From assembly GCF_025685395.1 (NCBI RefSeq), contig NZ_JAGSYA010000004.1, positions 2,852,001 through 2,916,000 on the forward strand: DNA of 64,000 bases. Reading direction: 5' to 3'. Numbering within the stretch: the stretch's first letter is position 1; each line of letters opens with the position of its first letter. The stretch is from Terriglobus tenax. GTDB lineage: Bacteria; Acidobacteriota; Terriglobia; Terriglobales; Acidobacteriaceae. Below are positions 1 to 64,000 of this stretch, one piece after another. The notes under the pieces were generated by a model that did no database searches, was not told the origin of the DNA, and saw nothing but the letters and a program-made list of their open reading frames with translations. Made by a program: the position numbers and the translations under genes.

Positions 1-1
1 T

Positions 2-322
2 AGCAACACCGGCATCGACACAAAGATTCCCGGCGTTCCGGGATTTCCGGGATCACACCCTTCAGCCACTCCAGACCAGAAGTTGTTTGTGACGGATGTT
101 GATCTTTCGAAGCAGGAGAAGGTGCCAGGCCTGTGGGGCGTTGCAGTAGGCCTGCTTGAAGGTGGAGATTCGACGATCATTCATCGTTTCGACAATGCTC
201 ACGGGGCGACTACATGGCGTCACAACCACCCTCACCCCGTTTCCAGCCCAGACAATCAACGGATTTATTTCAACGTCAACGCGGGCACTTGGACGCGGCT
301 CTTTGTCGCTCAGGCCGGATAA
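2..322 (+). CDS. Oligogalacturonate lyase-like protein (PL22 type), C-terminal part
   Basis: Only the last 106 codons are in the window; the reading frame is open from base 2 and ends at TAA 320-322. The text contains a beta-propeller-like blade ending HPHPV-SPDNQRIYFNVN, which resembles the final blade of oligogalacturonate lyases and related TolB/WD40-like secreted sugar enzymes (family knowledge). Such enzymes split unsaturated digalacturonate made by pectin lyases. It sits 16 bases before a GH88/105 hydrolase and then an SGNH esterase, all in the same direction, so an operon for pectin or rhamnogalacturonan breakdown is likely. The catalytic part lies outside the window, so the family call rests on the C-terminus and the neighbours; another propeller-type enzyme is possible. 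Confidence 0.55.
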   Translation, partial: SNTGIDTKIPGVPGFPGSHPSATPDQKLFVTDVDLSKQEKVPGLWGVAVGLLEGGDSTIIHRFDNAHGATTWRHNHPHPVSSPDNQRIYFNVNAGTWTRLFVAQAG

Positions 323-338
323 CCTTATGGAGAATACG

Positions 339-1445
339 ATGAAACTGACGCTACGTGCGCTTGGATCAGTAGGAATACTTGCGGTTTGTCTCTCTGCTAT
401 TGTTCCAGCTCAAGGTCAAACAATTCCTGCAGAATATGCTCCCATCCAGATTGGCAAAGGGCTTGCGAAGGATTTCAGCAATCGCAGTGTCCAGGGTAAG
501 AACGTTGTCATCTATCCCGAGATCTGCGCATGGTATGGCTCTCTTATCTACGCCCGCGAGGCCCACGATAAGCAGCTTTTGGAAGCTTTGCAAAAACGGT
601 TCGAGGATTTGCTTGCGTTCAATAATCAGGCGCGCGTGCCGAACACCAGACACGTCGACTTCGATGTCTTTGGCGTCGTTCCGCTGGAGTTGTATATGCA
701 GACAGGCGAAAAGCGATACCTGGAAATGGGGCTTCGTTTCGCCGACCTGCAGTGGGAAAGCCCACAAGCAGACGGGCTCTCAAGCGAGACGCGCTACTGG
801 ATTGACGACATGTATATGTTGACGATCCTTCAGCTTGAAGCATATCGCGCGACCAAAAATCCGAAGTATCTTCTGCGTGGCGCAAAAGAGATGGCGGCTT
901 ACATTCAGAAGCTGCAACAGCCAAATGGGCTCTTCTTCCATTCTCCAGACGCGAAATACTTTTGGGGAAGAGGCAATGGCTGGGTGGCAGCCGGCATGAC
1001 GGAGATGCTGACCTCTCTTCCCAAGAGCAACCCGAATTATCCCGTCATTCTTGCTGGATACAAGAAGATGATGTCTGCATTGCTTGCATCGCAAGGCAAG
1101 GACGGTGTGTGGCGTCAGCTTCTTGATAAAGAAGAATCGTGGGCGGAGTCTTCATCCAGCGGTATGTTTACCTTCGCATTCGCCGAAGGCGTGCGCAATG
1201 GCTGGCTGGCAAAAGACCTTTACAGTCCTGCTGTCTATCGCGCGTGGACAGGCGTGAGTGGCTTGGTCGATCAAAACTCTCTTGTCACCAGTGTTTGCGA
1301 AGGAACAAATAAAGAAGATTCGCTTACGTACTACCTGTTGAGAAAGCGCCGCACCGGTGACTTGCACGGCCAGGCGGCTGTACTATGGGCAGCCACGGCA
1401 ATGGCTCGGCTTGAATCGTCCGATAAAGTGGTGGCGGCAAAATAG
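339..1445 (+). CDS. Secreted GH88/GH105 unsaturated rhamnogalacturonyl/glucuronyl hydrolase
   Basis: 368 residues. An N-terminal signal peptide (MKLTLRAL, hydrophobic core, PAQGQ) is followed by an alpha/alpha-barrel domain with family motifs: YWIDDMYML near residues 154-162, WGRGNGW in the middle and a WAESSSSGMF segment later. GH88/105 enzymes hydrate the unsaturated uronic acid left at chain ends by polysaccharide lyases, fitting the PL22-like gene just upstream. I start at ATG 339 because GGAGAA at 329-334 is well placed; ATG 327 in the same frame overlaps that site. The stop overlaps the GTG of the next gene by one base, so the two are translationally coupled. A paralogue with nearly identical motifs lies at 53000-54076 in a different locus. 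Exact substrate is not decidable from sequence. Confidence 0.88.
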   Translation: MKLTLRALGSVGILAVCLSAIVPAQGQTIPAEYAPIQIGKGLAKDFSNRSVQGKNVVIYPEICAWYGSLIYAREAHDKQLLEALQKRFEDLLAFNNQARVPNTRHVDFDVFGVVPLELYMQTGEKRYLEMGLRFADLQWESPQADGLSSETRYWIDDMYMLTILQLEAYRATKNPKYLLRGAKEMAAYIQKLQQPNGLFFHSPDAKYFWGRGNGWVAAGMTEMLTSLPKSNPNYPVILAGYKKMMSALLASQGKDGVWRQLLDKEESWAESSSSGMFTFAFAEGVRNGWLAKDLYSPAVYRAWTGVSGLVDQNSLVTSVCEGTNKEDSLTYYLLRKRRTGDLHGQAAVLWAATAMARLESSDKVVAAK

Positions 1446-2737
1446 TGACAAAGCTAGGAACTTCGACGCAGCGGAGTACCGTTCTTCACTCAGAGGTGCT
1501 CCGCACATTCCGTTATCAGTGTTTCGTAGTGTTTGTGATGATGTTGCTTTTCGTTCATGTGGATGCATGGGCACAGCAGGCAGCATTTGCATTACATGAT
1601 GGTGACCGGGTCGTCTTCTTTGGCGACAGCATTTCAGCGCAGCGGTTCTATACCACCTATCTACAGACTGCCGTTAGAGCACGCTTTCCAGAGTGGAACA
1701 TCCGCTTCTACAACGCTGGTGTTGGTGGAGACAACGTGCACGGAGGCATTGCCGGCAAGATTGATGCACGCATCGACAGGGATATCCTGAAGTTTCAGCC
1801 TACTGTCGTGACCATCATGCTCGGCATGAATGATCGGTCGCACGCGGCCGAATATGAAGCCGGGTACGAGCATATTCTGCAGCATCTCCGCGCAGCTTCT
1901 CCTGACCTGCGTATTACGGTCCTCGGCCCTACGCCGGTAGATGGGACGACTAATAACAATCCGTCGGCGAACACAGAATTGCGAAGGTTTCTTGAAGTCG
2001 ACAAGCGGCTTGCGGATATGTACGGTGCAAGATTTATCGATCTGCAGGCGCCAGTACTTGCCGCGTTGGAACGCGCAGAGAAGCTTAATCACCTCGCTGC
2101 GTTATCTCTTATCCCTGATCGAATTCACCCACAGCCTCCTATCCACATGCTGATGGCAGAGACCATTCTGGCGGGATGGAACTATCCGAAAACCACGTCC
2201 AAAATCGTAATCGATGCAGCCACCAACAGGGTGCTCCGCCAGGACGGAGCCGTAGTCAGCAATGTTGTGAAGAATAAGAGCGCCGTTGAGTGGACAGCAC
2301 TTGAGACTGCTGATGAAATCCGCTTTGTGACAACAGACGGAAACGAAGTGCTCTATCAGGACATGATTGGAGCAGAGCACGTCGGCTCAAAGCTGCTGCA
2401 GGTTACATCTCTGGCGAAAGGCCGCTATTCACTCTTCATCGACGGCAAGCCGTTGATGGAGACATGGAGCGAAAAAGAACTGGAGACGGGGATACATCTC
2501 GACCGGCTGGCTACTCCAGCGCATCGCGCGGGAGTGGCCGTCTATTACGCCTGTTATGACAGCGAACTCAATCAAACAGAGCACAGCCGTCTGGTGGGAA
2601 CACTGGAAGCACAGCATCCTGAAATGATTTCGAAGCTAGATGCAGTGCTTCAGGCTGCCGCGGAGCGATCGGAAAGCTTGATACAAGCAGCAACCAAAAG
2701 AGTCGAACGCCACTATTCCCTGGTAGCTCTACCGTGA
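1445..2737 (+). CDS. Secreted SGNH/GDSL-family esterase
   Basis: 430 residues starting at a GTG that overlaps the previous stop (TAGTG). A hydrophobic export segment covers about residues 25-44 and ends at AWAQ. SGNH blocks are visible: GDSIS (Ser about 62), NAGVGGDN, LGMND, and the catalytic DRIHP near residue 225. These hydrolases remove acetyl or other acyl groups; beside pectin/rhamnogalacturonan enzymes a carbohydrate deacetylase role is the reasonable inference. The protein is longer than a minimal SGNH domain; the extra 170 or so C-terminal residues have no motif I recognise. It is the last intact gene of the operon and is followed by a gene remnant rather than another complete gene. 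Confidence 0.83.
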   Translation: MTKLGTSTQRSTVLHSEVLRTFRYQCFVVFVMMLLFVHVDAWAQQAAFALHDGDRVVFFGDSISAQRFYTTYLQTAVRARFPEWNIRFYNAGVGGDNVHGGIAGKIDARIDRDILKFQPTVVTIMLGMNDRSHAAEYEAGYEHILQHLRAASPDLRITVLGPTPVDGTTNNNPSANTELRRFLEVDKRLADMYGARFIDLQAPVLAALERAEKLNHLAALSLIPDRIHPQPPIHMLMAETILAGWNYPKTTSKIVIDAATNRVLRQDGAVVSNVVKNKSAVEWTALETADEIRFVTTDGNEVLYQDMIGAEHVGSKLLQVTSLAKGRYSLFIDGKPLMETWSEKELETGIHLDRLATPAHRAGVAVYYACYDSELNQTEHSRLVGTLEAQHPEMISKLDAVLQAAAERSESLIQAATKRVERHYSLVALP

Positions 2738-2981
2738 ATATCAGGGCGACCCGGAGATGTGCTTCGAGCTTGGCTTTGCTGGAGGCGCGCACCTGAACCC
2801 GTTCTATTAGAGAAATGATCGCGTAGGCACCGAGCAATGGAGCCGCTTTATTCGTGACGGCAATTACCGCTATCACCCTCAACTGCACGAACAGCACGAG
2901 AGCTTCGCCAGGCTGGGGGACAAGAACCTTGCCGCGCAGAGGTTCGTGGAGGCTTTCACGGACAAGTGCATTCTCGGCTAG
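2727..2981 (+). pseudogene. Remnant C-terminus of an unrecognised protein
   Basis: After the SGNH gene, one frame reads like real protein (LYREYQGDPEMCFELGFAGG, then NPFY) up to an in-frame TAG at 2808-2810 and continues in the same frame (VGTEQWSRFIRDG) to TAG 2979-2981. There is no start codon with a ribosome site, and the text begins directly after a stop at 2724-2726. Its upstream end overlaps the SGNH coding region by a few bases. The residue mix looks coding, so I read it as the decayed tail of a lost gene; I cannot name the family. A selenocysteine or suppressor reading is not supported because the codon is TAG. Confidence 0.4.
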
Positions 2982-3330
2982 ATCGCTCTCTCTTGGGGCG
3001 GCTAATCTGCCGCGCGCTTTTACGCCGCCTAAAAGCGCGCGGGAAGAACCCTTGTAGGTTTCTCCCCGCCCCTCATCCGCTGGACTTCCGGCCTTCGCTC
3101 GCCGGCTGCGCACCCGGACTCAAATTCCTTCTCTGGGACCTGCCCCTTTTACTATCCGGCGCACCCCGAGTGAAAACTGCCCATTGCAACGCCCGTGGCC
3201 GGTATCCTAAAGAACTGTCATTCCAGACGAAAAATGGCCCATTTAAGCTACGTGAATTGAGGAATTTCTAGAATCTGTATCACTCTTTCAGGGATGACAA
3301 AGAACAAGAAAGGCAAGTACGTCTTGCGGC
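2982..3330. other. Intergenic region without a recognisable gene
   Basis: Between the remnant and the convergent end of argG. It holds the long hairpin at 3010-3042 and a run containing CAGGGATGACAAAG near 3292, similar to the tail of the dispersed repeats found elsewhere in the window. I see no convincing coding frame. Confidence 0.5.
3010..3042. repeat. Perfect 13-bp inverted repeat (hairpin)
   Basis: CCGCGCGCTTTTA at 3010-3022 pairs exactly with TAAAAGCGCGCGG at 3030-3042 around a 7-base loop. There is no U-tract, so it is not a classical intrinsic terminator, but it lies between an operon end and the convergent argG end, where a transcription stop would be useful. Confidence 0.6.
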
Positions 3331-5307
<1,977 letters not shown>

Positions 5308-6501
5308 ATGCTGATGCCGTTCAATAAATCTGTTCCCCTCCTCCAACGCATTCCTGCTGTTCCAGCTTGCCGGCTGGGGCTCGTTCTGCTCGGGCTCACG
5401 ACGGCTGCACAGCTTCCGATGCAGGCGCAGGTGAGTGCGTCTCCGCTGCCAATCAATGGGACAATGCCTGTCTTTCAGCTAAAGGGGACTGACGGGAAGA
5501 TACATATCTCCTCCGATTGGAAAACCAGCCCAGTACTCGTAGTTGCTTTCCTTTCCAATCACTGCACCGAGTCGCAGCTCAACGAGTCGCGCCTCAATCA
5601 GCTTGTCCAGGACTATTCCGGTAAAGACGTAAGTGTTCTTGCGATCCAGTCCAGTAATCCGAAAGCCTTCCGCGAGGAGGAGCTGGCGTGGTCAGATGTT
5701 GGCGAGAGTCTGGACGATATGAAGGAACGTGCGACGTTCCGGAAGTTCAAATTCCCCTATCTCTACGATGGGGATACGGGAGCTACCGCGAAGGCATTCG
5801 GCGCGAAGGTGGCCCCCTCGGTATACATCTTCGACGGGCAGCGAAAGCTGCAATACCAGGGCAGGATCGACGACGGTGTTGCCGGTAGACCCGCGTCCAA
5901 ACGGGATGCAGCGGAGGCGGTGGATGCAATCCTTGCAGGAAGACCTGTCCCTGTTGCTACGACTGAAGCGAAGGGATGCGACCTGCGTCTAGGAAGCGAC
6001 AAGGCGATCGCCGCGGAGCAAGATCCTGGGCCGATTGAGGTCTCTCTCGCAAGCACGGATGCTCTCTCGCAACTGCGGAAGAACCCCAATGGAAAGCTCC
6101 TGATGGTGAACTTCTATGCGACCTGGTGCGGGCCATGCGTCGCCGAATTTCCCGATCTGATGGCCACCAACCGGATGTACCGTGGAAGACCATTCGAGCT
6201 TGTGACCGTATCGTCGAATACCCCTGAAGAACGGCCAGAGGTGCTTGATTTTCTCAAGAAGATGCATGCGACAACACGCAATCTTCTGTATGGCTCCGAT
6301 GACGTGTACGCCATGCAGGAGGCGTTTGATCCGAATGTAGGTTCCGCCGTTCCAATCACAGTGCTGCTCGGGCCGAAGGGTGAACTGCTACTCGATCAGA
6401 AGGGAGAGATCGACCTTTTGGAGATTCGCCGCGGCATTCTCGCGAACCTTCCGGACGACAAGGACCATATCGGTTCTCAACAGTATTGGGCGACTCGTTG
6501 A
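5308..6501 (+). CDS. Exported protein with two thioredoxin-fold domains (TlpA/AhpC-TSA type)
   Basis: 397 residues. A hydrophobic N-terminal segment (about residues 20-40, ending QAQV) indicates export. Domain 1 (about 50-210) is AhpC/TSA-like with SNHCTESQ, so a single cysteine at about 86, and GRIDDG. Domain 2 (about 235-390) is TlpA-like with a complete WCGPC motif (C274, C277). Such proteins reduce disulphides or handle peroxide/haem-related thiols in the periplasm, drawing electrons from a DsbD/CcdA membrane protein (family knowledge). The next genes are a paralogue, a DsbD N-terminal-like protein and a broken dsbD. The start at ATG 5308 has only a weak AGGTTAGG-like site at 5297-5304; the alternative ATG 5314 would change little. 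Confidence 0.8.
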   Translation: MLMPFNKSVPLLQRIPAVPACRLGLVLLGLTTAAQLPMQAQVSASPLPINGTMPVFQLKGTDGKIHISSDWKTSPVLVVAFLSNHCTESQLNESRLNQLVQDYSGKDVSVLAIQSSNPKAFREEELAWSDVGESLDDMKERATFRKFKFPYLYDGDTGATAKAFGAKVAPSVYIFDGQRKLQYQGRIDDGVAGRPASKRDAAEAVDAILAGRPVPVATTEAKGCDLRLGSDKAIAAEQDPGPIEVSLASTDALSQLRKNPNGKLLMVNFYATWCGPCVAEFPDLMATNRMYRGRPFELVTVSSNTPEERPEVLDFLKKMHATTRNLLYGSDDVYAMQEAFDPNVGSAVPITVLLGPKGELLLDQKGEIDLLEIRRGILANLPDDKDHIGSQQYWATR

Positions 6502-6562
6502 TCGAGTTACCAGAACCCTGGATTTCAGATCGCTTCAACACCGTTTCCTGAGGAGAAAACCT

Positions 6563-7780
6563 ATGCATCCGATGTCCCGTATGGCCGCCGCAACCGTTAT
6601 GAGTCTGGCTGGACTGCTTATCGCACAACAGCAGACACCGCCTAGAACAGGGGCTGATTATCAGGCAAGGCTTGTACCTGTCCCTACGTCTGACCACCCC
6701 GTCATGAAGATCGGGACATCCGCACCAGACTTCAAGTTGAAAGGAACCGATGGTAAGGACCACACACTTGCTGAATTCAGCAAAGGCAAGCTTCTTGTTG
6801 TCTTCTTTGAATCGGTCCACTGCCCGGTTTCACAAAACTACGAAGAAAGAATGCGTGCGCTCTACGACGAGTATCACCCGAAAGGGATCGACTTCGTTGC
6901 TATCAACCCCAATAACCCGGCCGCTGTTCGCCTGAATGAGTTGAACTATACCGACCTGACAGATGCTCCGGGAGACATGAAGATTCGAGTTGCGAATCGA
7001 CATATCGAGTGGCCTTACCTCTATGACGGTGAAACGCAGGCTCTCACGCAGAAATATGGCGCTATTGCAACGCCTCACGTCTTCATCTTTGACGGCGAGC
7101 GGAAGCTGCAGTATCAGGGCCGCATTGATGACAACCAGAACGAGGCCCTGGTCAAGGTGCATGATGCACATGACGCGATTGAAGCTCTCCTGGCCGGGCA
7201 AGAAGTTGCCGTGGCCAATCGCCCGGCCTTTGGCTGCTCGACGAAGTGGATCGAAAAGTCGCAGGACGTGCAGAAGGAGTGGGCAAAGATCGAGTCTGAA
7301 CCAGTCACCCTGACGAAGGCATCGGTGGACGATCTGAAAGCAGTCAAGGAAAACGCAGGGAACAAGGTCGCGGTCGTGCACTTCTGGAGCACATCGCAGA
7401 AGAACGTTCAGGAAAGCAGCAAAGACCTGGTTACCACCTGGTTCTGGTATGCCAACCGCCCCTATCAGTACATCAATGTGAATACAGATGGAGCTGCGAG
7501 CGAGGCGAAGGTGCTTGAAATTCTCAAGTCTCAGCACGCGTACAACACCAACCTTCAGATTGCGGGTGCCGATCTCAAGGGGCTTGGGAGCACGTTTGAC
7601 GCTGCCATTTCACCAAAAGAAGAGTTCACGGTGGTGATTGCGCCGGGCGGGAAGATTGTCTACAGCCGCAAGGGACCGGTAAACATCCAGGACATTCGTC
7701 ACGCCGTGCTCAATACGTTTCCTGACAACAGAGCTTTTCCGGGTCAGGCAAAGTACTGGTCGCAACTCAAATGGAGATAG
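6563..7780 (+). CDS. Exported two-domain thioredoxin-fold protein, second domain lacking CxxC
   Basis: 405 residues from ATG 6563, behind AGGAG at 6551-6555. Paralogue of the preceding gene: both share PYLYDG, a VFIFDG/VYIFDG strand, KLQYQGRIDD and a C-terminal ...YW end. Domain 1 has VHCPVSQ with cysteine at about 87. In domain 2 the place of CGPC is occupied by WSTSQKN (about 275-281), so the redox pair is gone while the fold is kept. An N-terminal hydrophobic segment (MAAATVMSLAGLLIAQ) suggests export. It probably acts with the neighbour, either as a partner or as a binding protein for reduced substrate; this is inference. The gap of about 60 bases fits an operon. Confidence 0.8.
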   Translation: MHPMSRMAAATVMSLAGLLIAQQQTPPRTGADYQARLVPVPTSDHPVMKIGTSAPDFKLKGTDGKDHTLAEFSKGKLLVVFFESVHCPVSQNYEERMRALYDEYHPKGIDFVAINPNNPAAVRLNELNYTDLTDAPGDMKIRVANRHIEWPYLYDGETQALTQKYGAIATPHVFIFDGERKLQYQGRIDDNQNEALVKVHDAHDAIEALLAGQEVAVANRPAFGCSTKWIEKSQDVQKEWAKIESEPVTLTKASVDDLKAVKENAGNKVAVVHFWSTSQKNVQESSKDLVTTWFWYANRPYQYINVNTDGAASEAKVLEILKSQHAYNTNLQIAGADLKGLGSTFDAAISPKEEFTVVIAPGGKIVYSRKGPVNIQDIRHAVLNTFPDNRAFPGQAKYWSQLKWR

Positions 7781-7854
7781 CGTTGGTGAGCGGAGCGGAC
7801 CCCAACGATACGGAAAGCTCCGCTCCGTTCAGCAAACAGATCGAGGAGGCATCT

Positions 7855-8331
7855 ATGAAATTCAAAATGAGTGAACTCGCAGTCCTGCTCGCGCTATTTC
7901 CTGGTATCGGCATCGCCCTGCACGCACAGCGTCCGACCGACATTGTGAAATGGACGGCAACGATAACGAAGAGCACGAAGACTTCAACAAATGTAGCTCT
8001 GTCTGCAACGGTTGCCGATGGGTGGCATGTCTATGCGCTTTCCCAGGGAACAGGAGGTCCCAACCCACTGAAGATATCAGTTCCCAGTGGAAGCGCATTC
8101 GTCTTGAAGGCTCCAGTAGCGGACGCCGGGGTGACGAAGCATTACGACACCAGCTTCAAGATGGAGACGGTCTATTACCTCAAGACGATTAATCTTAATG
8201 TTGCTCTGGAGGGAATTTCTGCTGCTCCTCCAGCAACTCTTCCGATTGATGTTCGTTTCCAGGCCTGCAGCGACCGCTTGTGCCTGCCCCCATATACCGC
8301 GCACCTGAGCGCCACACCAAAAGATAAATAG
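7855..8331 (+). CDS. DsbD N-terminal (DsbC-corrector-like) domain protein, exported
   Basis: 158 residues starting at ATG 7855 after a strong GAGGAGG site (7843-7849). After a signal peptide (LAVLLALFPGIGIALHAQ) comes one domain like the periplasmic N-terminus of DsbD, including FQACSDRLCLPP with the cysteine pair at about 138 and 143. In DsbD this domain passes electrons from the membrane part to periplasmic thiol proteins. Here it is a separate protein and is followed five bases later by the start of the DsbD membrane domain, which is truncated. It may therefore be cut off from its usual electron source unless another CcdA/DsbD exists in the genome. Confidence 0.75.
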   Translation: MKFKMSELAVLLALFPGIGIALHAQRPTDIVKWTATITKSTKTSTNVALSATVADGWHVYALSQGTGGPNPLKISVPSGSAFVLKAPVADAGVTKHYDTSFKMETVYYLKTINLNVALEGISAAPPATLPIDVRFQACSDRLCLPPYTAHLSATPKDK

Positions 8332-8335
8332 TCAC

Positions 8336-8503
8336 ATGCCCACTGAATCTCTTTTTCACTCCTTCCGGCTGTCGCTCGGAATGGCGGCGCTTTCATTGCT
8401 CACTCCATGTGTCTTTCCCATGGCGCCGATCACAGTCTCGTTTTTCGCGAATCACTCATCGCGCACGCGAGCCGCGCTCTGCGTTTCAAGACCAATCTTC
8501 TAA
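8336..8503 (+). pseudogene. Truncated DsbD/CcdA transmembrane domain
   Basis: Starting at ATG 8336, four bases after the previous stop, the frame reads 55 residues with LLTPCVFPMAPITVSFF, the signature first membrane helix and redox cysteine of DsbD. After HSSRTRAALC the text loses family character and stops at TAA 8501-8503. A full DsbD membrane domain would need eight helices plus a thioredoxin domain, so most of the gene is missing. The break lies about 150 bases before tRNA-Cys. I read this as a deletion or recombination scar. A functional single-helix peptide is conceivable but unlikely. Confidence 0.8.
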
Positions 8504-8556
8504 TCGCCAATCGGAACTATGGACCGCGACGGCTTCAGGAATCCTCACCATACTGA

Positions 8557-8583
8557 GGCGGCCTACCGGGCCGCCCTTTTTCT
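8557..8583 (+). terminator. Intrinsic terminator downstream of truncated dsbD
   Basis: GGCGGCC (8557-8563) pairs with GGCCGCC (8569-8575) and is followed by CTTTTTCTT. It may be the original terminator of the thioredoxin/dsbD operon left behind after the deletion. Confidence 0.75.
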
Positions 8584-8607
8584 TGCGCGGAAAAAGTCCC
8601 ACATGCA

Positions 8608-8630
8608 TGAAAAAGCCCTCCTGCGAGGGC
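8608..8630 (-). terminator. Intrinsic terminator of tRNA-Cys
   Basis: On the minus strand GCCCTC-GCAG-GAGGGC is followed by TTTTT (bases 8630 down to 8610). It lies about 20 bases beyond the tRNA 3' end. Confidence 0.8.
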
Positions 8631-8652
8631 GGGGGGAACTCGTTTGTTTTAT

Positions 8653-8728
8653 TGGAGCACCGGACGGGATTTGAACCCGTGAATACTGGTTTTGCAGACC
8701 AGCGCGTTAGCCACTTCGCCACCGGTGC
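8653..8728 (-). tRNA. tRNA-Cys (anticodon GCA)
   Basis: Reading the minus strand from 8728, a full cloverleaf forms: acceptor GCACCGG/CCGGTGC, D arm with AGTGGCTAA loop, anticodon stem CTGGT/ACCAG with loop CTGCAAA (anticodon GCA), five-base variable loop, T arm ACGGG-TTCAAAT-CCCGT, discriminator T and an encoded CCA at 8655-8653. Its 3' end faces the broken dsbD region, the side where tRNA-targeting elements integrate. Confidence 0.97.
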
Positions 8729-8801
8729 CCATTTGTCCTCCGCCACGCCACGGTGAAGAGCCTGGCGGAGGGTGTTTCAAACAGATTACAACGAAACTGC
8801 G

Positions 8802-9458
8802 TTACTTCGGCTGCGCGGTCGTGCGCAGGTAGGGCTTCACGGTCTTGTAGCCCGGGAAGATCTTGTCGGCTTCTTCGTTCGAAACAGCGCCGGTGATGAT
8901 GACATCCTGGCCGGGTTTCCAGTTGGCCGGGGTAGCCACACGGTGCCTGGCGGTTAGCTGGATGGAGTCCAGAACGCGCAGAATCTCATCAAAGTTGCGC
9001 CCCGTGGTCATGGGGTAGGCAAGCTGCAGCTTGATCTTCTTGTCCGGTCCAATGACGTAGACGACGCGGACGGTGGCGTTGTCGGCCGGGGTACGGCCTT
9101 CGCAGCTGTCGCCGGCCTCGGCGGGCAGCATGTTGTACAGCTTGGCCACCTTCAGGTCGGTATCGGCAATGATGGGAAAGTTCACATCGGCGCCGGTGAC
9201 ATCCTTGATGTCCTGTGCCCACTTGCTGTGGCTGTCTGCGGGATCAATGCTCAGGCCGATGACCTTGACGCCGCGGGCGGCGAACTGGTTCTCCAGCTTG
9301 CCCACCTCGCCCAGCTCCGTGGTGCAAACCGGGGTAAAGTCCTTGGGGTGCGAGAAGATGACGGCGTAGTGATCGCCAATCCACTGGTGAAAGTGGATGG
9401 GGCCCTGCGTGGTTTCCGCGGTGAAGTCCGGTGCGGTGTCATTGATCCGGAGTGACAT
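8802..9458 (-). CDS. 1-Cys peroxiredoxin (Prx6 type)
   Basis: 218 residues. The peroxidatic cysteine lies in PKDFTPVCTTELG (C45). The long C-terminal half with RVVYVIGPDKKIKL, YPMTTGRNFDEILRVLDS and the end motif with PGYKTVKPYLR are typical of Prx6-like enzymes, which reduce hydrogen peroxide and organic peroxides in the cytoplasm. No signal peptide. ATG is at 9458 behind AAGGAAGG on the minus strand. It is a single-gene unit read toward tRNA-Cys, with the hairpin at 9509-9542 in its upstream region. Confidence 0.93.
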   Translation of the reverse strand: MSLRINDTAPDFTAETTQGPIHFHQWIGDHYAVIFSHPKDFTPVCTTELGEVGKLENQFAARGVKVIGLSIDPADSHSKWAQDIKDVTGADVNFPIIADTDLKVAKLYNMLPAEAGDSCEGRTPADNATVRVVYVIGPDKKIKLQLAYPMTTGRNFDEILRVLDSIQLTARHRVATPANWKPGQDVIITGAVSNEEADKIFPGYKTVKPYLRTTAQPK

Positions 9459-9772
9459 CAGCTTTTGTTTCCTTCCTTGAAGTTCGTACTTTGGGCGGCG
9501 GAAAGTGAAAACCCACCCGGCCAGTCGGCTTGGGGTGGGTTTCAGAGGCGTTTGTCGAAACTTGTCAGCTCGATTCGCTCATCCACACACCCGCACGGGG
9601 CCACAGCAACAGCAGCGGCAGCACATGCGGAGATTGGCGGAATGGGTCGTCATCAGCTTGATAAAAAGCCTAGCCGCTGACCCAGCAGGCTGTCAAACCA
9701 TGGGTTGTGGCAGAATTCTCGCGTGCCGGAAGCATCCAATGGCGCGAACGCGAAACTTCGGAGGTCGATGAG
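9459..9772. other. Divergent intergenic region with a hairpin
   Basis: The 314 bases separate the peroxiredoxin (minus) from the Gfo/Idh/MocA gene (plus) and must hold both promoters. AAACCCACCC (9509-9518) pairs with GGGTGGGTTT (9533-9542) around a 14-base loop, about 50 bases upstream of the peroxiredoxin start; it could be a leader structure or a repeat. I see no gene here. Confidence 0.5.
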
Positions 9773-10858
9773 ATGACGTGGACACGGCGTGAATTTACCA
9801 AGCTGGGAGCGATGGGGACGGCGGCGATGGCTGTTCCGGGAGCGTTTGCACAGGCGGAGCAGAGGGTGGGATTTGCCGTGATCGGGCTGGGAGTGATCGC
9901 AGATCACTTCATGCGAGGCGCCAGGCAATCACAGCACTGCAGGATCACCGCCCTGGTCAGCGGCCACCGCGATAAGGCCGAGCGCATTGCCGCGGAGTAC
10001 GGCGTTCCGAAGGAATCGATTTACAGCTACGAGGAGTTCGATCGCATTCGCGATAACAAGGCCGTGCAGGCTGTGTATGTCGCTCTGCCCAACTCGATGC
10101 ATGCGGAGTACACCATACGCGCGGCCAAGGCAGGCAAGCATGTGTTTTGTGAGAAGCCCATGGCGGTCAGCTCTGCCGAGTGCAGGCAGATGATTGATGC
10201 CTGCAAGGCGGCGAATGTGAAGCTGATGATCGCCTACCGCATGCAGTACGAGCCGCTTACGCTGAAGTGTATCGATCTTGTAAAGACCGGACAGATTGGT
10301 ACGGTGGGGGCCTTTGAAAGCCAGTTCGGCTTCAATATTCAGCCGGGTGTGTGGCGCACGAAGAAAGCACTGGCGGGCGGGGGCAGCGTCTTTGATGTCG
10401 GCATCTACTCGCTGCAGGCGGCGCGGCTGTTCACCGGGGAAGAGCCGGTTGAGTTCAAAGCCTACGCCGGCACGGTCCACAAGGACGACCCGCGCTTTGC
10501 GGAGATGGAAGAGTCGATTGAGTGGACGATGAAGTTTCCCAGTGGGGTCGTGGCCAGTTGCGCCTCCAGCTATGGCGCACAGATGGAAGGCTTCATGCGG
10601 GTTCATGGCGTCAACGGAATGATCGAGATGGGGCCGACCTTTGGCTATGACGGAACCACGATGAAAGGCCGCGGCAAGGGCGGAGTGCGCTGGGACGAGG
10701 TGAACTCCGAGAAAGACCCGAAACAGTTTGAACGCGAGGCGGACCACTTTGCGGAGTGTGTGCTCAACAACCGCGAGCCGAAGACTCCTGGCGAAGAGGG
10801 CCTGCGCGACCTGACGTACGTCGAAAAAATCTACGAAGCTGCTGGCATTAAACTGTAG
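9773..10858 (+). CDS. Tat-exported Gfo/Idh/MocA-family oxidoreductase
   Basis: 361 residues from ATG 9773, chosen because GGAGG at 9760-9764 is ideally spaced. The N-terminus WTRREFTKLGAMG is a twin-arginine signal, so the protein should be exported folded with its nucleotide. Next come the Rossmann motif GFAVIGLGVIADHF and the family signature CEKPMAVS with the conserved lysine, followed by a glucose-fructose-oxidoreductase-like C-terminal half (GGGSVFDVGIYSLQAARLF). Enzymes of this type oxidise or reduce sugars or sugar acids with tightly bound NAD(P). The substrate is unknown. The next small gene starts 13 bases later and may be co-transcribed. Confidence 0.9.
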   Translation: MTWTRREFTKLGAMGTAAMAVPGAFAQAEQRVGFAVIGLGVIADHFMRGARQSQHCRITALVSGHRDKAERIAAEYGVPKESIYSYEEFDRIRDNKAVQAVYVALPNSMHAEYTIRAAKAGKHVFCEKPMAVSSAECRQMIDACKAANVKLMIAYRMQYEPLTLKCIDLVKTGQIGTVGAFESQFGFNIQPGVWRTKKALAGGGSVFDVGIYSLQAARLFTGEEPVEFKAYAGTVHKDDPRFAEMEESIEWTMKFPSGVVASCASSYGAQMEGFMRVHGVNGMIEMGPTFGYDGTTMKGRGKGGVRWDEVNSEKDPKQFEREADHFAECVLNNREPKTPGEEGLRDLTYVEKIYEAAGIKL

Positions 10859-10871
10859 GCAGGAGCAGAGT

Positions 10872-11009
10872 ATGGCAGACGGGCGGGAAGAGCGAGCCGA
10901 AGAAGAAGCTCGGCGCGAGTGGGAGAAGAGCAAGCGCGGCGGCCACGAGCGTGATTATGACCGGGAGTATGACGGCCCGGAAGGCGACTATGAGCGCGGC
11001 GGCAGCTAG
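10872..11009 (+). CDS. Small highly charged protein, 45 residues, unknown
   Basis: ATG 10872 is preceded by AGGAG at 10861-10865 with good spacing. The product is almost entirely Glu, Arg, Lys, Asp and Gly (REERAEEEARREWEKSKRGG, then HERDYDREYDGPEGDYERGG), has no membrane segment and is probably disordered. It lies 13 bases after the Gfo/Idh/MocA gene. I know no family for it. The clean ribosome site supports translation, but low-complexity composition could also arise by chance in G+C-rich DNA. Confidence 0.45.
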   Translation: MADGREERAEEEARREWEKSKRGGHERDYDREYDGPEGDYERGGS

Positions 11010-11030
11010 TGAAGTCCGGGCAGCGCGGCG

Positions 11031-11226
11031 CCATCCCTGTCCGTAGCGAAGGTGGTGCTCGCGCAGGTAGGCGGTTTGAATCCCGGTTTCAATGCCTTTG
11101 GCAATCACATCCAGCTGCAGCTCAGCCGCCATGTCAATAATGTGCGCGATCACGGTGCTGGTGGCGCACTGTGTCCCGATGGCGATGGCATGGCCACGTG
11201 ATGCGCTGAAAAAGCCTGGACTGGGC
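11031..11226 (-). pseudogene. Remnant of an EAL-domain (c-di-GMP phosphodiesterase) C-terminus
   Basis: On the minus strand, in frame directly after the fabG stop, the text reads GTQCATSTVIAHIIDMAAEL, then DVIAKGIETGIQTAYLREH and RYGQGW. This matches the last helix-strand part of EAL domains (…IIDMA..L.L.VIAEGIET..Q...L...G..YGQGW). The catalytic glutamate of AEGIET is lysine, no start codon or upstream EAL part exists, and the family text ends at GQGW. It is a dead fragment of a larger gene. No other c-di-GMP gene is in the window. Confidence 0.75.
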
Positions 11227-11228
11227 GC

Positions 11229-11975
11229 TTAGCCCATGTACATGCCGCCGTTCACATCCAGCGTGTGGCCGGTAATGTAGCCGGCCTCTTTACTGGCAAG
11301 AAATGTAACGGCGTGGGCAATGTCCAGGTCGGAACCGGCGCGGCCCAGCGGGATCTGCGTGCTGAAGGAGGCCTTCTGCTCGTCGGTCAGCACGTGGGTC
11401 ATGGCGGTTTCGATAAAGCCCGGAGCGACGGCATTGACCGTGATGCCGCGGCTGGCAAACTCGCGTGCCAGCGACTTGGTCAGGCCGATCATGCCAGCCT
11501 TGGAGGCGGCGTAGTTCGCCTGGCCAGCCTGCCCGGTTTCGCCCACCACCGAGGTGATGTTGATGACGCGGCCCCAGCGGTTCTTCATCATGGGCTGGAT
11601 CAGTGCCTGCGTCAACAGAAAGCTGCCGGTCAGGTTGGTGTTCAGGACGGAGTCCCAGTCCTCGCGCTTCATGCGCAGGACGAGACCGTCCTTGGTGATG
11701 CCGGCGTTGTTGACCAGAATTTCCACCTTGCCGAATTTTGCGACAACTTCCCTGGCGGCAGCCTTAATAGACTCCTCCGAGGAGATGTCCAGGGCGAAGG
11801 GTTCGGCTGTGCCACCGGCGGCGCGAATCTCAGCCGCGACGGCTTCCAGCTTGTCGACCGACCGCGCTGCCAGGGCGACGGTGGCTCCAAGACGGGCAAG
11901 TTCCATGGCGCAGGCGCGTCCAATACCCTGCGATGCTCCGGTGACGAGTGCGATACGGCCTTGAAGTGTCGGCAT
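11229..11975 (-). CDS. fabG: 3-oxoacyl-ACP reductase, SDR family
   Basis: 248 residues. It reduces 3-oxoacyl-ACP with NADPH in fatty-acid elongation. Motifs: cofactor site TGASQGIGRA, NNAG, and the catalytic Ser-Tyr-Lys set in NITSVVGETG and YAASKAG; the ending ITGHTLDVNGGMYM is FabG-typical. I use ATG 11975 (MPTLQGR) because it matches FabG N-termini; an upstream in-frame start at 12047 would add a non-family extension across the divergent ThyX-like start. GGAG lies rather far upstream (about 14 bases). It is divergent from the ThyX-like gene with only about 60 bases between. Confidence 0.93.
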   Translation of the reverse strand: MPTLQGRIALVTGASQGIGRACAMELARLGATVALAARSVDKLEAVAAEIRAAGGTAEPFALDISSEESIKAAAREVVAKFGKVEILVNNAGITKDGLVLRMKREDWDSVLNTNLTGSFLLTQALIQPMMKNRWGRVINITSVVGETGQAGQANYAASKAGMIGLTKSLAREFASRGITVNAVAPGFIETAMTHVLTDEQKASFSTQIPLGRAGSDLDIAHAVTFLASKEAGYITGHTLDVNGGMYMG

Positions 11976-12034
11976 CTTTGTTTTGGTAGCTCCAGAGGAA
12001 AAGTATAGCGGTCGGGGCGATATGCTGGTTGGGC

Positions 12035-13612
12035 ATGAGCGATACACCCGAGAGCCGCGCCGCCTATCCAGACAACACCAACACGACCGAGGTTTACGCC
12101 ATCCATGGGGCTGACCCCGAGGTCCTGGCCTATGCCATGGCCAAGTATTCGCGCTCGTCGCTCTCCATGAAGGAGTCGCTTCAGGAGATCAGCTCGCAGC
12201 GGGCCGAGCAGTTCCTGAACACTTTTTACTTTGCCTATGGTCACCGCTCCATCGCTGACCTGGCGCATGTCGCCTTCGCCATTGAGCGGCTGAGCCTGCT
12301 GGCAGCGATTGCGCTGGTGGATGAGCAGCGCTGGGACGGCCAGGAGCGCTCCACACGCTACCAGGACTTCAAAAAGAGCGGCTGGTACACGCCTGCGCTG
12401 GGCGAAAAGACCGCGGAGTACACCGAGGCGGCGGAAAAGCTGTTTATCGCCTATGACCGCATCGGAAAAGAGATGCTGGAGGCGCTGAAGGGCGCGATTC
12501 CGCAGCCGACGGAGATGAAGGACGAGGCGTATGTGCGCACGCTGAAGGCCCGCGCCTTTGACGTCGCCCGCTACCTGCTGCCACTGGCGACGAATACCTC
12601 TCTGGGCCAGATTGTGAACGCCCGCACGCTGGAAGGGCAGATTGCCCGCCTGCTGGGATCGGAGTTTGCCGAGATCCGCGACCTGGGAGAAAAGCTGCGC
12701 GCGGCCGCCAGCGGTCCGGCGTGGAACCTGTATGCCGACGAAGCGCGTGTTCTGTGCCAGGAGATTGGCTCCGTGGACGGGCTTTGCGGCGACCGGGCGA
12801 CGGCCCTTCTGGGGCGCGAGGTCCGTGTTTCTCCCACGCTGGTGAAGTACACCCAGCCGTCAGCCTATGAAGCTGCAACGAAAAAGGAGCTGCAGGCCGC
12901 CACCGTGGAGTTGATGAAGGGGAAGGCGATTGAGCCGGCCCCGGTGGTTGACCTGGTGGACGACGCCCAAGGGCTGGAGGTGGAGCTGGCGACCTCGCTG
13001 CTCTATCCGCACTGCCACTACAGCTACCGCCAGCTTCGTGAGACCGTCAGCGGTCTGCCGGTAGCGGAGCGCGACGCCATCGTCGCCCTGGGAGCGAAGC
13101 ACCGCGGACGTCATGACGAGCTGGTGCGCAGCTTCTCCTCCGGCCACGGCTTTGGCTTCGACATTTTGATGGACATCGGCGGCTTCCGCGACATGCACCG
13201 CCACCGCAAGTGCATCCAGTTGATTCAGGCGTTTACAGATGTGCATGGGTATGACGTTCCAGAGTGCCCTGGGCAGCCAACGCTCGCCGATGCCGGCCTG
13301 GAGGCGGAATACAAGGCAGCGATGGATGCCGGGTTTGCCGCGTATCGCGCACTGAAGGCCAGTGGACTGCCGGAGGCGGAGCAAAGCGCGCAGTACCTGC
13401 TGCCGCTGGGTACGCGCGTCCGTTCGCTGTTCAAGATGGACTTTGCCGAGGCGCTGTACATCAGCGAGCTGCGGTCGGGCGTGGCAGGGCACTTCTCGTA
13501 CAGGAGAGTTGCGTGGGAGATGTACCAGGCGGTAGCGAAGCGGCATCCGTCGCTGGCGGGGTATTTCCGTGTAGCTCCGATTGATGAGCCGATTGATCTG
13601 CTGAAGAGGTAG
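12035..13612 (+). CDS. Double-length ThyX-like (FAD-dependent thymidylate synthase family) protein
   Basis: 525 residues, about twice a usual ThyX. Two ThyX-like halves are visible. Half 1: HRSIADLAHVAFAIE, then QERSTRY at about 103-109, and ARYLLPLATNTS with VNARTLEGQI. Half 2: RHRKCIQLIQA near 389, then QYLLPLGTRVRSLFKMDFAE. In ordinary ThyX one stretch carries RHR-x7-S plus SxRY. Here half 1 keeps the ERSTRY end but has DEQ where RHR belongs, and half 2 keeps RHR but has Ala where the Ser belongs. The family makes dTMP from dUMP using FAD and methylene-tetrahydrofolate. Whether this tandem protein is an active synthase cannot be told from sequence. Start ATG 12035; no strong ribosome site. 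Confidence 0.78.
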   Translation: MSDTPESRAAYPDNTNTTEVYAIHGADPEVLAYAMAKYSRSSLSMKESLQEISSQRAEQFLNTFYFAYGHRSIADLAHVAFAIERLSLLAAIALVDEQRWDGQERSTRYQDFKKSGWYTPALGEKTAEYTEAAEKLFIAYDRIGKEMLEALKGAIPQPTEMKDEAYVRTLKARAFDVARYLLPLATNTSLGQIVNARTLEGQIARLLGSEFAEIRDLGEKLRAAASGPAWNLYADEARVLCQEIGSVDGLCGDRATALLGREVRVSPTLVKYTQPSAYEAATKKELQAATVELMKGKAIEPAPVVDLVDDAQGLEVELATSLLYPHCHYSYRQLRETVSGLPVAERDAIVALGAKHRGRHDELVRSFSSGHGFGFDILMDIGGFRDMHRHRKCIQLIQAFTDVHGYDVPECPGQPTLADAGLEAEYKAAMDAGFAAYRALKASGLPEAEQSAQYLLPLGTRVRSLFKMDFAEALYISELRSGVAGHFSYRRVAWEMYQAVAKRHPSLAGYFRVAPIDEPIDLLKR

Positions 13613-13619
13613 GGGTGTT

Positions 13620-14333
13620 TTGAAGAGACTGCGCTGGCTGGTTTGCCTACTCCTGCTTGTGGGGCAGAGCTACGCCCAGAACTGGGAGTCACGCGCAAAG
13701 GCTGATCTGTATGGTGGCGATGCAAAGTGGCAGTCTGAGTTGTTGGCGGTGAAGACCTCGGCGAAGTCTGGGCGCGTGTTTGTAGTGATGGCTGGAACCA
13801 ATATGGCCACAGACGGGGGATTTCTGGGGTGCCATGCCTGTGCTCCGGAGATTGGGATTGCCGTGTACCGGAAGGGCGTGCTGGAGCTGAAGGACCCGCA
13901 GGTGACGCGATTTGGGGCGTTCGGCAAAGCGGATAAGGATGTCGATCTGCTGGACTTGGGTGGGGAAGAAGCGTTGCTGCTTCGCAAGTCGGACACGCAT
14001 CAGGGGATCGAAGAGTTGGCGGGCGCGTTATTTCGCGTAACAGACGAGAAGATCGGTCCGTTGTTGTGGATCGACTTCGGACAGCGCGTGGTTGCGTGCA
14101 ACCCCAAGGCAGAGTTCCTGACGGAGTGGTGCTGGAAGTACACGCGCGAGCTTCGGATTGAGAAACAGGCGACGATGGGGCTGGCGGACCTGACGGTGGT
14201 GGCTTCGGGCACGCGGCCGGATTACGAGCACAAGAAGTTGGTTCCGGCGGAGACGGTGCGGTATCGCTTTGACGGCCTGCGGTATGTTCCGGTGGGCGAG
14301 TCTCCGTTCGATGAAGGAGATGTGGAGCACTAA
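13620..14333 (+). CDS. Secreted protein of unknown function
   Basis: 237 residues from TTG 13620, with GAGGTAGGGGTG just upstream; it starts seven bases after the ThyX-like gene. The N-terminus (KRLRWLVCLLLLVGQSYAQ) is a signal peptide. The mature part has several cysteines (GCHACAPE, NPKAEFLTEWCWKY) and a mixed beta character but no motif I recognise. No membrane segment after the signal. The coding character is good throughout, so I call it real. Its function is unknown. Confidence 0.72.
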   Translation: MKRLRWLVCLLLLVGQSYAQNWESRAKADLYGGDAKWQSELLAVKTSAKSGRVFVVMAGTNMATDGGFLGCHACAPEIGIAVYRKGVLELKDPQVTRFGAFGKADKDVDLLDLGGEEALLLRKSDTHQGIEELAGALFRVTDEKIGPLLWIDFGQRVVACNPKAEFLTEWCWKYTRELRIEKQATMGLADLTVVASGTRPDYEHKKLVPAETVRYRFDGLRYVPVGESPFDEGDVEH

Positions 14334-14413
14334 AAGGGGAAACCATCACGATCATCCTCTTCATGGCTCCGTAAGGTTCGGTCGGTATACTGATTGGGCA
14401 ATCCCCAAGTCAA

Positions 14414-15055
14414 ATGACCGAAAAAATTATCAATTTCCTTCTGCCGTACATTACCGGCCTGATTGCCGCGCTGCATTATCCCGGCATTGCATTGCTCATG
14501 GGCATTGAATCGGCGTGTATTCCGCTGCCGAGCGAGATCATCATGCCGTTTGCGGGCTATGTGGTCTATCAGGGCAAGATGAGCCTTTTCTGGGCCGCGA
14601 CGGCGGGTGCGATTGGCTGCAACCTTGGCTCGGTGGTGGCGTACTGGATTGGCGCCTACGGCGGACGTCCGCTGGTGGAGCGTTTTGGCCGCTACGTGCT
14701 GATGAGCAAGCACGACCTGGACCGCGTGGAGCACTACTTTGCCAAGTACGGCGACATTACGGTGCTGATTGGCCGTCTGCTGCCGGTGGTGCGCACCTTT
14801 ATCGCGCTGCCCGCGGGCATTGCGAAGATGCCGCAGCTTCGCTTCCATCTCTACACCTTTATCGGTTCTTGGCCCTGGTGCTTCGCTCTGGCATGGGTGG
14901 GCATGAAGGCGGGTGAGAGCTGGAACGACCCCAACTCCACGCTTAAGAAGGTGCTGCACAAGGCCGATGCCGCGATCATTCTGCTGCTGGTGGTGGGCAT
15001 TGTGTGGTTCGTCTGGTCGCATCTGAAGAATGCGCGGAACGAAGCCAGCGCCTGA
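14414..15055 (+). CDS. DedA-family membrane protein
   Basis: 213 residues with about five hydrophobic segments. DedA signatures: ESACIPLPSEIIMPFAGY near 35-52 and GRLLPVVRTFIALPAG near 125-140, with the charged residues in re-entrant loops that the family needs. DedA proteins act as lipid flippases (for example undecaprenyl phosphate or phosphatidylethanolamine) and support envelope integrity. It stands alone, ending at a strong terminator at 15095-15138. Confidence 0.92.
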   Translation: MTEKIINFLLPYITGLIAALHYPGIALLMGIESACIPLPSEIIMPFAGYVVYQGKMSLFWAATAGAIGCNLGSVVAYWIGAYGGRPLVERFGRYVLMSKHDLDRVEHYFAKYGDITVLIGRLLPVVRTFIALPAGIAKMPQLRFHLYTFIGSWPWCFALAWVGMKAGESWNDPNSTLKKVLHKADAAIILLLVVGIVWFVWSHLKNARNEASA

Positions 15056-15094
15056 CGGCGAGTTGTGAGTGAAGAGTTGCGCGTTGTGAGTAGA

Positions 15095-15138
15095 GCGGTG
15101 GTGAGGGGAAGTGTTTCCCTCACCACCGCTTCATTTTT
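15095..15138 (+). terminator. Intrinsic terminator after dedA-like gene
   Basis: GCGGTGGTGAGGG (15095-15107) pairs perfectly with CCCTCACCACCGC (15117-15129), followed by TTCATTTTTG. Just upstream are short GTTGTGAGT repeats (15062-15092) of the type seen in other intergenic spots. Confidence 0.8.
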
Positions 15139-15163
15139 GCTGACAACGGGCAACTGAGAACGA

Positions 15164-16075
15164 TTACCTGTTTTTCAAGGGCCATAGCCAGGCTGCGCCG
15201 CGCACTCCGGAGGAGTCGCCGTGCTTTGCCTGGATGACCGGGGTTTCGACATCGCCGCCGAAGCCGTACTTCGTGATTAAGCCGGGAAGGTTCTGGTAGA
15301 GGCGTTTTGCCTTGGAGAGGCCGCCTCCCAGGACGATCACATCGGGGTCCAGGGTGTGGATAACGTTGCTTAAACCCCGGGCCAGACGGTCCTCCAAACG
15401 AGAAAAAGCAGCCAGCGCATCAGGGTCGTTAGCCTCCGCCATCTGGCCTACCTCGGCACCGGTTTTTGCGACACCGGTAACGCGGGTGAAATCGTTGCCC
15501 AAGCCGGTGCCGGAGACCCAGGTCTCCATGCATCCGGACTTGCCACAGTAGCAGGGCGGCCCGGGCACCTCGTCGAGCGAGGGCCAGGGCAGGCCGTTAT
15601 GCCCCCACTCGCCGGCGATGCCATTGCGGCCTTCATGCACGCGGCCGTTCAGGGCGATTCCGCCGCCGCAGCCGGTGCCGATGATGACGGCAAAGACGGT
15701 GGCGAATCCGGCGCCTGCGCCATCGGTCGCCTCGGAGACGGCAAGGCAGTTGGCGTCGTTGGCGCAGCGGACCTCGCGCTTCAGAGCGGTGCTCAGGTCC
15801 TGCTCAAACGGCTTGCCGATCAGCCAGGTAGAGTTGGCGTTCTTGACCAGTCCTGTCCTCCGGACGATGGTGCCGGGCATGCCGACGCCGACCGTGGCGG
15901 AAATACCCATCTGGGACTCTAAGCCGAGGACTAAGTCACGGATAGCTTCCACGGTTGCGGTGTACTCTCGCGGAGTAGAAATACGTAACCGGTTACGTTC
16001 TTCTCCGTGCTCATCTAATACAAGAGCTTCTATCTTCGTTCCGCCTAAATCTATGCCAATTCGCGCGTTCTGCAT
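15164..16075 (-). CDS. ROK-family sugar kinase (fructokinase-like)
   Basis: 303 residues. N-terminal phosphate motif [15 protein letters not shown]; the zinc site GHNGLPWP with [12 protein letters not shown] has the long loop typical of bacterial ROK fructokinases (Mak/Frk type). [11 protein letters not shown] is the second ATP motif. It phosphorylates a hexose, probably fructose, with ATP; glucose or another sugar remains possible. Divergent from the inositol-phosphate synthase gene with a 106-base gap. A perfect 16-bp palindrome (15983-15998) lies 77 bases inside the coding region and resembles a LacI-type operator. Confidence 0.88.
15983..15998. promoter_or_regulatory. Candidate LacI/GalR-type operator palindrome inside ROK gene
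   Basis: ACGTAACC-GGTTACGT is a perfect 16-bp palindrome with a central CG, the form of many LacI-family operators. It lies early in the ROK coding sequence, so binding could block elongation. No regulator gene is adjacent; a palindrome of this length is also expected about once per window by chance. Confidence 0.3.
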
Positions 16076-16181
16076 GTGCTCTGAATAAGTGGTCCTTACC
16101 GAAATTCGTTGATTTTGGTGAGATACTTGAGCTTCCGTTGGACGAGAACGGAAAGTAACTCACAGGAAGGTTCTACCAGGT

Positions 16182-17522
16182 ATGTCGACTCCCAATGCAG
16201 CGAACGAAGCTGCTGCACAGATTCAGCCGGCCAAGGGGAAACTTGGCGTCATGATTCCAGGAATGGGCGCGGTAGCGACCACGCTCATCGCAGGTGTTGA
16301 AGCCGTTCGTAAAGGGTTTGCAAAACCCGTCGGGTCGTTGGCCGAGATGGGGACGATCCGTCTGGGAAAGCGCACTGAGAACCATTCTCCTCTCATTAAG
16401 GACTTTGTTCCACTCGCCGGGCTGGATGACCTGGTCTTCACCGGCTGGGACATCTTCGGCGGCAATCTGTATGACGCCGCAAAGACGGCACAGGTTCTGG
16501 ACCGCGATCAACTGGACCAGATCAAGCCCTTCCTGGAAAGCATTGAGCCTATGCCCGCGGTCTTTGACAAGCACTACGTCAAGCGCCTGGATGGCAAGAA
16601 GGTGAAGACTGGCCGCAGCAAGTGCGATCTGGCCAACCAGATCCGCAACGACATCGCGGAGTTCAAGAGCAAGACTGATCGCCAGGTGATGATCTGGTGC
16701 GGATCGACCGAGATCTTCCTTGAGCCGAAGGAAGTTCACTCGACGCTCGAAAAGTTTGAGAAGGGCCTGGTCAACGACGATCCGGATATCGCACCGTCGA
16801 TGATTTACGCATGGGCCTGCCTGAAGGAAGGCGTTCCGTTCATCAATGGCGCGCCGAACCTGACGGTCGATATTCCCGCGCTGCAGGACCTGTCACGCCA
16901 GCTCGGCGTACCAACGGCGGGCAAGGACTTCAAGACCGGCCAGACCTTCATGAAGACCGTGCTTGCGCCGGCGTTCAAGACGCGCATGCTGGGACTGTCA
17001 GGCTGGTACTCGACGAATATCCTGGGCAACCGGGATGGCGAAGTGCTGGATGATCCGGATAACTTCAAGACCAAGGAAGAGACCAAGCTCGGCGTGCTGG
17101 ATTACATTCTGCAGCCGGATCTCTATCCCGATCTGTACAAGGACATCTATCACAAGGTCCGCATCAATTATTACCCGCCGCGCGGAGATAACAAGGAAGG
17201 CTGGGATAACATCGACATCTTTGGATGGCTGGGATATCCGATGCAGGTAAAGGTGGACTTCCTGTGCCGCGACTCCATCCTTGCCGCTCCGCTGGCGCTG
17301 GACCTGGTGCTCTTCATGGATCTTGCCAATCGCACACCGGCGCTGAAGAAGCTGGGCCTTCAGGAATGGCTGAGCTTTTACTTCAAGGCTCCGACGACTC
17401 CTGAGGGCCTGTATCCCGAGCACGACCTGTTTATCCAGTCCATGAAGCTGAAGAATACTCTGCGCCATATCATGGGCGAGGACCTGATCACTCACCTGGG
17501 TTTGGATTACTACGGGGATTAG
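16182..17522 (+). CDS. ino1: Inositol-3-phosphate synthase (MIPS)
   Basis: 446 residues. It converts glucose-6-phosphate to myo-inositol-3-phosphate with bound NAD. Visible family text: the Rossmann start VMIPGMGAVATTLIAG, WDIFGGNLYDAA, FINGAPNLTVDIPAL, AGKDFKTGQTFMKT and the catalytic-region NILGNRDGEVLDDP. Length fits the prokaryotic enzymes, shorter than eukaryotic INO1. Product can feed phosphatidylinositol-type lipids or inositol-based solutes. ATG 16182 lies 14 bases after AGGAAGG. It is divergent from the ROK kinase and ends at a terminator. Confidence 0.93.
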   Translation: MSTPNAANEAAAQIQPAKGKLGVMIPGMGAVATTLIAGVEAVRKGFAKPVGSLAEMGTIRLGKRTENHSPLIKDFVPLAGLDDLVFTGWDIFGGNLYDAAKTAQVLDRDQLDQIKPFLESIEPMPAVFDKHYVKRLDGKKVKTGRSKCDLANQIRNDIAEFKSKTDRQVMIWCGSTEIFLEPKEVHSTLEKFEKGLVNDDPDIAPSMIYAWACLKEGVPFINGAPNLTVDIPALQDLSRQLGVPTAGKDFKTGQTFMKTVLAPAFKTRMLGLSGWYSTNILGNRDGEVLDDPDNFKTKEETKLGVLDYILQPDLYPDLYKDIYHKVRINYYPPRGDNKEGWDNIDIFGWLGYPMQVKVDFLCRDSILAAPLALDLVLFMDLANRTPALKKLGLQEWLSFYFKAPTTPEGLYPEHDLFIQSMKLKNTLRHIMGEDLITHLGLDYYGD

Positions 17523-17563
17523 TTGAATTACTGAGTCAGGAAAATGTTGAGTAAGTAAGAAAG

Positions 17564-17586
17564 CCTCCCGGAAGGGAGGTTTTCTT
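17564..17586. terminator. Bidirectional terminator between ino1 and beta-barrel gene
   Basis: CCTCCC (17564-17569), loop GGAA, GGGAGG (17574-17579), then TTTTCTT. The minus strand also gives a short T-rich run, so it can serve the convergent gene. Confidence 0.75.
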
Positions 17587-17603
17587 GTCATGCTGATAGA
17601 AGA

Positions 17604-18188
17604 TTAGTTGGCATAGGCCGCTGATTTGAACAGGAAGCGGTAGCGGACACCGGCACTGATGGCCCAGGGCTTCAGGTCGCCGGCGCGCGAGATGCTCCAG
17701 CGCTGCTGCAGGAAGTCTCCACGGACGGCCCAGTGCGGATTGAGTTCGTAGTCGATGCCTCCGCCTGCATTCAGGGTCAGGGCGTTGTCGCCCACGTAGA
17801 AGCCCTGCGGCGTCAGCAACGGGCGCTCAAAGGTGATGCGGCCGTAGCCAACCAGGAATTCGGCATAGGGCTGGATCTTGTTCCAGTTGTATTGCAGGCG
17901 AGGACCGGCGGCGTAGTTGTACTGCCGTGTGAGCCGTCCTCCGGAGCCCAGAACACGCACTTCCATTCCAGGCTCCAGCCGTTGGGTCAGCCGGTGCAGG
18001 TTCAGGTCAGCGCCGACGGTGCCGCCGGCGTTCTTCAGGGAGTCTCCATAATCAGGCCGCACGTAGGATGCCATGCCGAAGGCGTAGAGGCGGGCGCGCG
18101 TCTCCGCCGTGTAAACAGACTGGGCTAACAGCTTTCCGGCGGTTGCCGCAAAGCACAGAACAAACAGGAACTTCGACCAAAACTTCAT
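17604..18188 (-). CDS. Outer-membrane beta-barrel protein
   Basis: 194 residues from ATG 18188 (MKFWSKFLFVLCF), followed by a signal peptide ending LLAQS. The rest alternates polar and hydrophobic residues as in small eight-strand barrels, and the C-terminus ends with a YRFLF strand near ...AYAN. Segments such as GPRLQYNWNKIQPYAEFLVG and LTLNAGGGIDYELNPHW match the OmpA-like transmembrane/opacity-protein type. Likely an outer-membrane structural or adhesion protein; no specific function can be stated. No strong ribosome site for this start; upstream in-frame starts would place extra residues ahead of the signal peptide. Confidence 0.75.
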   Translation of the reverse strand: MKFWSKFLFVLCFAATAGKLLAQSVYTAETRARLYAFGMASYVRPDYGDSLKNAGGTVGADLNLHRLTQRLEPGMEVRVLGSGGRLTRQYNYAAGPRLQYNWNKIQPYAEFLVGYGRITFERPLLTPQGFYVGDNALTLNAGGGIDYELNPHWAVRGDFLQQRWSISRAGDLKPWAISAGVRYRFLFKSAAYAN

Positions 18189-18352
18189 GCTGTTAATACG
18201 ATGCCGCATTCTGACGCTGGGCGGTTGCAAACAGGTCATGGATTTTTATCGGATTGGAAAGAGGCCCGCTCCACTCGCCGCCTGTTACCTGAATGGCGCA
18301 TACTACGTCTAAGAAGGTGCAGGGGTGCGCCCCTGGCAGATGAGGTGCCGCG

Positions 18353-19555
18353 ATGCGTCGGTTGCAGACAGCCATACTCACGCTTGCAATGGCCGGCCTG
18401 GCCGTCCCCGGGGTGGTCTACGCGCAGTCCCAGACGGGCCAAAGCGACGACAAGACTCAAACCAGCGACAAGGACAAGAGCAAGACCACGACGAAGTCCC
18501 CTACCGGGTCTCCGGTGCCCGATGTTCCGACTCCGCCGACGGAAGAGGAAAAGCAGAAGGCCCGGGATGAGGTGGCCAAGAAGGCCGACTCCATTCCGCA
18601 GCCCGGCGAGAACCTGAACAAGAACATCAAGAAGGGCAGCGAGGACGATGTGGACTCCGCCGGGACGCGCGATATCGGCGGCCGCGGCATGGGCAACTGG
18701 TACTCCACCGACTGGGAGATCCGTAACGGTAAGGGCTACGCCATGGAGATTGAGCGCAGCGCCAAGCTGGTGACTGACCCGGTGATCAATGAGTACATCA
18801 ACCGCATCGGCCAGAACATTGTGAAGAACTCCGACTCGAAGGTGCCCTTCACCATCAAGGTGCTGGATACCGACGAGGTGAACGCCATGGCGCTGCCGGG
18901 CGGCTTTTTCTATGTGAACAGCGGCCTGATCCTGGCCTGCGACGAAGAAGCGGAGCTGGCCGGCGTGATGTCGCACGAGATTGCGCACGTAGCCGCGCAC
19001 CATGCCGCCCGCGAGATGACGCGCATGAACTACATGCAGATCGGCCAGGTGCCGCTGATCATCTTCACCTCCGGCACGTGGACCGGATACGGCATCTACC
19101 AGGCCAGCCAGTTGGCTCTGCCGCTGACCTTCCTGCAGTTCTCGCGTAATTTTGAGGCGCAGGCCGACTGGCTGGGGCTGCAGTACATGTACAAGTCCGG
19201 CTACGATCCGCAGGCGTTTATCCAGTTCTTTGAAAAGATTGACGCGTTGCAGAAGCACAAGCCGGGCATGATCTCGAAGGCGTTCAGCTCGCATCCGCAG
19301 ACGCCGGATCGCATCGAACGCAGCGAAGAAGAGATTGCGACCATCATGCCGGCGCGGCCGGATTACGTGGTCACCACCTCAGAGTTCGACGAGGTGAAGG
19401 CCCGCCTGGCGCGGCTTGAGAACAAGCGCAAGCTCAACGATCCCAAGGACGGCAACAAGCCTACCCTGCGCCGTACCGCCGGCGGTAATAACGATCCGAA
19501 TGGCAACGGCAAATCGTCCGACGACGACCGCCCGACCCTTGGCCGCCGCGAGTAG
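18353..19555 (+). CDS. Exported M48-family zinc metalloprotease
   Basis: 400 residues. Signal peptide (LQTAILTLAMAGLAVPG ending VYAQS), then a Ser/Thr/Lys/Asp-rich linker (about 26-75), then the peptidase domain with zinc motif HEIAH at about 208-212 and the third ligand in NFEAQADWLG. This resembles the protease part of BepA/YfgC, which checks outer-membrane protein assembly, but without the TPR tail; instead a low-complexity charged tail (GKSSDDDRPTLGRRE) ends the protein. ATG 18353 has GAGGTG upstream. A long inverted repeat separates it from the ArsR gene. Confidence 0.92.
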   Translation: MRRLQTAILTLAMAGLAVPGVVYAQSQTGQSDDKTQTSDKDKSKTTTKSPTGSPVPDVPTPPTEEEKQKARDEVAKKADSIPQPGENLNKNIKKGSEDDVDSAGTRDIGGRGMGNWYSTDWEIRNGKGYAMEIERSAKLVTDPVINEYINRIGQNIVKNSDSKVPFTIKVLDTDEVNAMALPGGFFYVNSGLILACDEEAELAGVMSHEIAHVAAHHAAREMTRMNYMQIGQVPLIIFTSGTWTGYGIYQASQLALPLTFLQFSRNFEAQADWLGLQYMYKSGYDPQAFIQFFEKIDALQKHKPGMISKAFSSHPQTPDRIERSEEEIATIMPARPDYVVTTSEFDEVKARLARLENKRKLNDPKDGNKPTLRRTAGGNNDPNGNGKSSDDDRPTLGRRE

Positions 19556-19584
19556 CCCGTAACCAGCCACTTGAATCCGGGATG

Positions 19585-19625
19585 CCGCTGAATGACTCTC
19601 ATGTATAGGGGAGAGTCTTCAGCGG
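19585..19625 (+). promoter_or_regulatory. Long inverted repeat immediately upstream of ArsR gene
   Basis: CCGCTGAATGACTCTC (19585-19600) pairs with GAGAGTCTTCAGCGG (19611-19625): 15 base pairs with one bulged T. It abuts the ATG at 19627, and the likely ribosome site GGGGAGAG falls inside the right arm. It may be the ArsR operator, an RNA hairpin that hides the ribosome site, or the terminator of the protease gene (no U-tract). Confidence 0.6.
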
Positions 19626-19626
19626 T

Positions 19627-19923
19627 ATGACGGCTAACGGCAAAGTCGAACTCGGCGAACGGCAGTTTGAGCGCATCGCCAAGGCGCTGGCGGAGCCTCG
19701 CCGCGTGGAGATTCTGCGCCGCATCGGCGCCTGTACTGCCCCGGTACACCCCTGCGCGGCGCTGCATGAGGCGCTGGATATCTCTGCCGCGACGCTTTCC
19801 CACCACCTGAAAGAGCTTGAAACGTCAGGACTTATCGAGTCGCACCGGGAGGGCAAGTTTGCCTTCTACGCCCTGCAGCGTAGTGTCCTGCAAGCCTATT
19901 TATCGAAGCTGGCTGAGATTTAG
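19627..19923 (+). CDS. ArsR/SmtB-family transcriptional regulator
   Basis: 98 residues forming one winged-helix domain: [15 protein letters not shown] (helices 1-2), [19 protein letters not shown] (recognition helix), EGKFAFYAL (wing). ArsR repressors of this size usually sense metals or small molecules and repress their own and a neighbouring transport or enzyme gene. No CxC-type metal site is evident; [10 protein letters not shown] holds one cysteine and histidines. The next gene is queF, separated by a repeat, so a functional link is not clear. Start ATG 19627 directly follows the inverted repeat. Confidence 0.88.
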
Positions 19924-19927
19924 AAGC

Positions 19928-20036
19928 GAAAAGCAGATCCCTGCGGGATGAGAGACGGGAAAAGCATAAATGTGTCCGCAGACGCCTCCCCTTCTGGCTT
20001 TGTTATTTCGCAGGGAAGCGGAAGAATCTGCTTTTC
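19928..20036. repeat. Inverted pair of dispersed short repeats (MITE-like)
   Basis: GAAAAGCAGATCCCTGCG (19928-19945) is mirrored by CGCAGGG (20009-20015) and ATCTGCTTTTC (20026-20036). The unit AAGCAGATCC…GGATGA recurs, inverted, at 51618-51679 and, in altered form, inside lhr at 28531-28566. Transcribed, it can fold into a long stem upstream of queF. Confidence 0.65.
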
Positions 20037-20050
20037 ACTAAAATAAAGCC

Positions 20051-20455
20051 ATGGCAAAGAAGCAGCAACCGCGCTACACGGACGAGCACGCAGCGGCCGG
20101 GCTCGACACCAAGTTCCCGGCGATTGAGACCTGGGCCAACCAGTTTCCGGCGTACGAGATCCTGATCGACGACCCCGAGTTCACGTCGGTATGCCCGAAG
20201 ACCGGCCTGCCGGACTTCGGTGTACTGAAGATCCGCTACATGCCGAAGAAGAAGTGCCTGGAGCTGAAGAGCCTGAAGGAATACCTGTTCACCTACCGCA
20301 ACCTTGGCATCTTCCAGGAGAACATCTGCAACCAGGTGCTGGAAGACGTGGTGAAGGCGACCGATCCGGTGTGGGCCGAGGTGGTGGGCGACTTCCGTCC
20401 GCGCGGCGGCATCAGCACGATTGTGACGGCCCGCTGGCCGCGGCCGAAGAAGTAA
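20051..20455 (+). CDS. queF: NADPH-dependent 7-cyano-7-deazaguanine reductase
   Basis: 134 residues, the short unimodular type. It reduces preQ0 to preQ1 in queuosine tRNA modification. Signatures: EFTSVCPKTGLPDFG with the thioimide-forming Cys at about 48, the substrate-binding glutamate stretch CLELKSLKEYLFTYRN, and FRPRGGIST. No other que gene lies nearby. The upstream region carries a dispersed repeat pair, not a recognisable preQ1 riboswitch. A strong terminator follows. Confidence 0.96.
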   Translation: MAKKQQPRYTDEHAAAGLDTKFPAIETWANQFPAYEILIDDPEFTSVCPKTGLPDFGVLKIRYMPKKKCLELKSLKEYLFTYRNLGIFQENICNQVLEDVVKATDPVWAEVVGDFRPRGGISTIVTARWPRPKK

Positions 20456-20481
20456 ACCTGATTGGCTAGTTGGAGGGTGAA

Positions 20482-20508
20482 GGCCTCGCATTGCGAGGCC
20501 TTTTGCTT
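20482..20508 (+). terminator. Intrinsic terminator after queF
   Basis: GGCCTCGC (20482-20489) pairs with GCGAGGCC (20493-20500), followed by TTTTGCTTT. It sets the limit for the next gene's start: in-frame starts before 20524 would lie in the terminator. Confidence 0.88.
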
Positions 20509-20523
20509 TGGGCTGGTATCGTT

Positions 20524-21768
20524 ATGGCGATGACAACGCAAACGAAGAAGATCGCCGGAGCCACCACGGCTCTCGTTCTGCTCACCGCGCTGAACTTCGT
20601 CAACTACATTGACCGCTACATTCTGCCCGCTGTGCAAGAGCAGGTGAAGCACGAGTTCCTGCTCTCTGACGCGCAGATCGGCTCGCTGACCATGTGGTTT
20701 ATGGTGGCCTATATCGCCATCTCTCCTGTTACTGGATGGCTGGGCGATCGCTTCCCGCGCAAGCACCTGATCGTTGTCTGCGCGTTACTGATTGCGGCGT
20801 GTAATTTCTTTACAGCCCACGTTACTTCGTTCGGCTCTCTTAATTTCCGCCATGCCATGCTGGGCATTGGTGAGGCGAGTTTTGGCATCTTTGCGCCGGC
20901 CCTTCTGGCGGACTTCTACGCAAGCGATAAGCGCAACCGCGTGATGACCATCTTCAACATCGCTCTGCCGGTCGGATCGGCGATTGGGTACCTGACCGGG
21001 GGCCTGATTGGCCACTCGCATGGATGGCGCACGGCGTTTGTTATTTCCGCGATTCCGGGAGCCATTATCGGCATCCTGATCCTGTTCTTTCTGCGGGAGC
21101 CGGAGCGTATGCGCGAAGAAGTCACGGGAACGAAGCCGAGCGCTGGCGTCGGTTCGCTGCTGCGGAACCCGGCCTATCTGTGCGCCATTCTCGGGTATGC
21201 GGCGGTGACGTTTTCCATCGGAGGCATCTCCGTCTGGATGCCCAGCTTTCTGCAGCGCATGAATGGCTATGACGAGGCGCAGGCGGCGGGCGTGATGGGC
21301 CCCATCATTGTTGTGGCAGGGTTGGGCGGCACCGTTGTGGGCGGCATCTTCGCCGAGCGTTGGCTTCGCCGCACATCGAAGGCGCTGTACTATGTTCCGG
21401 CCCTGGGTTCGCTGCTTACGGTTCCGGTGGCGCTGGCCAGCTTCTTCGGCCCCAGAAGCATAACGCTGCCCGCGCTTTCGGTGGCCATCTTCTTTCACTT
21501 CCTGGGAACGGGGCCGGTGAATGCGGCCACGCTGAACTCGGTTCCGGCCACACTGCGTGCGATGGCGATGGCGGGGCAGTTGCTGGTCATCCACCTGCTG
21601 GGCGATACCTTCTCGCCCGCCATCATCGGTGGCATCAGCGACCGCTCCAACCTGCGCATCGGACTGGCCGCGACGCTGATCACCTATCTGCTGGGAGCGG
21701 GAATCTTTTACATGGGCGCCCGGTATGCCTCGTCTTCCGGGCAGAAGCCGGTAGAGGCTGCCGCATAA
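20524..21768 (+). CDS. MFS transporter (spinster-like)
   Basis: 414 residues with twelve hydrophobic segments. The N-terminal helix ALNFVNYIDRYILPA, the loop 2-3 motif GWLGDRFPRKHL and the GEASFG stretch match spinster-type major facilitators; substrates of bacterial members are mostly unknown (organic acids, sugars and lipids are reported for relatives). Start ATG 20524 (or 20530) is chosen since the longer frame begins inside the queF terminator. It is followed 48 bases later by a luciferase-like oxidoreductase, without clear operon evidence. Confidence 0.85.
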   Translation: MAMTTQTKKIAGATTALVLLTALNFVNYIDRYILPAVQEQVKHEFLLSDAQIGSLTMWFMVAYIAISPVTGWLGDRFPRKHLIVVCALLIAACNFFTAHVTSFGSLNFRHAMLGIGEASFGIFAPALLADFYASDKRNRVMTIFNIALPVGSAIGYLTGGLIGHSHGWRTAFVISAIPGAIIGILILFFLREPERMREEVTGTKPSAGVGSLLRNPAYLCAILGYAAVTFSIGGISVWMPSFLQRMNGYDEAQAAGVMGPIIVVAGLGGTVVGGIFAERWLRRTSKALYYVPALGSLLTVPVALASFFGPRSITLPALSVAIFFHFLGTGPVNAATLNSVPATLRAMAMAGQLLVIHLLGDTFSPAIIGGISDRSNLRIGLAATLITYLLGAGIFYMGARYASSSGQKPVEAAA

Positions 21769-21816
21769 TTCGATTCTGCTCGAAGCGTTTGTTGTTGTGC
21801 CGTCATCCAATCAGCT

Positions 21817-22815
21817 ATGAGCGACCTTCGCCTCAGCGTTCTGGACCTGGTGGGCCTTAAGCCCGGAGAAGCAGCTTCGGAGGGCATTGCCCGCGCCGTT
21901 ACGCTGGCGCAACATGCCGAGCAGCTTGGCTACCATCGCTTTCTGCTGGCCGAGCATCATTCCATCGCCGGTATTGCCAGCTCGGCTACACCGGTGCTGA
22001 TCGGCCACATTGCAGGCGCGACAAAGTCCATCCGCGTGGGTTCGGCGGGTATCATGCTGCCCAATCATGCGCCCCTGGTGATTGCCGAGCAGTTCGGTAC
22101 GCTGGACGCGATTTATCCCGGACGCATTGATCTTGGGCTGGGCCGTGCGCCGGGCGGCGACTTCCACACGATGCGCGCCCTGCGCCGTGACAACCACCAG
22201 ACGGGTGACGATTTTCCAGCTCTGCTGGAAGAGTTGCGCACCTACCTTGGCGATCCGAAGCCGGGACAGGTGGTTCATGCCTTTCCGGGGGAGGGCAGCC
22301 GTCTTCCCATCCTGATGCTTGGCTCTTCGGCCTTTGGAGCGCAGCTTGCCGCGATGCTGGGTCTGCCGTATGCCTTTGCCGCGCACTTTGCCCCGGAGTA
22401 CCTGTACACCGCGGCAAAGCTGTATCACGAGAACTTCCGCCCCGGCGTGCTGCGCGAGCCGTACATGATGGTAGGTGTCCAGGTCATTGCCGCCCAGACG
22501 GATGCCGAGGCGCAGAGGCTGTTCACCACGCCGCTGCAGCGGTTTCTGCGGCTGATCCGCAACCAGCCGGTGGAACTGCTGCCGCCGGTGGATTCGATGG
22601 ACGGTCTGTGGGCCGACTACGAACGGGAGGCCGTGATGAGCAAGCTAGGGGCGGCCATCGTCGGCAGCCCGGAGACGGTCCGTGCAGGCATTGAGAAGTT
22701 GGCGAAGGAGACGGGCGCGAAAGAGATCATCGCCGTGACCGACACCTACAGCTTCACCGACCGCGTGCGCAGCTACGAACTGTTGGCCGAGGCTGTGAAA
22801 CCGGTGACAGCATAG
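21817..22815 (+). CDS. LLM-class flavin-dependent oxidoreductase (luciferase-like)
   Basis: 332 residues of a bacterial-luciferase-like TIM barrel: the start [56 protein letters not shown] and [13 protein letters not shown] are typical of the MsnO8/YhbW group. These proteins use reduced FMN to oxidise unknown substrates. Cytoplasmic; no signal peptide. Followed after 32 bases by the glycerate kinase gene, which has a strong ribosome site. Physiological substrate cannot be inferred. Confidence 0.88.
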
Positions 22816-22847
22816 CCTGAGTTCGACAGGGTATCGTGGAGGGGAGC

Positions 22848-24146
22848 ATGACAGCGACCCTCAAGCAGCAGGCGCGCGAGATCTTCGCGCGGACCCTCAA
22901 CGGCGTTTCTCTTGAAAAGCACCTGGCGCGGCAGTTGCAGTGCAGGGACGGTGTGTTGCATGCAGGCGAGCATCGCTTTCCCCTGGTGGCCTATCGTCGC
23001 GCGGTAGTCGTCGCTGTGGGCAAGGCGGCAGTGCCGATGGCCCTGCACGCGGTCAGGACCCTGGGCGGACAACTGCCTCTCCATGGACTTGTGGTCGCTC
23101 CGCAGGCGACAGACACTCCGCCCGAGCTGGAGTTCCTGCGTGGATCGCATCCGTTGCCGGATGAGACCTCGTTTTGCGCCGGGCAGCGCGCGCTGGAACT
23201 GGCGCGGAGTGCGGACAGCCACACGCTGGTGCTGTGGCTGGTCAGCGGCGGAGCCTCTGCCATGCTGGAGCAGCCGCTGATGCCTGAGATTTCGACGGAC
23301 GAGATGGTGGCCTTCCACCGTGCGTTGGTGCACTCCGGATGGAACATCGGCGAGATGAACGCGCTGCGCAAGCATGTCTCCGCGGTGAAGGGCGGACGGC
23401 TGGCCGTAGCTGCGTCGCAGGCTGCGACGCAGGTGACGCTGCTGGTCAGCGATGTGCCCGAGGGCAGGCAGGATGTGATTGCCTCCGGCCCCACGCTGCC
23501 GGATGCGAGCACGATTGCGGAATGCCGTGTGCTGCTGGCGAAGGTGAGAAACGCTCTGCCTGCGGGTATCGTGAGGCTGCTCGAAAGCGAGGAGTTGCCG
23601 GAGACGCCGAAGCCGGGTGATCCCGCTTTTGCGCGTGCCGTGGCGATGGAGGTGCTCTCCTCCGCGACGCTTTGCGAAGAGGCTGCCGCCGCTGCCCGAG
23701 AGCTTGGTTTTGAGACGGTGATCGACAACAGCTGCGATGAGTGGCGCTATGACAAGGCGGCGATGTACCTGCTCTACCGCCTGGCCCGCATTCGCCAGCC
23801 AGGAAAGCGGGTCGCCCTGATTTCGGCAGGAGAGGTCTCTGTTCCTGTCACGGGGGATGCCGGCGTTGGCGGCCGCAACCAGCACTTCGCGCTGTATGCC
23901 GCACATCTGATTGCCGGGATGCAGAACACGGCTGTTCTGAGTGCAGGCAGTGACGGGGTTGACGGAAATAGCCCCGCCGCCGGTGCCGTGGTGGACACGG
24001 AAAGCTGGAGCCGCGCAGATCGTCCGGCTGCCGCGATGGAGCAGTTTGATTCGGGGAAGGTTTTTGCAGAGCTGGGGGATGCGATCACGACCGGACCGAC
24101 GGGGAACAATCTGCGGGATCTGCGAGTGTTTCTGGCCGAGGACTAA
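22848..24146 (+). CDS. Glycerate 2-kinase (GckA/MOFRL family)
   Basis: 432 residues. Two parts: N-terminal domain with VVVAVGKAAVPMA and LVLWLVSGGASAMLEQP, and a C-terminal MOFRL domain with GEVSVPVTGDAGVGGRNQHFAL and AGSDGVDGNSPAAGAVVD. It phosphorylates D-glycerate to 2-phosphoglycerate with ATP, linking sugar-acid or glyoxylate use to glycolysis. ATG 22848 sits after GGAGGGGAG; the in-frame GTG at 22836 would place the ribosome site inside the gene. Convergent with nupC with 14 bases between stops. Confidence 0.92.
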   Translation: MTATLKQQAREIFARTLNGVSLEKHLARQLQCRDGVLHAGEHRFPLVAYRRAVVVAVGKAAVPMALHAVRTLGGQLPLHGLVVAPQATDTPPELEFLRGSHPLPDETSFCAGQRALELARSADSHTLVLWLVSGGASAMLEQPLMPEISTDEMVAFHRALVHSGWNIGEMNALRKHVSAVKGGRLAVAASQAATQVTLLVSDVPEGRQDVIASGPTLPDASTIAECRVLLAKVRNALPAGIVRLLESEELPETPKPGDPAFARAVAMEVLSSATLCEEAAAAARELGFETVIDNSCDEWRYDKAAMYLLYRLARIRQPGKRVALISAGEVSVPVTGDAGVGGRNQHFALYAAHLIAGMQNTAVLSAGSDGVDGNSPAAGAVVDTESWSRADRPAAAMEQFDSGKVFAELGDAITTGPTGNNLRDLRVFLAED

Positions 24147-24160
24147 GCCCCGGCCAGAGG

Positions 24161-25405
24161 TCAGATCAGCATGGATACGATCGCGGCCGAGATCAGGTTG
24201 GCCATGGTTCCGGCCAGCATGGCGCGCAGGCCGAGGCGGGCCAGGTCATTGCGGCGGCCGGGAACCAGAGCGCCGATGCCGCCGATCTGCATGCCGATGG
24301 AGCCGACGTTGGCAAAACCGCACAGAGCGAAGGTGGCAATGGAGAGCGACCGTGTGCTGATGCCGTGCGCCGCGGAGAGCGTTCCAAGGTTCTTATAGGC
24401 GATGAATTCGTTCAGGATAGCGCGGGTTCCCAGCAGGTCGCCGACGATGCGGGCCTCATGCAAGGGAATGCCGATGAGCCAGGCCACCGGGGCTCCGACG
24501 ACGCCCAGCACCGCATTCAGCGAATGCGGGAAGGGAATGTTTCCATGTGCCCAGGCAAAGTTGGAGATGCCGAGCATGATGGCATTGAATAGCCCGACCA
24601 GCGCCAGAAAGCTGATGAGCATGATGGCCACGTTGAAGGCCAGTTGGCCGCCATCGATGGTGCCGCGTGCGATGGCGCCGATCAGGTTTTCCTTCTCTTG
24701 TCCGGGCTCGGTTTCGGGCATCACCACCTTGCCGGCGGTGGCCGGGATCTCGGTCTCCGGGACCAGCATCTTGCTCAGAAGGATGGTGCCTGGTGCGGTC
24801 ATGATGACGGCAGAGAGCAGGTCCTGTGCGTGAATGCCGAAGGAGATATACGCCGCCATGATGCCGCCGGAGACGTGCGCCATGCCGGAGGTCATGATGG
24901 TCATCAGCTCCGACTGCGTGGCCCCGTTCAAAAACGGGCGGATGGTCAGAGGGGCCTCGGTCTGGCCCATGAAGATGCTGGCGGCGACGTTCATGCTCTC
25001 CGCGCCGCTGGTGCCCATCGAACGCTGCATCAGCCAGGCCATGCCCTTGATGACCCACTGCATGATGCCCAGGTGGTAGAGCACGGCGAAGAACGCCGAG
25101 ACGAAGATGATGGTGGGCAGCACTGCGAAGGCGAAGATGTTGAGCGGGCTCTTGGGATCGCCCAGGGCACCGAAGACCATCGACGAGCCATCGGCCGCGT
25201 GGCCAAGGAAGCTGGTGATGAAGCCGGAGGTGGTCGCCAGAATCTGCTGCCCTACGGTCCACTTGATGACCAGGAAGGCGAACAGCAGTTGCAGGCCGAG
25301 GCCCCAGCCAACCGTACGCCAGCGAATCGCCTTGCGATTGGTGGAGAGAGCATAGGCAACAGCGAGAAGGACGATCAGTCCGAGAAGTCCAGTAAATCTG
25401 CCCAA
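24161..25405 (-). CDS. nupC: NupC-type concentrative nucleoside transporter
   Basis: 414 residues, about ten membrane helices. CNT-family signatures: FMGQTEAPLTIRPFL, TSGMAHVSGGIMAAY and NEFIAYKNLG, the nucleoside and Na+/H+ binding loops. I propose TTG 25405 (GRFTGLLGLIVLLAVAYALS follows) because GGAG precedes it at proper distance and family members begin here; the frame is open up to 25507 but that part lacks family character. It imports nucleosides for the deoA-cdd salvage genes, which are on the same strand upstream, though a 448-base gap suggests its own promoter. Confidence 0.92.
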   Translation of the reverse strand: MGRFTGLLGLIVLLAVAYALSTNRKAIRWRTVGWGLGLQLLFAFLVIKWTVGQQILATTSGFITSFLGHAADGSSMVFGALGDPKSPLNIFAFAVLPTIIFVSAFFAVLYHLGIMQWVIKGMAWLMQRSMGTSGAESMNVAASIFMGQTEAPLTIRPFLNGATQSELMTIMTSGMAHVSGGIMAAYISFGIHAQDLLSAVIMTAPGTILLSKMLVPETEIPATAGKVVMPETEPGQEKENLIGAIARGTIDGGQLAFNVAIMLISFLALVGLFNAIMLGISNFAWAHGNIPFPHSLNAVLGVVGAPVAWLIGIPLHEARIVGDLLGTRAILNEFIAYKNLGTLSAAHGISTRSLSIATFALCGFANVGSIGMQIGGIGALVPGRRNDLARLGLRAMLAGTMANLISAAIVSMLI

Positions 25406-25552
25406 GTAGTGGCTCTCCAAACGTAAGGTGATGTCGGGAGTGTACTGCGTACAGGGGGATAGGGAAAGCGGTAATCCGCCTATCGGCCTGCGCTGGATTG
25501 TGCTCAAAAACCAGAACTCTGGTGTTTGGCAGCTTCCATGTCACACTCTTCC

Positions 25553-25632
25553 GAACAACTGGGAGCAAAGCTGGAACCTTTTGCGGGGATAGCTTTGCCA
25601 CACACAACACAACGCTTACAGAACAACTGGGA
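25553..25632. promoter_or_regulatory. Direct repeats upstream of nupC, candidate regulator sites
   Basis: Two exact copies of GAACAACTGGGA start 68 bases apart. Together with the palindrome ACCAGAACTCTGGT (25510-25523) they suggest control of the transporter by a nucleoside-responsive regulator. No regulator gene is in the neighbourhood; the assignment is inference. Confidence 0.3.
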
Positions 25633-25770
25633 AAAATAACGCCAGATACTACCCATGAAACCTTCCATCACGGAGCAGCGGGGGTATTGCTCAATTTAGT
25701 TTTTTGGAATCTTGGCTGAAGTGTAGCAAACCGCGATGTGCGGAGTCCCCGTTACTTCCTGCAAAGAGGT

Positions 25771-25798
25771 AACCCGGTTTTCCTGTAAAAACCGGGTT
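25771..25798. repeat. 11-bp hairpin downstream of deoA
   Basis: AACCCGGTTTT (25771-25781) pairs perfectly with AAAACCGGGTT (25788-25798) with a six-base loop. Likely transcription end of the cdd-deoA unit, though without a following U run on either strand. Confidence 0.5.
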
Positions 25799-25853
25799 CG
25801 TCCCTTCGAAGATGGAGTGGCTGGGAGTGTGGCAACGGAGGTCTATTGCATTA

Positions 25854-27197
25854 CTAGGCAACGTCGGCGGCGGTGATGTGCTTCAGGACCAGCGGGCGAA
25901 CATGCGGCTTGGTATCGCCGATCTCCATGGTCGCAAGCAGCATCCGGGCCGGTTCGTCGGCCTTGGCTGTACTTTCGGCAAAGATGGTCACCAGCGGAGC
26001 GCCTTCTTCCAAATAGTCGCCCAGCCTGGCGTGCATGGTCAGTCCGGCATGGGCGCTGACAGGGTCACCGGGCTTCTCGCGGCCTGCGCCAAGGCGCTGG
26101 ATGGCCCAGCCAACCTGCGTGCAATCCATGCTGGAGAGATAGCCGCTGCGTTTTGCCGTCAGCGTACGTGTGACGGCGGGTTTGTGAAAAGCGGCGGGAT
26201 CGTCGAAGACGCGGACATCGCCTCCGTGAGCTTCCACCATCTTCAGCCAGTGCTCGTAAGCCTTGCCGTTGTTGAGGACTTCATGGGCAATGGTCTCGGC
26301 CTCGGCCAATGTGGCAGCTTTGCCTCCGAGGAGGATCATCTGTGCCGCAAGGGCGATGGTCAGCTCGATCAGGTCCGCGCTGAACGGATGGCGGATGCCC
26401 TTCATGATGTCGACGCACTCCCACACCTCCACCCAGTTACCGCTGAACCGGCCCAGCGGCTGGTCGACGGTGGTGATGAGAGCGGCGGTGCGGGTTCCGG
26501 CAAGTTCTCCTGTTGAGACCATCAGCCGCGCCAGATGCTCGGATGCCTGCTCGGTCTTCATGAAGGCGCCCGAACCGGTCTTGACGTCCAGCACCAGCGC
26601 ATTCAGGCCGGCGGCGAGTTTCTTGCTCATGATGGAGGCGCAGATCAGGTTGGGCGACTCGACCGTGCCGGTGTGGTCGCGCATGGCGTAGAGGATGCGG
26701 TCGGCGGGCACCAGGCGCTCGGTCTGACCGATCATGCTGCATCCAGCCTTGCGGATGACCTCTGCAAACTGCAGCATGGAAAGCTGCGTGTTGTAGCCGG
26801 GAATGGTTTCCAGCTTATCGAGGGTCCCGCCGGAGTGGCCCAGGGCGCGGCCGGAGATCATAGGGACGTTCAGCCCTGCAGCCGCAGCCATGGGAGCCAG
26901 CAGAAGCGATGTCTTGTCGCCGATGCCGCCAGTGGAGTGCTTGTCGACGTTGACCGCGCCGGGAGCCAGCGCGGCGTCGAAGACTTCGCCCGAGAAGCGC
27001 ATGGCGGAGGTGAGGTACGCCAGCTCCGTGCTGGTAAGGCCGCGCTGGAAGACGGCCATCAGGAACGCGGCCAAGCGGGCGTCGGTCACGTTGCCTGCGA
27101 CCACATCGGCGATGAAGCCTTCAATCTGCTCGCCGCTTAGTTCCTTGCCATCGCGCTTGGCGATGATGATGTCGATGGGATGGAGGTGATCAGCCAT
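25854..27197 (-). CDS. deoA: Thymidine/pyrimidine-nucleoside phosphorylase
   Basis: 447 residues. It splits thymidine (and perhaps uridine) with phosphate to base plus (deoxy)ribose-1-phosphate. Family motifs: the phosphate/base site KHSTGGIGDKTSLLLAP at about 85-101, SGRALGHSGGTLDKLE and LDVKTGSGAFM. Glycosyltransferase-3 N-terminal and C-terminal domains are both complete. The Pdp (broad) and DeoA (thymidine) types cannot be separated confidently here. It lies 52 bases behind cdd on the same strand, so the two form a salvage operon. Confidence 0.95.
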   Translation of the reverse strand: MADHLHPIDIIIAKRDGKELSGEQIEGFIADVVAGNVTDARLAAFLMAVFQRGLTSTELAYLTSAMRFSGEVFDAALAPGAVNVDKHSTGGIGDKTSLLLAPMAAAAGLNVPMISGRALGHSGGTLDKLETIPGYNTQLSMLQFAEVIRKAGCSMIGQTERLVPADRILYAMRDHTGTVESPNLICASIMSKKLAAGLNALVLDVKTGSGAFMKTEQASEHLARLMVSTGELAGTRTAALITTVDQPLGRFSGNWVEVWECVDIMKGIRHPFSADLIELTIALAAQMILLGGKAATLAEAETIAHEVLNNGKAYEHWLKMVEAHGGDVRVFDDPAAFHKPAVTRTLTAKRSGYLSSMDCTQVGWAIQRLGAGREKPGDPVSAHAGLTMHARLGDYLEEGAPLVTIFAESTAKADEPARMLLATMEIGDTKPHVRPLVLKHITAADVA

Positions 27198-27249
27198 GAA
27201 AACTCAGGTCCTTCGCTTGCATCACGACAGCATACCCGCTCCCACGCGG

Positions 27250-27690
27250 TTAGTCGTGGGCGAGTTTGAAGCCGAAGGGAATCAGCGCAGATAACGGAGC
27301 GGAGGCCGCGACGCCATCCAGGCCGGGGAAGAAGATCCATGTCTCGGTGTCGCCAAACTCCAGCAGAGTCTGCCGGCAGGCGCCGCAGGGCATGCTGGCG
27401 GCACCGTTCAGGTTGGTGACGGAGACGGCGCGAATCTTGATCTCCGGCCCCTTGTGCGAGACGGCGGCGGAGATGGCCGACTGTTCGGCGCAGCAAGTCA
27501 GGCGATAGGAGGCGTTCTCCACATTGCAGCCAACATGGATAGAGCCATCGGTCAGCAGCACTGCCGCACCCACGCGGAACTTAGAGTAGGGCGAGTAGGA
27601 GTTGAGAGCGACGCGTCCGGCAAGCGTGTGCAACTGCTCAATCAGTTCGTGGCTCAGGCCGGAGGCGTGCGGTTTGGCAGGCGTCGACAT
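27250..27690 (-). CDS. cdd: Cytidine deaminase
   Basis: 146 residues, the tetrameric type. It deaminates cytidine and deoxycytidine to uridine and deoxyuridine. Zinc and catalytic residues: CCAEQSA (Cys and Glu at about 67-69) and MPCGACRQTLLEF; N-terminal YSPYSKFRVGAA and CNVENASY are substrate-binding signatures. First gene of a leftward unit with deoA; divergent from lhr with a 100-base gap that contains both promoters. Confidence 0.96.
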   Translation of the reverse strand: MSTPAKPHASGLSHELIEQLHTLAGRVALNSYSPYSKFRVGAAVLLTDGSIHVGCNVENASYRLTCCAEQSAISAAVSHKGPEIKIRAVSVTNLNGAASMPCGACRQTLLEFGDTETWIFFPGLDGVAASAPLSALIPFGFKLAHD

Positions 27691-27790
27691 AATGGAACAC
27701 GATCATATCAAAGCCGTGAGTGGCATTTGTTGGGCCCCGGGAAGACGGGCTCGTCATTCCTTCTCAGACGGCATCTAATAGAGACAACGC

Positions 27791-30700
27791 ATGGCCCGCT
27801 CGAAGAAATCTGCCTCCGGCAACGCACCTGGAAAAGACGATGTGCTGTATCTGTTTCATCCGGTCACGGCGGCATGGTTCCGCGCTGTGTTCGACGGTCC
27901 TACGCCACCGCAGGTGGAGGGCTGGCCATCCATTGCACGTGGTGAGTCGACACTGATTCTTGCACCCACCGGCACTGGCAAAACGTTGACCGCCTTTCTG
28001 TGGTGCCTGGACAGGCTGATGCTGCGCACGCCGCCGGCAGAGCAGGGAACCGGTGTGAAGGTGCTGTACCTTTCTCCGCTCAAGGCGCTGGCCGTGGACG
28101 TGGAGCGCAATTTGAATTCTCCGCTCGCCGGCATCGCCAACCAGGCGCGGCAGATGGGCGTGGACTTCTACGAGCCCGTGATCAGCGTCCGCACGGGTGA
28201 CACCCCGCAGCAACAACGCGCCCGCTTTCGCCGCCATCCCGGCGACATCCTGATCACAACGCCGGAGTCGTTGTACCTGCTGCTGACGAGCGAGGCCGGC
28301 GAGGCCCTGCGTTCGGTGGAGACGGTCATCATCGATGAGATTCACGCGCTGGTGCCCACCAAGCGCGGGGCGCACATGGCGCTATCATTGGAGCGGCTGG
28401 AGGCTTTATGTGGACGCAGGTTGCAGCGCATCGGCCTGAGTGCAACGCAACGCCCGTTGGAAGAGGTGGCGCGGTTCCTGGGCGGGACCGAGGAGCCGTT
28501 GCGAGGTGGGAGTTCTGAGTTGCGAGTGGGAAAAGCAGGTCCTTCGGCTGCGCCTCAGGATGACAACGACGAATTCGATGGCGAACTAGACAACCAGCCA
28601 TCCAGCCAACCAGCCAACGCCTTCCGTCCCGTCACTATCGTCAACGCGGGGGCGCGCAAGCGGCTGGAGCTTCGCGTGGAAGTGCCGGTTGAGGATATGG
28701 CCCGGTTGGGAGAGATCGACGATCTGCCCAGTGGTCCGGCATCGCAGGGGCCGAAGCGGACGAGCATCTGGCAGTCGATTCATCCGCGCCTGCTGGAGAT
28801 CATCCGTCAGCATGAGTCGACGATTCTGTTTGTAAATGCGCGCCGCATTGCGGAGCGGCTCGCAGGCGCCATCAACGAGCTTGCGGGTGAATCCGTTGCA
28901 CGCGCGCACCATGGAAGCCTTGCGGCTTCGCAGCGCAGCGAGATTGAAGAGATGTTGAAGGCGGGCAAGCTGAAGGCGCTGGTTGCAACGTCTTCGCTGG
29001 AGCTTGGCATCGATATGGGCGCGGTCGATCTGGTGATCCAGATTGAAGCTCCTCCCTCGGTGGCCAGCGGGCTGCAACGCATTGGCCGCGCCGGGCACAC
29101 GGTGGGAGCTCCGTCGAAGGGTGTGATCTTTCCGAAGTATCGTGCTGATCTTGTCGCGTGTGCTGCTGTGACGCGTGCCATGCACGAGGGCCATGTGGAG
29201 TCGACGCGCTTTCTGCGCAATCCCCTGGACGTGCTGGCGCAGCAGATCGTCGCCATCGTTGCGCAGCCGCCAAGGGAGAGGGAATCGGGAGCAGGGAACA
29301 GGGAACAGAAGGACCCGCCAGCAATTCACTATGACGCGCTGTATGCGCTGATTCGCGGGTGTGCGAACTTTGCTTCGCTCTCGCGAGCCAGCTTTGATGG
29401 CGTGCTGGATATGCTCAGCGGGCGCTATCCCTCGGATGAGTTCGCCGAGCTACGCCCGCGCCTGACATGGGACCGTACCACCAACTGGCTTACACCGCGC
29501 GAAGGCGTGAAGCGCATTGCCATTCTGAATGCGGGGACGATTCCTGATCGTGGTCTATATGGTGTCTTCCTCTCGGGCGAACGCGCCAAGCCGATCCGCG
29601 TGGGCGAACTGGATGAGGAGATGGTCTTTGAGTCGCGAACCGGCGACACCTTTGTGCTGGGCGCTTCCACCTGGCGCATCGATGAGATCACGCATGACCG
29701 CGTGCTTGTCTCACCGGCACCGGGCGAGCCAGGCAAGATGCCTTTCTGGCACGGCGACCAGGCCGGCCGGCCGCTGGAGTTTGGCCGGCGCATCGGTCAG
29801 CTGATCCGCGAACTGCGCGATACGCCACGGCAGGTGGCCATCAACCGGCTTACGCGGGAGCATGATCTGGACCCCATGGCAGCGGAGAATGTGCTGCGCT
29901 ACCTGGCTGACCAGGAGATAGCCACGCGCGTTGTTCCGGATGACCGCAACGTGGTGATCGAACGTGTCCGCGATGAACTGGGCGACTGGCGAGTCTGTGT
30001 GCTCACGCCCTTTGGTTCGCGCATTCACGCTCCGTGGGCCATGGCGGCGACGGCGAAGATCAAGGCCGCAGGCGGGCCAGATGTGGAGACCATGTGGAGC
30101 GAGGACGGCTTCGTCCTGCGTTTTCCGGAGACGGACGAGCCGCCTGCCATTGAACAGCTTCTGCCGGAGCCGCAGGAGGCGGTCGATCTGGTGATGCGGC
30201 AGCTTGGCTCGACTGCGTTGTTCGCGGCAAAGTTTCGTGAAGCAGCGGCCCGTGCCTTGTTGTTGCCGCGACGGCGCGCCGATGGCCGTGCTCCGCTGTG
30301 GCAGCAGAGAAAGCGCGCGTATGACCTGCTGGCCGTGGCGTCGCGTTACAGCGAGTTCCCTATGCTGCTGGAGGCCTATCGCGAGTGCCTGCGCGATGTC
30401 TTTGACCTGCCTGCGCTGCGCGAGATTCTTACGCTGGTCAGCCGTCGCGATCTACGCGTGCATACTGTGGACTCGCGCACTCCTTCGCCCTTTGCCTCGG
30501 CGCTGTTGTTCAGCTACGTGGCCAACTATATCTACGACGGGGACGCTCCTCTGGCCGAGCGACGCGCGCAGGCGCTGAGCATTGACCAGGACCAGCTTCG
30601 CGAGCTGATGGGCGATGCCGACCTGAGGGAGCTTCTGGATGCGGCGGCTATCTCTGAAACAGAAGATCAGTTGCAGCTTCGTGCCGAAGGCTACCGCGCG

Positions 30701-32524
30701 CGCAATGCCGATGGAGTGCACGATCTTCTGTTGCGCCTGGGCGATCTTCGTCCGGCGGAGTTGCTGGAACGGGTTGTCTCGCCCGAGGTGGCGCTTGCCG
30801 TGGACCGTTTGAAGAAGTCGCGTCGCGTGCTGGAGATCGGCCTTGAAGGCGACAAGCGTTTGATTGCGGTGGAGGATGCCGGACGCTATCGCGATGCTCT
30901 TGGTATTCCACTGCCGCCGGGGTTGCCGTCGGCGTTTCTTGAGAAGACGCAGGATGCCTTGCTGGACCTTGTCCGCCGCTACGCGCGCACGCATGGGCCG
31001 TTCACTACGCCCGAAGCCGCAAAGCGTTTTGCCTTGCCGGAGCCGCTGGTGGAAGCGACATTGCAGCGGCTGGTGCAGGCGGGCCGCGTGGTCGAAGGCG
31101 GCTTCCGTCCGGAGGGATCGCACCGCGAGTGGTGCGATGTGGAGGTGCTGCGCACCATCCGTCGCAAATCGCTGGCGAAGCTGCGCCGCGAGGTGGAGCC
31201 GGTGGAGCAACGTACGCTCGCACGGTTCTTCACGCAGTGGCAGGGAGTGGTTACACCGAGGCGCGGGCTGGATGCCGTGCTGGACGCCGTGGAAAACCTG
31301 CAGGGCGCGCCGGTCCCTGCATCGCTGCTTGAGAGCGAGATCCTTCCCGCGCGCATCGGCACCTACAAGCCCGCCGACCTGGATACGCTCATCGCCGCAG
31401 GCGAGGTCATCTGGACCGGTCTGGAGCCGCTGGGCGAGCGCGATGGCCGCCTCGGACTTTTCCTTTCGGACAAGCTGCCGCTGCTGTGGATGCCGCGTCC
31501 GCTGCCGGAGCTGACGGAGAAGGAGAAGCTTGTCGTCGACCTCCTGCAACAGCGTGGCGCGACCTTCTTTGCGCAACTGCTCGAAGGCACGGGAGGCGGA
31601 TATCCCGGTGATCTGCTGGAGGCGCTGTGGTCGCTCGTCTGGAAGGGGCTGGTGACCAACGATTCGCTGCATGCCTTGCGGGCGTATATCGAGAGACCCA
31701 CGACCACGCGTCAGCCTGCGCGACGGGTGCATAACCAGCAGGCCGGCTTCCGATCGCGAAGGACGACTCCGCCGACAGGTCAGGGCCGGTGGGCGTTGAA
31801 TGCGATTGCCTTTGCGGACCAGGCGGCGCGCGCGACATCGTGGAGCCACGCCATCGCGCAGCAGTTGCTGGCGCGCTACGGCATCGTCTTCCGCGAGACG
31901 GCCCACGCGGAGAACCTGCCCGGTGGCTTCAGTGCGGTGTATGACGTGCTGAAGGCGATGGAGGAGTCTGGCAAGATTCGCCGCGGCTACTTTGCGGCCG
32001 ATCTCGGCGCTGTGCAGTTCGCTTTGCCCGCCGCGCTGGACCTGCTGCGGACGCTGCGCAACAAGGTGCAGCACGACGAGCCGGAGATGCTGCTTCTAGC
32101 GGCGACCGACCCGGCGAATCCTTATGGCACACTGCTGCGCTGGCCCGCCGCGCCCGATGCGTCGAGTACGCTGACACGCTCCGTCGGCGCGCGTGTGGTG
32201 CTGTGCGATGGCTCGCTGGCCGCGTACCTGCGCCGCGGCAACCCGAGCATCCAGGTCTTTTTGCCGGAAGAAGAACCGGCCCGCTCGCAGACCGCGCAAC
32301 AAATCGCGCAGTTCTTTGCGGAGGTCGTGGGCCGCAGGGAAGAGGGCGACGAGAACCGCTCGCGTGCCGGGATGTTGATCGCTATGGTCAACGGTGTTCC
32401 TGTTGCGGAAAGCGTAATGGCGAAGGTATTGCTGGAAGCGGGGTTTGTAGCTGCGCCGATGGGGTTCAATCTGCGGAGGCAGCTTTCGCAAGTGCAGCGG
32501 GCAATCAGCCAACCATCCACCTAG
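27791..32524 (+). CDS. lhr: Lhr-family ATP-dependent DNA helicase (long form)
   Basis: 1577 residues, comparable to the long E. coli/mycobacterial Lhr (about 1500). Helicase core: APTGTGKT (Walker A, about 57-64), TTPESLYLLL, DEIH box (about 182-185), LSATQRP, then second RecA domain with SSLELGIDMGAVDLVIQ and QRIGRAGH. Winged-helix and Lhr-core domains follow, then a long C-terminal extension that in relatives oligomerises the protein. Lhr tracks 3'-5' on single strands and unwinds RNA:DNA hybrids in repair. The next gene is a Nei-type glycosylase, as in mycobacteria. Two linkers hold non-family, repeat-derived text (residues about 240-275 and 494-513). Confidence 0.95.
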   Translation: MARSKKSASGNAPGKDDVLYLFHPVTAAWFRAVFDGPTPPQVEGWPSIARGESTLILAPTGTGKTLTAFLWCLDRLMLRTPPAEQGTGVKVLYLSPLKALAVDVERNLNSPLAGIANQARQMGVDFYEPVISVRTGDTPQQQRARFRRHPGDILITTPESLYLLLTSEAGEALRSVETVIIDEIHALVPTKRGAHMALSLERLEALCGRRLQRIGLSATQRPLEEVARFLGGTEEPLRGGSSELRVGKAGPSAAPQDDNDEFDGELDNQPSSQPANAFRPVTIVNAGARKRLELRVEVPVEDMARLGEIDDLPSGPASQGPKRTSIWQSIHPRLLEIIRQHESTILFVNARRIAERLAGAINELAGESVARAHHGSLAASQRSEIEEMLKAGKLKALVATSSLELGIDMGAVDLVIQIEAPPSVASGLQRIGRAGHTVGAPSKGVIFPKYRADLVACAAVTRAMHEGHVESTRFLRNPLDVLAQQIVAIVAQPPRERESGAGNREQKDPPAIHYDALYALIRGCANFASLSRASFDGVLDMLSGRYPSDEFAELRPRLTWDRTTNWLTPREGVKRIAILNAGTIPDRGLYGVFLSGERAKPIRVGELDEEMVFESRTGDTFVLGASTWRIDEITHDRVLVSPAPGEPGKMPFWHGDQAGRPLEFGRRIGQLIRELRDTPRQVAINRLTREHDLDPMAAENVLRYLADQEIATRVVPDDRNVVIERVRDELGDWRVCVLTPFGSRIHAPWAMAATAKIKAAGGPDVETMWSEDGFVLRFPETDEPPAIEQLLPEPQEAVDLVMRQLGSTALFAAKFREAAARALLLPRRRADGRAPLWQQRKRAYDLLAVASRYSEFPMLLEAYRECLRDVFDLPALREILTLVSRRDLRVHTVDSRTPSPFASALLFSYVANYIYDGDAPLAERRAQALSIDQDQLRELMGDADLRELLDAAAISETEDQLQLRAEGYRARNADGVHDLLLRLGDLRPAELLERVVSPEVALAVDRLKKSRRVLEIGLEGDKRLIAVEDAGRYRDALGIPLPPGLPSAFLEKTQDALLDLVRRYARTHGPFTTPEAAKRFALPEPLVEATLQRLVQAGRVVEGGFRPEGSHREWCDVEVLRTIRRKSLAKLRREVEPVEQRTLARFFTQWQGVVTPRRGLDAVLDAVENLQGAPVPASLLESEILPARIGTYKPADLDTLIAAGEVIWTGLEPLGERDGRLGLFLSDKLPLLWMPRPLPELTEKEKLVVDLLQQRGATFFAQLLEGTGGGYPGDLLEALWSLVWKGLVTNDSLHALRAYIERPTTTRQPARRVHNQQAGFRSRRTTPPTGQGRWALNAIAFADQAARATSWSHAIAQQLLARYGIVFRETAHAENLPGGFSAVYDVLKAMEESGKIRRGYFAADLGAVQFALPAALDLLRTLRNKVQHDEPEMLLLAATDPANPYGTLLRWPAAPDASSTLTRSVGARVVLCDGSLAAYLRRGNPSIQVFLPEEEPARSQTAQQIAQFFAEVVGRREEGDENRSRAGMLIAMVNGVPVAESVMAKVLLEAGFVAAPMGFNLRRQLSQVQRAISQPST
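28511..28620 (+). repeat. Intergenic-type repeats embedded in frame in lhr
   Basis: Within the coding region the DNA reads GTTCTGAGTTGCGAGT, then AAAAGCAGGTCC…CAGGATGACAA (28531-28566), then CCAGCCATCCAGCCAACCAG (28596-28615). The same word types occur between genes: GTTCTGAGTTGTGAGT at 51539-51554, AAAGCAGATCC…GGATGA near 19930, and AGCCAACCATCCAACCAG right after lhr (32522-32540). They encode a Ser/Pro/Gln/Asp-rich linker between the two helicase core domains. Confidence 0.6.
29272..29312 (+). repeat. Second low-complexity insert in lhr
   Basis: GGGAGCAGGGAACAGGGAACA is a short tandem of GGGAACA-like units giving the protein text RERESGAGNREQKDPPA, which interrupts otherwise family-like sequence between VAIVAQPP and IHYDALYALIRG. 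Confidence 0.5.
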
Positions 32525-32543
32525 CCAACCATCCAACCAGACA

Positions 32544-33449
32544 ATGCCTGAAGGCGACACAATCTTCCGCTCAGCCCGCGCTCTTGCAAAAGCCCTCACC
32601 GGGAAGGCGGTCATACGCTTTGAGACCGCACTTGCTCCGCTGCAGCGTGTGCAGGACGACACGCCAATCACCGGCCGCATGGTCGAAAAGGTGGAATCGC
32701 GTGGCAAGTGGTTGTTGATGTACCTCTCCGGTGACCTGATTCTTGTTACGCACATGATGATGTCCGGCTCCTGGCATATCTATCGCACCGGAGAGAAGTG
32801 GTGGCTTCCGCGCAAGGCGATGCGCGTGGTGATTGGTGTGGATGGCTTTGAGGCTGTCGCGTTCAACGTTCCGGTAGCGGAGTTCCATACCGCCCGCTCG
32901 CTGGCGCGGCACAGTGCGATTCCGCAACTTGGCCCCGATCTCCTTGACTCATCCTTTACACCGCAGACCGGGCAGCAACGTCTTGCCGAACGCGCTGTTT
33001 CCCACCCGGAAGACGAGGTCGCCGTTGTTCTGCTGAACCAGCGGGTGATGGCGGGGCTGGGGAATGTCTACAAGTCCGAGGTCTGCTTCACTGCGGGTGT
33101 CCATCCCTTCCGCCGCATGGACACGCTGACCGAAGGGGAGATGCTTGCCCTTGCCGACCATGCCCAGCGCTACATGCAGACCAACGTGCGGGATGGCTCC
33201 GGCGACGGAATCGTAACCTACACCGGCAGCCGCCGCACCACGCACCGCGCCGACCAGGAGGAGCGTCTGTGGGTCTACGGCAGGGCGGGAGAGGCCTGCC
33301 GCCGCTGCGGAACAACCATTCTGAGCCGCAAGCAGGGTGTGCAGGCACGCTCCACATATTGGTGCCCGAACTGCCAGCCCTGGAAGGGAAGCGAGGTGGA
33401 ACCGGAGGGCTGGGCGGTGAAGAAGCTCTCGCGCCGGACCAGTTGTTAA
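32544..33449 (+). CDS. Nei/Fpg-type DNA glycosylase (Nei2-like)
   Basis: 301 residues. The mature N-terminus P-E-G-D-T (catalytic Pro2 and Glu3) opens the protein; the H2TH region contains NQRVMAGLGNVYKSEVCF, and a zinc finger ends it (CRRCGT … YWCPNCQ). It removes oxidised bases and cuts the strand by beta/delta elimination. It lies 19 bases behind lhr in the same direction. The Lhr-Nei neighbourhood is known in actinobacteria, supporting cooperation in oxidative damage repair. MPEGDTI favours the Nei over the MutM group. A second member lies at 62966-63871. Confidence 0.93.
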   Translation: MPEGDTIFRSARALAKALTGKAVIRFETALAPLQRVQDDTPITGRMVEKVESRGKWLLMYLSGDLILVTHMMMSGSWHIYRTGEKWWLPRKAMRVVIGVDGFEAVAFNVPVAEFHTARSLARHSAIPQLGPDLLDSSFTPQTGQQRLAERAVSHPEDEVAVVLLNQRVMAGLGNVYKSEVCFTAGVHPFRRMDTLTEGEMLALADHAQRYMQTNVRDGSGDGIVTYTGSRRTTHRADQEERLWVYGRAGEACRRCGTTILSRKQGVQARSTYWCPNCQPWKGSEVEPEGWAVKKLSRRTSC

Positions 33450-33518
33450 GGGGCAAACTGAGCGATTCAGCGGGATTCAGGCATTCTTCGGTCGCTCATT
33501 CAACCCTTCTTCGTTTTC

Positions 33519-33550
33519 ATTCAACTATTCAATTATTCAATCATTCATCT
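33519..33550. repeat. Four tandem 8-bp units (ATTCAANN)
   Basis: ATTCAACT, ATTCAATT, ATTCAATC, ATTCATCT follow without gaps, preceded by further CATTCAA words. The array lies 130 bases upstream of the amine oxidase start, in an A+T-rich intergenic stretch (33450-33681). It could vary by slippage and change promoter spacing. Confidence 0.7.
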
Positions 33551-33681
33551 TGCCTCTGCTCTGCGATACGATTAGGACATTCGGGCTACAGTCTTTGGTT
33601 TCCGCGTGGGGGATTCGTCCATTCACGTGGATGCTGTTCTCTATCTCCAAGGTCGTCGCAACTAAAGGAGTGTCTAATCCC

Positions 33682-35277
33682 ATGGGTATCACACGGCGCG
33701 ATTTCCTTACGCGCGTAGGGCAGGCTGGCGGTTTCAGTGCTGCAGTTGTCACCATGCAAGCTCTCGGCCTGATGCCGATGAAAGAAGTTGAGGCAGAGGC
33801 GGTCAAGGCTACCTCCGGAGCCGGCAAGGGCGTCAGCATTGTCGTTCTGGGTGGCGGTGTGGCCGGTCTGGTTACCGCGTATGAGGCCCGCAAGCTTGGA
33901 TACAAGGTCACCGTTCTGGAAGCCCGTGGCCGCGCCGGTGGCCGTGCTTACTCGGCCCGTGGCGGGGATGTGATCGAATTCGTGGACGGCACCAAGCAGA
34001 ATGTGACCTGGTCGCCTGGCCTGTACTGGAACATGGGTCCCGCCCGTATTCCGTCGGTACATGGCACCATCCTGAGCTACGTTCGTGAGCTGAAGGTTCC
34101 CATGGAGGTTTGCGTCAACACCTCCCGCTCTACCCTGCTGCAGAATGACAAGGTGAACGGCGGCAAGCCCTACACGCAGCGCAAGGTCATCAACGACACC
34201 CGCGGCGAAGTGGCCGAGCTGCTGACCAAGGCCCTGAACGGCGGCGCCCTGGACTCTGAGCTGACCAAGCAGGATCGCGAGCGCCTGGCCGACATCATGC
34301 ACCTGTGGGGACCGCTGGACGGCAAGAACAAGTACACCGGTTCTGACCGTGCTGACATCACGCAGTATCCTGGCGCCGGCCCGCAGGACATGATCATCAA
34401 CCGTCAGCCGATTACGATGCACGACCTTCTGGACGGCAACTTCTGGAACGCCGAGCTGTACGAAGAGGCATGGGACTGGCAGGCAACGATGTTCCAGCCG
34501 GTCAACGGCATGCAGCAGATCTCCAATGCCCTGGCCAAGTCGCTCGGACCGCTGATCGTCAAGTACAACTCGCCTGTCTCGGAGATCCTGAAGACCGAGA
34601 AGGGTGTGAAGGTTGCTTATGAGACGGCAGGCGTCAAGCACACCATTGAGGCAGACTATTGCGTCTGCGCCATGCCTCTGACGATCCTGAACAAGATCAA
34701 AGCTGACCTGTCGCCCGCGGTAAAGGCCGCGGTCGCCCGTGGCGCCGACTCCTACCGCGGTTCGTACAAGGTGCCGTGGGAAGCAACGACCCGCTTCTGG
34801 GAGAAGGACTACAACATCTACGGCGGCCTGAGCTTCCTGGCCAAGGGACCGCAGCCGATCTGGTATCCGTCGAACGGCATGTTCAGCGAAGGCCCGGCCA
34901 TGATCTGCGCCGGCTACCAGGACGAGACGATCGACGGCTTCAACAAGCTGAGCCTGCAGGAGAAGTTCGAGTCCTCGCGCCTGTCGATTGAGAAGATGCA
35001 CCCCGGCGGCGGCAAGCTGGTCTCCAAGCCGGTTTTCAACGGCTGGAAGCATGTGAAGTGGAATGAGGGTTCGTGGATCGGCGCCATCACCAAGGCCGAC
35101 TACGCCACCATTACGCAGAACGACGGCGCAATCTACTTTGCCGGTGACCACACCTCGCACGTGGTGGGCTGGCAGGAAGGCGCCGCAGCCAGCGGACGCC
35201 GCGCCATCCAGATGATCAGCGACCATGTGAAGTCTGCCCGCCTCGGCGGCAAGCTCTCCAGCACGGTTACTGCCTAA
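33682..35277 (+). CDS. Tat-exported flavin monoamine oxidase
   Basis: 531 residues from ATG 33682, behind AAAGGAG (33664-33670). A twin-arginine leader (GITRRDFLTRVGQAG) is followed by the FAD-binding VVLGGGVAGLVTAYEARKLG and VLEARGRAGGRAY (GG doublet), and a C-terminal FAD motif YFAGDHTSHVVGWQEGAAAS. It oxidises an amine or amino acid to imine with oxygen, giving peroxide, in the periplasm. Relatives include L-amino-acid and tryptophan-type oxidases; substrate unknown. An exported RidA protein follows, able to hydrolyse imine/enamine products. Confidence 0.92.
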   Translation: MGITRRDFLTRVGQAGGFSAAVVTMQALGLMPMKEVEAEAVKATSGAGKGVSIVVLGGGVAGLVTAYEARKLGYKVTVLEARGRAGGRAYSARGGDVIEFVDGTKQNVTWSPGLYWNMGPARIPSVHGTILSYVRELKVPMEVCVNTSRSTLLQNDKVNGGKPYTQRKVINDTRGEVAELLTKALNGGALDSELTKQDRERLADIMHLWGPLDGKNKYTGSDRADITQYPGAGPQDMIINRQPITMHDLLDGNFWNAELYEEAWDWQATMFQPVNGMQQISNALAKSLGPLIVKYNSPVSEILKTEKGVKVAYETAGVKHTIEADYCVCAMPLTILNKIKADLSPAVKAAVARGADSYRGSYKVPWEATTRFWEKDYNIYGGLSFLAKGPQPIWYPSNGMFSEGPAMICAGYQDETIDGFNKLSLQEKFESSRLSIEKMHPGGGKLVSKPVFNGWKHVKWNEGSWIGAITKADYATITQNDGAIYFAGDHTSHVVGWQEGAAASGRRAIQMISDHVKSARLGGKLSSTVTA

Positions 35278-35289
35278 ACGAAACACAGG

Positions 35290-35320
35290 GGGCGGGCCTT
35301 CACGGCTCGCCCTTGTATTT
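35290..35320 (+). terminator. Hairpin between amine oxidase and ridA-like gene
   Basis: GGGCGGGCC (35290-35298) pairs with GGCTCGCCC (35304-35312, one G-U pair), followed by TTGTATTTT. It is an intrinsic terminator or attenuator, so the downstream gene may have partly separate expression. Confidence 0.65.
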
Positions 35321-35346
35321 TGGTACTGATGTATCAGGAGATTTCC

Positions 35347-35832
35347 ATGAAGAAGATGTTCCTCGCTCTCGCCCTGACCGCCGCTGCCGCAACCGCCACT
35401 CATGCGCAGACCCCTGTGAAGCACATCCAGGACGACAAGGGCTTTATCGCCACCGGCGTCTGGGCCGGCGACACGCTGTACCTCTCCGGCCAGTTGCCTT
35501 CGCCCGTAACCCCGGCCGACCCGGCCAAGGGCACCCCGGCTGACTACGGCGACATGAAGACCCAGGCCGCCAGCGTCCTGGCCAAGATCGACGGCCTTCT
35601 GAAGGCCCAGGGCCTGACCACGGGTGACGTGGTGAAGGCGACCGTCTTCCTGGCTGCCAACCCGAAGACCGGCAAGCTGGAGTTCGCGGAAATGAATGGC
35701 GAGTTCTCCAAGTACTTCGGCACCAAGGATCAGCCGAACAAGCCGGCCCGCTCGGCTGTGCAGGTAGCTGCCCTGGTGGCTCCCGGTGCTCTGCTTGAGA
35801 TCGAAGTGATTGCTGTGAAGAGCAAGAAGTAA
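35347..35832 (+). CDS. Exported RidA/YjgF-family imine deaminase
   Basis: 161 residues from ATG 35347, behind AGGAG at 35336-35340. A signal peptide (KKMFLALALTAAAATATHAQ) precedes a complete RidA domain: GDTLYLSGQLP, QAASVLAKIDGLLKAQG, VVKATVFLA, EFSKYFG and the arginine of KPARSAVQV that binds the imine carboxylate. Cytoplasmic RidA hydrolyses reactive enamines/imines to ketones and ammonia. Here export places it with the amine oxidase just upstream, a sensible pair. Terminated by a strong hairpin. Confidence 0.93.
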   Translation: MKKMFLALALTAAAATATHAQTPVKHIQDDKGFIATGVWAGDTLYLSGQLPSPVTPADPAKGTPADYGDMKTQAASVLAKIDGLLKAQGLTTGDVVKATVFLAANPKTGKLEFAEMNGEFSKYFGTKDQPNKPARSAVQVAALVAPGALLEIEVIAVKSKK

Positions 35833-35849
35833 GCTCTGCCCAGAAACGG

Positions 35850-35877
35850 AAAAGGCCGGCGTAAGCCGGCCTTTTGC
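35850..35877. terminator. Bidirectional terminator between ridA-like gene and ada
   Basis: AAAAGGCCGGC (35850-35860), loop GTAA, GCCGGCCTTTT (35865-35875). The A-run and T-run make it work for both convergent genes. Confidence 0.9.
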
Positions 35878-35891
35878 TGTCTGAGGGGAAA

Positions 35892-36962
35892 TTAGAGGCC
35901 TTCGATCTCCAGGAGGCGTTTCTTGCGGTCGACACCCCAGCGATAGCCAGTGAGCTTGCCGTTGCTGCCCACGACGCGATGGCAGGGGACGGCGAGCGCC
36001 ACGGGGTTCGTGGCGCAGGCACGGGCCACGGCGCGGGTGGCGGTGGGCTGGCCCAGAGACTCGGCCACCTCGGCATAGCTGCGGGTTTCGCCACGAGGAA
36101 TCTCGCGCAGGGCCTTCCAGACGCGCTGCTGGAAGACGGTGGCTCGCAGGTCCAGCGGCAGGTCCAGCTCATGCGGAGCCGATCGCAACTGCGCCAGCAC
36201 GAAACGGACGCCCTGGGTCAGCAGCGGGTCGTCTTCGGCGGACTCAATCGCGGCGTGCGGGAAGCGGGAGCGCAGATCAGTCTCCACCTGGTACAAGGAG
36301 TCGCCAAAGGCGATAGAGCAGATGCCTTTGTGTGTCGCTGCGACAAGCACGAGGCCCAGGGAGCACTCGCTGGTGGTGAAGCGGATGGCGAGTCCTTCGG
36401 CTCCGCGGCGCGCCTCGCCGGGCGTCATACCAAGAGCGCTGGCGGCCTCATACATGCGGCTGGGGGAGGAGAATCCGGCCTCGTAGATGGCGTCGGTCAC
36501 GCGGTTCTTCGGCAGCTGCGAGCGCAGGCGATCCAGCTTGCGGGCGGCGGCGAACTCCTTCGGCGTGACGCCGAGGATGCGCTTGAAGTTCTTCTGCAGG
36601 GCAAAGGTGCTGGTGCCGGTCAGACGAGCCAGGTGGTCCAGGGTGACGGTCTGTCCGCTGTGCGCGGTCAGGTATTCGGCGGCGCGGGTTACTGGGGTGA
36701 GAAAGCGGTCGAGCAGTGGCTCGTCTGGCCTGCAGCGTTTGCAGGCGCGGAATCCGGCTGCGATGGCTTCGGCTGGCGTGGCAAAGAAGTCGACCTGCGC
36801 GCGCGAGGGGCGGCGGCTGGGGCATGAGGGGCGGCAAAAGATGCCGGTGGACTTGACGCTGTAGAAAAATGGCGCGGCGGGGTCACGGTCCAGCACCTGC
36901 TGCCAGCGGGTGTCGGGTACGGCGGCCGGGATGGAGGGGCGGAATGCCATGGCAAGGTTCAT
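35892..36962 (-). CDS. ada: Bifunctional Ada: methylphosphotriester/O6-methylguanine transferase and activator
   Basis: 356 residues. N-terminal zinc domain with four cysteines (IFCRPSC, C43/C47, and ACKRC, C74/C77), where one accepts the methyl of phosphotriesters; AraC-type helix-turn-helix in the middle (LARLTGTSTFALQKNFKRILG); C-terminal MGMT domain with active-site PCHRV at about 326-330. The methylated form activates alkylation-repair genes including itself. Start ATG 36962; a second in-frame ATG (MAFRPS) four codons on is possible. Divergent from the GH39 gene. No alkB or alkA nearby. Confidence 0.95.
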   Translation of the reverse strand: MNLAMAFRPSIPAAVPDTRWQQVLDRDPAAPFFYSVKSTGIFCRPSCPSRRPSRAQVDFFATPAEAIAAGFRACKRCRPDEPLLDRFLTPVTRAAEYLTAHSGQTVTLDHLARLTGTSTFALQKNFKRILGVTPKEFAAARKLDRLRSQLPKNRVTDAIYEAGFSSPSRMYEAASALGMTPGEARRGAEGLAIRFTTSECSLGLVLVAATHKGICSIAFGDSLYQVETDLRSRFPHAAIESAEDDPLLTQGVRFVLAQLRSAPHELDLPLDLRATVFQQRVWKALREIPRGETRSYAEVAESLGQPTATRAVARACATNPVALAVPCHRVVGSNGKLTGYRWGVDRKKRLLEIEGL

Positions 36963-37040
36963 AGGCAGTATCGTGCAACGGAGCGGCAGGTGGCCACACC
37001 CCGTTTCTTGCCGTCAAAGTTTGGCATCTAAGTCCGGAGT

Positions 37041-38552
37041 ATGAGCCGTCGATTTGTACTCGGATTGCTGCTGGGCTGTGCCATGGTCTCCTCCGCCGTG
37101 GCGCAGCAGGATGAGGTGGTGCGTGTGGACGCACACGCGGAGGCGAAGCCTTTTCCCCACTTCTGGGAGCAGATGTTCGGCTCCGGCCGGGCGGTGCTGG
37201 CGTTGCGGCAAAGTTATCGTGACGACCTGGCTGCGGTGCATGCGGTTACAGGTGTGCAGTACCTGCGCTTCCACGCCATTCTGCATGACGAGCTGGGTGT
37301 CTACAACGAGGATGAGCACGGCAACCCGGTCTACAACTTCAACTACATTGACCAGATCTACGACGGCCTTCTGGCGCAGGGCGTCAAGCCGGTGGTGGAG
37401 CTGAGCTTCATGCCGAAGAAGCTCGCCTTCAATCCGGATGCACTGCATCCGTTCTGGTACAAGCAGAATGTCTCGCCGCCCAAGGATATGAAGCGGTGGA
37501 ACGACCTGATCTCGGCGCTGGCGAGGCACCTGGTGCAGCGTTACGGAACGGAAGAGGTAGCGCAGTGGTACTTCGAGGTGTGGAACGAGCCGAACATCGA
37601 CTTCTGGGGAGGCGTTCCGCGTGACGAAACCTACTTTGACCTGTATGCCAACACGGCGCGGTCGCTGAAGGCGGCGAGCCCGCGTCTGCGCGTGGGCGGT
37701 CCGGCCACCGCGGCGGCTGCGTGGGTGCCGGAGTTCCTGGCCTTCTGCGCACAGAACAAGGTGCCGGTGGATTTTGTTTCCACCCATGGATATGCGGACG
37801 AGCCGGTGAAGCGGTTGCTGGGAACGGACGAGGTGATTGCACCGGAGGACCGTGTGGCCGCGGCGATTGCGAAGGTGCGGCGCGAGATTGATGCTTCGGC
37901 AGCACCTCACCTGCCGCTCCTGTGGACGGAGTGGAATGTCTATCCTGCCCGCGATGCGCGGGAGACGCCGTATGTCGGTCCTGCACTGGCGAATACCATT
38001 CGCGAGGCCGATGGCAAGGTGGACTATCTTTCCTTCTGGACCTTCTCCGAGGTCTTCGAAGAGGGTGGCCCGGCGCGGGCTCCGTTTACGCAGTTCGGTA
38101 TCCGGGCCATGGGCGGCATCAACAAGCCTGCGTTTTATGACTTCGCCCTGTTGCACCAGTTGGGCGAGCAGAGAATCTCGAACAGTTCGAAGCACGCCAT
38201 CGTTACCAGGCTGGCGGACGGTAGCCTGGCGATTGTGGTGTGGAACCTGGTCGATCCCGAGGCGAAGCCGGTGAGCCGCGCTGTGACGCTGCAGGTGGAA
38301 GGCGTTCCCGCAAACGCCGAGGTCACGGTGCAGCGCGTGGATGAGGCACACGGCAACGTGGGTCCTTTTTACAAGGCCATGGGCAGCCCGGTAAGTCCCA
38401 CGCCAGCGCAGGCAGGGGAGCTGAACCGCAAAACGGCGTTGGGTGAGCCGGAGCGCACGAAGCTCACCCAGGGCGTCGTCCATCTGCAGCTTGCGCCAAA
38501 TGCGTTGCTGTTGGTGAAGATTGCGGCAGAGAAGCATCCTGCTTCGCGGTAA
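37041..38552 (+). CDS. Secreted GH39 glycoside hydrolase (beta-xylosidase-like)
   Basis: 503 residues. Signal peptide (FVLGLLLGCAMVSSAVAQQ), then a TIM barrel with the acid/base Glu in VWNEPNIDFWGG (E183) and the nucleophile Glu in LLWTEWNVYP (E297). The C-terminal part (about 370-500) is a beta-sandwich as in GH39 xylosidases. Cleaves xylose or related residues from xylan or hemicellulose fragments; alpha-L-iduronidase-like activity is less likely in this context. Single-gene unit between ada and the efflux pump. Confidence 0.9.
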   Translation: MSRRFVLGLLLGCAMVSSAVAQQDEVVRVDAHAEAKPFPHFWEQMFGSGRAVLALRQSYRDDLAAVHAVTGVQYLRFHAILHDELGVYNEDEHGNPVYNFNYIDQIYDGLLAQGVKPVVELSFMPKKLAFNPDALHPFWYKQNVSPPKDMKRWNDLISALARHLVQRYGTEEVAQWYFEVWNEPNIDFWGGVPRDETYFDLYANTARSLKAASPRLRVGGPATAAAAWVPEFLAFCAQNKVPVDFVSTHGYADEPVKRLLGTDEVIAPEDRVAAAIAKVRREIDASAAPHLPLLWTEWNVYPARDARETPYVGPALANTIREADGKVDYLSFWTFSEVFEEGGPARAPFTQFGIRAMGGINKPAFYDFALLHQLGEQRISNSSKHAIVTRLADGSLAIVVWNLVDPEAKPVSRAVTLQVEGVPANAEVTVQRVDEAHGNVGPFYKAMGSPVSPTPAQAGELNRKTALGEPERTKLTQGVVHLQLAPNALLLVKIAAEKHPASR

Positions 38553-38616
38553 ACGGGTCTAAGCTGGCAGAGCCTCAGGATTCGTCCTGAACCTTACCCC
38601 TGATCGAAGAGGAAGC

Positions 38617-40203
38617 ATGGCGACTGCCGCAGCGACGGTAGACCAATCTGGTGCTGTGACCAAGGGTGTGAACCCGTGGCTGATTGCTGCGTCGGTCATG
38701 CTGGCCACCTTCATGGAGGTGCTGGACACCTCGATTGCGGCGGTGGCGCTGCCGTATATCGCCGGCTCGCTGTCGGCCTCGAACGACGAGGCCACATGGG
38801 TGCTGACCAGCTACCTGGTGTCGAACGCCATCGTTCTGCCGGCGTCGAACTGGTGCAGCCTGCGCTTCGGCCGCAAGCGCTTTCTGATGAGCTGCGTGGG
38901 CATCTTCACCATTGCCAGTTTCTTCTGCGGAGCCGCCCCGACACTGCCGCTGATGCTGCTGGCTCGCGTCGTCCAGGGTGCGGGCGGTGGCGCACTGCAG
39001 CCGCTGTCGCAGGCCATTCTGCTGGAGAGCTTTCCGCCCGCAAAGCGCGGCGCGGCCATGGCGGTTTTCGCGCTGGGCGTGGTGGTGGCCCCGGTTATCG
39101 GGCCAACGCTGGGCGGCTGGCTGACGGATACCTATTCCTGGCGCTACGCCTTTTACATCAACATTCCGGTGGGCCTGCTGGCACTGTTCATGATCGGCCG
39201 GTTTGTGAACGATCCGCCGTACATTGCGAAGGCGCGTGTGCCGCGCTTTGACAGGATCGGCTTCGGCACGCTGGTGGTATGGACCGGCTGCCTGCAGGTG
39301 ATCCTGGACAAGGGACAGGAGGATGACTGGTTTGGAGCTATCTGGCTGCGCTGGGCAACGCTGTTCCTGGTGACGGCGCTGGCGTGGTTTCTCGTTCACT
39401 CGTGGCGGTCAAAGGATTCGCTGGTGGACCTGCAGATTCTCAGGAACCGGAACTTCGCCGTGGGCAGTGTGCTGATCCTGCTTTTCGGCATGGCGATCTA
39501 TTCCACCGTAACGGTGCTGCCGCTCTTCTACCAGGAGCTGCTTGGCTACACGGCATTTACGGCCGGGCTTGTTGTGGCTCCGCGCGGCCTGGGAGCCATC
39601 CTGGGGTCATTTGTCATCGGCCGTATCTCCTCGAAGATCGACAACCGCATCCTGCTCACGCTCGGCTTCCTGGTATTCGGCCTGACGACGCTCTACTTCG
39701 GCAACATCACGCTGGATGTTTCTCCGACGACGCTGTTCTGGCCCATCGTCATCACAGGCATCGCTCTGGCGTTTGTCTTTGTGCCCATCAGCACCATGGC
39801 CTATGGAACGCTGCGCAATGACCAGATCGGCAATGCGTCGGGGCTGTTCAACCTGATGCGCAACGTCGGCGGCTCGATTGGGATTTCAATTGCGCAGACG
39901 CTGCTGGTGCGCCGCGCCGCGCTGCATCAGAACGAGATCATCAACTTTGTCCCCATTACCGGGGCGGAGTTCCAGCAGGCCGTACAGGCAACACGCGAGG
40001 CCCTGACGCACTCCTTCCTTGGCCCGGCGAATGCGCCTGCGGGAGCGAATGTGCAGCTCTATCAACAGCTCATACGACAGGCAATGTACTGGTCGTTTGT
40101 GGATGTCTTCCGGCTGTTGTCGCTGCTCTGCATCGTGTGCGTGGTGATCGTCTGGTTCTTCCAAAAGGTAAAGGGCAAGGGGCCGCCGGCCGGAGCGCAC
40201 TAG
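38617..40203 (+). CDS. DHA2-family (EmrB/QacA) MFS efflux transporter
   Basis: 528 residues with 14 hydrophobic segments. Signatures: FMEVLDTSIAAVALPYIAG (motif D1), LSARFGRK-like loop CSLRFGRKRFL, and the antiporter motif C region ALGVVVAPVIGPTLGGW. Such pumps export drugs or toxic organics with H+ exchange; many work with an EmrA-type adaptor, which is absent here. The next gene begins two bases after its stop. No regulator is adjacent. Confidence 0.92.
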   Translation: MATAAATVDQSGAVTKGVNPWLIAASVMLATFMEVLDTSIAAVALPYIAGSLSASNDEATWVLTSYLVSNAIVLPASNWCSLRFGRKRFLMSCVGIFTIASFFCGAAPTLPLMLLARVVQGAGGGALQPLSQAILLESFPPAKRGAAMAVFALGVVVAPVIGPTLGGWLTDTYSWRYAFYINIPVGLLALFMIGRFVNDPPYIAKARVPRFDRIGFGTLVVWTGCLQVILDKGQEDDWFGAIWLRWATLFLVTALAWFLVHSWRSKDSLVDLQILRNRNFAVGSVLILLFGMAIYSTVTVLPLFYQELLGYTAFTAGLVVAPRGLGAILGSFVIGRISSKIDNRILLTLGFLVFGLTTLYFGNITLDVSPTTLFWPIVITGIALAFVFVPISTMAYGTLRNDQIGNASGLFNLMRNVGGSIGISIAQTLLVRRAALHQNEIINFVPITGAEFQQAVQATREALTHSFLGPANAPAGANVQLYQQLIRQAMYWSFVDVFRLLSLLCIVCVVIVWFFQKVKGKGPPAGAH

Positions 40204-40204
40204 A

Positions 40205-40552
40205 ATGTTGGCCATGACTCCGGCGGACTTTCGCAGAATCGCGATCGCACTGCCTGGTGTGGAGGAAAGCTCCCACATGGGGGCAGCGGACTTCCGCGTG
40301 GGTGGCCGCATCTTCGCAACGCTGGCGCATGAGGCCAAAGGCTACGGCAACCTGATGCTTACCCCGGAGACGCAGCAGCCGCTGGTGGAAGAGCTGCCGG
40401 AGATTTTTCTGCCGGTCGCGGGCGGATGGGGGCGCAACGGAGCGACGCACATCGTGCTGTCGGCTGCAACCGAAGACCAGCTTCGCGGGGCGTTGAAAAC
40501 GGCACACCGTCTGCGTGTGGAGAAGAACAGCAAGACGGGAAAGAAGCGCTAG
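40205..40552 (+). CDS. MmcQ/YjbR-family protein
   Basis: 115 residues: MTPADFRRIALALPGVEESSHMG-type N-terminus, a HEAKGYGNLML stretch and the WGRNGATHIVL segment are those of the small MmcQ/YjbR proteins (double-winged fold, DNA-binding suspected, function unclear). ATG 40205 is preceded by GGAG at 40192-40195; it follows the efflux gene by one base and is likely co-translated. Its stop directly abuts the stop of the opposite-strand gene. Confidence 0.88.
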   Translation: MLAMTPADFRRIAIALPGVEESSHMGAADFRVGGRIFATLAHEAKGYGNLMLTPETQQPLVEELPEIFLPVAGGWGRNGATHIVLSAATEDQLRGALKTAHRLRVEKNSKTGKKR

Positions 40553-42121
40553 CTACTCGTCGTCCAGCGAGACCTTGGCTTTGCCGTCTGAGAGAGAGGT
40601 GGCCATGAACTGCGGTTGTTTGCGTGGCTTCTTCACCGGTTTTGGCTCGTCTTTCGGGTCAAGCCGGTAGACGATCAGAAGGTTGCGCTCCGGGTCGTCG
40701 AGAGCGGGGTATTCGGCCACGCGGGTCAGCTTATAGAGCGGCGCGAGGGCGTCCATCTTGTCGTCTTCGACGATATTCCAGGCAATGAACCACCCCGGTT
40801 TGTAGGCGGCTACGCGCTTGTCCAGGTCCATGGTGCCGAAGTCGTCGCAGATGGCCGGAAGGCCGGTCATCAGGGCGAGGTTGGAGCCGGAGATGGAGAG
40901 TACCAGGTGGTTGCCACGCGGATCGGCGTCAATCGTCGACCGGATACGCTTGGCGGCGTTCAGGTAGGTGTACTCCGGCGTACGGACGTAGTGCAGCGTC
41001 TCCATGCCGGCACGGATGGTTACGACGGCCAGGGCTGCTGCCGCGGCGCCGCGCACCCAGGCACGGTCCTCTGAAAGCAGCGTCAGCGAGATGGCCAGAA
41101 GAATAGTGAGCGGAACCGCAACCACCAGGTAATACCGTGGCTGCAGGTTGTTGTGGTACGCCAGGAAGAAGAAGTATCCGGCGACCCACAGCAGCAGCGA
41201 GATATAGAGCGGGTTTCGCCATGCCTTGCGATGGGTCAGTACGACGGCGGCGATGGCGACGGCAACCAGAAGGTAGGAGATGCGCCCCATCCACATGCCA
41301 TCGCGGAAGGTATTGGCGATGACCTTCCAGAGGGGTTCTTTCTGGAAGCTGGTGTACTGGTTGGCACTGAACAGGTAGCGGTAGTCGGCCAGGTAGTGGG
41401 GCCGGACAAAGATGAGGAAGTAGCTTGCCCAGAGGGTTGCGGAGATGGCTCCGGCCGGAAGGGCAAAGCGCAGCGCGGAGCGCCAGCGGTAGCCGGATTG
41501 GGCAAAAATCATCCAGAAGATAGCCGGCAGGAGGAAGACGGCCGTGGTCTTGGTGAGCACCATCAGCGGCATGATGATGCCGAGTGTGATGGTGGGCAGC
41601 CAGCGGGGGAGTCCTTTCGCCTGGGGGGAAAGGAACGATCCGGCATAAAGGCCGAGCAACGTCAGCAGAATCAGCAGGGGCTCCAGGATCGCCAGCCGGC
41701 TGAAGGCATAGATGAACGGGCTGACCGCGAGCAGCAGAACGGCGATGGCCGGAACCAGCGATCCCTGGCGCATACGGCGCAGCAGCAGGTAGGTCACGAT
41801 CAGGATGGCGCCGAAGACGCCTACGGCGAGTCCGCGAGCGGTGCCCAGGCTGACGCCAAAGATGGAGAAGACGCCTGCTTCCAGAAGGGGCCAGACAGGC
41901 AGGGCCACGGCCGGGTTGAAGTCTCCGGAGACATACCAGTTGCCCCGCAGAAAATAGCGGATGGCTGCGTCGCCATACCAGCCTTCATCGGTGTACTTCG
42001 CCCAGTCCATCCACGGGGAATGGTTGGGGAAGTCCGCGTTCAGGTGGACGGCGTGCAGGGCGAAGAAGACCGCTGCCAGCGCCAGGATCGCCCATCGAAC
42101 TCCACGATAATTTCCGTTCAC
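40553..42121 (-). CDS. GT-C membrane glycosyltransferase (PMT/ArnT-like)
   Basis: About 522 residues and 11-12 helices. The first periplasmic loop carries MDWAKYTDEGWYGDAA, with the Asp-Glu pair that is catalytic in GT39/ArnT-type enzymes, then RGNWYVSGDFNPAVALP. These move a sugar from a polyprenyl-phosphate carrier to a lipid or protein outside the membrane. I choose GTG 42121; a TTG at 42169 would overlap the upstream gene by 38 bases. C-terminal tail (PKPVKKPRKQPQ) is cytosol- or periplasm-facing and charged. Last gene of a leftward cluster. Confidence 0.82.
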   Translation of the reverse strand: MNGNYRGVRWAILALAAVFFALHAVHLNADFPNHSPWMDWAKYTDEGWYGDAAIRYFLRGNWYVSGDFNPAVALPVWPLLEAGVFSIFGVSLGTARGLAVGVFGAILIVTYLLLRRMRQGSLVPAIAVLLLAVSPFIYAFSRLAILEPLLILLTLLGLYAGSFLSPQAKGLPRWLPTITLGIIMPLMVLTKTTAVFLLPAIFWMIFAQSGYRWRSALRFALPAGAISATLWASYFLIFVRPHYLADYRYLFSANQYTSFQKEPLWKVIANTFRDGMWMGRISYLLVAVAIAAVVLTHRKAWRNPLYISLLLWVAGYFFFLAYHNNLQPRYYLVVAVPLTILLAISLTLLSEDRAWVRGAAAAALAVVTIRAGMETLHYVRTPEYTYLNAAKRIRSTIDADPRGNHLVLSISGSNLALMTGLPAICDDFGTMDLDKRVAAYKPGWFIAWNIVEDDKMDALAPLYKLTRVAEYPALDDPERNLLIVYRLDPKDEPKPVKKPRKQPQFMATSLSDGKAKVSLDDE

Positions 42122-42131
42122 GAGTGCGATT

Positions 42132-43406
42132 TTAGTGGATTGCCTTGGCAATCCACATTCCTGTTTCAAGGATCAGCGTATACGCAGCGGCTCGCGTCGT
42201 GAAATGGCGGCGGAGGTAAGCGCGGTCAAAGGCGCCCAGGAAGACAATCAGCAGTAGTGGATCGTAATACCGCTGGAAGCTGACGCGGATCATGATGGCT
42301 GAGCCAATGAGCAGCACCATCAGAGCGCGCGACTGCCAGTTGACCTGCCGGAAGAGGTGCGATGCGACAGCGGCTCCGGCGATGACCAGCAGGCTGTACA
42401 GGAACGGCTCCGCCTTCCCCGTAAAGTCGAGCATCTTGATGATGATGCCGCTGACAATGAGTTCGCCTCCGGTATAGAAGGGCGAAGGTGTGGTCAGCAG
42501 CTTGAGAAGCAGAAACAGCAGGCCAAACGAGAGGTCAGGGACCCAGGATCCGCGGGAGCGGAAGTACGCGGAGACCGCATGCGGCTGGGCGGCAAGGAAA
42601 GGAATCGCGGCAAAAAGAATGGAAAAGAAGATAAAGGCGACGCCTTCCAGCGCCAGCCCTTCATGGTGCTGCTGAAAACGCGGGGGCGTAAGCCCATGCC
42701 ACAGCCGGAACAACGCCACGGCGGGAATCATGAGGGGGACGAAGATCAGGACCCATGCACGATGGATGGTGCCACGAAGAAGCAGTACCAGGGCAACATA
42801 GGCAATCAGCCAGAGAAAATTCTGCCGCGTGTAGAAGGTGAGGGCACTGGCCAAAGCCGCTCCCAGAAAGCAGAGCAGCGGATGTTTTGTATCGCTCTCC
42901 ATCCAGGCGAGCGACAGCAGCGTCAGCAGGGTGAGGGCTGTCGCCATGTTGTCTGTCGATGGCCAGAATGCCTGCGTACGGTAGTACGGCGATACCAGAA
43001 GGACCGCGGCGAACAGCAGGATGGCAGGGCGATGCTCCGGCTGGAAGCCGAACCGCTTCGCCAGCAGAAGCGCAAAGACGCCGACCGCGGCAACGCACAG
43101 AAGGGTGCTTGCCACGCCATACGATGGCTGGTCATAGCGAAAAGGCCCGTAGACAGACAGCAGGTGAAACAGCGGAGTTGTGGCAGAGGAATAGCTCTGC
43201 AGCGCCTGCGCCAGTGGCTTGCTTTCAATGGTCTTGAAGGCCGGGATATGAAAGACCGTCAGGTCGCCATGCGCCGCGGAGGCAGCGCCTTCGTGCAGGA
43301 GATATCCCGCAAAAAAGGAGACGAGCAGCGCAACAAAGACCAGATAGGCAATGGAAAGCGGCGCACGGGAACGCGCGTTTGTCGTCATACCGGTGTGGTC
43401 GTCCAT
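42132..43406 (-). CDS. Polytopic GT-C-like membrane glycosyltransferase (ALG10-like loop)
   Basis: 424 residues, about 11 helices. The first loop has HGDLTVFHIPAFKTIES and SSATTPLFHLLSVYGPF, reminiscent of the DEIFHIPQAQ-type loop of ALG10/DIE2 glucosyltransferases and other GT-C enzymes; an exact family is uncertain. The start codon directly follows the TAA of the upstream permease gene (TAA-ATG), so translation is coupled. Likely adds a sugar to a lipid-linked oligosaccharide. Substrate unknown. Confidence 0.7.
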   Translation of the reverse strand: MDDHTGMTTNARSRAPLSIAYLVFVALLVSFFAGYLLHEGAASAAHGDLTVFHIPAFKTIESKPLAQALQSYSSATTPLFHLLSVYGPFRYDQPSYGVASTLLCVAAVGVFALLLAKRFGFQPEHRPAILLFAAVLLVSPYYRTQAFWPSTDNMATALTLLTLLSLAWMESDTKHPLLCFLGAALASALTFYTRQNFLWLIAYVALVLLLRGTIHRAWVLIFVPLMIPAVALFRLWHGLTPPRFQQHHEGLALEGVAFIFFSILFAAIPFLAAQPHAVSAYFRSRGSWVPDLSFGLLFLLLKLLTTPSPFYTGGELIVSGIIIKMLDFTGKAEPFLYSLLVIAGAAVASHLFRQVNWQSRALMVLLIGSAIMIRVSFQRYYDPLLLIVFLGAFDRAYLRRHFTTRAAAYTLILETGMWIAKAIH

Positions 43407-44504
43407 TTATTCGTAAGCGAGAGCTTCGATGGGATCTTTGGAGGCTGCCTTCAATGCCGGGTAGAGAGCTCCGAAGAATGCTCCTGCCAGGGACAGGATG
43501 GTTGCAATGCTGATCCAGCGGCCTGTCAGCTCAAAGTCCATGGTGGGGAACTTTGCATGGAGTGCGGCCCGTATGCCGAAGGTCGCAGCAATGCCGAGTG
43601 CCGTGCCGCAGATTGCGAGCAGTCCGCTTTCGCGGATAACAACGCCGACGATGGCTGCCTTGGAGGCGCCAAGCGACTTCAGGATGCCGATCTCCCGTGT
43701 GCGCTCCATAACGGCGGTGTACATGGATTGGAAGATCACCAGGAAGCCGATGATGATAGCGATTCCGATGACCGTTCTGAGGCCGACATTGAACAGGGGG
43801 AGCTTATCCGGAGCGAGACTGGAGAGCAGCTCATCCATGGTCTGGACGTCATACTGCTCCATCCCCGGTGTCGCATGAATCTCCGCCTTGACGACATCGG
43901 AGTTCTTCGGGTCATCGAGCTTCAGATAGAAGCCGCTGGCCTTGCCCTCGGTGCCGATCAACTGGCCCATGGTGTCAATCGGGATGAACTTGCGGCCGCC
44001 CTTGCCGTGCTCCACCACGCCAGAGATACGGAACTTGTGGCTCAGAATCTCGATGGAATCGCCCACCTTCTTGCCCTTTGCGGCCTCGAAGTCGTCGATG
44101 ATGGCGTCATCGGCGCCCTGGAAGGGGCCACCGGAGACGAAGGTGAAGGGGCGCAGCGCGTCGTAGCTCTTGAAGTCGATGCCGTAGATGTTCTCCAGCG
44201 TCGCGCCGGAGGAGAGCTTAATATTGATGGGCGCCGCAACGGTGACATGGGGCAGCGTCTTCAGCACGTCGGCCACCTTGATGGAGGCGGCCGCGCCGCT
44301 GACACCAATCAGGTTGCTGGCCGCGCCGGGGTGGGTGATCATGTCGGCGCCAATGCCGCTGGTCCTGACCTTTTGCCCGTTCAGCATGCCGAACATGATG
44401 GCTGCAATGGACAAAATCATGATGACCTCAATCGCCACAGCGAAGACGCTGATGAGCGAACGAAGCGGACGGTGGACCAGGTTCCCGATAACCAGCTTAT
44501 TCAT
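43407..44504 (-). CDS. FtsX/MacB-like ABC transporter permease
   Basis: 365 residues: one N-terminal helix (SLISVFAVAIEVIMILSIAAIMF), a large periplasmic domain (about 45-240) and three C-terminal helices with the FtsX motif EIGILKSLGASKAAIVGVV, and a DPIEALAYE end. MacB/LolC-type permeases act as mechanotransmitters for lipoproteins, toxins or peptides. The matching ATPase is not adjacent, which is unusual. It sits between a Wzy-like polymerase (22 bases upstream) and two glycosyltransferases, coupled to the latter. Confidence 0.88.
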   Translation of the reverse strand: MNKLVIGNLVHRPLRSLISVFAVAIEVIMILSIAAIMFGMLNGQKVRTSGIGADMITHPGAASNLIGVSGAAASIKVADVLKTLPHVTVAAPINIKLSSGATLENIYGIDFKSYDALRPFTFVSGGPFQGADDAIIDDFEAAKGKKVGDSIEILSHKFRISGVVEHGKGGRKFIPIDTMGQLIGTEGKASGFYLKLDDPKNSDVVKAEIHATPGMEQYDVQTMDELLSSLAPDKLPLFNVGLRTVIGIAIIIGFLVIFQSMYTAVMERTREIGILKSLGASKAAIVGVVIRESGLLAICGTALGIAATFGIRAALHAKFPTMDFELTGRWISIATILSLAGAFFGALYPALKAASKDPIEALAYE

Positions 44505-44525
44505 GCTGTCTACAGTTTACCGTTT

Positions 44526-46019
44526 TCATGCCTGTGGTTGCCGGACGAACTGGGGATCAGGCCTGCCCTGCAGCAGGGTGGAACGGGTCCGCGGCAGCAG
44601 GAGAGAGCCGATAAGCGGCAGTACATACACGGTGAAGTAGGCCAGCAGGATCAGAACGGGAGCCATGAAGGTGGCCAGCAGGAAGGGTGTTCCCAGGTAG
44701 CCTTCGTTTGCGTTGTGAGCTGACGCGAGAAGGAAAAACAGCCCCCACGGGTTGTAGCGGACATCGCCACCGACGGAGTCGACCACGATAAAAAAGACGA
44801 TGTAGATGAACGGAATCACCATGAACATGCTCCGCCATCCATCCAGCAGGAACGCCTCTGAAACCGGGGAGAAGGATACGCCGGTGGTGGTGTCATCCTC
44901 AGCCAGAACGCCAATTCTATGGGCGTACACATTTCCCCAGAAGGGCGTTGGCTTATCGGGCCACAGGAAGTGCGGAACGATGTTGTAGAAGTAGGTGATC
45001 AGCGGAAGGTAACCGATCGTCGATCCGTTGACGGCGCTCGCAATCAGAGCGTCATCCCAGGCCAGCATCTCCAGCCGCTCCAGAAAGCCCACGGAATGGG
45101 TGAAAAGGTGGGGTGCGTAGCCGCCTTTCGCAGTATCTTCCGCCTGGATGGCCAGTTCGTCGCGGAATTCGTCAACTCTGGAGAGGTTATTGATCGATTT
45201 TGTAATGGGGTTGCCGGGCGTAGCGCGGTCAAGGCGCCCAACCTGCGCGTACGGAACAAGGAAGTACCACAGGCCGGCAAAAATCGAGAGCAGGATCGCG
45301 ATCTGGCGGAAGGATAGATTGAAACCGGTCGCTGCGACGACGATCAGCCACGCGATGATGCCGGCGAACATCGGTTCCTTGGAATACTGCAGAAGACCGC
45401 CGGTGATGAAGAAATAGACTCCGGCAAAGATCACGATCAGATTGGTGCTTCTGCGTTTTCCGGAACGCATGATGGTGTCGTAGGTGCCAATCAGAATGGC
45501 CAGGGGGATAAAGAAGTTCAGGCGCCGCAGGAAGGCGACCGTTGAACCGTTGTCCGCTCCATAGAGTTCGACCATCGTGTCAATGGCGATAGCCACCGCG
45601 ATGCAACCCAGTGTCGCCTGCCGCGTACTGGCAGGTGTCAGCAGACCATCCAGAACGGCTTTCTTCTTAATGATCGGGCGCTTAATATAGGCGGCAGCCA
45701 GCATGCACAGGCTCAGGGCCACATTCGCCATGATCGTGACTTCGGGGACGAGCAGCGTGTTGTCCGCGGCTTCCCAAAGGACGGCTTTCATAACCAGGGC
45801 GAGCAGGGTCGTGAGCACAACCTGGAAAAAGATATATCCGCCGCTGGGCCTGCTGAGGCCGCCCGCGGCATTGAAGGCCATGGCGGACACCAGGATATAA
45901 ACGAAGACGCCACCGACGAAGAAGGTCGATGTACCCTGCAGTGCTTCGAACAGGCACAGCAGGATCGCGAAAAGAATGACGCCCCACAGCGGAATCTTTG
46001 TTGGAAAGGGTATGCGCAC
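44526..46019 (-). CDS. Wzy-like oligosaccharide repeat-unit polymerase
   Basis: 497 residues with about 12 hydrophobic segments. Late in the protein NIVPHFLWPDKPTPFWGNVY, then AEDDTTTGVSFSPVSEAFLL matches the periplasmic loop seen in O-antigen polymerases (PRFLWPDKP…G…TS…E.Y). Such enzymes join undecaprenyl-linked repeat units into long glycans. Start GTG 46019 has no strong ribosome site. It is the first gene of the leftward membrane cluster, suggesting exopolysaccharide or cell-surface glycan production. No flippase (Wzx) is in the window. Confidence 0.65.
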   Translation of the reverse strand: MRIPFPTKIPLWGVILFAILLCLFEALQGTSTFFVGGVFVYILVSAMAFNAAGGLSRPSGGYIFFQVVLTTLLALVMKAVLWEAADNTLLVPEVTIMANVALSLCMLAAAYIKRPIIKKKAVLDGLLTPASTRQATLGCIAVAIAIDTMVELYGADNGSTVAFLRRLNFFIPLAILIGTYDTIMRSGKRRSTNLIVIFAGVYFFITGGLLQYSKEPMFAGIIAWLIVVAATGFNLSFRQIAILLSIFAGLWYFLVPYAQVGRLDRATPGNPITKSINNLSRVDEFRDELAIQAEDTAKGGYAPHLFTHSVGFLERLEMLAWDDALIASAVNGSTIGYLPLITYFYNIVPHFLWPDKPTPFWGNVYAHRIGVLAEDDTTTGVSFSPVSEAFLLDGWRSMFMVIPFIYIVFFIVVDSVGGDVRYNPWGLFFLLASAHNANEGYLGTPFLLATFMAPVLILLAYFTVYVLPLIGSLLLPRTRSTLLQGRPDPQFVRQPQA

Positions 46020-46114
46020 GCTGCCATCAGTCTAGTCGATAAGGGTGCCTCCGTCTTTGACGGCATTGAAATCTGTCACTATGCTCAAGGAAACAAAATC
46101 GCGATAGGGAGACC

Positions 46115-46540
46115 ATGGTGAACGGATCCATGGCAGGGTTCGGAGAGGATCTGCGGCGGGCACGCACGGAGCGCGGTATCTCACTGGAAATGATCTCGGA
46201 CAGGACGAAGATCGCCGTCCGTCACCTGGAATCGCTGGAAGAAGAACGCTTTAAAGACCTGCCGGGAGGCGTCTTTAACCGTGGCATGGTGCGCAGCTAT
46301 GCCCGCGTGGTCGGCCTGGATGAGCAGGAATGGCACGACCGCTTCATGGAGTGCTACCGCCGTAGCGGCGCTCTGAAGCATGATGATGCCGACTGGATTG
46401 CCTTTACCGAAAACATGGCCAAAACAGACCAGGCAGCCGATCCGGCCGTGCGTCTGCGGTGGGCTGGTGTACTGGTGATGGCCGTGGTGTTCCTTGCCCT
46501 GGCAGGGGTCGCCTGGTTTCTGCTAAGTCGCCGCCTTTGA
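46115..46540 (+). CDS. RodZ-like HTH protein with C-terminal membrane anchor
   Basis: 141 residues. N-terminal XRE-type helix-turn-helix of the RodZ kind (GEDLRRARTERGISLEMISD, KIAVRHLESLEEE, LPGGVFNRGMVRSYAR), then a short linker and one C-terminal hydrophobic helix (VLVMAVVFLALAGVAWFLL). Unlike full RodZ it has no periplasmic domain, ending eight residues or fewer after the helix. RodZ links MreB to cell-shape control; short versions may be membrane-bound regulators. ATG 46115 follows GGGAGA. Divergent from the Wzy-like gene. Confidence 0.85.
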   Translation: MVNGSMAGFGEDLRRARTERGISLEMISDRTKIAVRHLESLEEERFKDLPGGVFNRGMVRSYARVVGLDEQEWHDRFMECYRRSGALKHDDADWIAFTENMAKTDQAADPAVRLRWAGVLVMAVVFLALAGVAWFLLSRRL

Positions 46541-46743
46541 TCACTAAAAATGATCGTTTGGGCGTAACTCGTACAAAATCTTCATTGACAATCCTTTTGC
46601 TGCATATTCAACTGCTTGCAATAGAAGTCATATCTATAGCGGCGCAGCCAGGAAATCCCCAGATGGCGCGTTAGCTCCCTTTTCCCGAACGTATGTTTTT
46701 TGGCGGCCTGTTTTTGGTTCCGTCTTTCTTGGAGGCAGTCCCT

Positions 46744-49700
46744 ATGAAGAGGATTCTGAATTTTCTATGTACCGTTGCGGCAGTATTGCTGCTAACGGGT
46801 GCGCCCCTGCCGGCACAGTCCGTGACGGGCAGCATCAGCGGTACGGTCACTGACAGCTCCGGAGCGGCCGTTAAGGGCGCGACGGTCAGCATCGTCCTGA
46901 CAGAGCGCAACCAGGAGTTGCGCACCCTGACGACCTCCGGCGGCGGATACTACTCTGCCTCGGCTCTCCCGGTCGGAACCTATACCGTCACCATCAAGGC
47001 TTCCAGCTTCTCCACCGAAGAGGTGCAGGGCATTGTTCTGCATGCCAATGACACCCTGACGGTCAATCGCGAGTTGAAGCCCGGCGCCGAGAGCTCGACC
47101 ATTACGGTCAATGCCAGTGCGCTGCAGCTTAACTTTGAGAACGCGACCCAGGCGGGCCTGATCAGCGAAACCCAGATCAAGGAGCTGGTGACGGCGACCC
47201 GCAATTACGAGCAGCTTGTGGCCCTGCAGCCTGGTGTCTCCTACACCGGCGGCGACCAGCTGTACGTGGGCAACACCAACCCGGTTGGGGGCAATAACCT
47301 GGTCAGCTTCTCGGTCAACGGAGCGCGTACCAGCGGCAACAACTGGACGGTGGACGGCGCCGACAACGTCGATCGCGGATCGAACCTGAATGTGCTGACT
47401 TATCCTTCGGTCGACGCCATTGCGGAGTTCCGTACCCTGCGCGGCAACTACTCGGCCGAGTATGGCCGCAGCGCCAGCGGACAGATCAATGTCATCACCA
47501 AGTCCGGCTCCAATAAGTTCCATGGCAGCCTGTACGAATTTGTCCGCAACGACATCTTCAATGCGAACACAGTGCTGGGCAAGCAGGCCGTTCCCATGGC
47601 TCCCCGAGCCAAGCTGCGTTACAACGACTTTGGCGGAACTATTGGCGGACCGGTCTGGAAGGACCACACCTTCTTCTTCTACTCGCAGGAAGTCCGCCGC
47701 GTGATCACGCAGGCGCAGATCCGTCACGTGGGTCTGCCGCTGTCCTCGGAGCTTTCCGGTAACTTTGGAGCTTTCCAGGTCTGCGTTGGCCGCGATGCCT
47801 CCGGCAACTGCACCACCTATTCCAACCAGGTGACCAACATCAGCCCGACAGCCGCGGCCTATATTCGCGATATCTATTCGAAGGTGCCTCTGTCGGCCAC
47901 GTCGCGCAACTTCATCACCACGCAACAGAGCGCATACAACCAGAACCAGCAGATTGGCCGCTTGGACCACCAGTTCGGCCAGAAGCTGACGGCGACCTTC
48001 CGCGTCATCAACGACATTATTCCGACCGAGGAGCCGGGCGGTCTGTTCAGTGGTTCGGGTCTGCCGGGCGTGAACAACACCAAGACCAATGCTCCTGGCC
48101 AGAACTGGCTGGGCCACGTTACGTACACCGTGACGCCAACGCTGCTGATCGATGGCGGCTATGCCTTCTCGTATGGCGCAATCACCAGCGATCCGACCGG
48201 CCTGATGGCGAAGGCCAATTCGCCTGACATCAACCCGGTGCTTCCGTTCACCTCCAGCCTGGCCCGCGTCCCGACCATCAGCTACACCTCGACCGGTGTG
48301 ACGAACGGCAACCTGACCAGCTACGGTCCGTACCGCAACTACAACCGCAACCACAACATCTTTGCCAACGTGGTGAAGACGGTGGGCAACCACACGCTGA
48401 AGGCCGGCTTTACCTGGAACAAGTACCAGAAGACGGAGAACAACGCAGGCAACAACGCGGGTACGTTCTCCTTCACTAATGCCGGTGGCGGCGTTGCGGG
48501 CACTCCCGCGGCAGCGACCCCGAATTATGTGCAGGCCTTTGCGAACTTCCTGACGGGCTGGGTAACCACCTACTCGCAGGCCTCGCTGGACCTGACGCCG
48601 GACATCCGCACGTCGCAGTACGAGATCTACTTCCAGGATGACTGGAAGGTGACGCCTCGCTTGACGCTGAATGCCGGCATGCGCTACTCGCGCTTCAACC
48701 AGCCGACGGACGCCAAGAACATGCTGACGACCTTTGACCCGACGCTGTATGTTGCCGGGAAGGCTCCGACCATCGACACCAACGGCCTGATCTGCACCAC
48801 GGGCGCTCCCTGCACCGGCGTTACGGCCAATCCCGCCTATGACCGTCTGAACGGCATGAGCATCAACGGCAGCACCTCGCCCTATGGCAAGAAGGTTGGC
48901 CGGACGGCCGATCTGAACTTTGCTCCGCGCCTCGGTTTTGCCTATGACGTACTGGGCAATGGCAAGGTGGCCCTGCGTGGTGGCTACGGCATCGCGTATG
49001 ATTCGGCGCTGTTCGGTATCTACGAGCAGAACATCTTCCAGAACAACCCCTACGTCAACTCTCCGTCGATTCCGAACACCTGCCTGGATACTCCGGGCAC
49101 CTGCAACGCGGCAGCGGCCAGCTTCAGCCCGTTTGTCGTTCGTGCCACCTCGCCGAACTTCAAGACCCCGTACACGCAGCAGTACTCGCTGGGTGTGCAG
49201 GCAATGACCTACGGCGGCGTGATGCTGGACATTGGCTACGTTGGCAATGTGTCGCGTCATCTGATCGGCCTGATCGACATCAACAACCTGCAGCCCGGTG
49301 CGTTTGTTGCCGCCGGAGTGATTCCGGGCAACGTGGTGACGACGACCAACACGCCGCGCCTGAACCGCATCCGTCCGTATCAGGGTTACAACGCCATCAA
49401 TACGGTTGCGCCCATCTTCATGGCTAACTACAACGGCCTGCAGATTGCCGGACAGAAGAACTGGAAGAACGGTTCGCTGTTCAGCGCCAACTACACCTGG
49501 TCGCGTGCGCTGACGAATGCAAATGCCGACCGCACTGGTGCACCGCAGAATAACTACGACCTGGCCGCCGAGTATGGCCGCGCTGCCGCAGACCGTACCC
49601 ACATCTTCAACTTCAACTTCGTCTACCACCTGCCGTTCGCCGATCAGCAGGGCTTTACCCACCGCCTGCTGGGTGGATGGGAGCTGTCGACCGCCGGCTA

Positions 49701-50139
49701 CTTCCAGAGCGGCCTGCCGCTTACCCCGTCGACCTCGTCGCTGGATCCTGGCGGCATCGGCTTCCTGGGCTCGTCAGCCGCGGGTGGGCGTCCGGACCGC
49801 GTGGGTGACCCGAACAGCGGAGCTGGTGTTGGCTCCTACCTGAAGTGGTTCAATACCGCTGCCTTTGCCACCGTTCCGACGGGTGTCTATCGTGCGGGTA
49901 ATTCCCGCCGCGCGGTCATCAACGGACCTGGCTGGTGGCGTGTGGACCCGGGCCTGTTCCGCAATGTCCGCATTGTGGAAGGTGTCTCGCTGCAGCTTCG
50001 TGGTGAGTTCATCAACGTGTTCAACCACACCAACTGGGACACGGTGGGCACGAACATCTCCACGGCTACCACTTACGGACAGGTCACCGGCTTCCGTGAC
50101 AAGCGCATCATCCAGCTTGGCGCGAAGGTCAGCTTCTAG
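46744..50139 (+). CDS. Oar-like TonB-dependent receptor with carboxypeptidase-regulatory N-domain
   Basis: 1131 residues from ATG 46744, with TTGGAGG ahead. Signal peptide (ILNFLCTVAAVLLLTGAPLPAQ), a CarboxypepD_reg domain (GSISGTVTDSSGAAVKGATV … YTVTIKASSF), a plug domain (FSVNGARTSGNNWTVDGADN; then GQINVITKSGSNKFHGSLYE), and a long beta-barrel ending in …IQLGAKVSF. These receptors are abundant in acidobacteria and are thought to import large carbohydrates or peptides. A TTGACA at 46585-46590 may be part of its promoter. Terminated at 50167-50200. The expanded family makes substrate assignment impossible. Confidence 0.95.
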   Translation: MKRILNFLCTVAAVLLLTGAPLPAQSVTGSISGTVTDSSGAAVKGATVSIVLTERNQELRTLTTSGGGYYSASALPVGTYTVTIKASSFSTEEVQGIVLHANDTLTVNRELKPGAESSTITVNASALQLNFENATQAGLISETQIKELVTATRNYEQLVALQPGVSYTGGDQLYVGNTNPVGGNNLVSFSVNGARTSGNNWTVDGADNVDRGSNLNVLTYPSVDAIAEFRTLRGNYSAEYGRSASGQINVITKSGSNKFHGSLYEFVRNDIFNANTVLGKQAVPMAPRAKLRYNDFGGTIGGPVWKDHTFFFYSQEVRRVITQAQIRHVGLPLSSELSGNFGAFQVCVGRDASGNCTTYSNQVTNISPTAAAYIRDIYSKVPLSATSRNFITTQQSAYNQNQQIGRLDHQFGQKLTATFRVINDIIPTEEPGGLFSGSGLPGVNNTKTNAPGQNWLGHVTYTVTPTLLIDGGYAFSYGAITSDPTGLMAKANSPDINPVLPFTSSLARVPTISYTSTGVTNGNLTSYGPYRNYNRNHNIFANVVKTVGNHTLKAGFTWNKYQKTENNAGNNAGTFSFTNAGGGVAGTPAAATPNYVQAFANFLTGWVTTYSQASLDLTPDIRTSQYEIYFQDDWKVTPRLTLNAGMRYSRFNQPTDAKNMLTTFDPTLYVAGKAPTIDTNGLICTTGAPCTGVTANPAYDRLNGMSINGSTSPYGKKVGRTADLNFAPRLGFAYDVLGNGKVALRGGYGIAYDSALFGIYEQNIFQNNPYVNSPSIPNTCLDTPGTCNAAAASFSPFVVRATSPNFKTPYTQQYSLGVQAMTYGGVMLDIGYVGNVSRHLIGLIDINNLQPGAFVAAGVIPGNVVTTTNTPRLNRIRPYQGYNAINTVAPIFMANYNGLQIAGQKNWKNGSLFSANYTWSRALTNANADRTGAPQNNYDLAAEYGRAAADRTHIFNFNFVYHLPFADQQGFTHRLLGGWELSTAGYFQSGLPLTPSTSSLDPGGIGFLGSSAAGGRPDRVGDPNSGAGVGSYLKWFNTAAFATVPTGVYRAGNSRRAVINGPGWWRVDPGLFRNVRIVEGVSLQLRGEFINVFNHTNWDTVGTNISTATTYGQVTGFRDKRIIQLGAKVSF

Positions 50140-50166
50140 CCCCTTTCCCTCCCTGGGGAGACTTCG

Positions 50167-50200
50167 GCGGCGGTCGCTTCGGCGGCTGCCGCTTTCTTTT
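50167..50200 (+). terminator. Intrinsic terminator with UUCG tetraloop
   Basis: GCGGCGGTCGC (50167-50177) pairs with GGCGGCTGCCGC-type arm (50182-50192, two G-U pairs) closing a C(UUCG)G loop, followed by TTTCTTTT. It ends the receptor transcript and isolates metK. Confidence 0.85.
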
Positions 50201-50329
50201 GGGCGAAAATAGCTCCATTCGGGCGCGGATACGCCCCGCTCGCTGCAAATCTGCCCGGAAATGGGGCGAAGCGCGTAAAATCAAGGGTGGATCAACACAA
50301 GTTGCAATGCGACATTGGAGGAAGTAGTT

Positions 50330-51526
50330 TTGGCGACACGCGACCGTTTTCTGTTTACCAGTGAGTCCGTAACCGAAGGACACCCTGACAAGATTGCCGA
50401 TCAGGTATCGGATGCCATTCTGGATGCCTGCCTGGCGCAGGACCCGACGAGCCGCGTCGCCTGTGAAACGCTGACCTGCACCGGCCTGGTCGTGGTGGCT
50501 GGCGAAATCACCACGAAGGCGTATGTCGACTTCCAGAGCATTGTCCGCAACACGGTCAAGGAGATTGGCTACGATGACGCGCTGAAGGGCTTCGACTCGA
50601 ACACCTGCGCTGTGATCTCGACGATCAACTCGCAGTCGCCTGACATTGCCCAGGGTGTGGATACCGGCGGAGCCGGTGACCAGGGCATGATGTTCGGCTA
50701 TGCCACCAACGAGACCCCCGAGCTGATGCCGACGCCGATCGCACTGGCGCACAAGCTGGCCGCCAAGCTGACTGAGGTTCGCAAGTCTGGCCTGATGGGC
50801 TACCTGCGTCCCGACGGCAAGAGCCAGGTGACCGTGGAGTATGACGAGAACCACAAGCCGGTACGTGTGGACGCTATCGTCATCTCGACCCAGCATGCCG
50901 AGTTCAAGGACCGCGATGCGAACAGCACGCTGACCAACGAGCAGCTGCACGCCGACATCCTGAAGAACGTGATCCAGGCTGTGATTCCTGCTGAGCTGCT
51001 GGATGCCGACACCAAGTACCACATCAACCCGACCGGCCGCTTCGTTATCGGCGGCCCGATGGGCGACTCCGGTCTGACCGGCCGCAAGATCATCGTCGAC
51101 ACCTACGGCGGCATGGGCCGTCACGGCGGCGGCGCGTTCTCCGGTAAGGACTCGACCAAGGTAGACCGTTCGGCTGCGTACATGGCCCGCTACATTGCCA
51201 AGAATATCGTCGCCGCCGGCCTGGCCGACCGCGCCGAGGTTCAGCTGGCCTACGCCATCGGCGTTGCCGAGCCGGTTTCGGTTCTAGTGGACACCTTCGG
51301 TACGGGCAAGGTCTCCTCGACGAAGATCACTGAGGCTGTCCGCGCGAACTTCTCGCTGACGCCGAAGGGCATCATCGAGACCCTGCAGCTTCGCCGTCCG
51401 ATCTTCAAGCAGACCGCTGCCTACGGCCACTTTGGCCGCTCGGGTGACGCGTTCACATGGGAGAAGACGGACAAGGCTGCCAGCCTGAAGGCCGCTGTCG
51501 AGAAGGAACTGGTCGCCGCCAAGTAG
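50330..51526 (+). CDS. metK: S-adenosylmethionine synthetase
   Basis: 398 residues. It makes S-adenosylmethionine from methionine and ATP. Signatures: [21 protein letters not shown] at the start, [12 protein letters not shown], and the P-loop-like [25 protein letters not shown] 50330 is the best start since GGAGG lies at 50317-50321 and the next residues [13 protein letters not shown] match the family N-terminus; no in-frame ATG is near. The 130-base leader after the terminator holds no known SAM-riboswitch consensus that I can see. Confidence 0.97.
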
Positions 51527-51554
51527 TTTGCGTGGTGTGTTCTGAGTTGTGAGT

Positions 51555-51586
51555 AAAAGCCCCGGCCTTTGAGCCGGGGCTTTTGC
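51555..51586 (+). terminator. Intrinsic terminator of metK
   Basis: AAAAGCCCCGGC (51555-51566) pairs perfectly with GCCGGGGCTTTT (51573-51584). A GTTCTGAGTTGTGAGT repeat word directly precedes it (51539-51554). Confidence 0.92.
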
Positions 51587-51617
51587 ATTTGCCGTTCTTG
51601 CTGTTCCTTTTCTTGCC

Positions 51618-51679
51618 TTGTCATTCCGCAGGGATCTGCTTCCTGGTTTGAACAGCAGATTTCCTTCGCTGCGCTCCGG
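51618..51679. repeat. Second inverted pair of the dispersed repeat
   Basis: TTGTCATTCCGCAGGGATCT-GCTT (51618-51641) is the reverse complement of the AAGCAGATCC…GGAATGACAA unit, followed 12 bases later by a divergent copy AGCAGATTTCCTTCGCTGCG (from 51654). ATCTGCT and AGCAGAT form a short stem. Same family as 19928-20036. Confidence 0.6.
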
Positions 51680-51726
51680 TAGGTTGTGTATACGGATTGA
51701 TGGCTCAGCTATAGTCAATCTCATCC

Positions 51727-52932
51727 ATGCCACGACGGCTTCCAGTCTGGGTGACGGGGTTTGCCAACCTGCCGCTGGGCTTCTTCTACGGGTTTATTAA
51801 CACCGCCATGCCGCTGCTGCTCAGCACGCAGGGGGTGTCGGTGGCGCGCATTGCCACCATCTCTGCGATTGCGTTTTCGCCCAGCTTCTGGGGGTTTGTA
51901 GCCGCTCCGGTTGTGGATGTGGCGTTTTCGCGGCGGACGTGGGTGTGGGTGTGGCTTGCCGCGATGGCGTTGTGCATCGGGTCCAGTGTTTTGCTGACCG
52001 GGCATCTGCTGCTGTTTACCGCCGACCTCACGCTGGGATGCCTTGCCACCAACCTGTTCCAGGCTGCGGCCGGCGGCTGGCTGGCGGAGATGGTAAGTGA
52101 CGAGGAGCGTGGCCACATGGGCGCCTGGTACCAGATCGCCAATCTGGGGGGAGCGGCGCTGTTTGGCGTGACGGCCATCGTGATTGTGCAGCATGTGGCC
52201 GCGGGCAAGGCGGCGGTGCTGGTCATGCTGTGTTTCCTTGTGCCGTCCCTGGCGCTTTTCTCGCTGCTGCCAAAGCCGGTGAGCGTGGCGCGAAGAACGG
52301 CGGTGGTCTTCGGCACGCTGTTTCATGAGCTTGGCCTGATTCTGCGGAAGCGCGATGTGCTGATGGGGCTGATCACCTTTCTGCTGCCCGCCGGAGCGTT
52401 TGCGCTGAACAATGTTTTCTCCGGGCTGGGTGCGGACTTTCATGCTTCCACCAACTGGGTGACGACGGTATGCGGAGCTGGTGTGGCTATTGCCTGCTCG
52501 CTGGGCTGCCTTGCCGGCGGACCGCTGGCCGATCGCTACTCGCGTATGACGGTGTACATCTGCGCCGGTTCGGCGACGTCGATTGCGACGGGTATCGCGC
52601 TGTTCTGCCCGCGTTCCGGGGCCAGCTATGCGGCTCTGGTGCTGCTGTACAACTTCTGCCAGGGCATCAACTTTACGGCGCTGACGGCCATTGTCTTCCA
52701 GCTCACCGGGAGTGAGAATCCGCTGGCGGCGACGCAGATGTCGCTGCTGTTCAGCGCGGCCAACCTGCCCACCAGCTATGTCACCTGGCTGGATGGCCGT
52801 GGCTATGCGGGCTTTGGCGTGCCAGGTCTGCTGCTGACGGATACCTTGCTGATGCTGGTCTTCGGAACCATCCTGTATGGAGCGTTTTACCGGTATGACC
52901 GCAAGATGCTGCAGCGTCCGCACGCGGGATAA
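51727..52932 (+). CDS. MFS transporter (AmpG-like)
   Basis: 401 residues, about twelve helices. The start WVTGFANLPLGFFYGFINTAMPLLL and a conserved YQIANLGGAALFG segment resemble AmpG-like permeases, which import muropeptides or other sugars; substrate not determined here. No ribosome site stronger than weak pairing is visible at ATG 51727. It lies upstream of the GH88/105-GH127 pair in the same direction (about 60-base gap), so uptake of oligosaccharide products is possible but only inferred. Confidence 0.8.
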   Translation: MPRRLPVWVTGFANLPLGFFYGFINTAMPLLLSTQGVSVARIATISAIAFSPSFWGFVAAPVVDVAFSRRTWVWVWLAAMALCIGSSVLLTGHLLLFTADLTLGCLATNLFQAAAGGWLAEMVSDEERGHMGAWYQIANLGGAALFGVTAIVIVQHVAAGKAAVLVMLCFLVPSLALFSLLPKPVSVARRTAVVFGTLFHELGLILRKRDVLMGLITFLLPAGAFALNNVFSGLGADFHASTNWVTTVCGAGVAIACSLGCLAGGPLADRYSRMTVYICAGSATSIATGIALFCPRSGASYAALVLLYNFCQGINFTALTAIVFQLTGSENPLAATQMSLLFSAANLPTSYVTWLDGRGYAGFGVPGLLLTDTLLMLVFGTILYGAFYRYDRKMLQRPHAG

Positions 52933-52999
52933 AACGTTTCTATAAGTGGCTGCGGTCGTCTACAATCCTCTCGATTTCAAACCGGAGATTGTTTTGTCT

Positions 53000-54076
53000 A
53001 TGAAGCTGCGCGCACTGGTTGTCCTCCCTCTTCTTGCTTCGGCTGCACTGGCCCAAAAGCCCGGCGACAAGTACTTCAAGGACTGGCCCGAGAACACGGA
53101 CCCGAAGGTGGTGGGCAAGAAACTTGCGGACCATTTTGTTGTCAGTCCGCACCAGTACACGGCGACGATTCACTACTCGGAGGTTGGCGCCTGGTACGGT
53201 GCCCTGGAGTTCTCCAAGCTGACCAGTGACACCGACCTGCGGGACAAGCTGATCAAGAAATTTGAGCCGTTGATGCCCGGCGGCACGGAGGAGTCGCGCA
53301 TTCCGCAGCGGCGGCATGTGGACGACTCCATCTTCGGCATTGTGCCGATTGAGATCGGCATCCTGACCAAGGATGAGAAGTATGCCAGCTATGGCAAGAG
53401 CTGGGCCGACCGCCAGTGGGAGAATCCTCAGCCGGATGGTCTGTCGGCCGAGACGCGCTACTGGATCGACGACATGTACATGCTGACCATCCTGCAGCTT
53501 GAGGAGTATCGCGCCAGCGGAGACAAGAAGTACCTGGATCGCACGGCGAAGGAGATGGTGAGCTACCTGGACAAGCTGCAAAAACCGAACGGTCTCTTTT
53601 TCCACGCGCCGGACGTGCCGTACTTCTGGGGCCGCGGTGACGGCTGGATGGCCGTCGGCATGGCGGAGCTGTTGGTGGATCTGCCTGCCAATCACCCGGA
53701 CCGCCCGCGCATTGTGAAGGGCTACAAGCTGATGATGGCCGGGCTGCTGAAGTACCAGGGCAAGGACGGCATGTGGCGCCAGTTGATTGACAAGGACGAT
53801 GCGTGGCCGGAGAGTTCGTCGTCGGCGATGTTTACCTACGCCTTCATCACCGGGGTGAAGAACGGCTGGCTGCCCGAGGCGGAGTATGGTCCGGCGGCGC
53901 GTAAGGGCTGGATCGCCGTGGCCGGGTACATTGACCAGAACAGCGACATCACGCAGGTTTGCGAGGGTACGGGCAAGAAGAACGATCTTGCGTACTACTA
54001 CGCTCGCCGCCGTCGTACGGGCGACTTCCACGGACAGGAAGCGGCCATCTGGTGCACCAACGCATTGCTGCGGTAG
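53000..54076 (+). CDS. Secreted GH88/GH105 unsaturated uronyl hydrolase, second copy
   Basis: 358 residues. Signal peptide (KLRALVVLPLLASAALAQ). Shares YWIDDMYMLTILQLE, WGRGDGW, WPESSSSAMF and RRRTGDFHGQEAAIW with the protein at 339-1445; the same catalytic Asp of YWIDDMY is kept. Removes the unsaturated uronic acid from lyase products. Start: ATG 53000, or TTG 52994 six bases earlier, which has better spacing from GGAG at 52983-52986. GH127 starts 8 bases after its stop, so the pair is an operon. G+C-richer codons than the first copy suggest a different history. Confidence 0.9.
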   Translation: MKLRALVVLPLLASAALAQKPGDKYFKDWPENTDPKVVGKKLADHFVVSPHQYTATIHYSEVGAWYGALEFSKLTSDTDLRDKLIKKFEPLMPGGTEESRIPQRRHVDDSIFGIVPIEIGILTKDEKYASYGKSWADRQWENPQPDGLSAETRYWIDDMYMLTILQLEEYRASGDKKYLDRTAKEMVSYLDKLQKPNGLFFHAPDVPYFWGRGDGWMAVGMAELLVDLPANHPDRPRIVKGYKLMMAGLLKYQGKDGMWRQLIDKDDAWPESSSSAMFTYAFITGVKNGWLPEAEYGPAARKGWIAVAGYIDQNSDITQVCEGTGKKNDLAYYYARRRRTGDFHGQEAAIWCTNALLR

Positions 54077-54084
54077 GGAGCGAA

Positions 54085-55896
54085 ATGAAGCGACGGAGCT
54101 TTCTGAAGGGACTGACGGGGGCTGCGATGGCATCGCAGCCCTCTGCGCGTTTGCTGGCGTCTGCGGCATCGCAGACGGGCACGGCGAAGCTGCAAGGGTT
54201 CTCGTATGGTGCCGTACGTTTGCTGCCGGGGCCTTTGAACGATCAGTTTGAGCACAACCATCGGCTCTTTCTGAACCTGTCAGAGGACAGCCTGCTCCAG
54301 CCGTACCGGCAGAAGGCCGGGCTGCCTGCTCCGGGAGAGCCAATGGGCGGGTGGTACTCGTTTGCCGACTACGATCCGCCGAAGAACAACGCTGGCTTTG
54401 TGCCGGGGCACAGCTTCGGGCAGTATCTTTCGGGGCTGGCGCGAGCCTATGCGCAGACCGGCGATTTGGCGACCAAGGCCAAGGTGGACCGGCTGGTGAA
54501 CGGGTTCGCTATCGCCATTTCACCGAACTTCTATAAGGACTATAACCTGCCGGCGTACACCTTTGAGAAGGCGATGTGCGGGCTGGTGGACGCGCATGAA
54601 TTCGCAGGCTGCAGGACGGCTCTTCCGGCGCTTGAGAAGACGTTGAACGCAGCGCTGCCGGCGCTTCCGGAGAAGGCGCTGAGCCGCAAGGAGATGGCGC
54701 AACGCGGTCCGCATCCGAATGAGTCTTTCAACTGGGATGAAAGCTATACGCTGCCGGAGAACTTCTATCTGGCCTACAAGCGCGGTGCTGGAGCGAAGTA
54801 TCGCGCGCTGGCGCAGCGCTTCCTGCAGGATGATACCTACTTCAACCCTCTTGCCGCGGACCAGAATGTGTTGCCGGGTGAGCATGCGTACAGCCATGTG
54901 AATGCGCTGTCGTCGGCGGTGCAGGCATACCTGACGGATGGTTCAGAGAAGCATCTGCGCGCGGCGAAAAACGGCTTCCGCTATGTGCAACAGCAGAGCT
55001 TTGCCACGGGTGGATGGGGGCCAGGAGAGACCTTCCAGAAGCCGGGATCGGATGGGCTGGCGAAGTCGCTGGAGAAGAACCACAGCAGCTTTGAAACGCC
55101 GTGCGGAGCGTATGGGCACTTCAAGATTACGCGCTATCTGCTGGCGGTGACCGGCGATCCTGCGTATGGCGACAGCATGGAGCGTGTGCTCTACAACACG
55201 ATCCTGGGAGCGCGTCTGCTGAAGCCGGACGGCACCAGCTTCTATTACGCGGACTACTCGCGCGACGCGGTGAAGGTGGATTACGGGTTGAAGTGGCCGT
55301 GCTGCTCCGGCACCTTTCCGCAACTGACGGCGGACTATGGCATCAGTTCGTACTTGCGCGATGCGGCGGGTGTGTACGTGAACCTGTATGTGCCGTCGCG
55401 GCTTACGTGGAGGCAGGGAAGCGCAAAGGTGGAGATGGAACAGCAGACGCAGTATCCGAATGATGGAGAGATTGCGCTGCACATGAAGCTGAGTACACCG
55501 CAACGCTTTGCGCTGTCATTGCGGATTCCTGCATGGGCGACCGGAGCGAACCGCCTGCTGGTGAATGGCCGGGATGCTGGCGTGGCGCTGCAGGCCGGTA
55601 CCTGGGCGCGGGTGCAGAGGGAATGGCGCGACAAGGACCGTGTGGAGCTGTCGTTTGCTTTGCCGCTTGCACTGGAACCGCTGCCGGAGCACCCGAGCCT
55701 GATTGCGCTGCGGGTGGGTCCGCGGGTGCTGTTTGCGATTCAGCCGGGCGATGCGGCCATCACAGCGGAGAACCTGCTGAAAGCAACGCCGCAGAATGCG
55801 AAAAGCTGGAAGGTGGCCACGGCGACGGGAGAGGTGGAGATGCGGCCTTTCGACGCGATTACGACGGAGCGGTACCGGCTGTATCAGCAGGTATAA
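54085..55896 (+). CDS. Tat-exported GH127-type beta-L-arabinofuranosidase (DUF1680)
   Basis: 603 residues from ATG 54085 with GGGAG just ahead. Leader KRRSFLKGLTGAAM is twin-arginine-like. An alpha/alpha barrel carries the Zn-Cys centre: E337-T-P-C340 and C406-C407 (PCCSGTF). In characterised GH127 enzymes Glu, Cys and the Cys pair bind zinc and one cysteine is the nucleophile. Here one extra residue (Pro) lies between Glu-Thr and Cys. C-terminal beta domains follow. It releases beta-L-arabinofuranose from arabinan-rich glycans, in line with the GH88/105 partner; other GH127/146-like activity cannot be excluded. Confidence 0.85.
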   Translation: MKRRSFLKGLTGAAMASQPSARLLASAASQTGTAKLQGFSYGAVRLLPGPLNDQFEHNHRLFLNLSEDSLLQPYRQKAGLPAPGEPMGGWYSFADYDPPKNNAGFVPGHSFGQYLSGLARAYAQTGDLATKAKVDRLVNGFAIAISPNFYKDYNLPAYTFEKAMCGLVDAHEFAGCRTALPALEKTLNAALPALPEKALSRKEMAQRGPHPNESFNWDESYTLPENFYLAYKRGAGAKYRALAQRFLQDDTYFNPLAADQNVLPGEHAYSHVNALSSAVQAYLTDGSEKHLRAAKNGFRYVQQQSFATGGWGPGETFQKPGSDGLAKSLEKNHSSFETPCGAYGHFKITRYLLAVTGDPAYGDSMERVLYNTILGARLLKPDGTSFYYADYSRDAVKVDYGLKWPCCSGTFPQLTADYGISSYLRDAAGVYVNLYVPSRLTWRQGSAKVEMEQQTQYPNDGEIALHMKLSTPQRFALSLRIPAWATGANRLLVNGRDAGVALQAGTWARVQREWRDKDRVELSFALPLALEPLPEHPSLIALRVGPRVLFAIQPGDAAITAENLLKATPQNAKSWKVATATGEVEMRPFDAITTERYRLYQQV

Positions 55897-55936
55897 ATTT
55901 CCACGGCAGCCGGGAGCGGCGTGCTACGCTTCTGGC

Positions 55937-56629
55937 GTGTCTCCAGCCAGTTCCAGCACGCAGCGCCATTCGGTGGTGGTTCGCATCACGCATTGGCTGA
56001 TCTTTGTTGCCTTCTGTGCGCTGCTGCTTACCGGTGTCGAGATTGTGCTTTCGCATCCGCGGTTTTACTGGGGAGAGACGGGCAATGTGAACATGCAGCC
56101 GCTTTTTTCGCTGCATGTGGCTTCGTCGCGTGGAACAGTGCCGACGGGCTATGGTGTTCTGCCGGATCAGAACGGGTGGAGCCGTGCGTTGCATTTCCAG
56201 TCGGCGTGGATGCTGGTGCTTGCGGGCATGGTTTATGTGCTGTTCAGCCTGGGCAGCGGACATGTAAGGCGCGACCTGCTGCCTGCGTTACGGTGGAGTG
56301 AGATACGCCAGGTGCTTGCGGGATATCTTCGCGGGGAAAAGCCGGACAGATCGCGCTATAACGCGGTGCAGCGCTGGGCATACTTCAGCGTAGTTTTCGT
56401 GGTCTTCCCGTTGATCGTCTGGACGGGCCTGGCCATGTCGCCCGGGTTTACGTCGGCGCTGCCGTGGTCGGTGGAGTTGCTGGGTGGCAGGCAGTCGGCG
56501 CGGACGCTGCACTTTTTTCTCTCTGCGGCGCTGCTGCTGTTTGTCCTGGTGCACGTGGCCATGGTGGTGCATGCCGGCTTTCGCAGGAAGATGCGTGGCA
56601 TGACGCTGGGCGAAGAGGAGGCGGCATGA
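55937..56629 (+). CDS. Cytochrome b561-type membrane protein
   Basis: 230 residues from GTG 55937 (MSPASSSTQRHSVVVR); an upstream frame extension lies in GH127. Four hydrophobic helices contain the haem-ligand histidines: RITHWLIF, LHFQSAWML, HFFLSAALLLFVLVHVAMVVH. This is the b561/Ni-Fe-hydrogenase-type b subunit fold passing electrons between quinone and a periplasmic partner. Its stop overlaps the ATG of the molybdenum oxidoreductase (ATGA), so the two are a coupled electron-transfer pair. Confidence 0.85.
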   Translation: MSPASSSTQRHSVVVRITHWLIFVAFCALLLTGVEIVLSHPRFYWGETGNVNMQPLFSLHVASSRGTVPTGYGVLPDQNGWSRALHFQSAWMLVLAGMVYVLFSLGSGHVRRDLLPALRWSEIRQVLAGYLRGEKPDRSRYNAVQRWAYFSVVFVVFPLIVWTGLAMSPGFTSALPWSVELLGGRQSARTLHFFLSAALLLFVLVHVAMVVHAGFRRKMRGMTLGEEEAA

Positions 56630-57378
56630 TCTCTCGCAGGAAGATGATGACGATGGGAGCTGCCGGAGTGGCCGGCATTGCGGGTGTTGCCGTGGCTGAC
56701 CGGCTGGCGCGCAGGTACGGTCTTGTGCCTCCGGACAGCGGCGGGTTGTATGGCCCGGGCGAGACGCTGAACTATGCTTCGCAACGGTTGCTGACGCGGC
56801 ACTCGCTGGCGCGGGAGTTTCCGCGCAGCATGATCTCGAAGACGCCGTTTGCCAACGAGGTTGCGCCTTTCAAAGACGATTTCAAAGCGCACATGGCGGC
56901 GGGCTTTACAGACTGGAAGCTGACGGTGGATGGCATGGTGGCGCATCCCATCTCGCTCTCACTGGCTGATCTGAAGACGCTGCCCATGCGCAGCCAGATC
57001 ACAGAGGTGGCCTGTGAAGAGGGCTGGAGCTACATTGCCGAGTGGATTGGCACGCCGCTGCACGAGGTGCTGAAAGCGGCCGGAGTTCTGCCGCAGGCTC
57101 GGTTTGTGGTCTACCGGTCCATGGATACGGACTGGTGGGACTCGGTGGATATGGCGGACGCCCTGCATTCGCAGACGCTGCTGACCTATGCCATGAACGG
57201 CGGTGATCTGCCGGTGGGGTTCGGTGGTCCGCTGCGTCTGCGGGTTCCGCGGCAGCTGGGCTACAAGAGCGTGAAGTTCCTGACGCACATCACCGCTACG
57301 GATTCCCTGAAGAAGATTGGCAAGGGGCTGGGGTCTGCTTCGCCGGAGGGTGGATATGCCTGGTACGCGGGCATTTAG
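56626..57378 (+). CDS. Molybdopterin-dependent oxidoreductase (SUOX/MsrP-like)
   Basis: 250 residues. A twin-arginine-like leader (ISRRKMMTMGAAG) indicates folded export. The Mo-cofactor cysteine is at about 130 in EVACEEGWSYIAEWIG, and GGPLRLRVPRQLGYKSVKF is the typical cofactor-binding end. Family members oxidise sulfite or repair methionine sulfoxide; with an upstream cytochrome b561 it probably exchanges electrons with the quinone pool, as in YedYZ-type pairs, although the membrane subunit here is b561 and not the YedZ type. Substrate unknown. Confidence 0.88.
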   Translation: MISRRKMMTMGAAGVAGIAGVAVADRLARRYGLVPPDSGGLYGPGETLNYASQRLLTRHSLAREFPRSMISKTPFANEVAPFKDDFKAHMAAGFTDWKLTVDGMVAHPISLSLADLKTLPMRSQITEVACEEGWSYIAEWIGTPLHEVLKAAGVLPQARFVVYRSMDTDWWDSVDMADALHSQTLLTYAMNGGDLPVGFGGPLRLRVPRQLGYKSVKFLTHITATDSLKKIGKGLGSASPEGGYAWYAGI

Positions 57379-57463
57379 CCGTACGGACAGCCTGGCGGGT
57401 GTGGTTGGCATCAGACAGAAGGAAGCAAATCTGAATTTCTCGCAATATTCCTGGTGCAACCCT

Positions 57464-58342
57464 ATGCTGATTCGCTCTGAATTCGATATCCAGTTCCAGA
57501 TTCCTGTGCCCACAACGATGGTGGCTCTCCTGGATTTGCATCCCTCGGTCGATCCGCTGGCACGGGAGGTTTCGCATCTTGTGGTCGAGCATATTGATAG
57601 CGGCAGCACCTCGAATATCGTCACGCAGAAGTACATTGACAGCTTTGGGAACCGGTGCACGCGCATCAATCTGCCGGCAGGCGCTGTGCGGCTTAGCGGG
57701 CGGAACACGGTGGAGATGGATGGCCATCCTGACCCCATCAATACCGATGCGCGGCAGTATGAGGTGATGGAGCTGCCATCCGAGGTTCTGCAGTTTCTGC
57801 TGGCCAGCCGTTACTGCGAGGTGGACCGGCTGTGCGGTTTGGCAGGCGATCTGTTTGCCCACGTCCCCAAGGGATGGGCTCTGGCAGTGGCCATCCGCGA
57901 CTGGGTACACAGCCATGTGCGATTTGATTATGCGACGGCCCGGCCGACAAAGACGGCGATGGACGTGCTGACCGAGCGGGTGGGCGTGTGCCGCGACTTT
58001 CAGCACCTGGCTATTACGCTGTCGCGGGCGATGAATATTCCGGCGCGTTACGTCTCCGGCTACCTGGGCGATATCGCGTGGCCTTACTCCGGCGCCGGCG
58101 ATTTCTCCGCCTGGTACGAGGTTTTTCTGGATGGCCGCTGGTGGACGATGGATGCGCGCCACGCGGAGCCTCGCGTTGGCCGTGTACTGATGTCAGTAGG
58201 GCGTGACGCGACCGATGTGGCGTTGACGACCACCTTCGGCGTGTCGAATCTGACCCACTTCTATGTGGAGTCAAATGAGACGGATGCGGAAGGAAACCAG
58301 GTGCTGCCCGTGGGACATCCGGCAGCACCTGTGGCCGCTTAG
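57464..58342 (+). CDS. Transglutaminase-like (TGc) family protein
   Basis: 292 residues from ATG 57464 (MLIRSEFDIQFQIP); upstream frame overlaps the previous gene and lacks family character. The N-terminal part is a beta domain; the TGc core has the catalytic Cys in GVCRDFQHLAITL, His in SAWYEVFLDGRWWTMDARH and Asp after. Bacterial members are peptidases or crosslinkers of unknown targets. No signal peptide is evident. It lies 85 bases after the molybdenum enzyme, in the same direction, so co-expression is possible. Confidence 0.85.
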   Translation: MLIRSEFDIQFQIPVPTTMVALLDLHPSVDPLAREVSHLVVEHIDSGSTSNIVTQKYIDSFGNRCTRINLPAGAVRLSGRNTVEMDGHPDPINTDARQYEVMELPSEVLQFLLASRYCEVDRLCGLAGDLFAHVPKGWALAVAIRDWVHSHVRFDYATARPTKTAMDVLTERVGVCRDFQHLAITLSRAMNIPARYVSGYLGDIAWPYSGAGDFSAWYEVFLDGRWWTMDARHAEPRVGRVLMSVGRDATDVALTTTFGVSNLTHFYVESNETDAEGNQVLPVGHPAAPVAA

Positions 58343-58364
58343 GCCCCCTGGCTTCCCTGCAGAA

Positions 58365-59495
58365 CTAAACCGTGGAGACGGATTGTTCCGTTTTGCGGAA
58401 CCGAGCCATGAGCTTGCGTGGCCACTCCGGATCCATGCAGGGTCTCTCTATCAGGACGTAGTAGGTGCCGGCGACCAGCACGATGGCCGGCAGCATGATG
58501 GCCAGGCAGAGCAGATAGTTGGCATAGAGTGACTGGAACTTGAGCAGGCGCGCCACCACGGGGAAGACGAAGCTCAGCACCATCATGTGCATCAGGTAGA
58601 GGCTGTAGCACATGCCTCCCAGGATTGCGATCCAGCGAACAGCCAGCAGGCGGCGCATGGTGGGAGAGAACATGGAGATCGAGAAGCCGCAAAACAGGGT
58701 CAGGCACTGCATCGGCTTGTAATAGACGGTGTGGCTTGCAAAGCCCGTCGAGTTCCACAGAAGGAACGTGGGCAGAAGAACCAGGCAGACGGGGTCCCAC
58801 CAGTGGCTGGACATCTTCGGCCGCTGGTCGATGTGCAGATCAGCCAGCAGGCCTCCGATCACAAAGAAGCTGATGGACCGGCCGAGGAAGAAGCCCACGT
58901 GATCGGCACCTTCGGTTGGCAGCAGAGACAGGAACGCAATAAGGGCAACGATGACGCCGCGGCGGGTCACGCGGTTCTGAATGCGGAAGAGCTGCCAGAG
59001 CAGCGGAGCGACGATATAAAACTGGATCTCGACCTCAAGGCTCCAGGTCACCAGGTTGATCGCCGGCAGGAAGGAAAAGAAGTTGTGCACGTAGAAGACG
59101 CTGGTCAGCAGCGAAAGATACGTGAGGTGCATATCGCGCTTGTGCTGAATGATGAGGGCCAGCAGGTAGAGCAGCAGGGAGAGGATGTAGGGCGGTTCCA
59201 GGCGGGTGACGCGGCGCATGTAGTAGGCGCCCAGCTTTACCGGCTTGCCGCCCTGCTGGTAAGCGCGCACAAACGGCCTGGCCAGGATGAACCCGCTGAT
59301 GACGAAGAACAGGGGGACTGCGAGGTCATTGTTCGACATGGCCCCAAACAGAGGCAGGTACTTCTTGTCTTGGAAACCATGGGCCCACATGTGGCCAAAA
59401 ACGTGGGTCAACAGAACAATGGCGATGGCAACGAAACGTAGACCATCCAGTTCGGGGAGCCAGTTGCTACCCGTAGTGATGCGACGCAGTTGCAT
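58365..59495 (-). CDS. Acyltransferase-3 family membrane protein (OafA/YrhL type)
   Basis: 376 residues with about ten helices. Start region NWLPELDGLRFVAIAIVLLTHVFGH has the catalytic His (THVFGH); PLFFVISGFILAR and RRVTRLEPPY follow, as in O-acetyltransferases. These transfer acyl, usually acetyl, groups to surface sugars or exported small molecules. Single gene, convergent with the transglutaminase-like gene, divergent from dnaK across a 398-base gap. Confidence 0.93.
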   Translation of the reverse strand: MQLRRITTGSNWLPELDGLRFVAIAIVLLTHVFGHMWAHGFQDKKYLPLFGAMSNNDLAVPLFFVISGFILARPFVRAYQQGGKPVKLGAYYMRRVTRLEPPYILSLLLYLLALIIQHKRDMHLTYLSLLTSVFYVHNFFSFLPAINLVTWSLEVEIQFYIVAPLLWQLFRIQNRVTRRGVIVALIAFLSLLPTEGADHVGFFLGRSISFFVIGGLLADLHIDQRPKMSSHWWDPVCLVLLPTFLLWNSTGFASHTVYYKPMQCLTLFCGFSISMFSPTMRRLLAVRWIAILGGMCYSLYLMHMMVLSFVFPVVARLLKFQSLYANYLLCLAIMLPAIVLVAGTYYVLIERPCMDPEWPRKLMARFRKTEQSVSTV

Positions 59496-59893
59496 GTGCG
59501 CTCGTTTCCTCGGAAATGAAGGTCAGCTCGTTCTATCGGTCCGGATAGACGGTGACTCTCCGGACGGTGAACATGGTCCAGGTGAAGCAGCGTAGCCGGA
59601 AAACTATCTTCGGGGAAAACAGGGAATGACTGGTTTAATACGCAGGCTTGTCGCCTGTTGCCTGGGTTGATTGTACCCCGAACCCTTTACTCTCTTTGCC
59701 GGTCCTGCTGGGGATGTCTGGCGGGTGACAGAAGAAGGTGGGCCGCTGGCGAGGGCGTAAAAGGTGAAACCTTGGCGAAGATTACTGCATCAGATTAGTT
59801 GACAGTAACTCACTCAACATTGAGAATGGAGACTGTCGAGGGATGGGTTTGACGTCCTTCGGGACGTATTTCAAGGGTTTAGGAGCAGGGTTT
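59496..59893. other. Divergent regulatory region before dnaK
   Basis: 398 bases without a gene. Contains the dnaK promoter candidate at 59799-59827 and a long leader with AGGAG at 59881. I see no CIRCE (GAGTGCTAA-type) element or clear sigma-32 box, so heat control is not visible. The acyltransferase promoter must lie in its left part. Confidence 0.5.
59799..59827 (+). promoter_or_regulatory. Sigma-70-like promoter candidate of dnaK
   Basis: TTGACA (59799-59804), 17-base spacer, then GAGAAT (59822-59827), 67 bases upstream of the dnaK ATG. The -35 box is perfect and the -10 box has four of six consensus bases. Confidence 0.5.
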
Positions 59894-61807
59894 ATGGGCA
59901 AAATTATTGGAATTGACCTCGGAACCACCAATTCGTGCGTGGCCGTGATGGAAGGCGGCGAGCCGAAGGTGATTGCAAACGAGGAGGGCGGCCGCACGAC
60001 GCCGTCGATTGTCGCGTTTACCAAGACGGGCGAGCGCCTGGTGGGAACCGTGGCGAAGCGTCAGGCGATCACCAACCCGACGAACACGATCTACTCCATC
60101 AAGCGCTTCATGGGCCGCCGTCCGAATGAGATTTCGGAAGAGCAGAAGATGGTGCCCTACAAGGTGGTTTCCAAGGGCGACAACGTCGTTGTGGAGGCAC
60201 AGGGCAAGGAGTACACCGCGCCGGAAGTGAGCGCGATGATCCTGCAGAAGCTGAAGAAGGCTGCCGAGGACTACCTGGGCCAGTCGGTCACCGAGGCCGT
60301 CATTACGGTTCCGGCGTACTTCAACGACGCGCAGCGCCAGGCGACCAAGGATGCCGGCAAGATCGCCGGTCTGGATGTGAAGCGTATCGTCAACGAGCCG
60401 ACTGCGGCTGCGCTGGCCTACGGCCTGGACAAGAAGAAGGACGAGACCATCGCCGTGTATGACTTTGGCGGCGGTACGTTCGATATCTCGATCCTCGAAG
60501 TCGGCGAAGGCGTCATCGAGGTGAAGTCGACCAACGGCGATACCCACCTGGGCGGCGACAACCTGGACCAGAAGATTGTTGACTGGCTCATCGCCGAGTT
60601 CAAGGCCGACGAAGGCATGGACCTGGGAGCCAAGGGCAACGAGATGGCCCTGCAGCGCCTGAAGGATGCGGCTGAGAAGGCGAAGATCGAACTCTCCACG
60701 ACCATGGAGACGGAGATCAACCTGCCGTTCATCACGGCGGATGCGACCGGGCCGAAGCACCTGGTGAAGAAGCTGACCCGCGCCAAGTTCGAGTCGCTGG
60801 TGGAGGATCTGCTGCAGCGTTCGCTTGGCCCCTGTAAGCAGGCCATGGCCGATGCCGGCGTGGATGCCAGCAAGATCGACGAGGTGGTACTGGTTGGTGG
60901 ACAGACCCGTATGCCGCGCATGCAGCAGCTGGTGAAGGAACTGTTCGGCAAGGAGCCGCACAAGGGCGTGAACCCGGATGAAGTCGTCGCCATCGGCGCG
61001 GCGATCCAGGGTGGTGTTCTGACCGGCGACGTGAAGGACCTTCTGCTGCTGGACGTCACTCCGCTGACGCTGGCGATTGAGACGCAGGGCTCGGTGGCAA
61101 CGCCGATGATCCCGCGTAACACCACCATCCCGACGAAGAAGAGCGAGACCTTCTCGACGGCGGCTGACAATCAGACCGAGGTTGAGGTTCACATCACGCA
61201 GGGCGAGCGTCCTCTGGCAAGCCAGAACCGCACGCTGGGCAAGTTCAAGCTGGGCGGCATCATGCCGGCTCCGCGCGGCGTGCCGCAGATCGAGGTCACC
61301 TTCGACATCGACGCCAACGGCATCCTGAACGTAACAGCAAAGGACAACGCCACCGGCAAGGACGCGAAGATCACCATCACCAGCTCGTCGGGCCTGAGCA
61401 AGGACGAGGTGGAGCGCATGGCCAAGGAAGCCGAGGCGAATGCCGCGGACGACAAGGCGAAGCGGGATGAGATCGAAGCGCGCAACCAGCTGGACTCGCT
61501 GGTCTACAACATCGAGAAGATGTTGAAGGAGAGCGGCGACAAGGTCCAGGCCGCGGACAAGACCGACGTTGAGTCGGCGCTTGCCGAAGCCAAGACCACG
61601 CTGGGCGGAACACCGTCGACCGACGAGCTGAAGGCTGCCAACGACAAGCTGACGGCGGCAAGCCACAAGCTGGCTGAGGCGGTCTACAAGGCGAACTCGA
61701 CGGCTGCTCCGACAGACGGCGCTGCTGCCGCTGCTGGAACGACCGAAGAGCCGAAGAAGGACGAGGGCGTGATCGACGCCGAGTATGTGGATGTCGATCA
61801 GAAGTAA
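59894..61807 (+). CDS. dnaK: Hsp70 chaperone DnaK
   Basis: 637 residues, normal length. ATP-driven holding and refolding of proteins in the cytoplasm. Signatures: [21 protein letters not shown] at the N-terminus, [34 protein letters not shown], a substrate domain with [20 protein letters not shown], and the C-terminal [17 protein letters not shown] 59894 sits 8 bases after AGGAG. Stand-alone here: grpE and dnaJ are not adjacent. Confidence 0.98.
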
Positions 61808-61946
61808 GTAGCTGGTTGGATAGCAGTAAAAGCTCGGGCGCTCTTGACGGATGTTAGGAGCGCCCGCTCTGTATCTGGTGGGTTATTGGAACAACGATTG
61901 ATGCTGGACAGGGTTTAAGCAGAAAAGGTGGAAGGAGAGACGGGCC

Positions 61947-62117
61947 ATGAATACGATGATCTGGAAGTGCGAGCAGTTTGTGGGAGGGAAGGTGCAGGAA
62001 CGGAACATGTTCGAGACGGAAGACCAGGCGCGTGAGTTTGCACGCAAGCTGACGAACGTCGCCCCGGACGTCATCTTCAGGATTGAGCCGATGCCGTTGG
62101 AGCATGTCTGGAACTAA
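61947..62117 (+). CDS. Small conserved-looking protein, 56 residues, unknown
   Basis: ATG 61947 follows an excellent GAAGGAGA site. The product (MNTMIWKCEQFVGG…) has regular alternation (VQERNMFETEDQAREFARKL, then VIFRIEPMPLEHVWN) suggesting a small folded alpha/beta domain, no membrane segment. TAA ends five bases before the next ATG. Coding quality and ribosome site are convincing; I know no function. It lies between dnaK and an A+T-rich DUF3800 gene. Confidence 0.65.
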   Translation: MNTMIWKCEQFVGGKVQERNMFETEDQAREFARKLTNVAPDVIFRIEPMPLEHVWN

Positions 62118-62121
62118 GATA

Positions 62122-62973
62122 ATGTCAAATCTAATTGGCTACTTCGACGATAGCGGTACACACGATAGCAGTCCTGTGGTCGTTGTAGCCGGGTGGGTTG
62201 CACCAGAGTTGAAGTGGAAACGATTCATTCGTGAATGGCATAAGGCTCGCAATGAATATGGCTTTAATGTTCTTCATACGACAGAGATGATGGCAAACAA
62301 TCGTCGTTCTGAGTTTGCCGATAAATCTGTATGGACAGACAATAAGAAATTTGCGACGGTGAGACGGCTTCGCCAGATCGTTCTTGAATCCGTAATTCAC
62401 GGATTTAGTATGTCCGTTCCAAAACCTGACTACGAAGAACTTTTTAAGCCCGAATTCTATGAGAAATGCGGCGGCCCCTATACATACGCAGTCAGGTCGA
62501 TGATTGGTTTTGTTGAGAAATGGAGAATGGCCAATAAGGTGAGTGAGCCCATTCAGTACATATTCGACAATCTGCAGGGACAAACCCGTAAAGAGATCGA
62601 AGGGGTATTCGACGGAGCTACAAAAGCAGGCGGTTCTCTTGAAAAATATGGAATCACGCCACAGTGTCACTCTTTTCGTGACAAGAAAGTAGATTTGCCG
62701 TTACAGGCCGCAGATCTATGGGCATGGACTGTGTTCAAAAGAGACAAAGCAAGGTTTGAACGCGCAGAGATGGAGCCGTTTCCTGTTGAAACTTTCAATT
62801 TTTTTGTGCAGAACAAAGGACTATTAAGTAGCAAATATCAGACTCGCGAACAATTGAAAGAACTCGCTGATGCAAATCCCTCTGTGGCCATTGAAGAGGA
62901 TCGCCGTATCAAGCCAACTCCAAAAGGCACTACGCCACGTAAGAACAGGATCGTTGTAAATACCCATGCCTGA
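62122..62973 (+). CDS. DUF3800 domain protein (predicted RNase H-like fold)
   Basis: 283 residues from ATG 62122. The N-terminus IGYFDDSGTHDSSPVVVVAG carries the acidic pair typical of DUF3800, and PLQAADLWAWTVF near residue 200 gives the later conserved Asp. The family is predicted to have an RNase H-like nuclease fold and is often found in accessory or mobile regions; no member's job is well settled. Visibly A+T-richer than its neighbours, suggesting horizontal gain. Its last 8 bases overlap the Nei/Fpg start, so it has been fitted neatly into this position. Confidence 0.85.
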   Translation: MSNLIGYFDDSGTHDSSPVVVVAGWVAPELKWKRFIREWHKARNEYGFNVLHTTEMMANNRRSEFADKSVWTDNKKFATVRRLRQIVLESVIHGFSMSVPKPDYEELFKPEFYEKCGGPYTYAVRSMIGFVEKWRMANKVSEPIQYIFDNLQGQTRKEIEGVFDGATKAGGSLEKYGITPQCHSFRDKKVDLPLQAADLWAWTVFKRDKARFERAEMEPFPVETFNFFVQNKGLLSSKYQTREQLKELADANPSVAIEEDRRIKPTPKGTTPRKNRIVVNTHA

Positions 62974-63871
62974 AGGAAATGAAATCCATCGCTGGGCTGC
63001 GCGGCACACCGAAGCGTTTGTGGGCAGAAAGCTTCGTGTCGAGGCCCCGGGCGGTCGGTTTGCTGATGCTGACGTCATCGACGGCAAGGTGCTGAAGCGT
63101 GTCCATGCAGTGGGCAAGCATCTGGGGTATGAGTTTGGACCGGATGCGATTTTGCATGTGCATCTGGGCCGCTATGGCGACTGGACCGAAGGTGTCGGCG
63201 AGCTGCCAGAAGTGAAGGGGGCTTTGCGGGTACGGTTGTCGCTTCCCACCCATCCGCGCGGTAAAGCTGCGCGTATGGATGGGGCACCCAGTGACGATGC
63301 AACGACGAAGCACGGCTGGTACTCGGAGGATGATGGTTCCACTTCGCTTGATCCGAAAGACGTGGACTGGATTGAGCTGCGCGGGCCTTCGGATTGCAGC
63401 TTGTACGACCGCGAGAAGTGGCAGAAGCTGCTGGCGCGGCTGGGGCCTGATCCATTGAATGGGGACGATCCAGCTCCCGCGTTTGCGAAGACCGCAAAGT
63501 CAAAGACGCCCATCGCCGCGCTTCTGATGGACCAGTCCATCCTCTCCGGCATTGGGAACATCTATCGAGCTGAGCTGTTGTACCGCGCGCGGCTGTCGCC
63601 TTTTCTCGCCGGCAAGGATGTTCCGGAGAAGACGCTGAAGGCTATCTGGAAGGATTCGATTCCGCTACTGAAGGCGGGCATGGTGGATCGCCGCATTGTG
63701 ACGACGCTTCCGAAAGACCGTCCGCATAAGACGGGCAAGCCGCTGAAGCCGGAGGTGCATTATGTGTATCGTCGGCATGGCAAGCCGTGCTGGGTATGCG
63801 GCACCAAAGTCCAGCGGCAGGAGATGGCAGGGCGGAGTTTGTACTGGTGTCCGGAGTGTCAGAAAGAGTAA
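62966..63871 (+). CDS. Nei/Fpg-type DNA glycosylase, second copy
   Basis: 301 residues. PEGNEIHRWA begins the protein (catalytic Pro2/Glu3); DQSILSGIGNIYRAELLY is the H2TH region and a zinc finger (CWVCGT … YWCPECQ) ends it. More like the Nei1 type of actinobacteria than MutM; removes oxidised pyrimidines and cuts by lyase action. A loop (about 85-120; KAARMDGAPSDDATTKHGW) is longer than in the other copy at 32544-33449. ATG overlaps the DUF3800 stop, without a clear ribosome site of its own, so coupled translation is probable. Confidence 0.92.
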   Translation: MPEGNEIHRWAARHTEAFVGRKLRVEAPGGRFADADVIDGKVLKRVHAVGKHLGYEFGPDAILHVHLGRYGDWTEGVGELPEVKGALRVRLSLPTHPRGKAARMDGAPSDDATTKHGWYSEDDGSTSLDPKDVDWIELRGPSDCSLYDREKWQKLLARLGPDPLNGDDPAPAFAKTAKSKTPIAALLMDQSILSGIGNIYRAELLYRARLSPFLAGKDVPEKTLKAIWKDSIPLLKAGMVDRRIVTTLPKDRPHKTGKPLKPEVHYVYRRHGKPCWVCGTKVQRQEMAGRSLYWCPECQKE

Positions 63872-63921
63872 GGCGAGGGTCTCGCTTTGCAAAGAATGGG
63901 GCAACGCGGGATGCGGTAGTA

Positions 63922-63987
63922 AAGTGACCTCAGCGGCTGAAGCCGCAAAAGTTGAGTAGCAGTGACGGCGCGGCTGAAGCCGTGCCC
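63922..63987. repeat. Two tandem GCGGCTGAAGCCG hairpin units
   Basis: AGTGAC-N5-GCGGCTGAAGCCGC (63922-63946) and AGTGACG-N2-GCGGCTGAAGCCG (63961-63982) repeat with a 39-base period. Each can form a short hairpin. They lie downstream of the glycosylase, at the window edge, and may continue beyond it. Confidence 0.65.
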
Positions 63988-64000
63988 TTAGGCAAGACGG

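Follow-up and report, generated by a model that had tools for sequence, protein, structure and literature searches.

The stretch of DNA analysed here (the window; 64,000 nucleotides of a 4.36-Mb Terriglobus tenax genome) encompasses the gene lhr, which encodes a 1577-aa large helicase-related protein (Table 1). The protein yields Pfam matches to DEAD, Helicase_C, WH_Lhr, DEAD_assoc, WH2_Lhr, WH3_Lhr and WH4_Lhr, every match being above the curated cut-off and the first four following in the order DEAD, Helicase_C, WH_Lhr, DEAD_assoc that defines Lhr. Among the best 80 of 574 named loci, the nearest named relative is the Lhr of Terriglobus albidus (locus L153, 87% identity). A gene that looks Fpg/Nei-like by eye (32544-33449) begins 20 bases past lhr and is closely followed by an 8-nt array (ATTCAATT, 3.6 copies, 33519-33547); at locus L138, lhr is likewise followed by an Fpg/Nei-like gene. 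The mycobacterial lhr-nei2 pair is presented, in the available text of PMC11323726, as an operon for crosslink repair, and the domain order and the directly downstream Fpg/Nei-like gene are common to that system and the window. In two other genomes the gene has an unusual form: at L138 (G168), lhr lies in two frames with a break near aa 597 where there is no repeat (an error or decay), and at L147 (G035), the match spans only about aa 16-732, as though the core helicase alone were retained.

Table 1 Repeat-related features of lhr and of the surrounding window
Feature	Positions	Strand	Basis or remark
lhr, large helicase-related protein, 1577 aa	27791..32524	+	ORF and Pfam
RecA1-RecA2 linker, aa 234-279, mostly repeat words	28490..28627	+	solved chains, pLDDT, relatives
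GTTCTGAGTTGCGAGT word	28512..28527	+	copy at 51539 (1 mismatch); weak evidence on its own
HP1 hairpin unit, AAAAGCAGGTCC...GGATGACAA	28531..28566	+	middle 2 nt longer than in the commonest genomic form
C8 tandem array, 8-nt unit, 3.5 copies	28591..28618	+	Tandem Repeats Finder
Second insert, 7-nt GGGA(A/G)CA-type units, aa 495-506	29273..29308	+	inside WH_Lhr match
C8-type words running from the Lhr C-terminus (ISQPST-stop) into the spacer before the next gene	32509..32539	+	
Degenerate intergenic HP1-like copy	19928..19955	+	direct reading
Degenerate intergenic HP1-like copy	51614..51642	-	direct reading

The linker between RecA1 (DEAD, aa 38-221) and RecA2 (Helicase_C, aa 334-435) contains one complete dispersed hairpin unit of ~34 bp, denoted HP1, and an array of CCAGCCAT/CCAACCAG 8-mers. 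The alignments with the best-matching Lhr chains of solved structure, the mycobacterial 7lhl and 5v9x, stop at residue 233 and resume at 280, and the second insert (near aa 497-513) has no counterpart in these chains either, such that both repeat-built inserts of the window Lhr are missing there. In an AlphaFold model of residues 1-470 built from 30 aligned sequences (mean pLDDT 79), pLDDT drops below 50 only at residues 1-15 and 238-273. Given its absence from the solved chains and the low pLDDT, the repeat-built stretch is predicted to be a disordered segment inserted where a domain ends.

An earlier note on this DNA had described three word types in the linker, together with GGGAACA units farther downstream, and had reported that the linker words recur between genes; all the words are located in lhr where it placed them, and their occurrence elsewhere differs from word to word. 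For GTTCTGAGTTGCGAGT, the single-mismatch intergenic copy does exist, but 5 of 100 shuffles equal the match count of this word in the window (at most 3 mismatches), so that, taken alone, it is weak evidence. The CCA array (28594) recurs at 32521, as the earlier note had it, and none of 100 shuffles equals these two window matches. Genome-wide, a related CCA 8-mer pattern has 55 matches, some of them overlapping, vs 8 for the reversed control; the 22 loci that were classified comprise 10 intergenic ones and 12 in called ORFs, the latter mostly at ORF ends or in doubtful ORFs, with 3 within long ORFs. The second insert does consist of GGGAACA-type units, but no intergenic copy of GGGAACA was found within the window: GGGAACAGGGAACAG has two overlapping window matches, both within lhr, and 8 genome-wide including these two (control, 0).

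The hairpin was harder to trace. Even when 3 mismatches are allowed, the window contains it only once, and the intergenic copies reported at 19930 and 51618 proved to be degenerate relatives; an exact-word search with the lhr hairpin returned only itself, and gapped and consensus patterns were needed. A gapped HP1 pattern identifies five exact places in the genome, the lhr copy among them (control, 0), the 22-nt core TCATCCTGAGCGNAGCGAAGGA, with 2 mismatches or fewer, occurs at 17 places in the same genome (control, 0), and five places elsewhere in the genome align to query bases 20-56 (E-values from 3.8e-5 to 2.4e-4). The outer ends AAAAGCAGGTCC and GGATGACA are preserved in the lhr copy and in the six other aligned copies, except for one that ends with GGATGAAA instead; all seven start with AAAAGCAGG (one with ACAGCAGG) and end with GGATGACA or GGATGAAA. 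The six copies outside lhr are all intergenic according to the simple gene calls made here. The lhr hairpin is therefore a genuine dispersed unit. Its core TCATCCTGAGCGNAGCGAAGGA, presumably a common intergenic repeat in other phyla, is present in 162 of the 200 family genomes, with a maximum of 192 copies (G160). Rfam produced sub-threshold matches only, in 5 loci.

All 19 genomes of the genus contain an lhr match, and the 18 readable linkers vary in length and residues, several bearing other repeats: GTCAGCGA 8-mers in G007, G012, G013 and G014, a GGGAACA-type repeat with GGCTTTAGCC in G003, and a GGGAGCA-type repeat with HP1 in G016. In T. albidus, the closest named relative, and in species near it, the linker is short and free of these words; that of T. 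albidus consists of 28 unrelated amino acids. The outcome that the earlier note had named as refuting its proposal, conservation of the linker residues in distant Lhr proteins, was not obtained: the residues differ in kind and length among the genus genomes, in favor of the proposal.

On the family scale, a query spanning the linker matched 176 of 200 genomes, many of these matches being to a paralogue. We read 77 linkers from fetched regions and 71 from named loci (best 80 of 574), which, after merging duplicates, amounted to 120 rows; 9 of the 80 named loci and 6 fetched loci in which the expression recognized no linker were dropped, as was the untrimmable G097, partial family matches (G026, G174 and others) fall outside the linker set, and L211 falls outside the tree. 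A word of a defined class is present in 29 of the 120 linkers, a biased rate given that the classes were defined after the linkers had been read, and 91 linkers have no recognized word. The classes are O8 (12 linkers), H7 (8), HP1 (4), HP2 (4, including G107 with a bare 10-mer that is possibly a chance match), CTC (2), HP3 (1) and C8 (1), some linkers carrying two of them. On a quick maximum-likelihood tree of the flanking protein, which came with long-branch warnings, the minimum number of state changes is 8 for O8, 5 for H7, 4 each for HP1 and HP2, 2 for CTC and 1 each for HP3 and C8, that is, 25 in total, with gains and losses not distinguishable. Linkers of the O8 class are found in Granulicella mallensis, Edaphobacter aggregans and E. 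lichenicola M8UP22, an HP1 linker in G. paludicola, and CTCTGTG words in Paracidobacterium acidisoli. The two E. lichenicola loci L225 and L165 differ, the 8-mer being present in the former and absent from the latter. Word-bearing linkers are slightly longer than the rest (median 46 vs 40 aa, p=0.014). One linker site in the Acidobacteriaceae thus bears several unrelated repeat classes, recurrently. The proposal of the earlier note that a dispersing repeat had entered lhr in frame is supported, the words being dispersed and, where classified, mostly intergenic; it has to be amended in that several unrelated classes rather than one repeat are involved, and that the phenomenon recurs throughout the family instead of being peculiar to one strain. 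The intact open frames bear out its suggestion that the repeats are tolerated, and the position and predicted disorder point to use as a flexible linker.

The tandem arrays can be detected with no word chosen beforehand, as 24-nt stretches in which no fewer than 19 positions match at lag 7 or 8. Such arrays are present in 18 of the 120 linkers, whereas 100 codon-order shuffles give a mean and a maximum of 0. In two sets that have some species in common, and with gene calls made here, there are 16 arrays per 14,052 nt of linker, 27 per 303,454 nt of intergenic DNA, 14 per 550,387 nt in the rest of Lhr and 7 per 1,429,977 nt of other coding DNA. When only the named loci are considered, the linker (9 per 9,303 nt) exceeds both intergenic DNA (13 per 87,072 nt, p=1.2e-4) and other coding DNA (5 per 313,388 nt, p=3e-11), with p-values that, here and in the next comparison, take 30-nt pieces as independent and ignore shared descent. 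The rest of Lhr, a class that contains a few linkers missed by the expression (L209), is enriched over other coding DNA when all loci are pooled (p=2.4e-4) but not among the named loci alone (12 per 374,403 vs 5 per 313,388 nt, p=0.23). Random 20-kb stretches from eight genomes (800 kb) contain 2 arrays per 664,394 coding bases. If the linker were a purely neutral sink, its array density would not be expected to exceed that of intergenic DNA; preferential capture, preferential retention or faster intergenic decay could each produce this excess.

The 8-mer and 7-mer words of a linker match the repeat stock of the genome it belongs to. A linker sequence and copy counts were both available for 69 genomes. 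Those with GTCAGCGA/GTCAGCRRGTCAGCRAG in the linker hold a median of 24.5 copies elsewhere, vs 1 in the others (8 vs 61 genomes, p=8.3e-6), and those with GGGARYA/GGGARYAGGGARYAGGG hold 222 vs 1 (3 vs 66, p=0.003); for HP1, the difference is not significant (56 vs 10 copies, 1 vs 68 genomes, p=0.08), all three p-values ignoring shared descent. Reversed-pattern controls are close to zero in most genomes, the exceptions being the 7-mer controls in G092, G171 and G184, and in some genomes the H7 counts are partly low complexity (G092, control 22 vs 33). The GGGAACA 7-mer and the CCA 8-mers contain no stop in any of the six frames, whereas GTCAGCGA is open on one strand only; in the eight de-duplicated Lhr ORFs with lag-8 arrays of GTCAGCGA, the stop-free orientation is read every time, and the genomes concerned hold GTCAGCGA on both strands. 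This orientation fits an open-frame filter.

Repeats are not confined to the RecA1-RecA2 linker. In a set of 117 distinct Lhr ORFs, there are 47 matches, either arrays or words, that map on the window protein, and 29 of them fall at aa 225-299. Three other sites recur, namely, 1233-1246, directly past WH3 (end 1228; 7 matches in six ORFs), 1336-1345, directly before WH4 (start 1346; 4 matches in three ORFs), and 499-502, the second insert of the window, which itself scores below the array threshold used and where 7-mers are also found in L146 and L194 (2 matches); the 5 single matches lie near aa 4, 8, 83, 1452 and 1571. The lhr of L209 has 7-nt arrays at three places, close to the N-terminus, within the linker and around aa 1452, and their unit does not resemble GGGAACA.

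In the window genome, the three long ORFs with internal CCA words are DnaX (L048), RNase R (L029), where the word sits between the CSD2 and RNB matches, and a Pfam-less ORF (L004); in RecG (L037), the word is at the predicted start, and the true start is unsure. The tau/gamma linker of this DnaX carries in-frame HP1 as well as CCA words. DnaX also served to try the idea of a general sink, and the outcome speaks against a plain one: of the 30 loci fetched (from 60 matching ones), 29 were read, and by regular expression words occur in only 2 (G000, the window genome, and G076). The effect is thus weaker in DnaX, even though its linkers exceed those of lhr in length, which points to a feature peculiar to lhr or to the composition of its linker.

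We consider it likely that dispersed repeats enter the disordered inter-domain loops of Lhr and that those with stop-free readings survive as linkers. The stock would be short repeats, chiefly intergenic in Acidobacteriaceae (7- and 8-nt tandem words, ~34-bp hairpins and others), that are occasionally copied into lhr at such loops, principally the RecA1-RecA2 linker. Frame-breaking or stop-bearing insertions would be lost, stop-free in-frame readings, mostly polar, would be kept as passive flexible linkers, and linker repeats would decay over time and be replaced by others. The identity of the words, their dispersal and lineage-specific presence at one site, the agreement of the 8-mer and 7-mer with the repeat stock of each genome, the open frames and the predicted disorder support this account directly; we infer the direction from intergenic stock to gene, the purifying filter and the role as a linker. 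More tentatively, the lhr linker may be a preferred site of capture or retention that is renewed by whatever repeat is active in the genome.

Several other explanations deserve consideration. That the arrays are selected as nucleic acid, for example, as mRNA or DNA pause or regulatory sites at domain borders with the peptide incidental, we regard as unlikely: the recurrent sites (aa 231-279, 1233-1246 and 1336-1345) lie at or beside Pfam edges (221/334, 1228 and 1346), the arrays are denser in the linker than in intergenic DNA, and G-rich heptamers elsewhere form quadruplexes in vitro, according to the available text of PMC4692102, but the 8-mers GTCAGCGA and CCAACCAG have no obvious structure in common with the hairpins, and the linker 7-mers are found in either orientation (L145, L146). 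Mobilization of the hairpin as a REP by a Y1 (RAYT-type) transposase is less probable still. A Y1 match is found in 181 of 200 family genomes, and tyrosine transposases of Acidobacteria are described in the accessible part of PMC3733652; however, PF01797 has no match in the window's own genome (G000), where this origin of HP1 is accordingly unsupported, nor was a Y1 transposase found in G003, G034 or G037, of which G034 and G037 hold 94 and 77 HP1 copies. The transposase may once have been present and since lost, but HP1 also lacks a GTAG or CGTC end tag, and the tandem 7- and 8-mers would be left unexplained.

Phase variation, in which slippage of the 7- or 8-nt units would toggle lhr, has in its favor unit lengths indivisible by three within an open frame; nevertheless, it seems very improbable, given that the units are few and degenerate, that the 19 listed genus orthologues contain no internal stop, and that the sole frameshifted lhr examined (G168) is broken away from the repeats. 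We give least credence to chance or convergent low-complexity sequence: linkers are generally loose in composition, but the codon shuffles yield no arrays, the words track the stock of each genome, and 7 and 8 are non-codon periods.

In-frame dispersed repeats in proteins are known, and the comparisons that follow are with the available portions of the respective papers. Rickettsia palindromic elements (RPEs) are inserted in frame in many unrelated coding genes (PMC10969869; PMC3733652), and the repeats described here are similarly of a dispersed, selfish type and lie in frame inside ordinary genes (lhr, dnaX and the RNase R gene). RPEs, however, are ~150 bp long and encode a conserved peptide, whereas lhr contains ~34-bp hairpins, whose reading varies among linkers, and 7-8-nt tandem words, such that several unrelated repeat classes occur at one linker. 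Many of the intragenic GTAG/CGTC REPs reported by Di Nocera et al. (2013) are in DNA replication and repair genes, including recB of two Xanthomonas species, where a REP is inserted at about the same site (PMC3733652). HP1 resembles these in being a short palindrome (within 20-40 bp) that is present in multiple copies and lies in frame; in contrast, none of the six genomic units or the lhr copy is tagged, and in the present case one gene is involved family-wide, with non-palindromic tandem words too. Finally, the G-rich heptamers of Xanthomonas (GGGAATC) and Nostoc (GGGGA(C/T)T) are mainly intergenic with an intragenic minority (PMC4692102). Our arrays likewise consist of 7-nt G-rich tandem units, and at lag 7 are mainly intergenic (23 per 303,454 nt vs 6 per 1,429,977 nt of other coding DNA), but the unit is GGGA(A/G)(C/T)A and the intragenic copies are concentrated at one linker. 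No report on repeats in lhr or in linkers of Acidobacteria was found in the literature searched, most subscription papers being out of scope. Given that in-frame insertion is already known, what is new here is the convergence of unrelated repeats on one linker.

The lhr linker provides a replicated natural experiment on linker origin, in which one homologous loop in many species has received unrelated donor repeats whose copies can be counted in each genome, and it indicates that short non-coding repeats enter coding DNA often enough for such study. The case also adds to what was remarked earlier, in the accessible part of PMC3733652, about such inserts in genes for DNA replication and repair. 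If the linker is indeed a preferred site, its rate of capture or retention would exceed that of intergenic DNA, and intergenic repeats would be a raw material for the evolution of linkers in DNA-transaction proteins.
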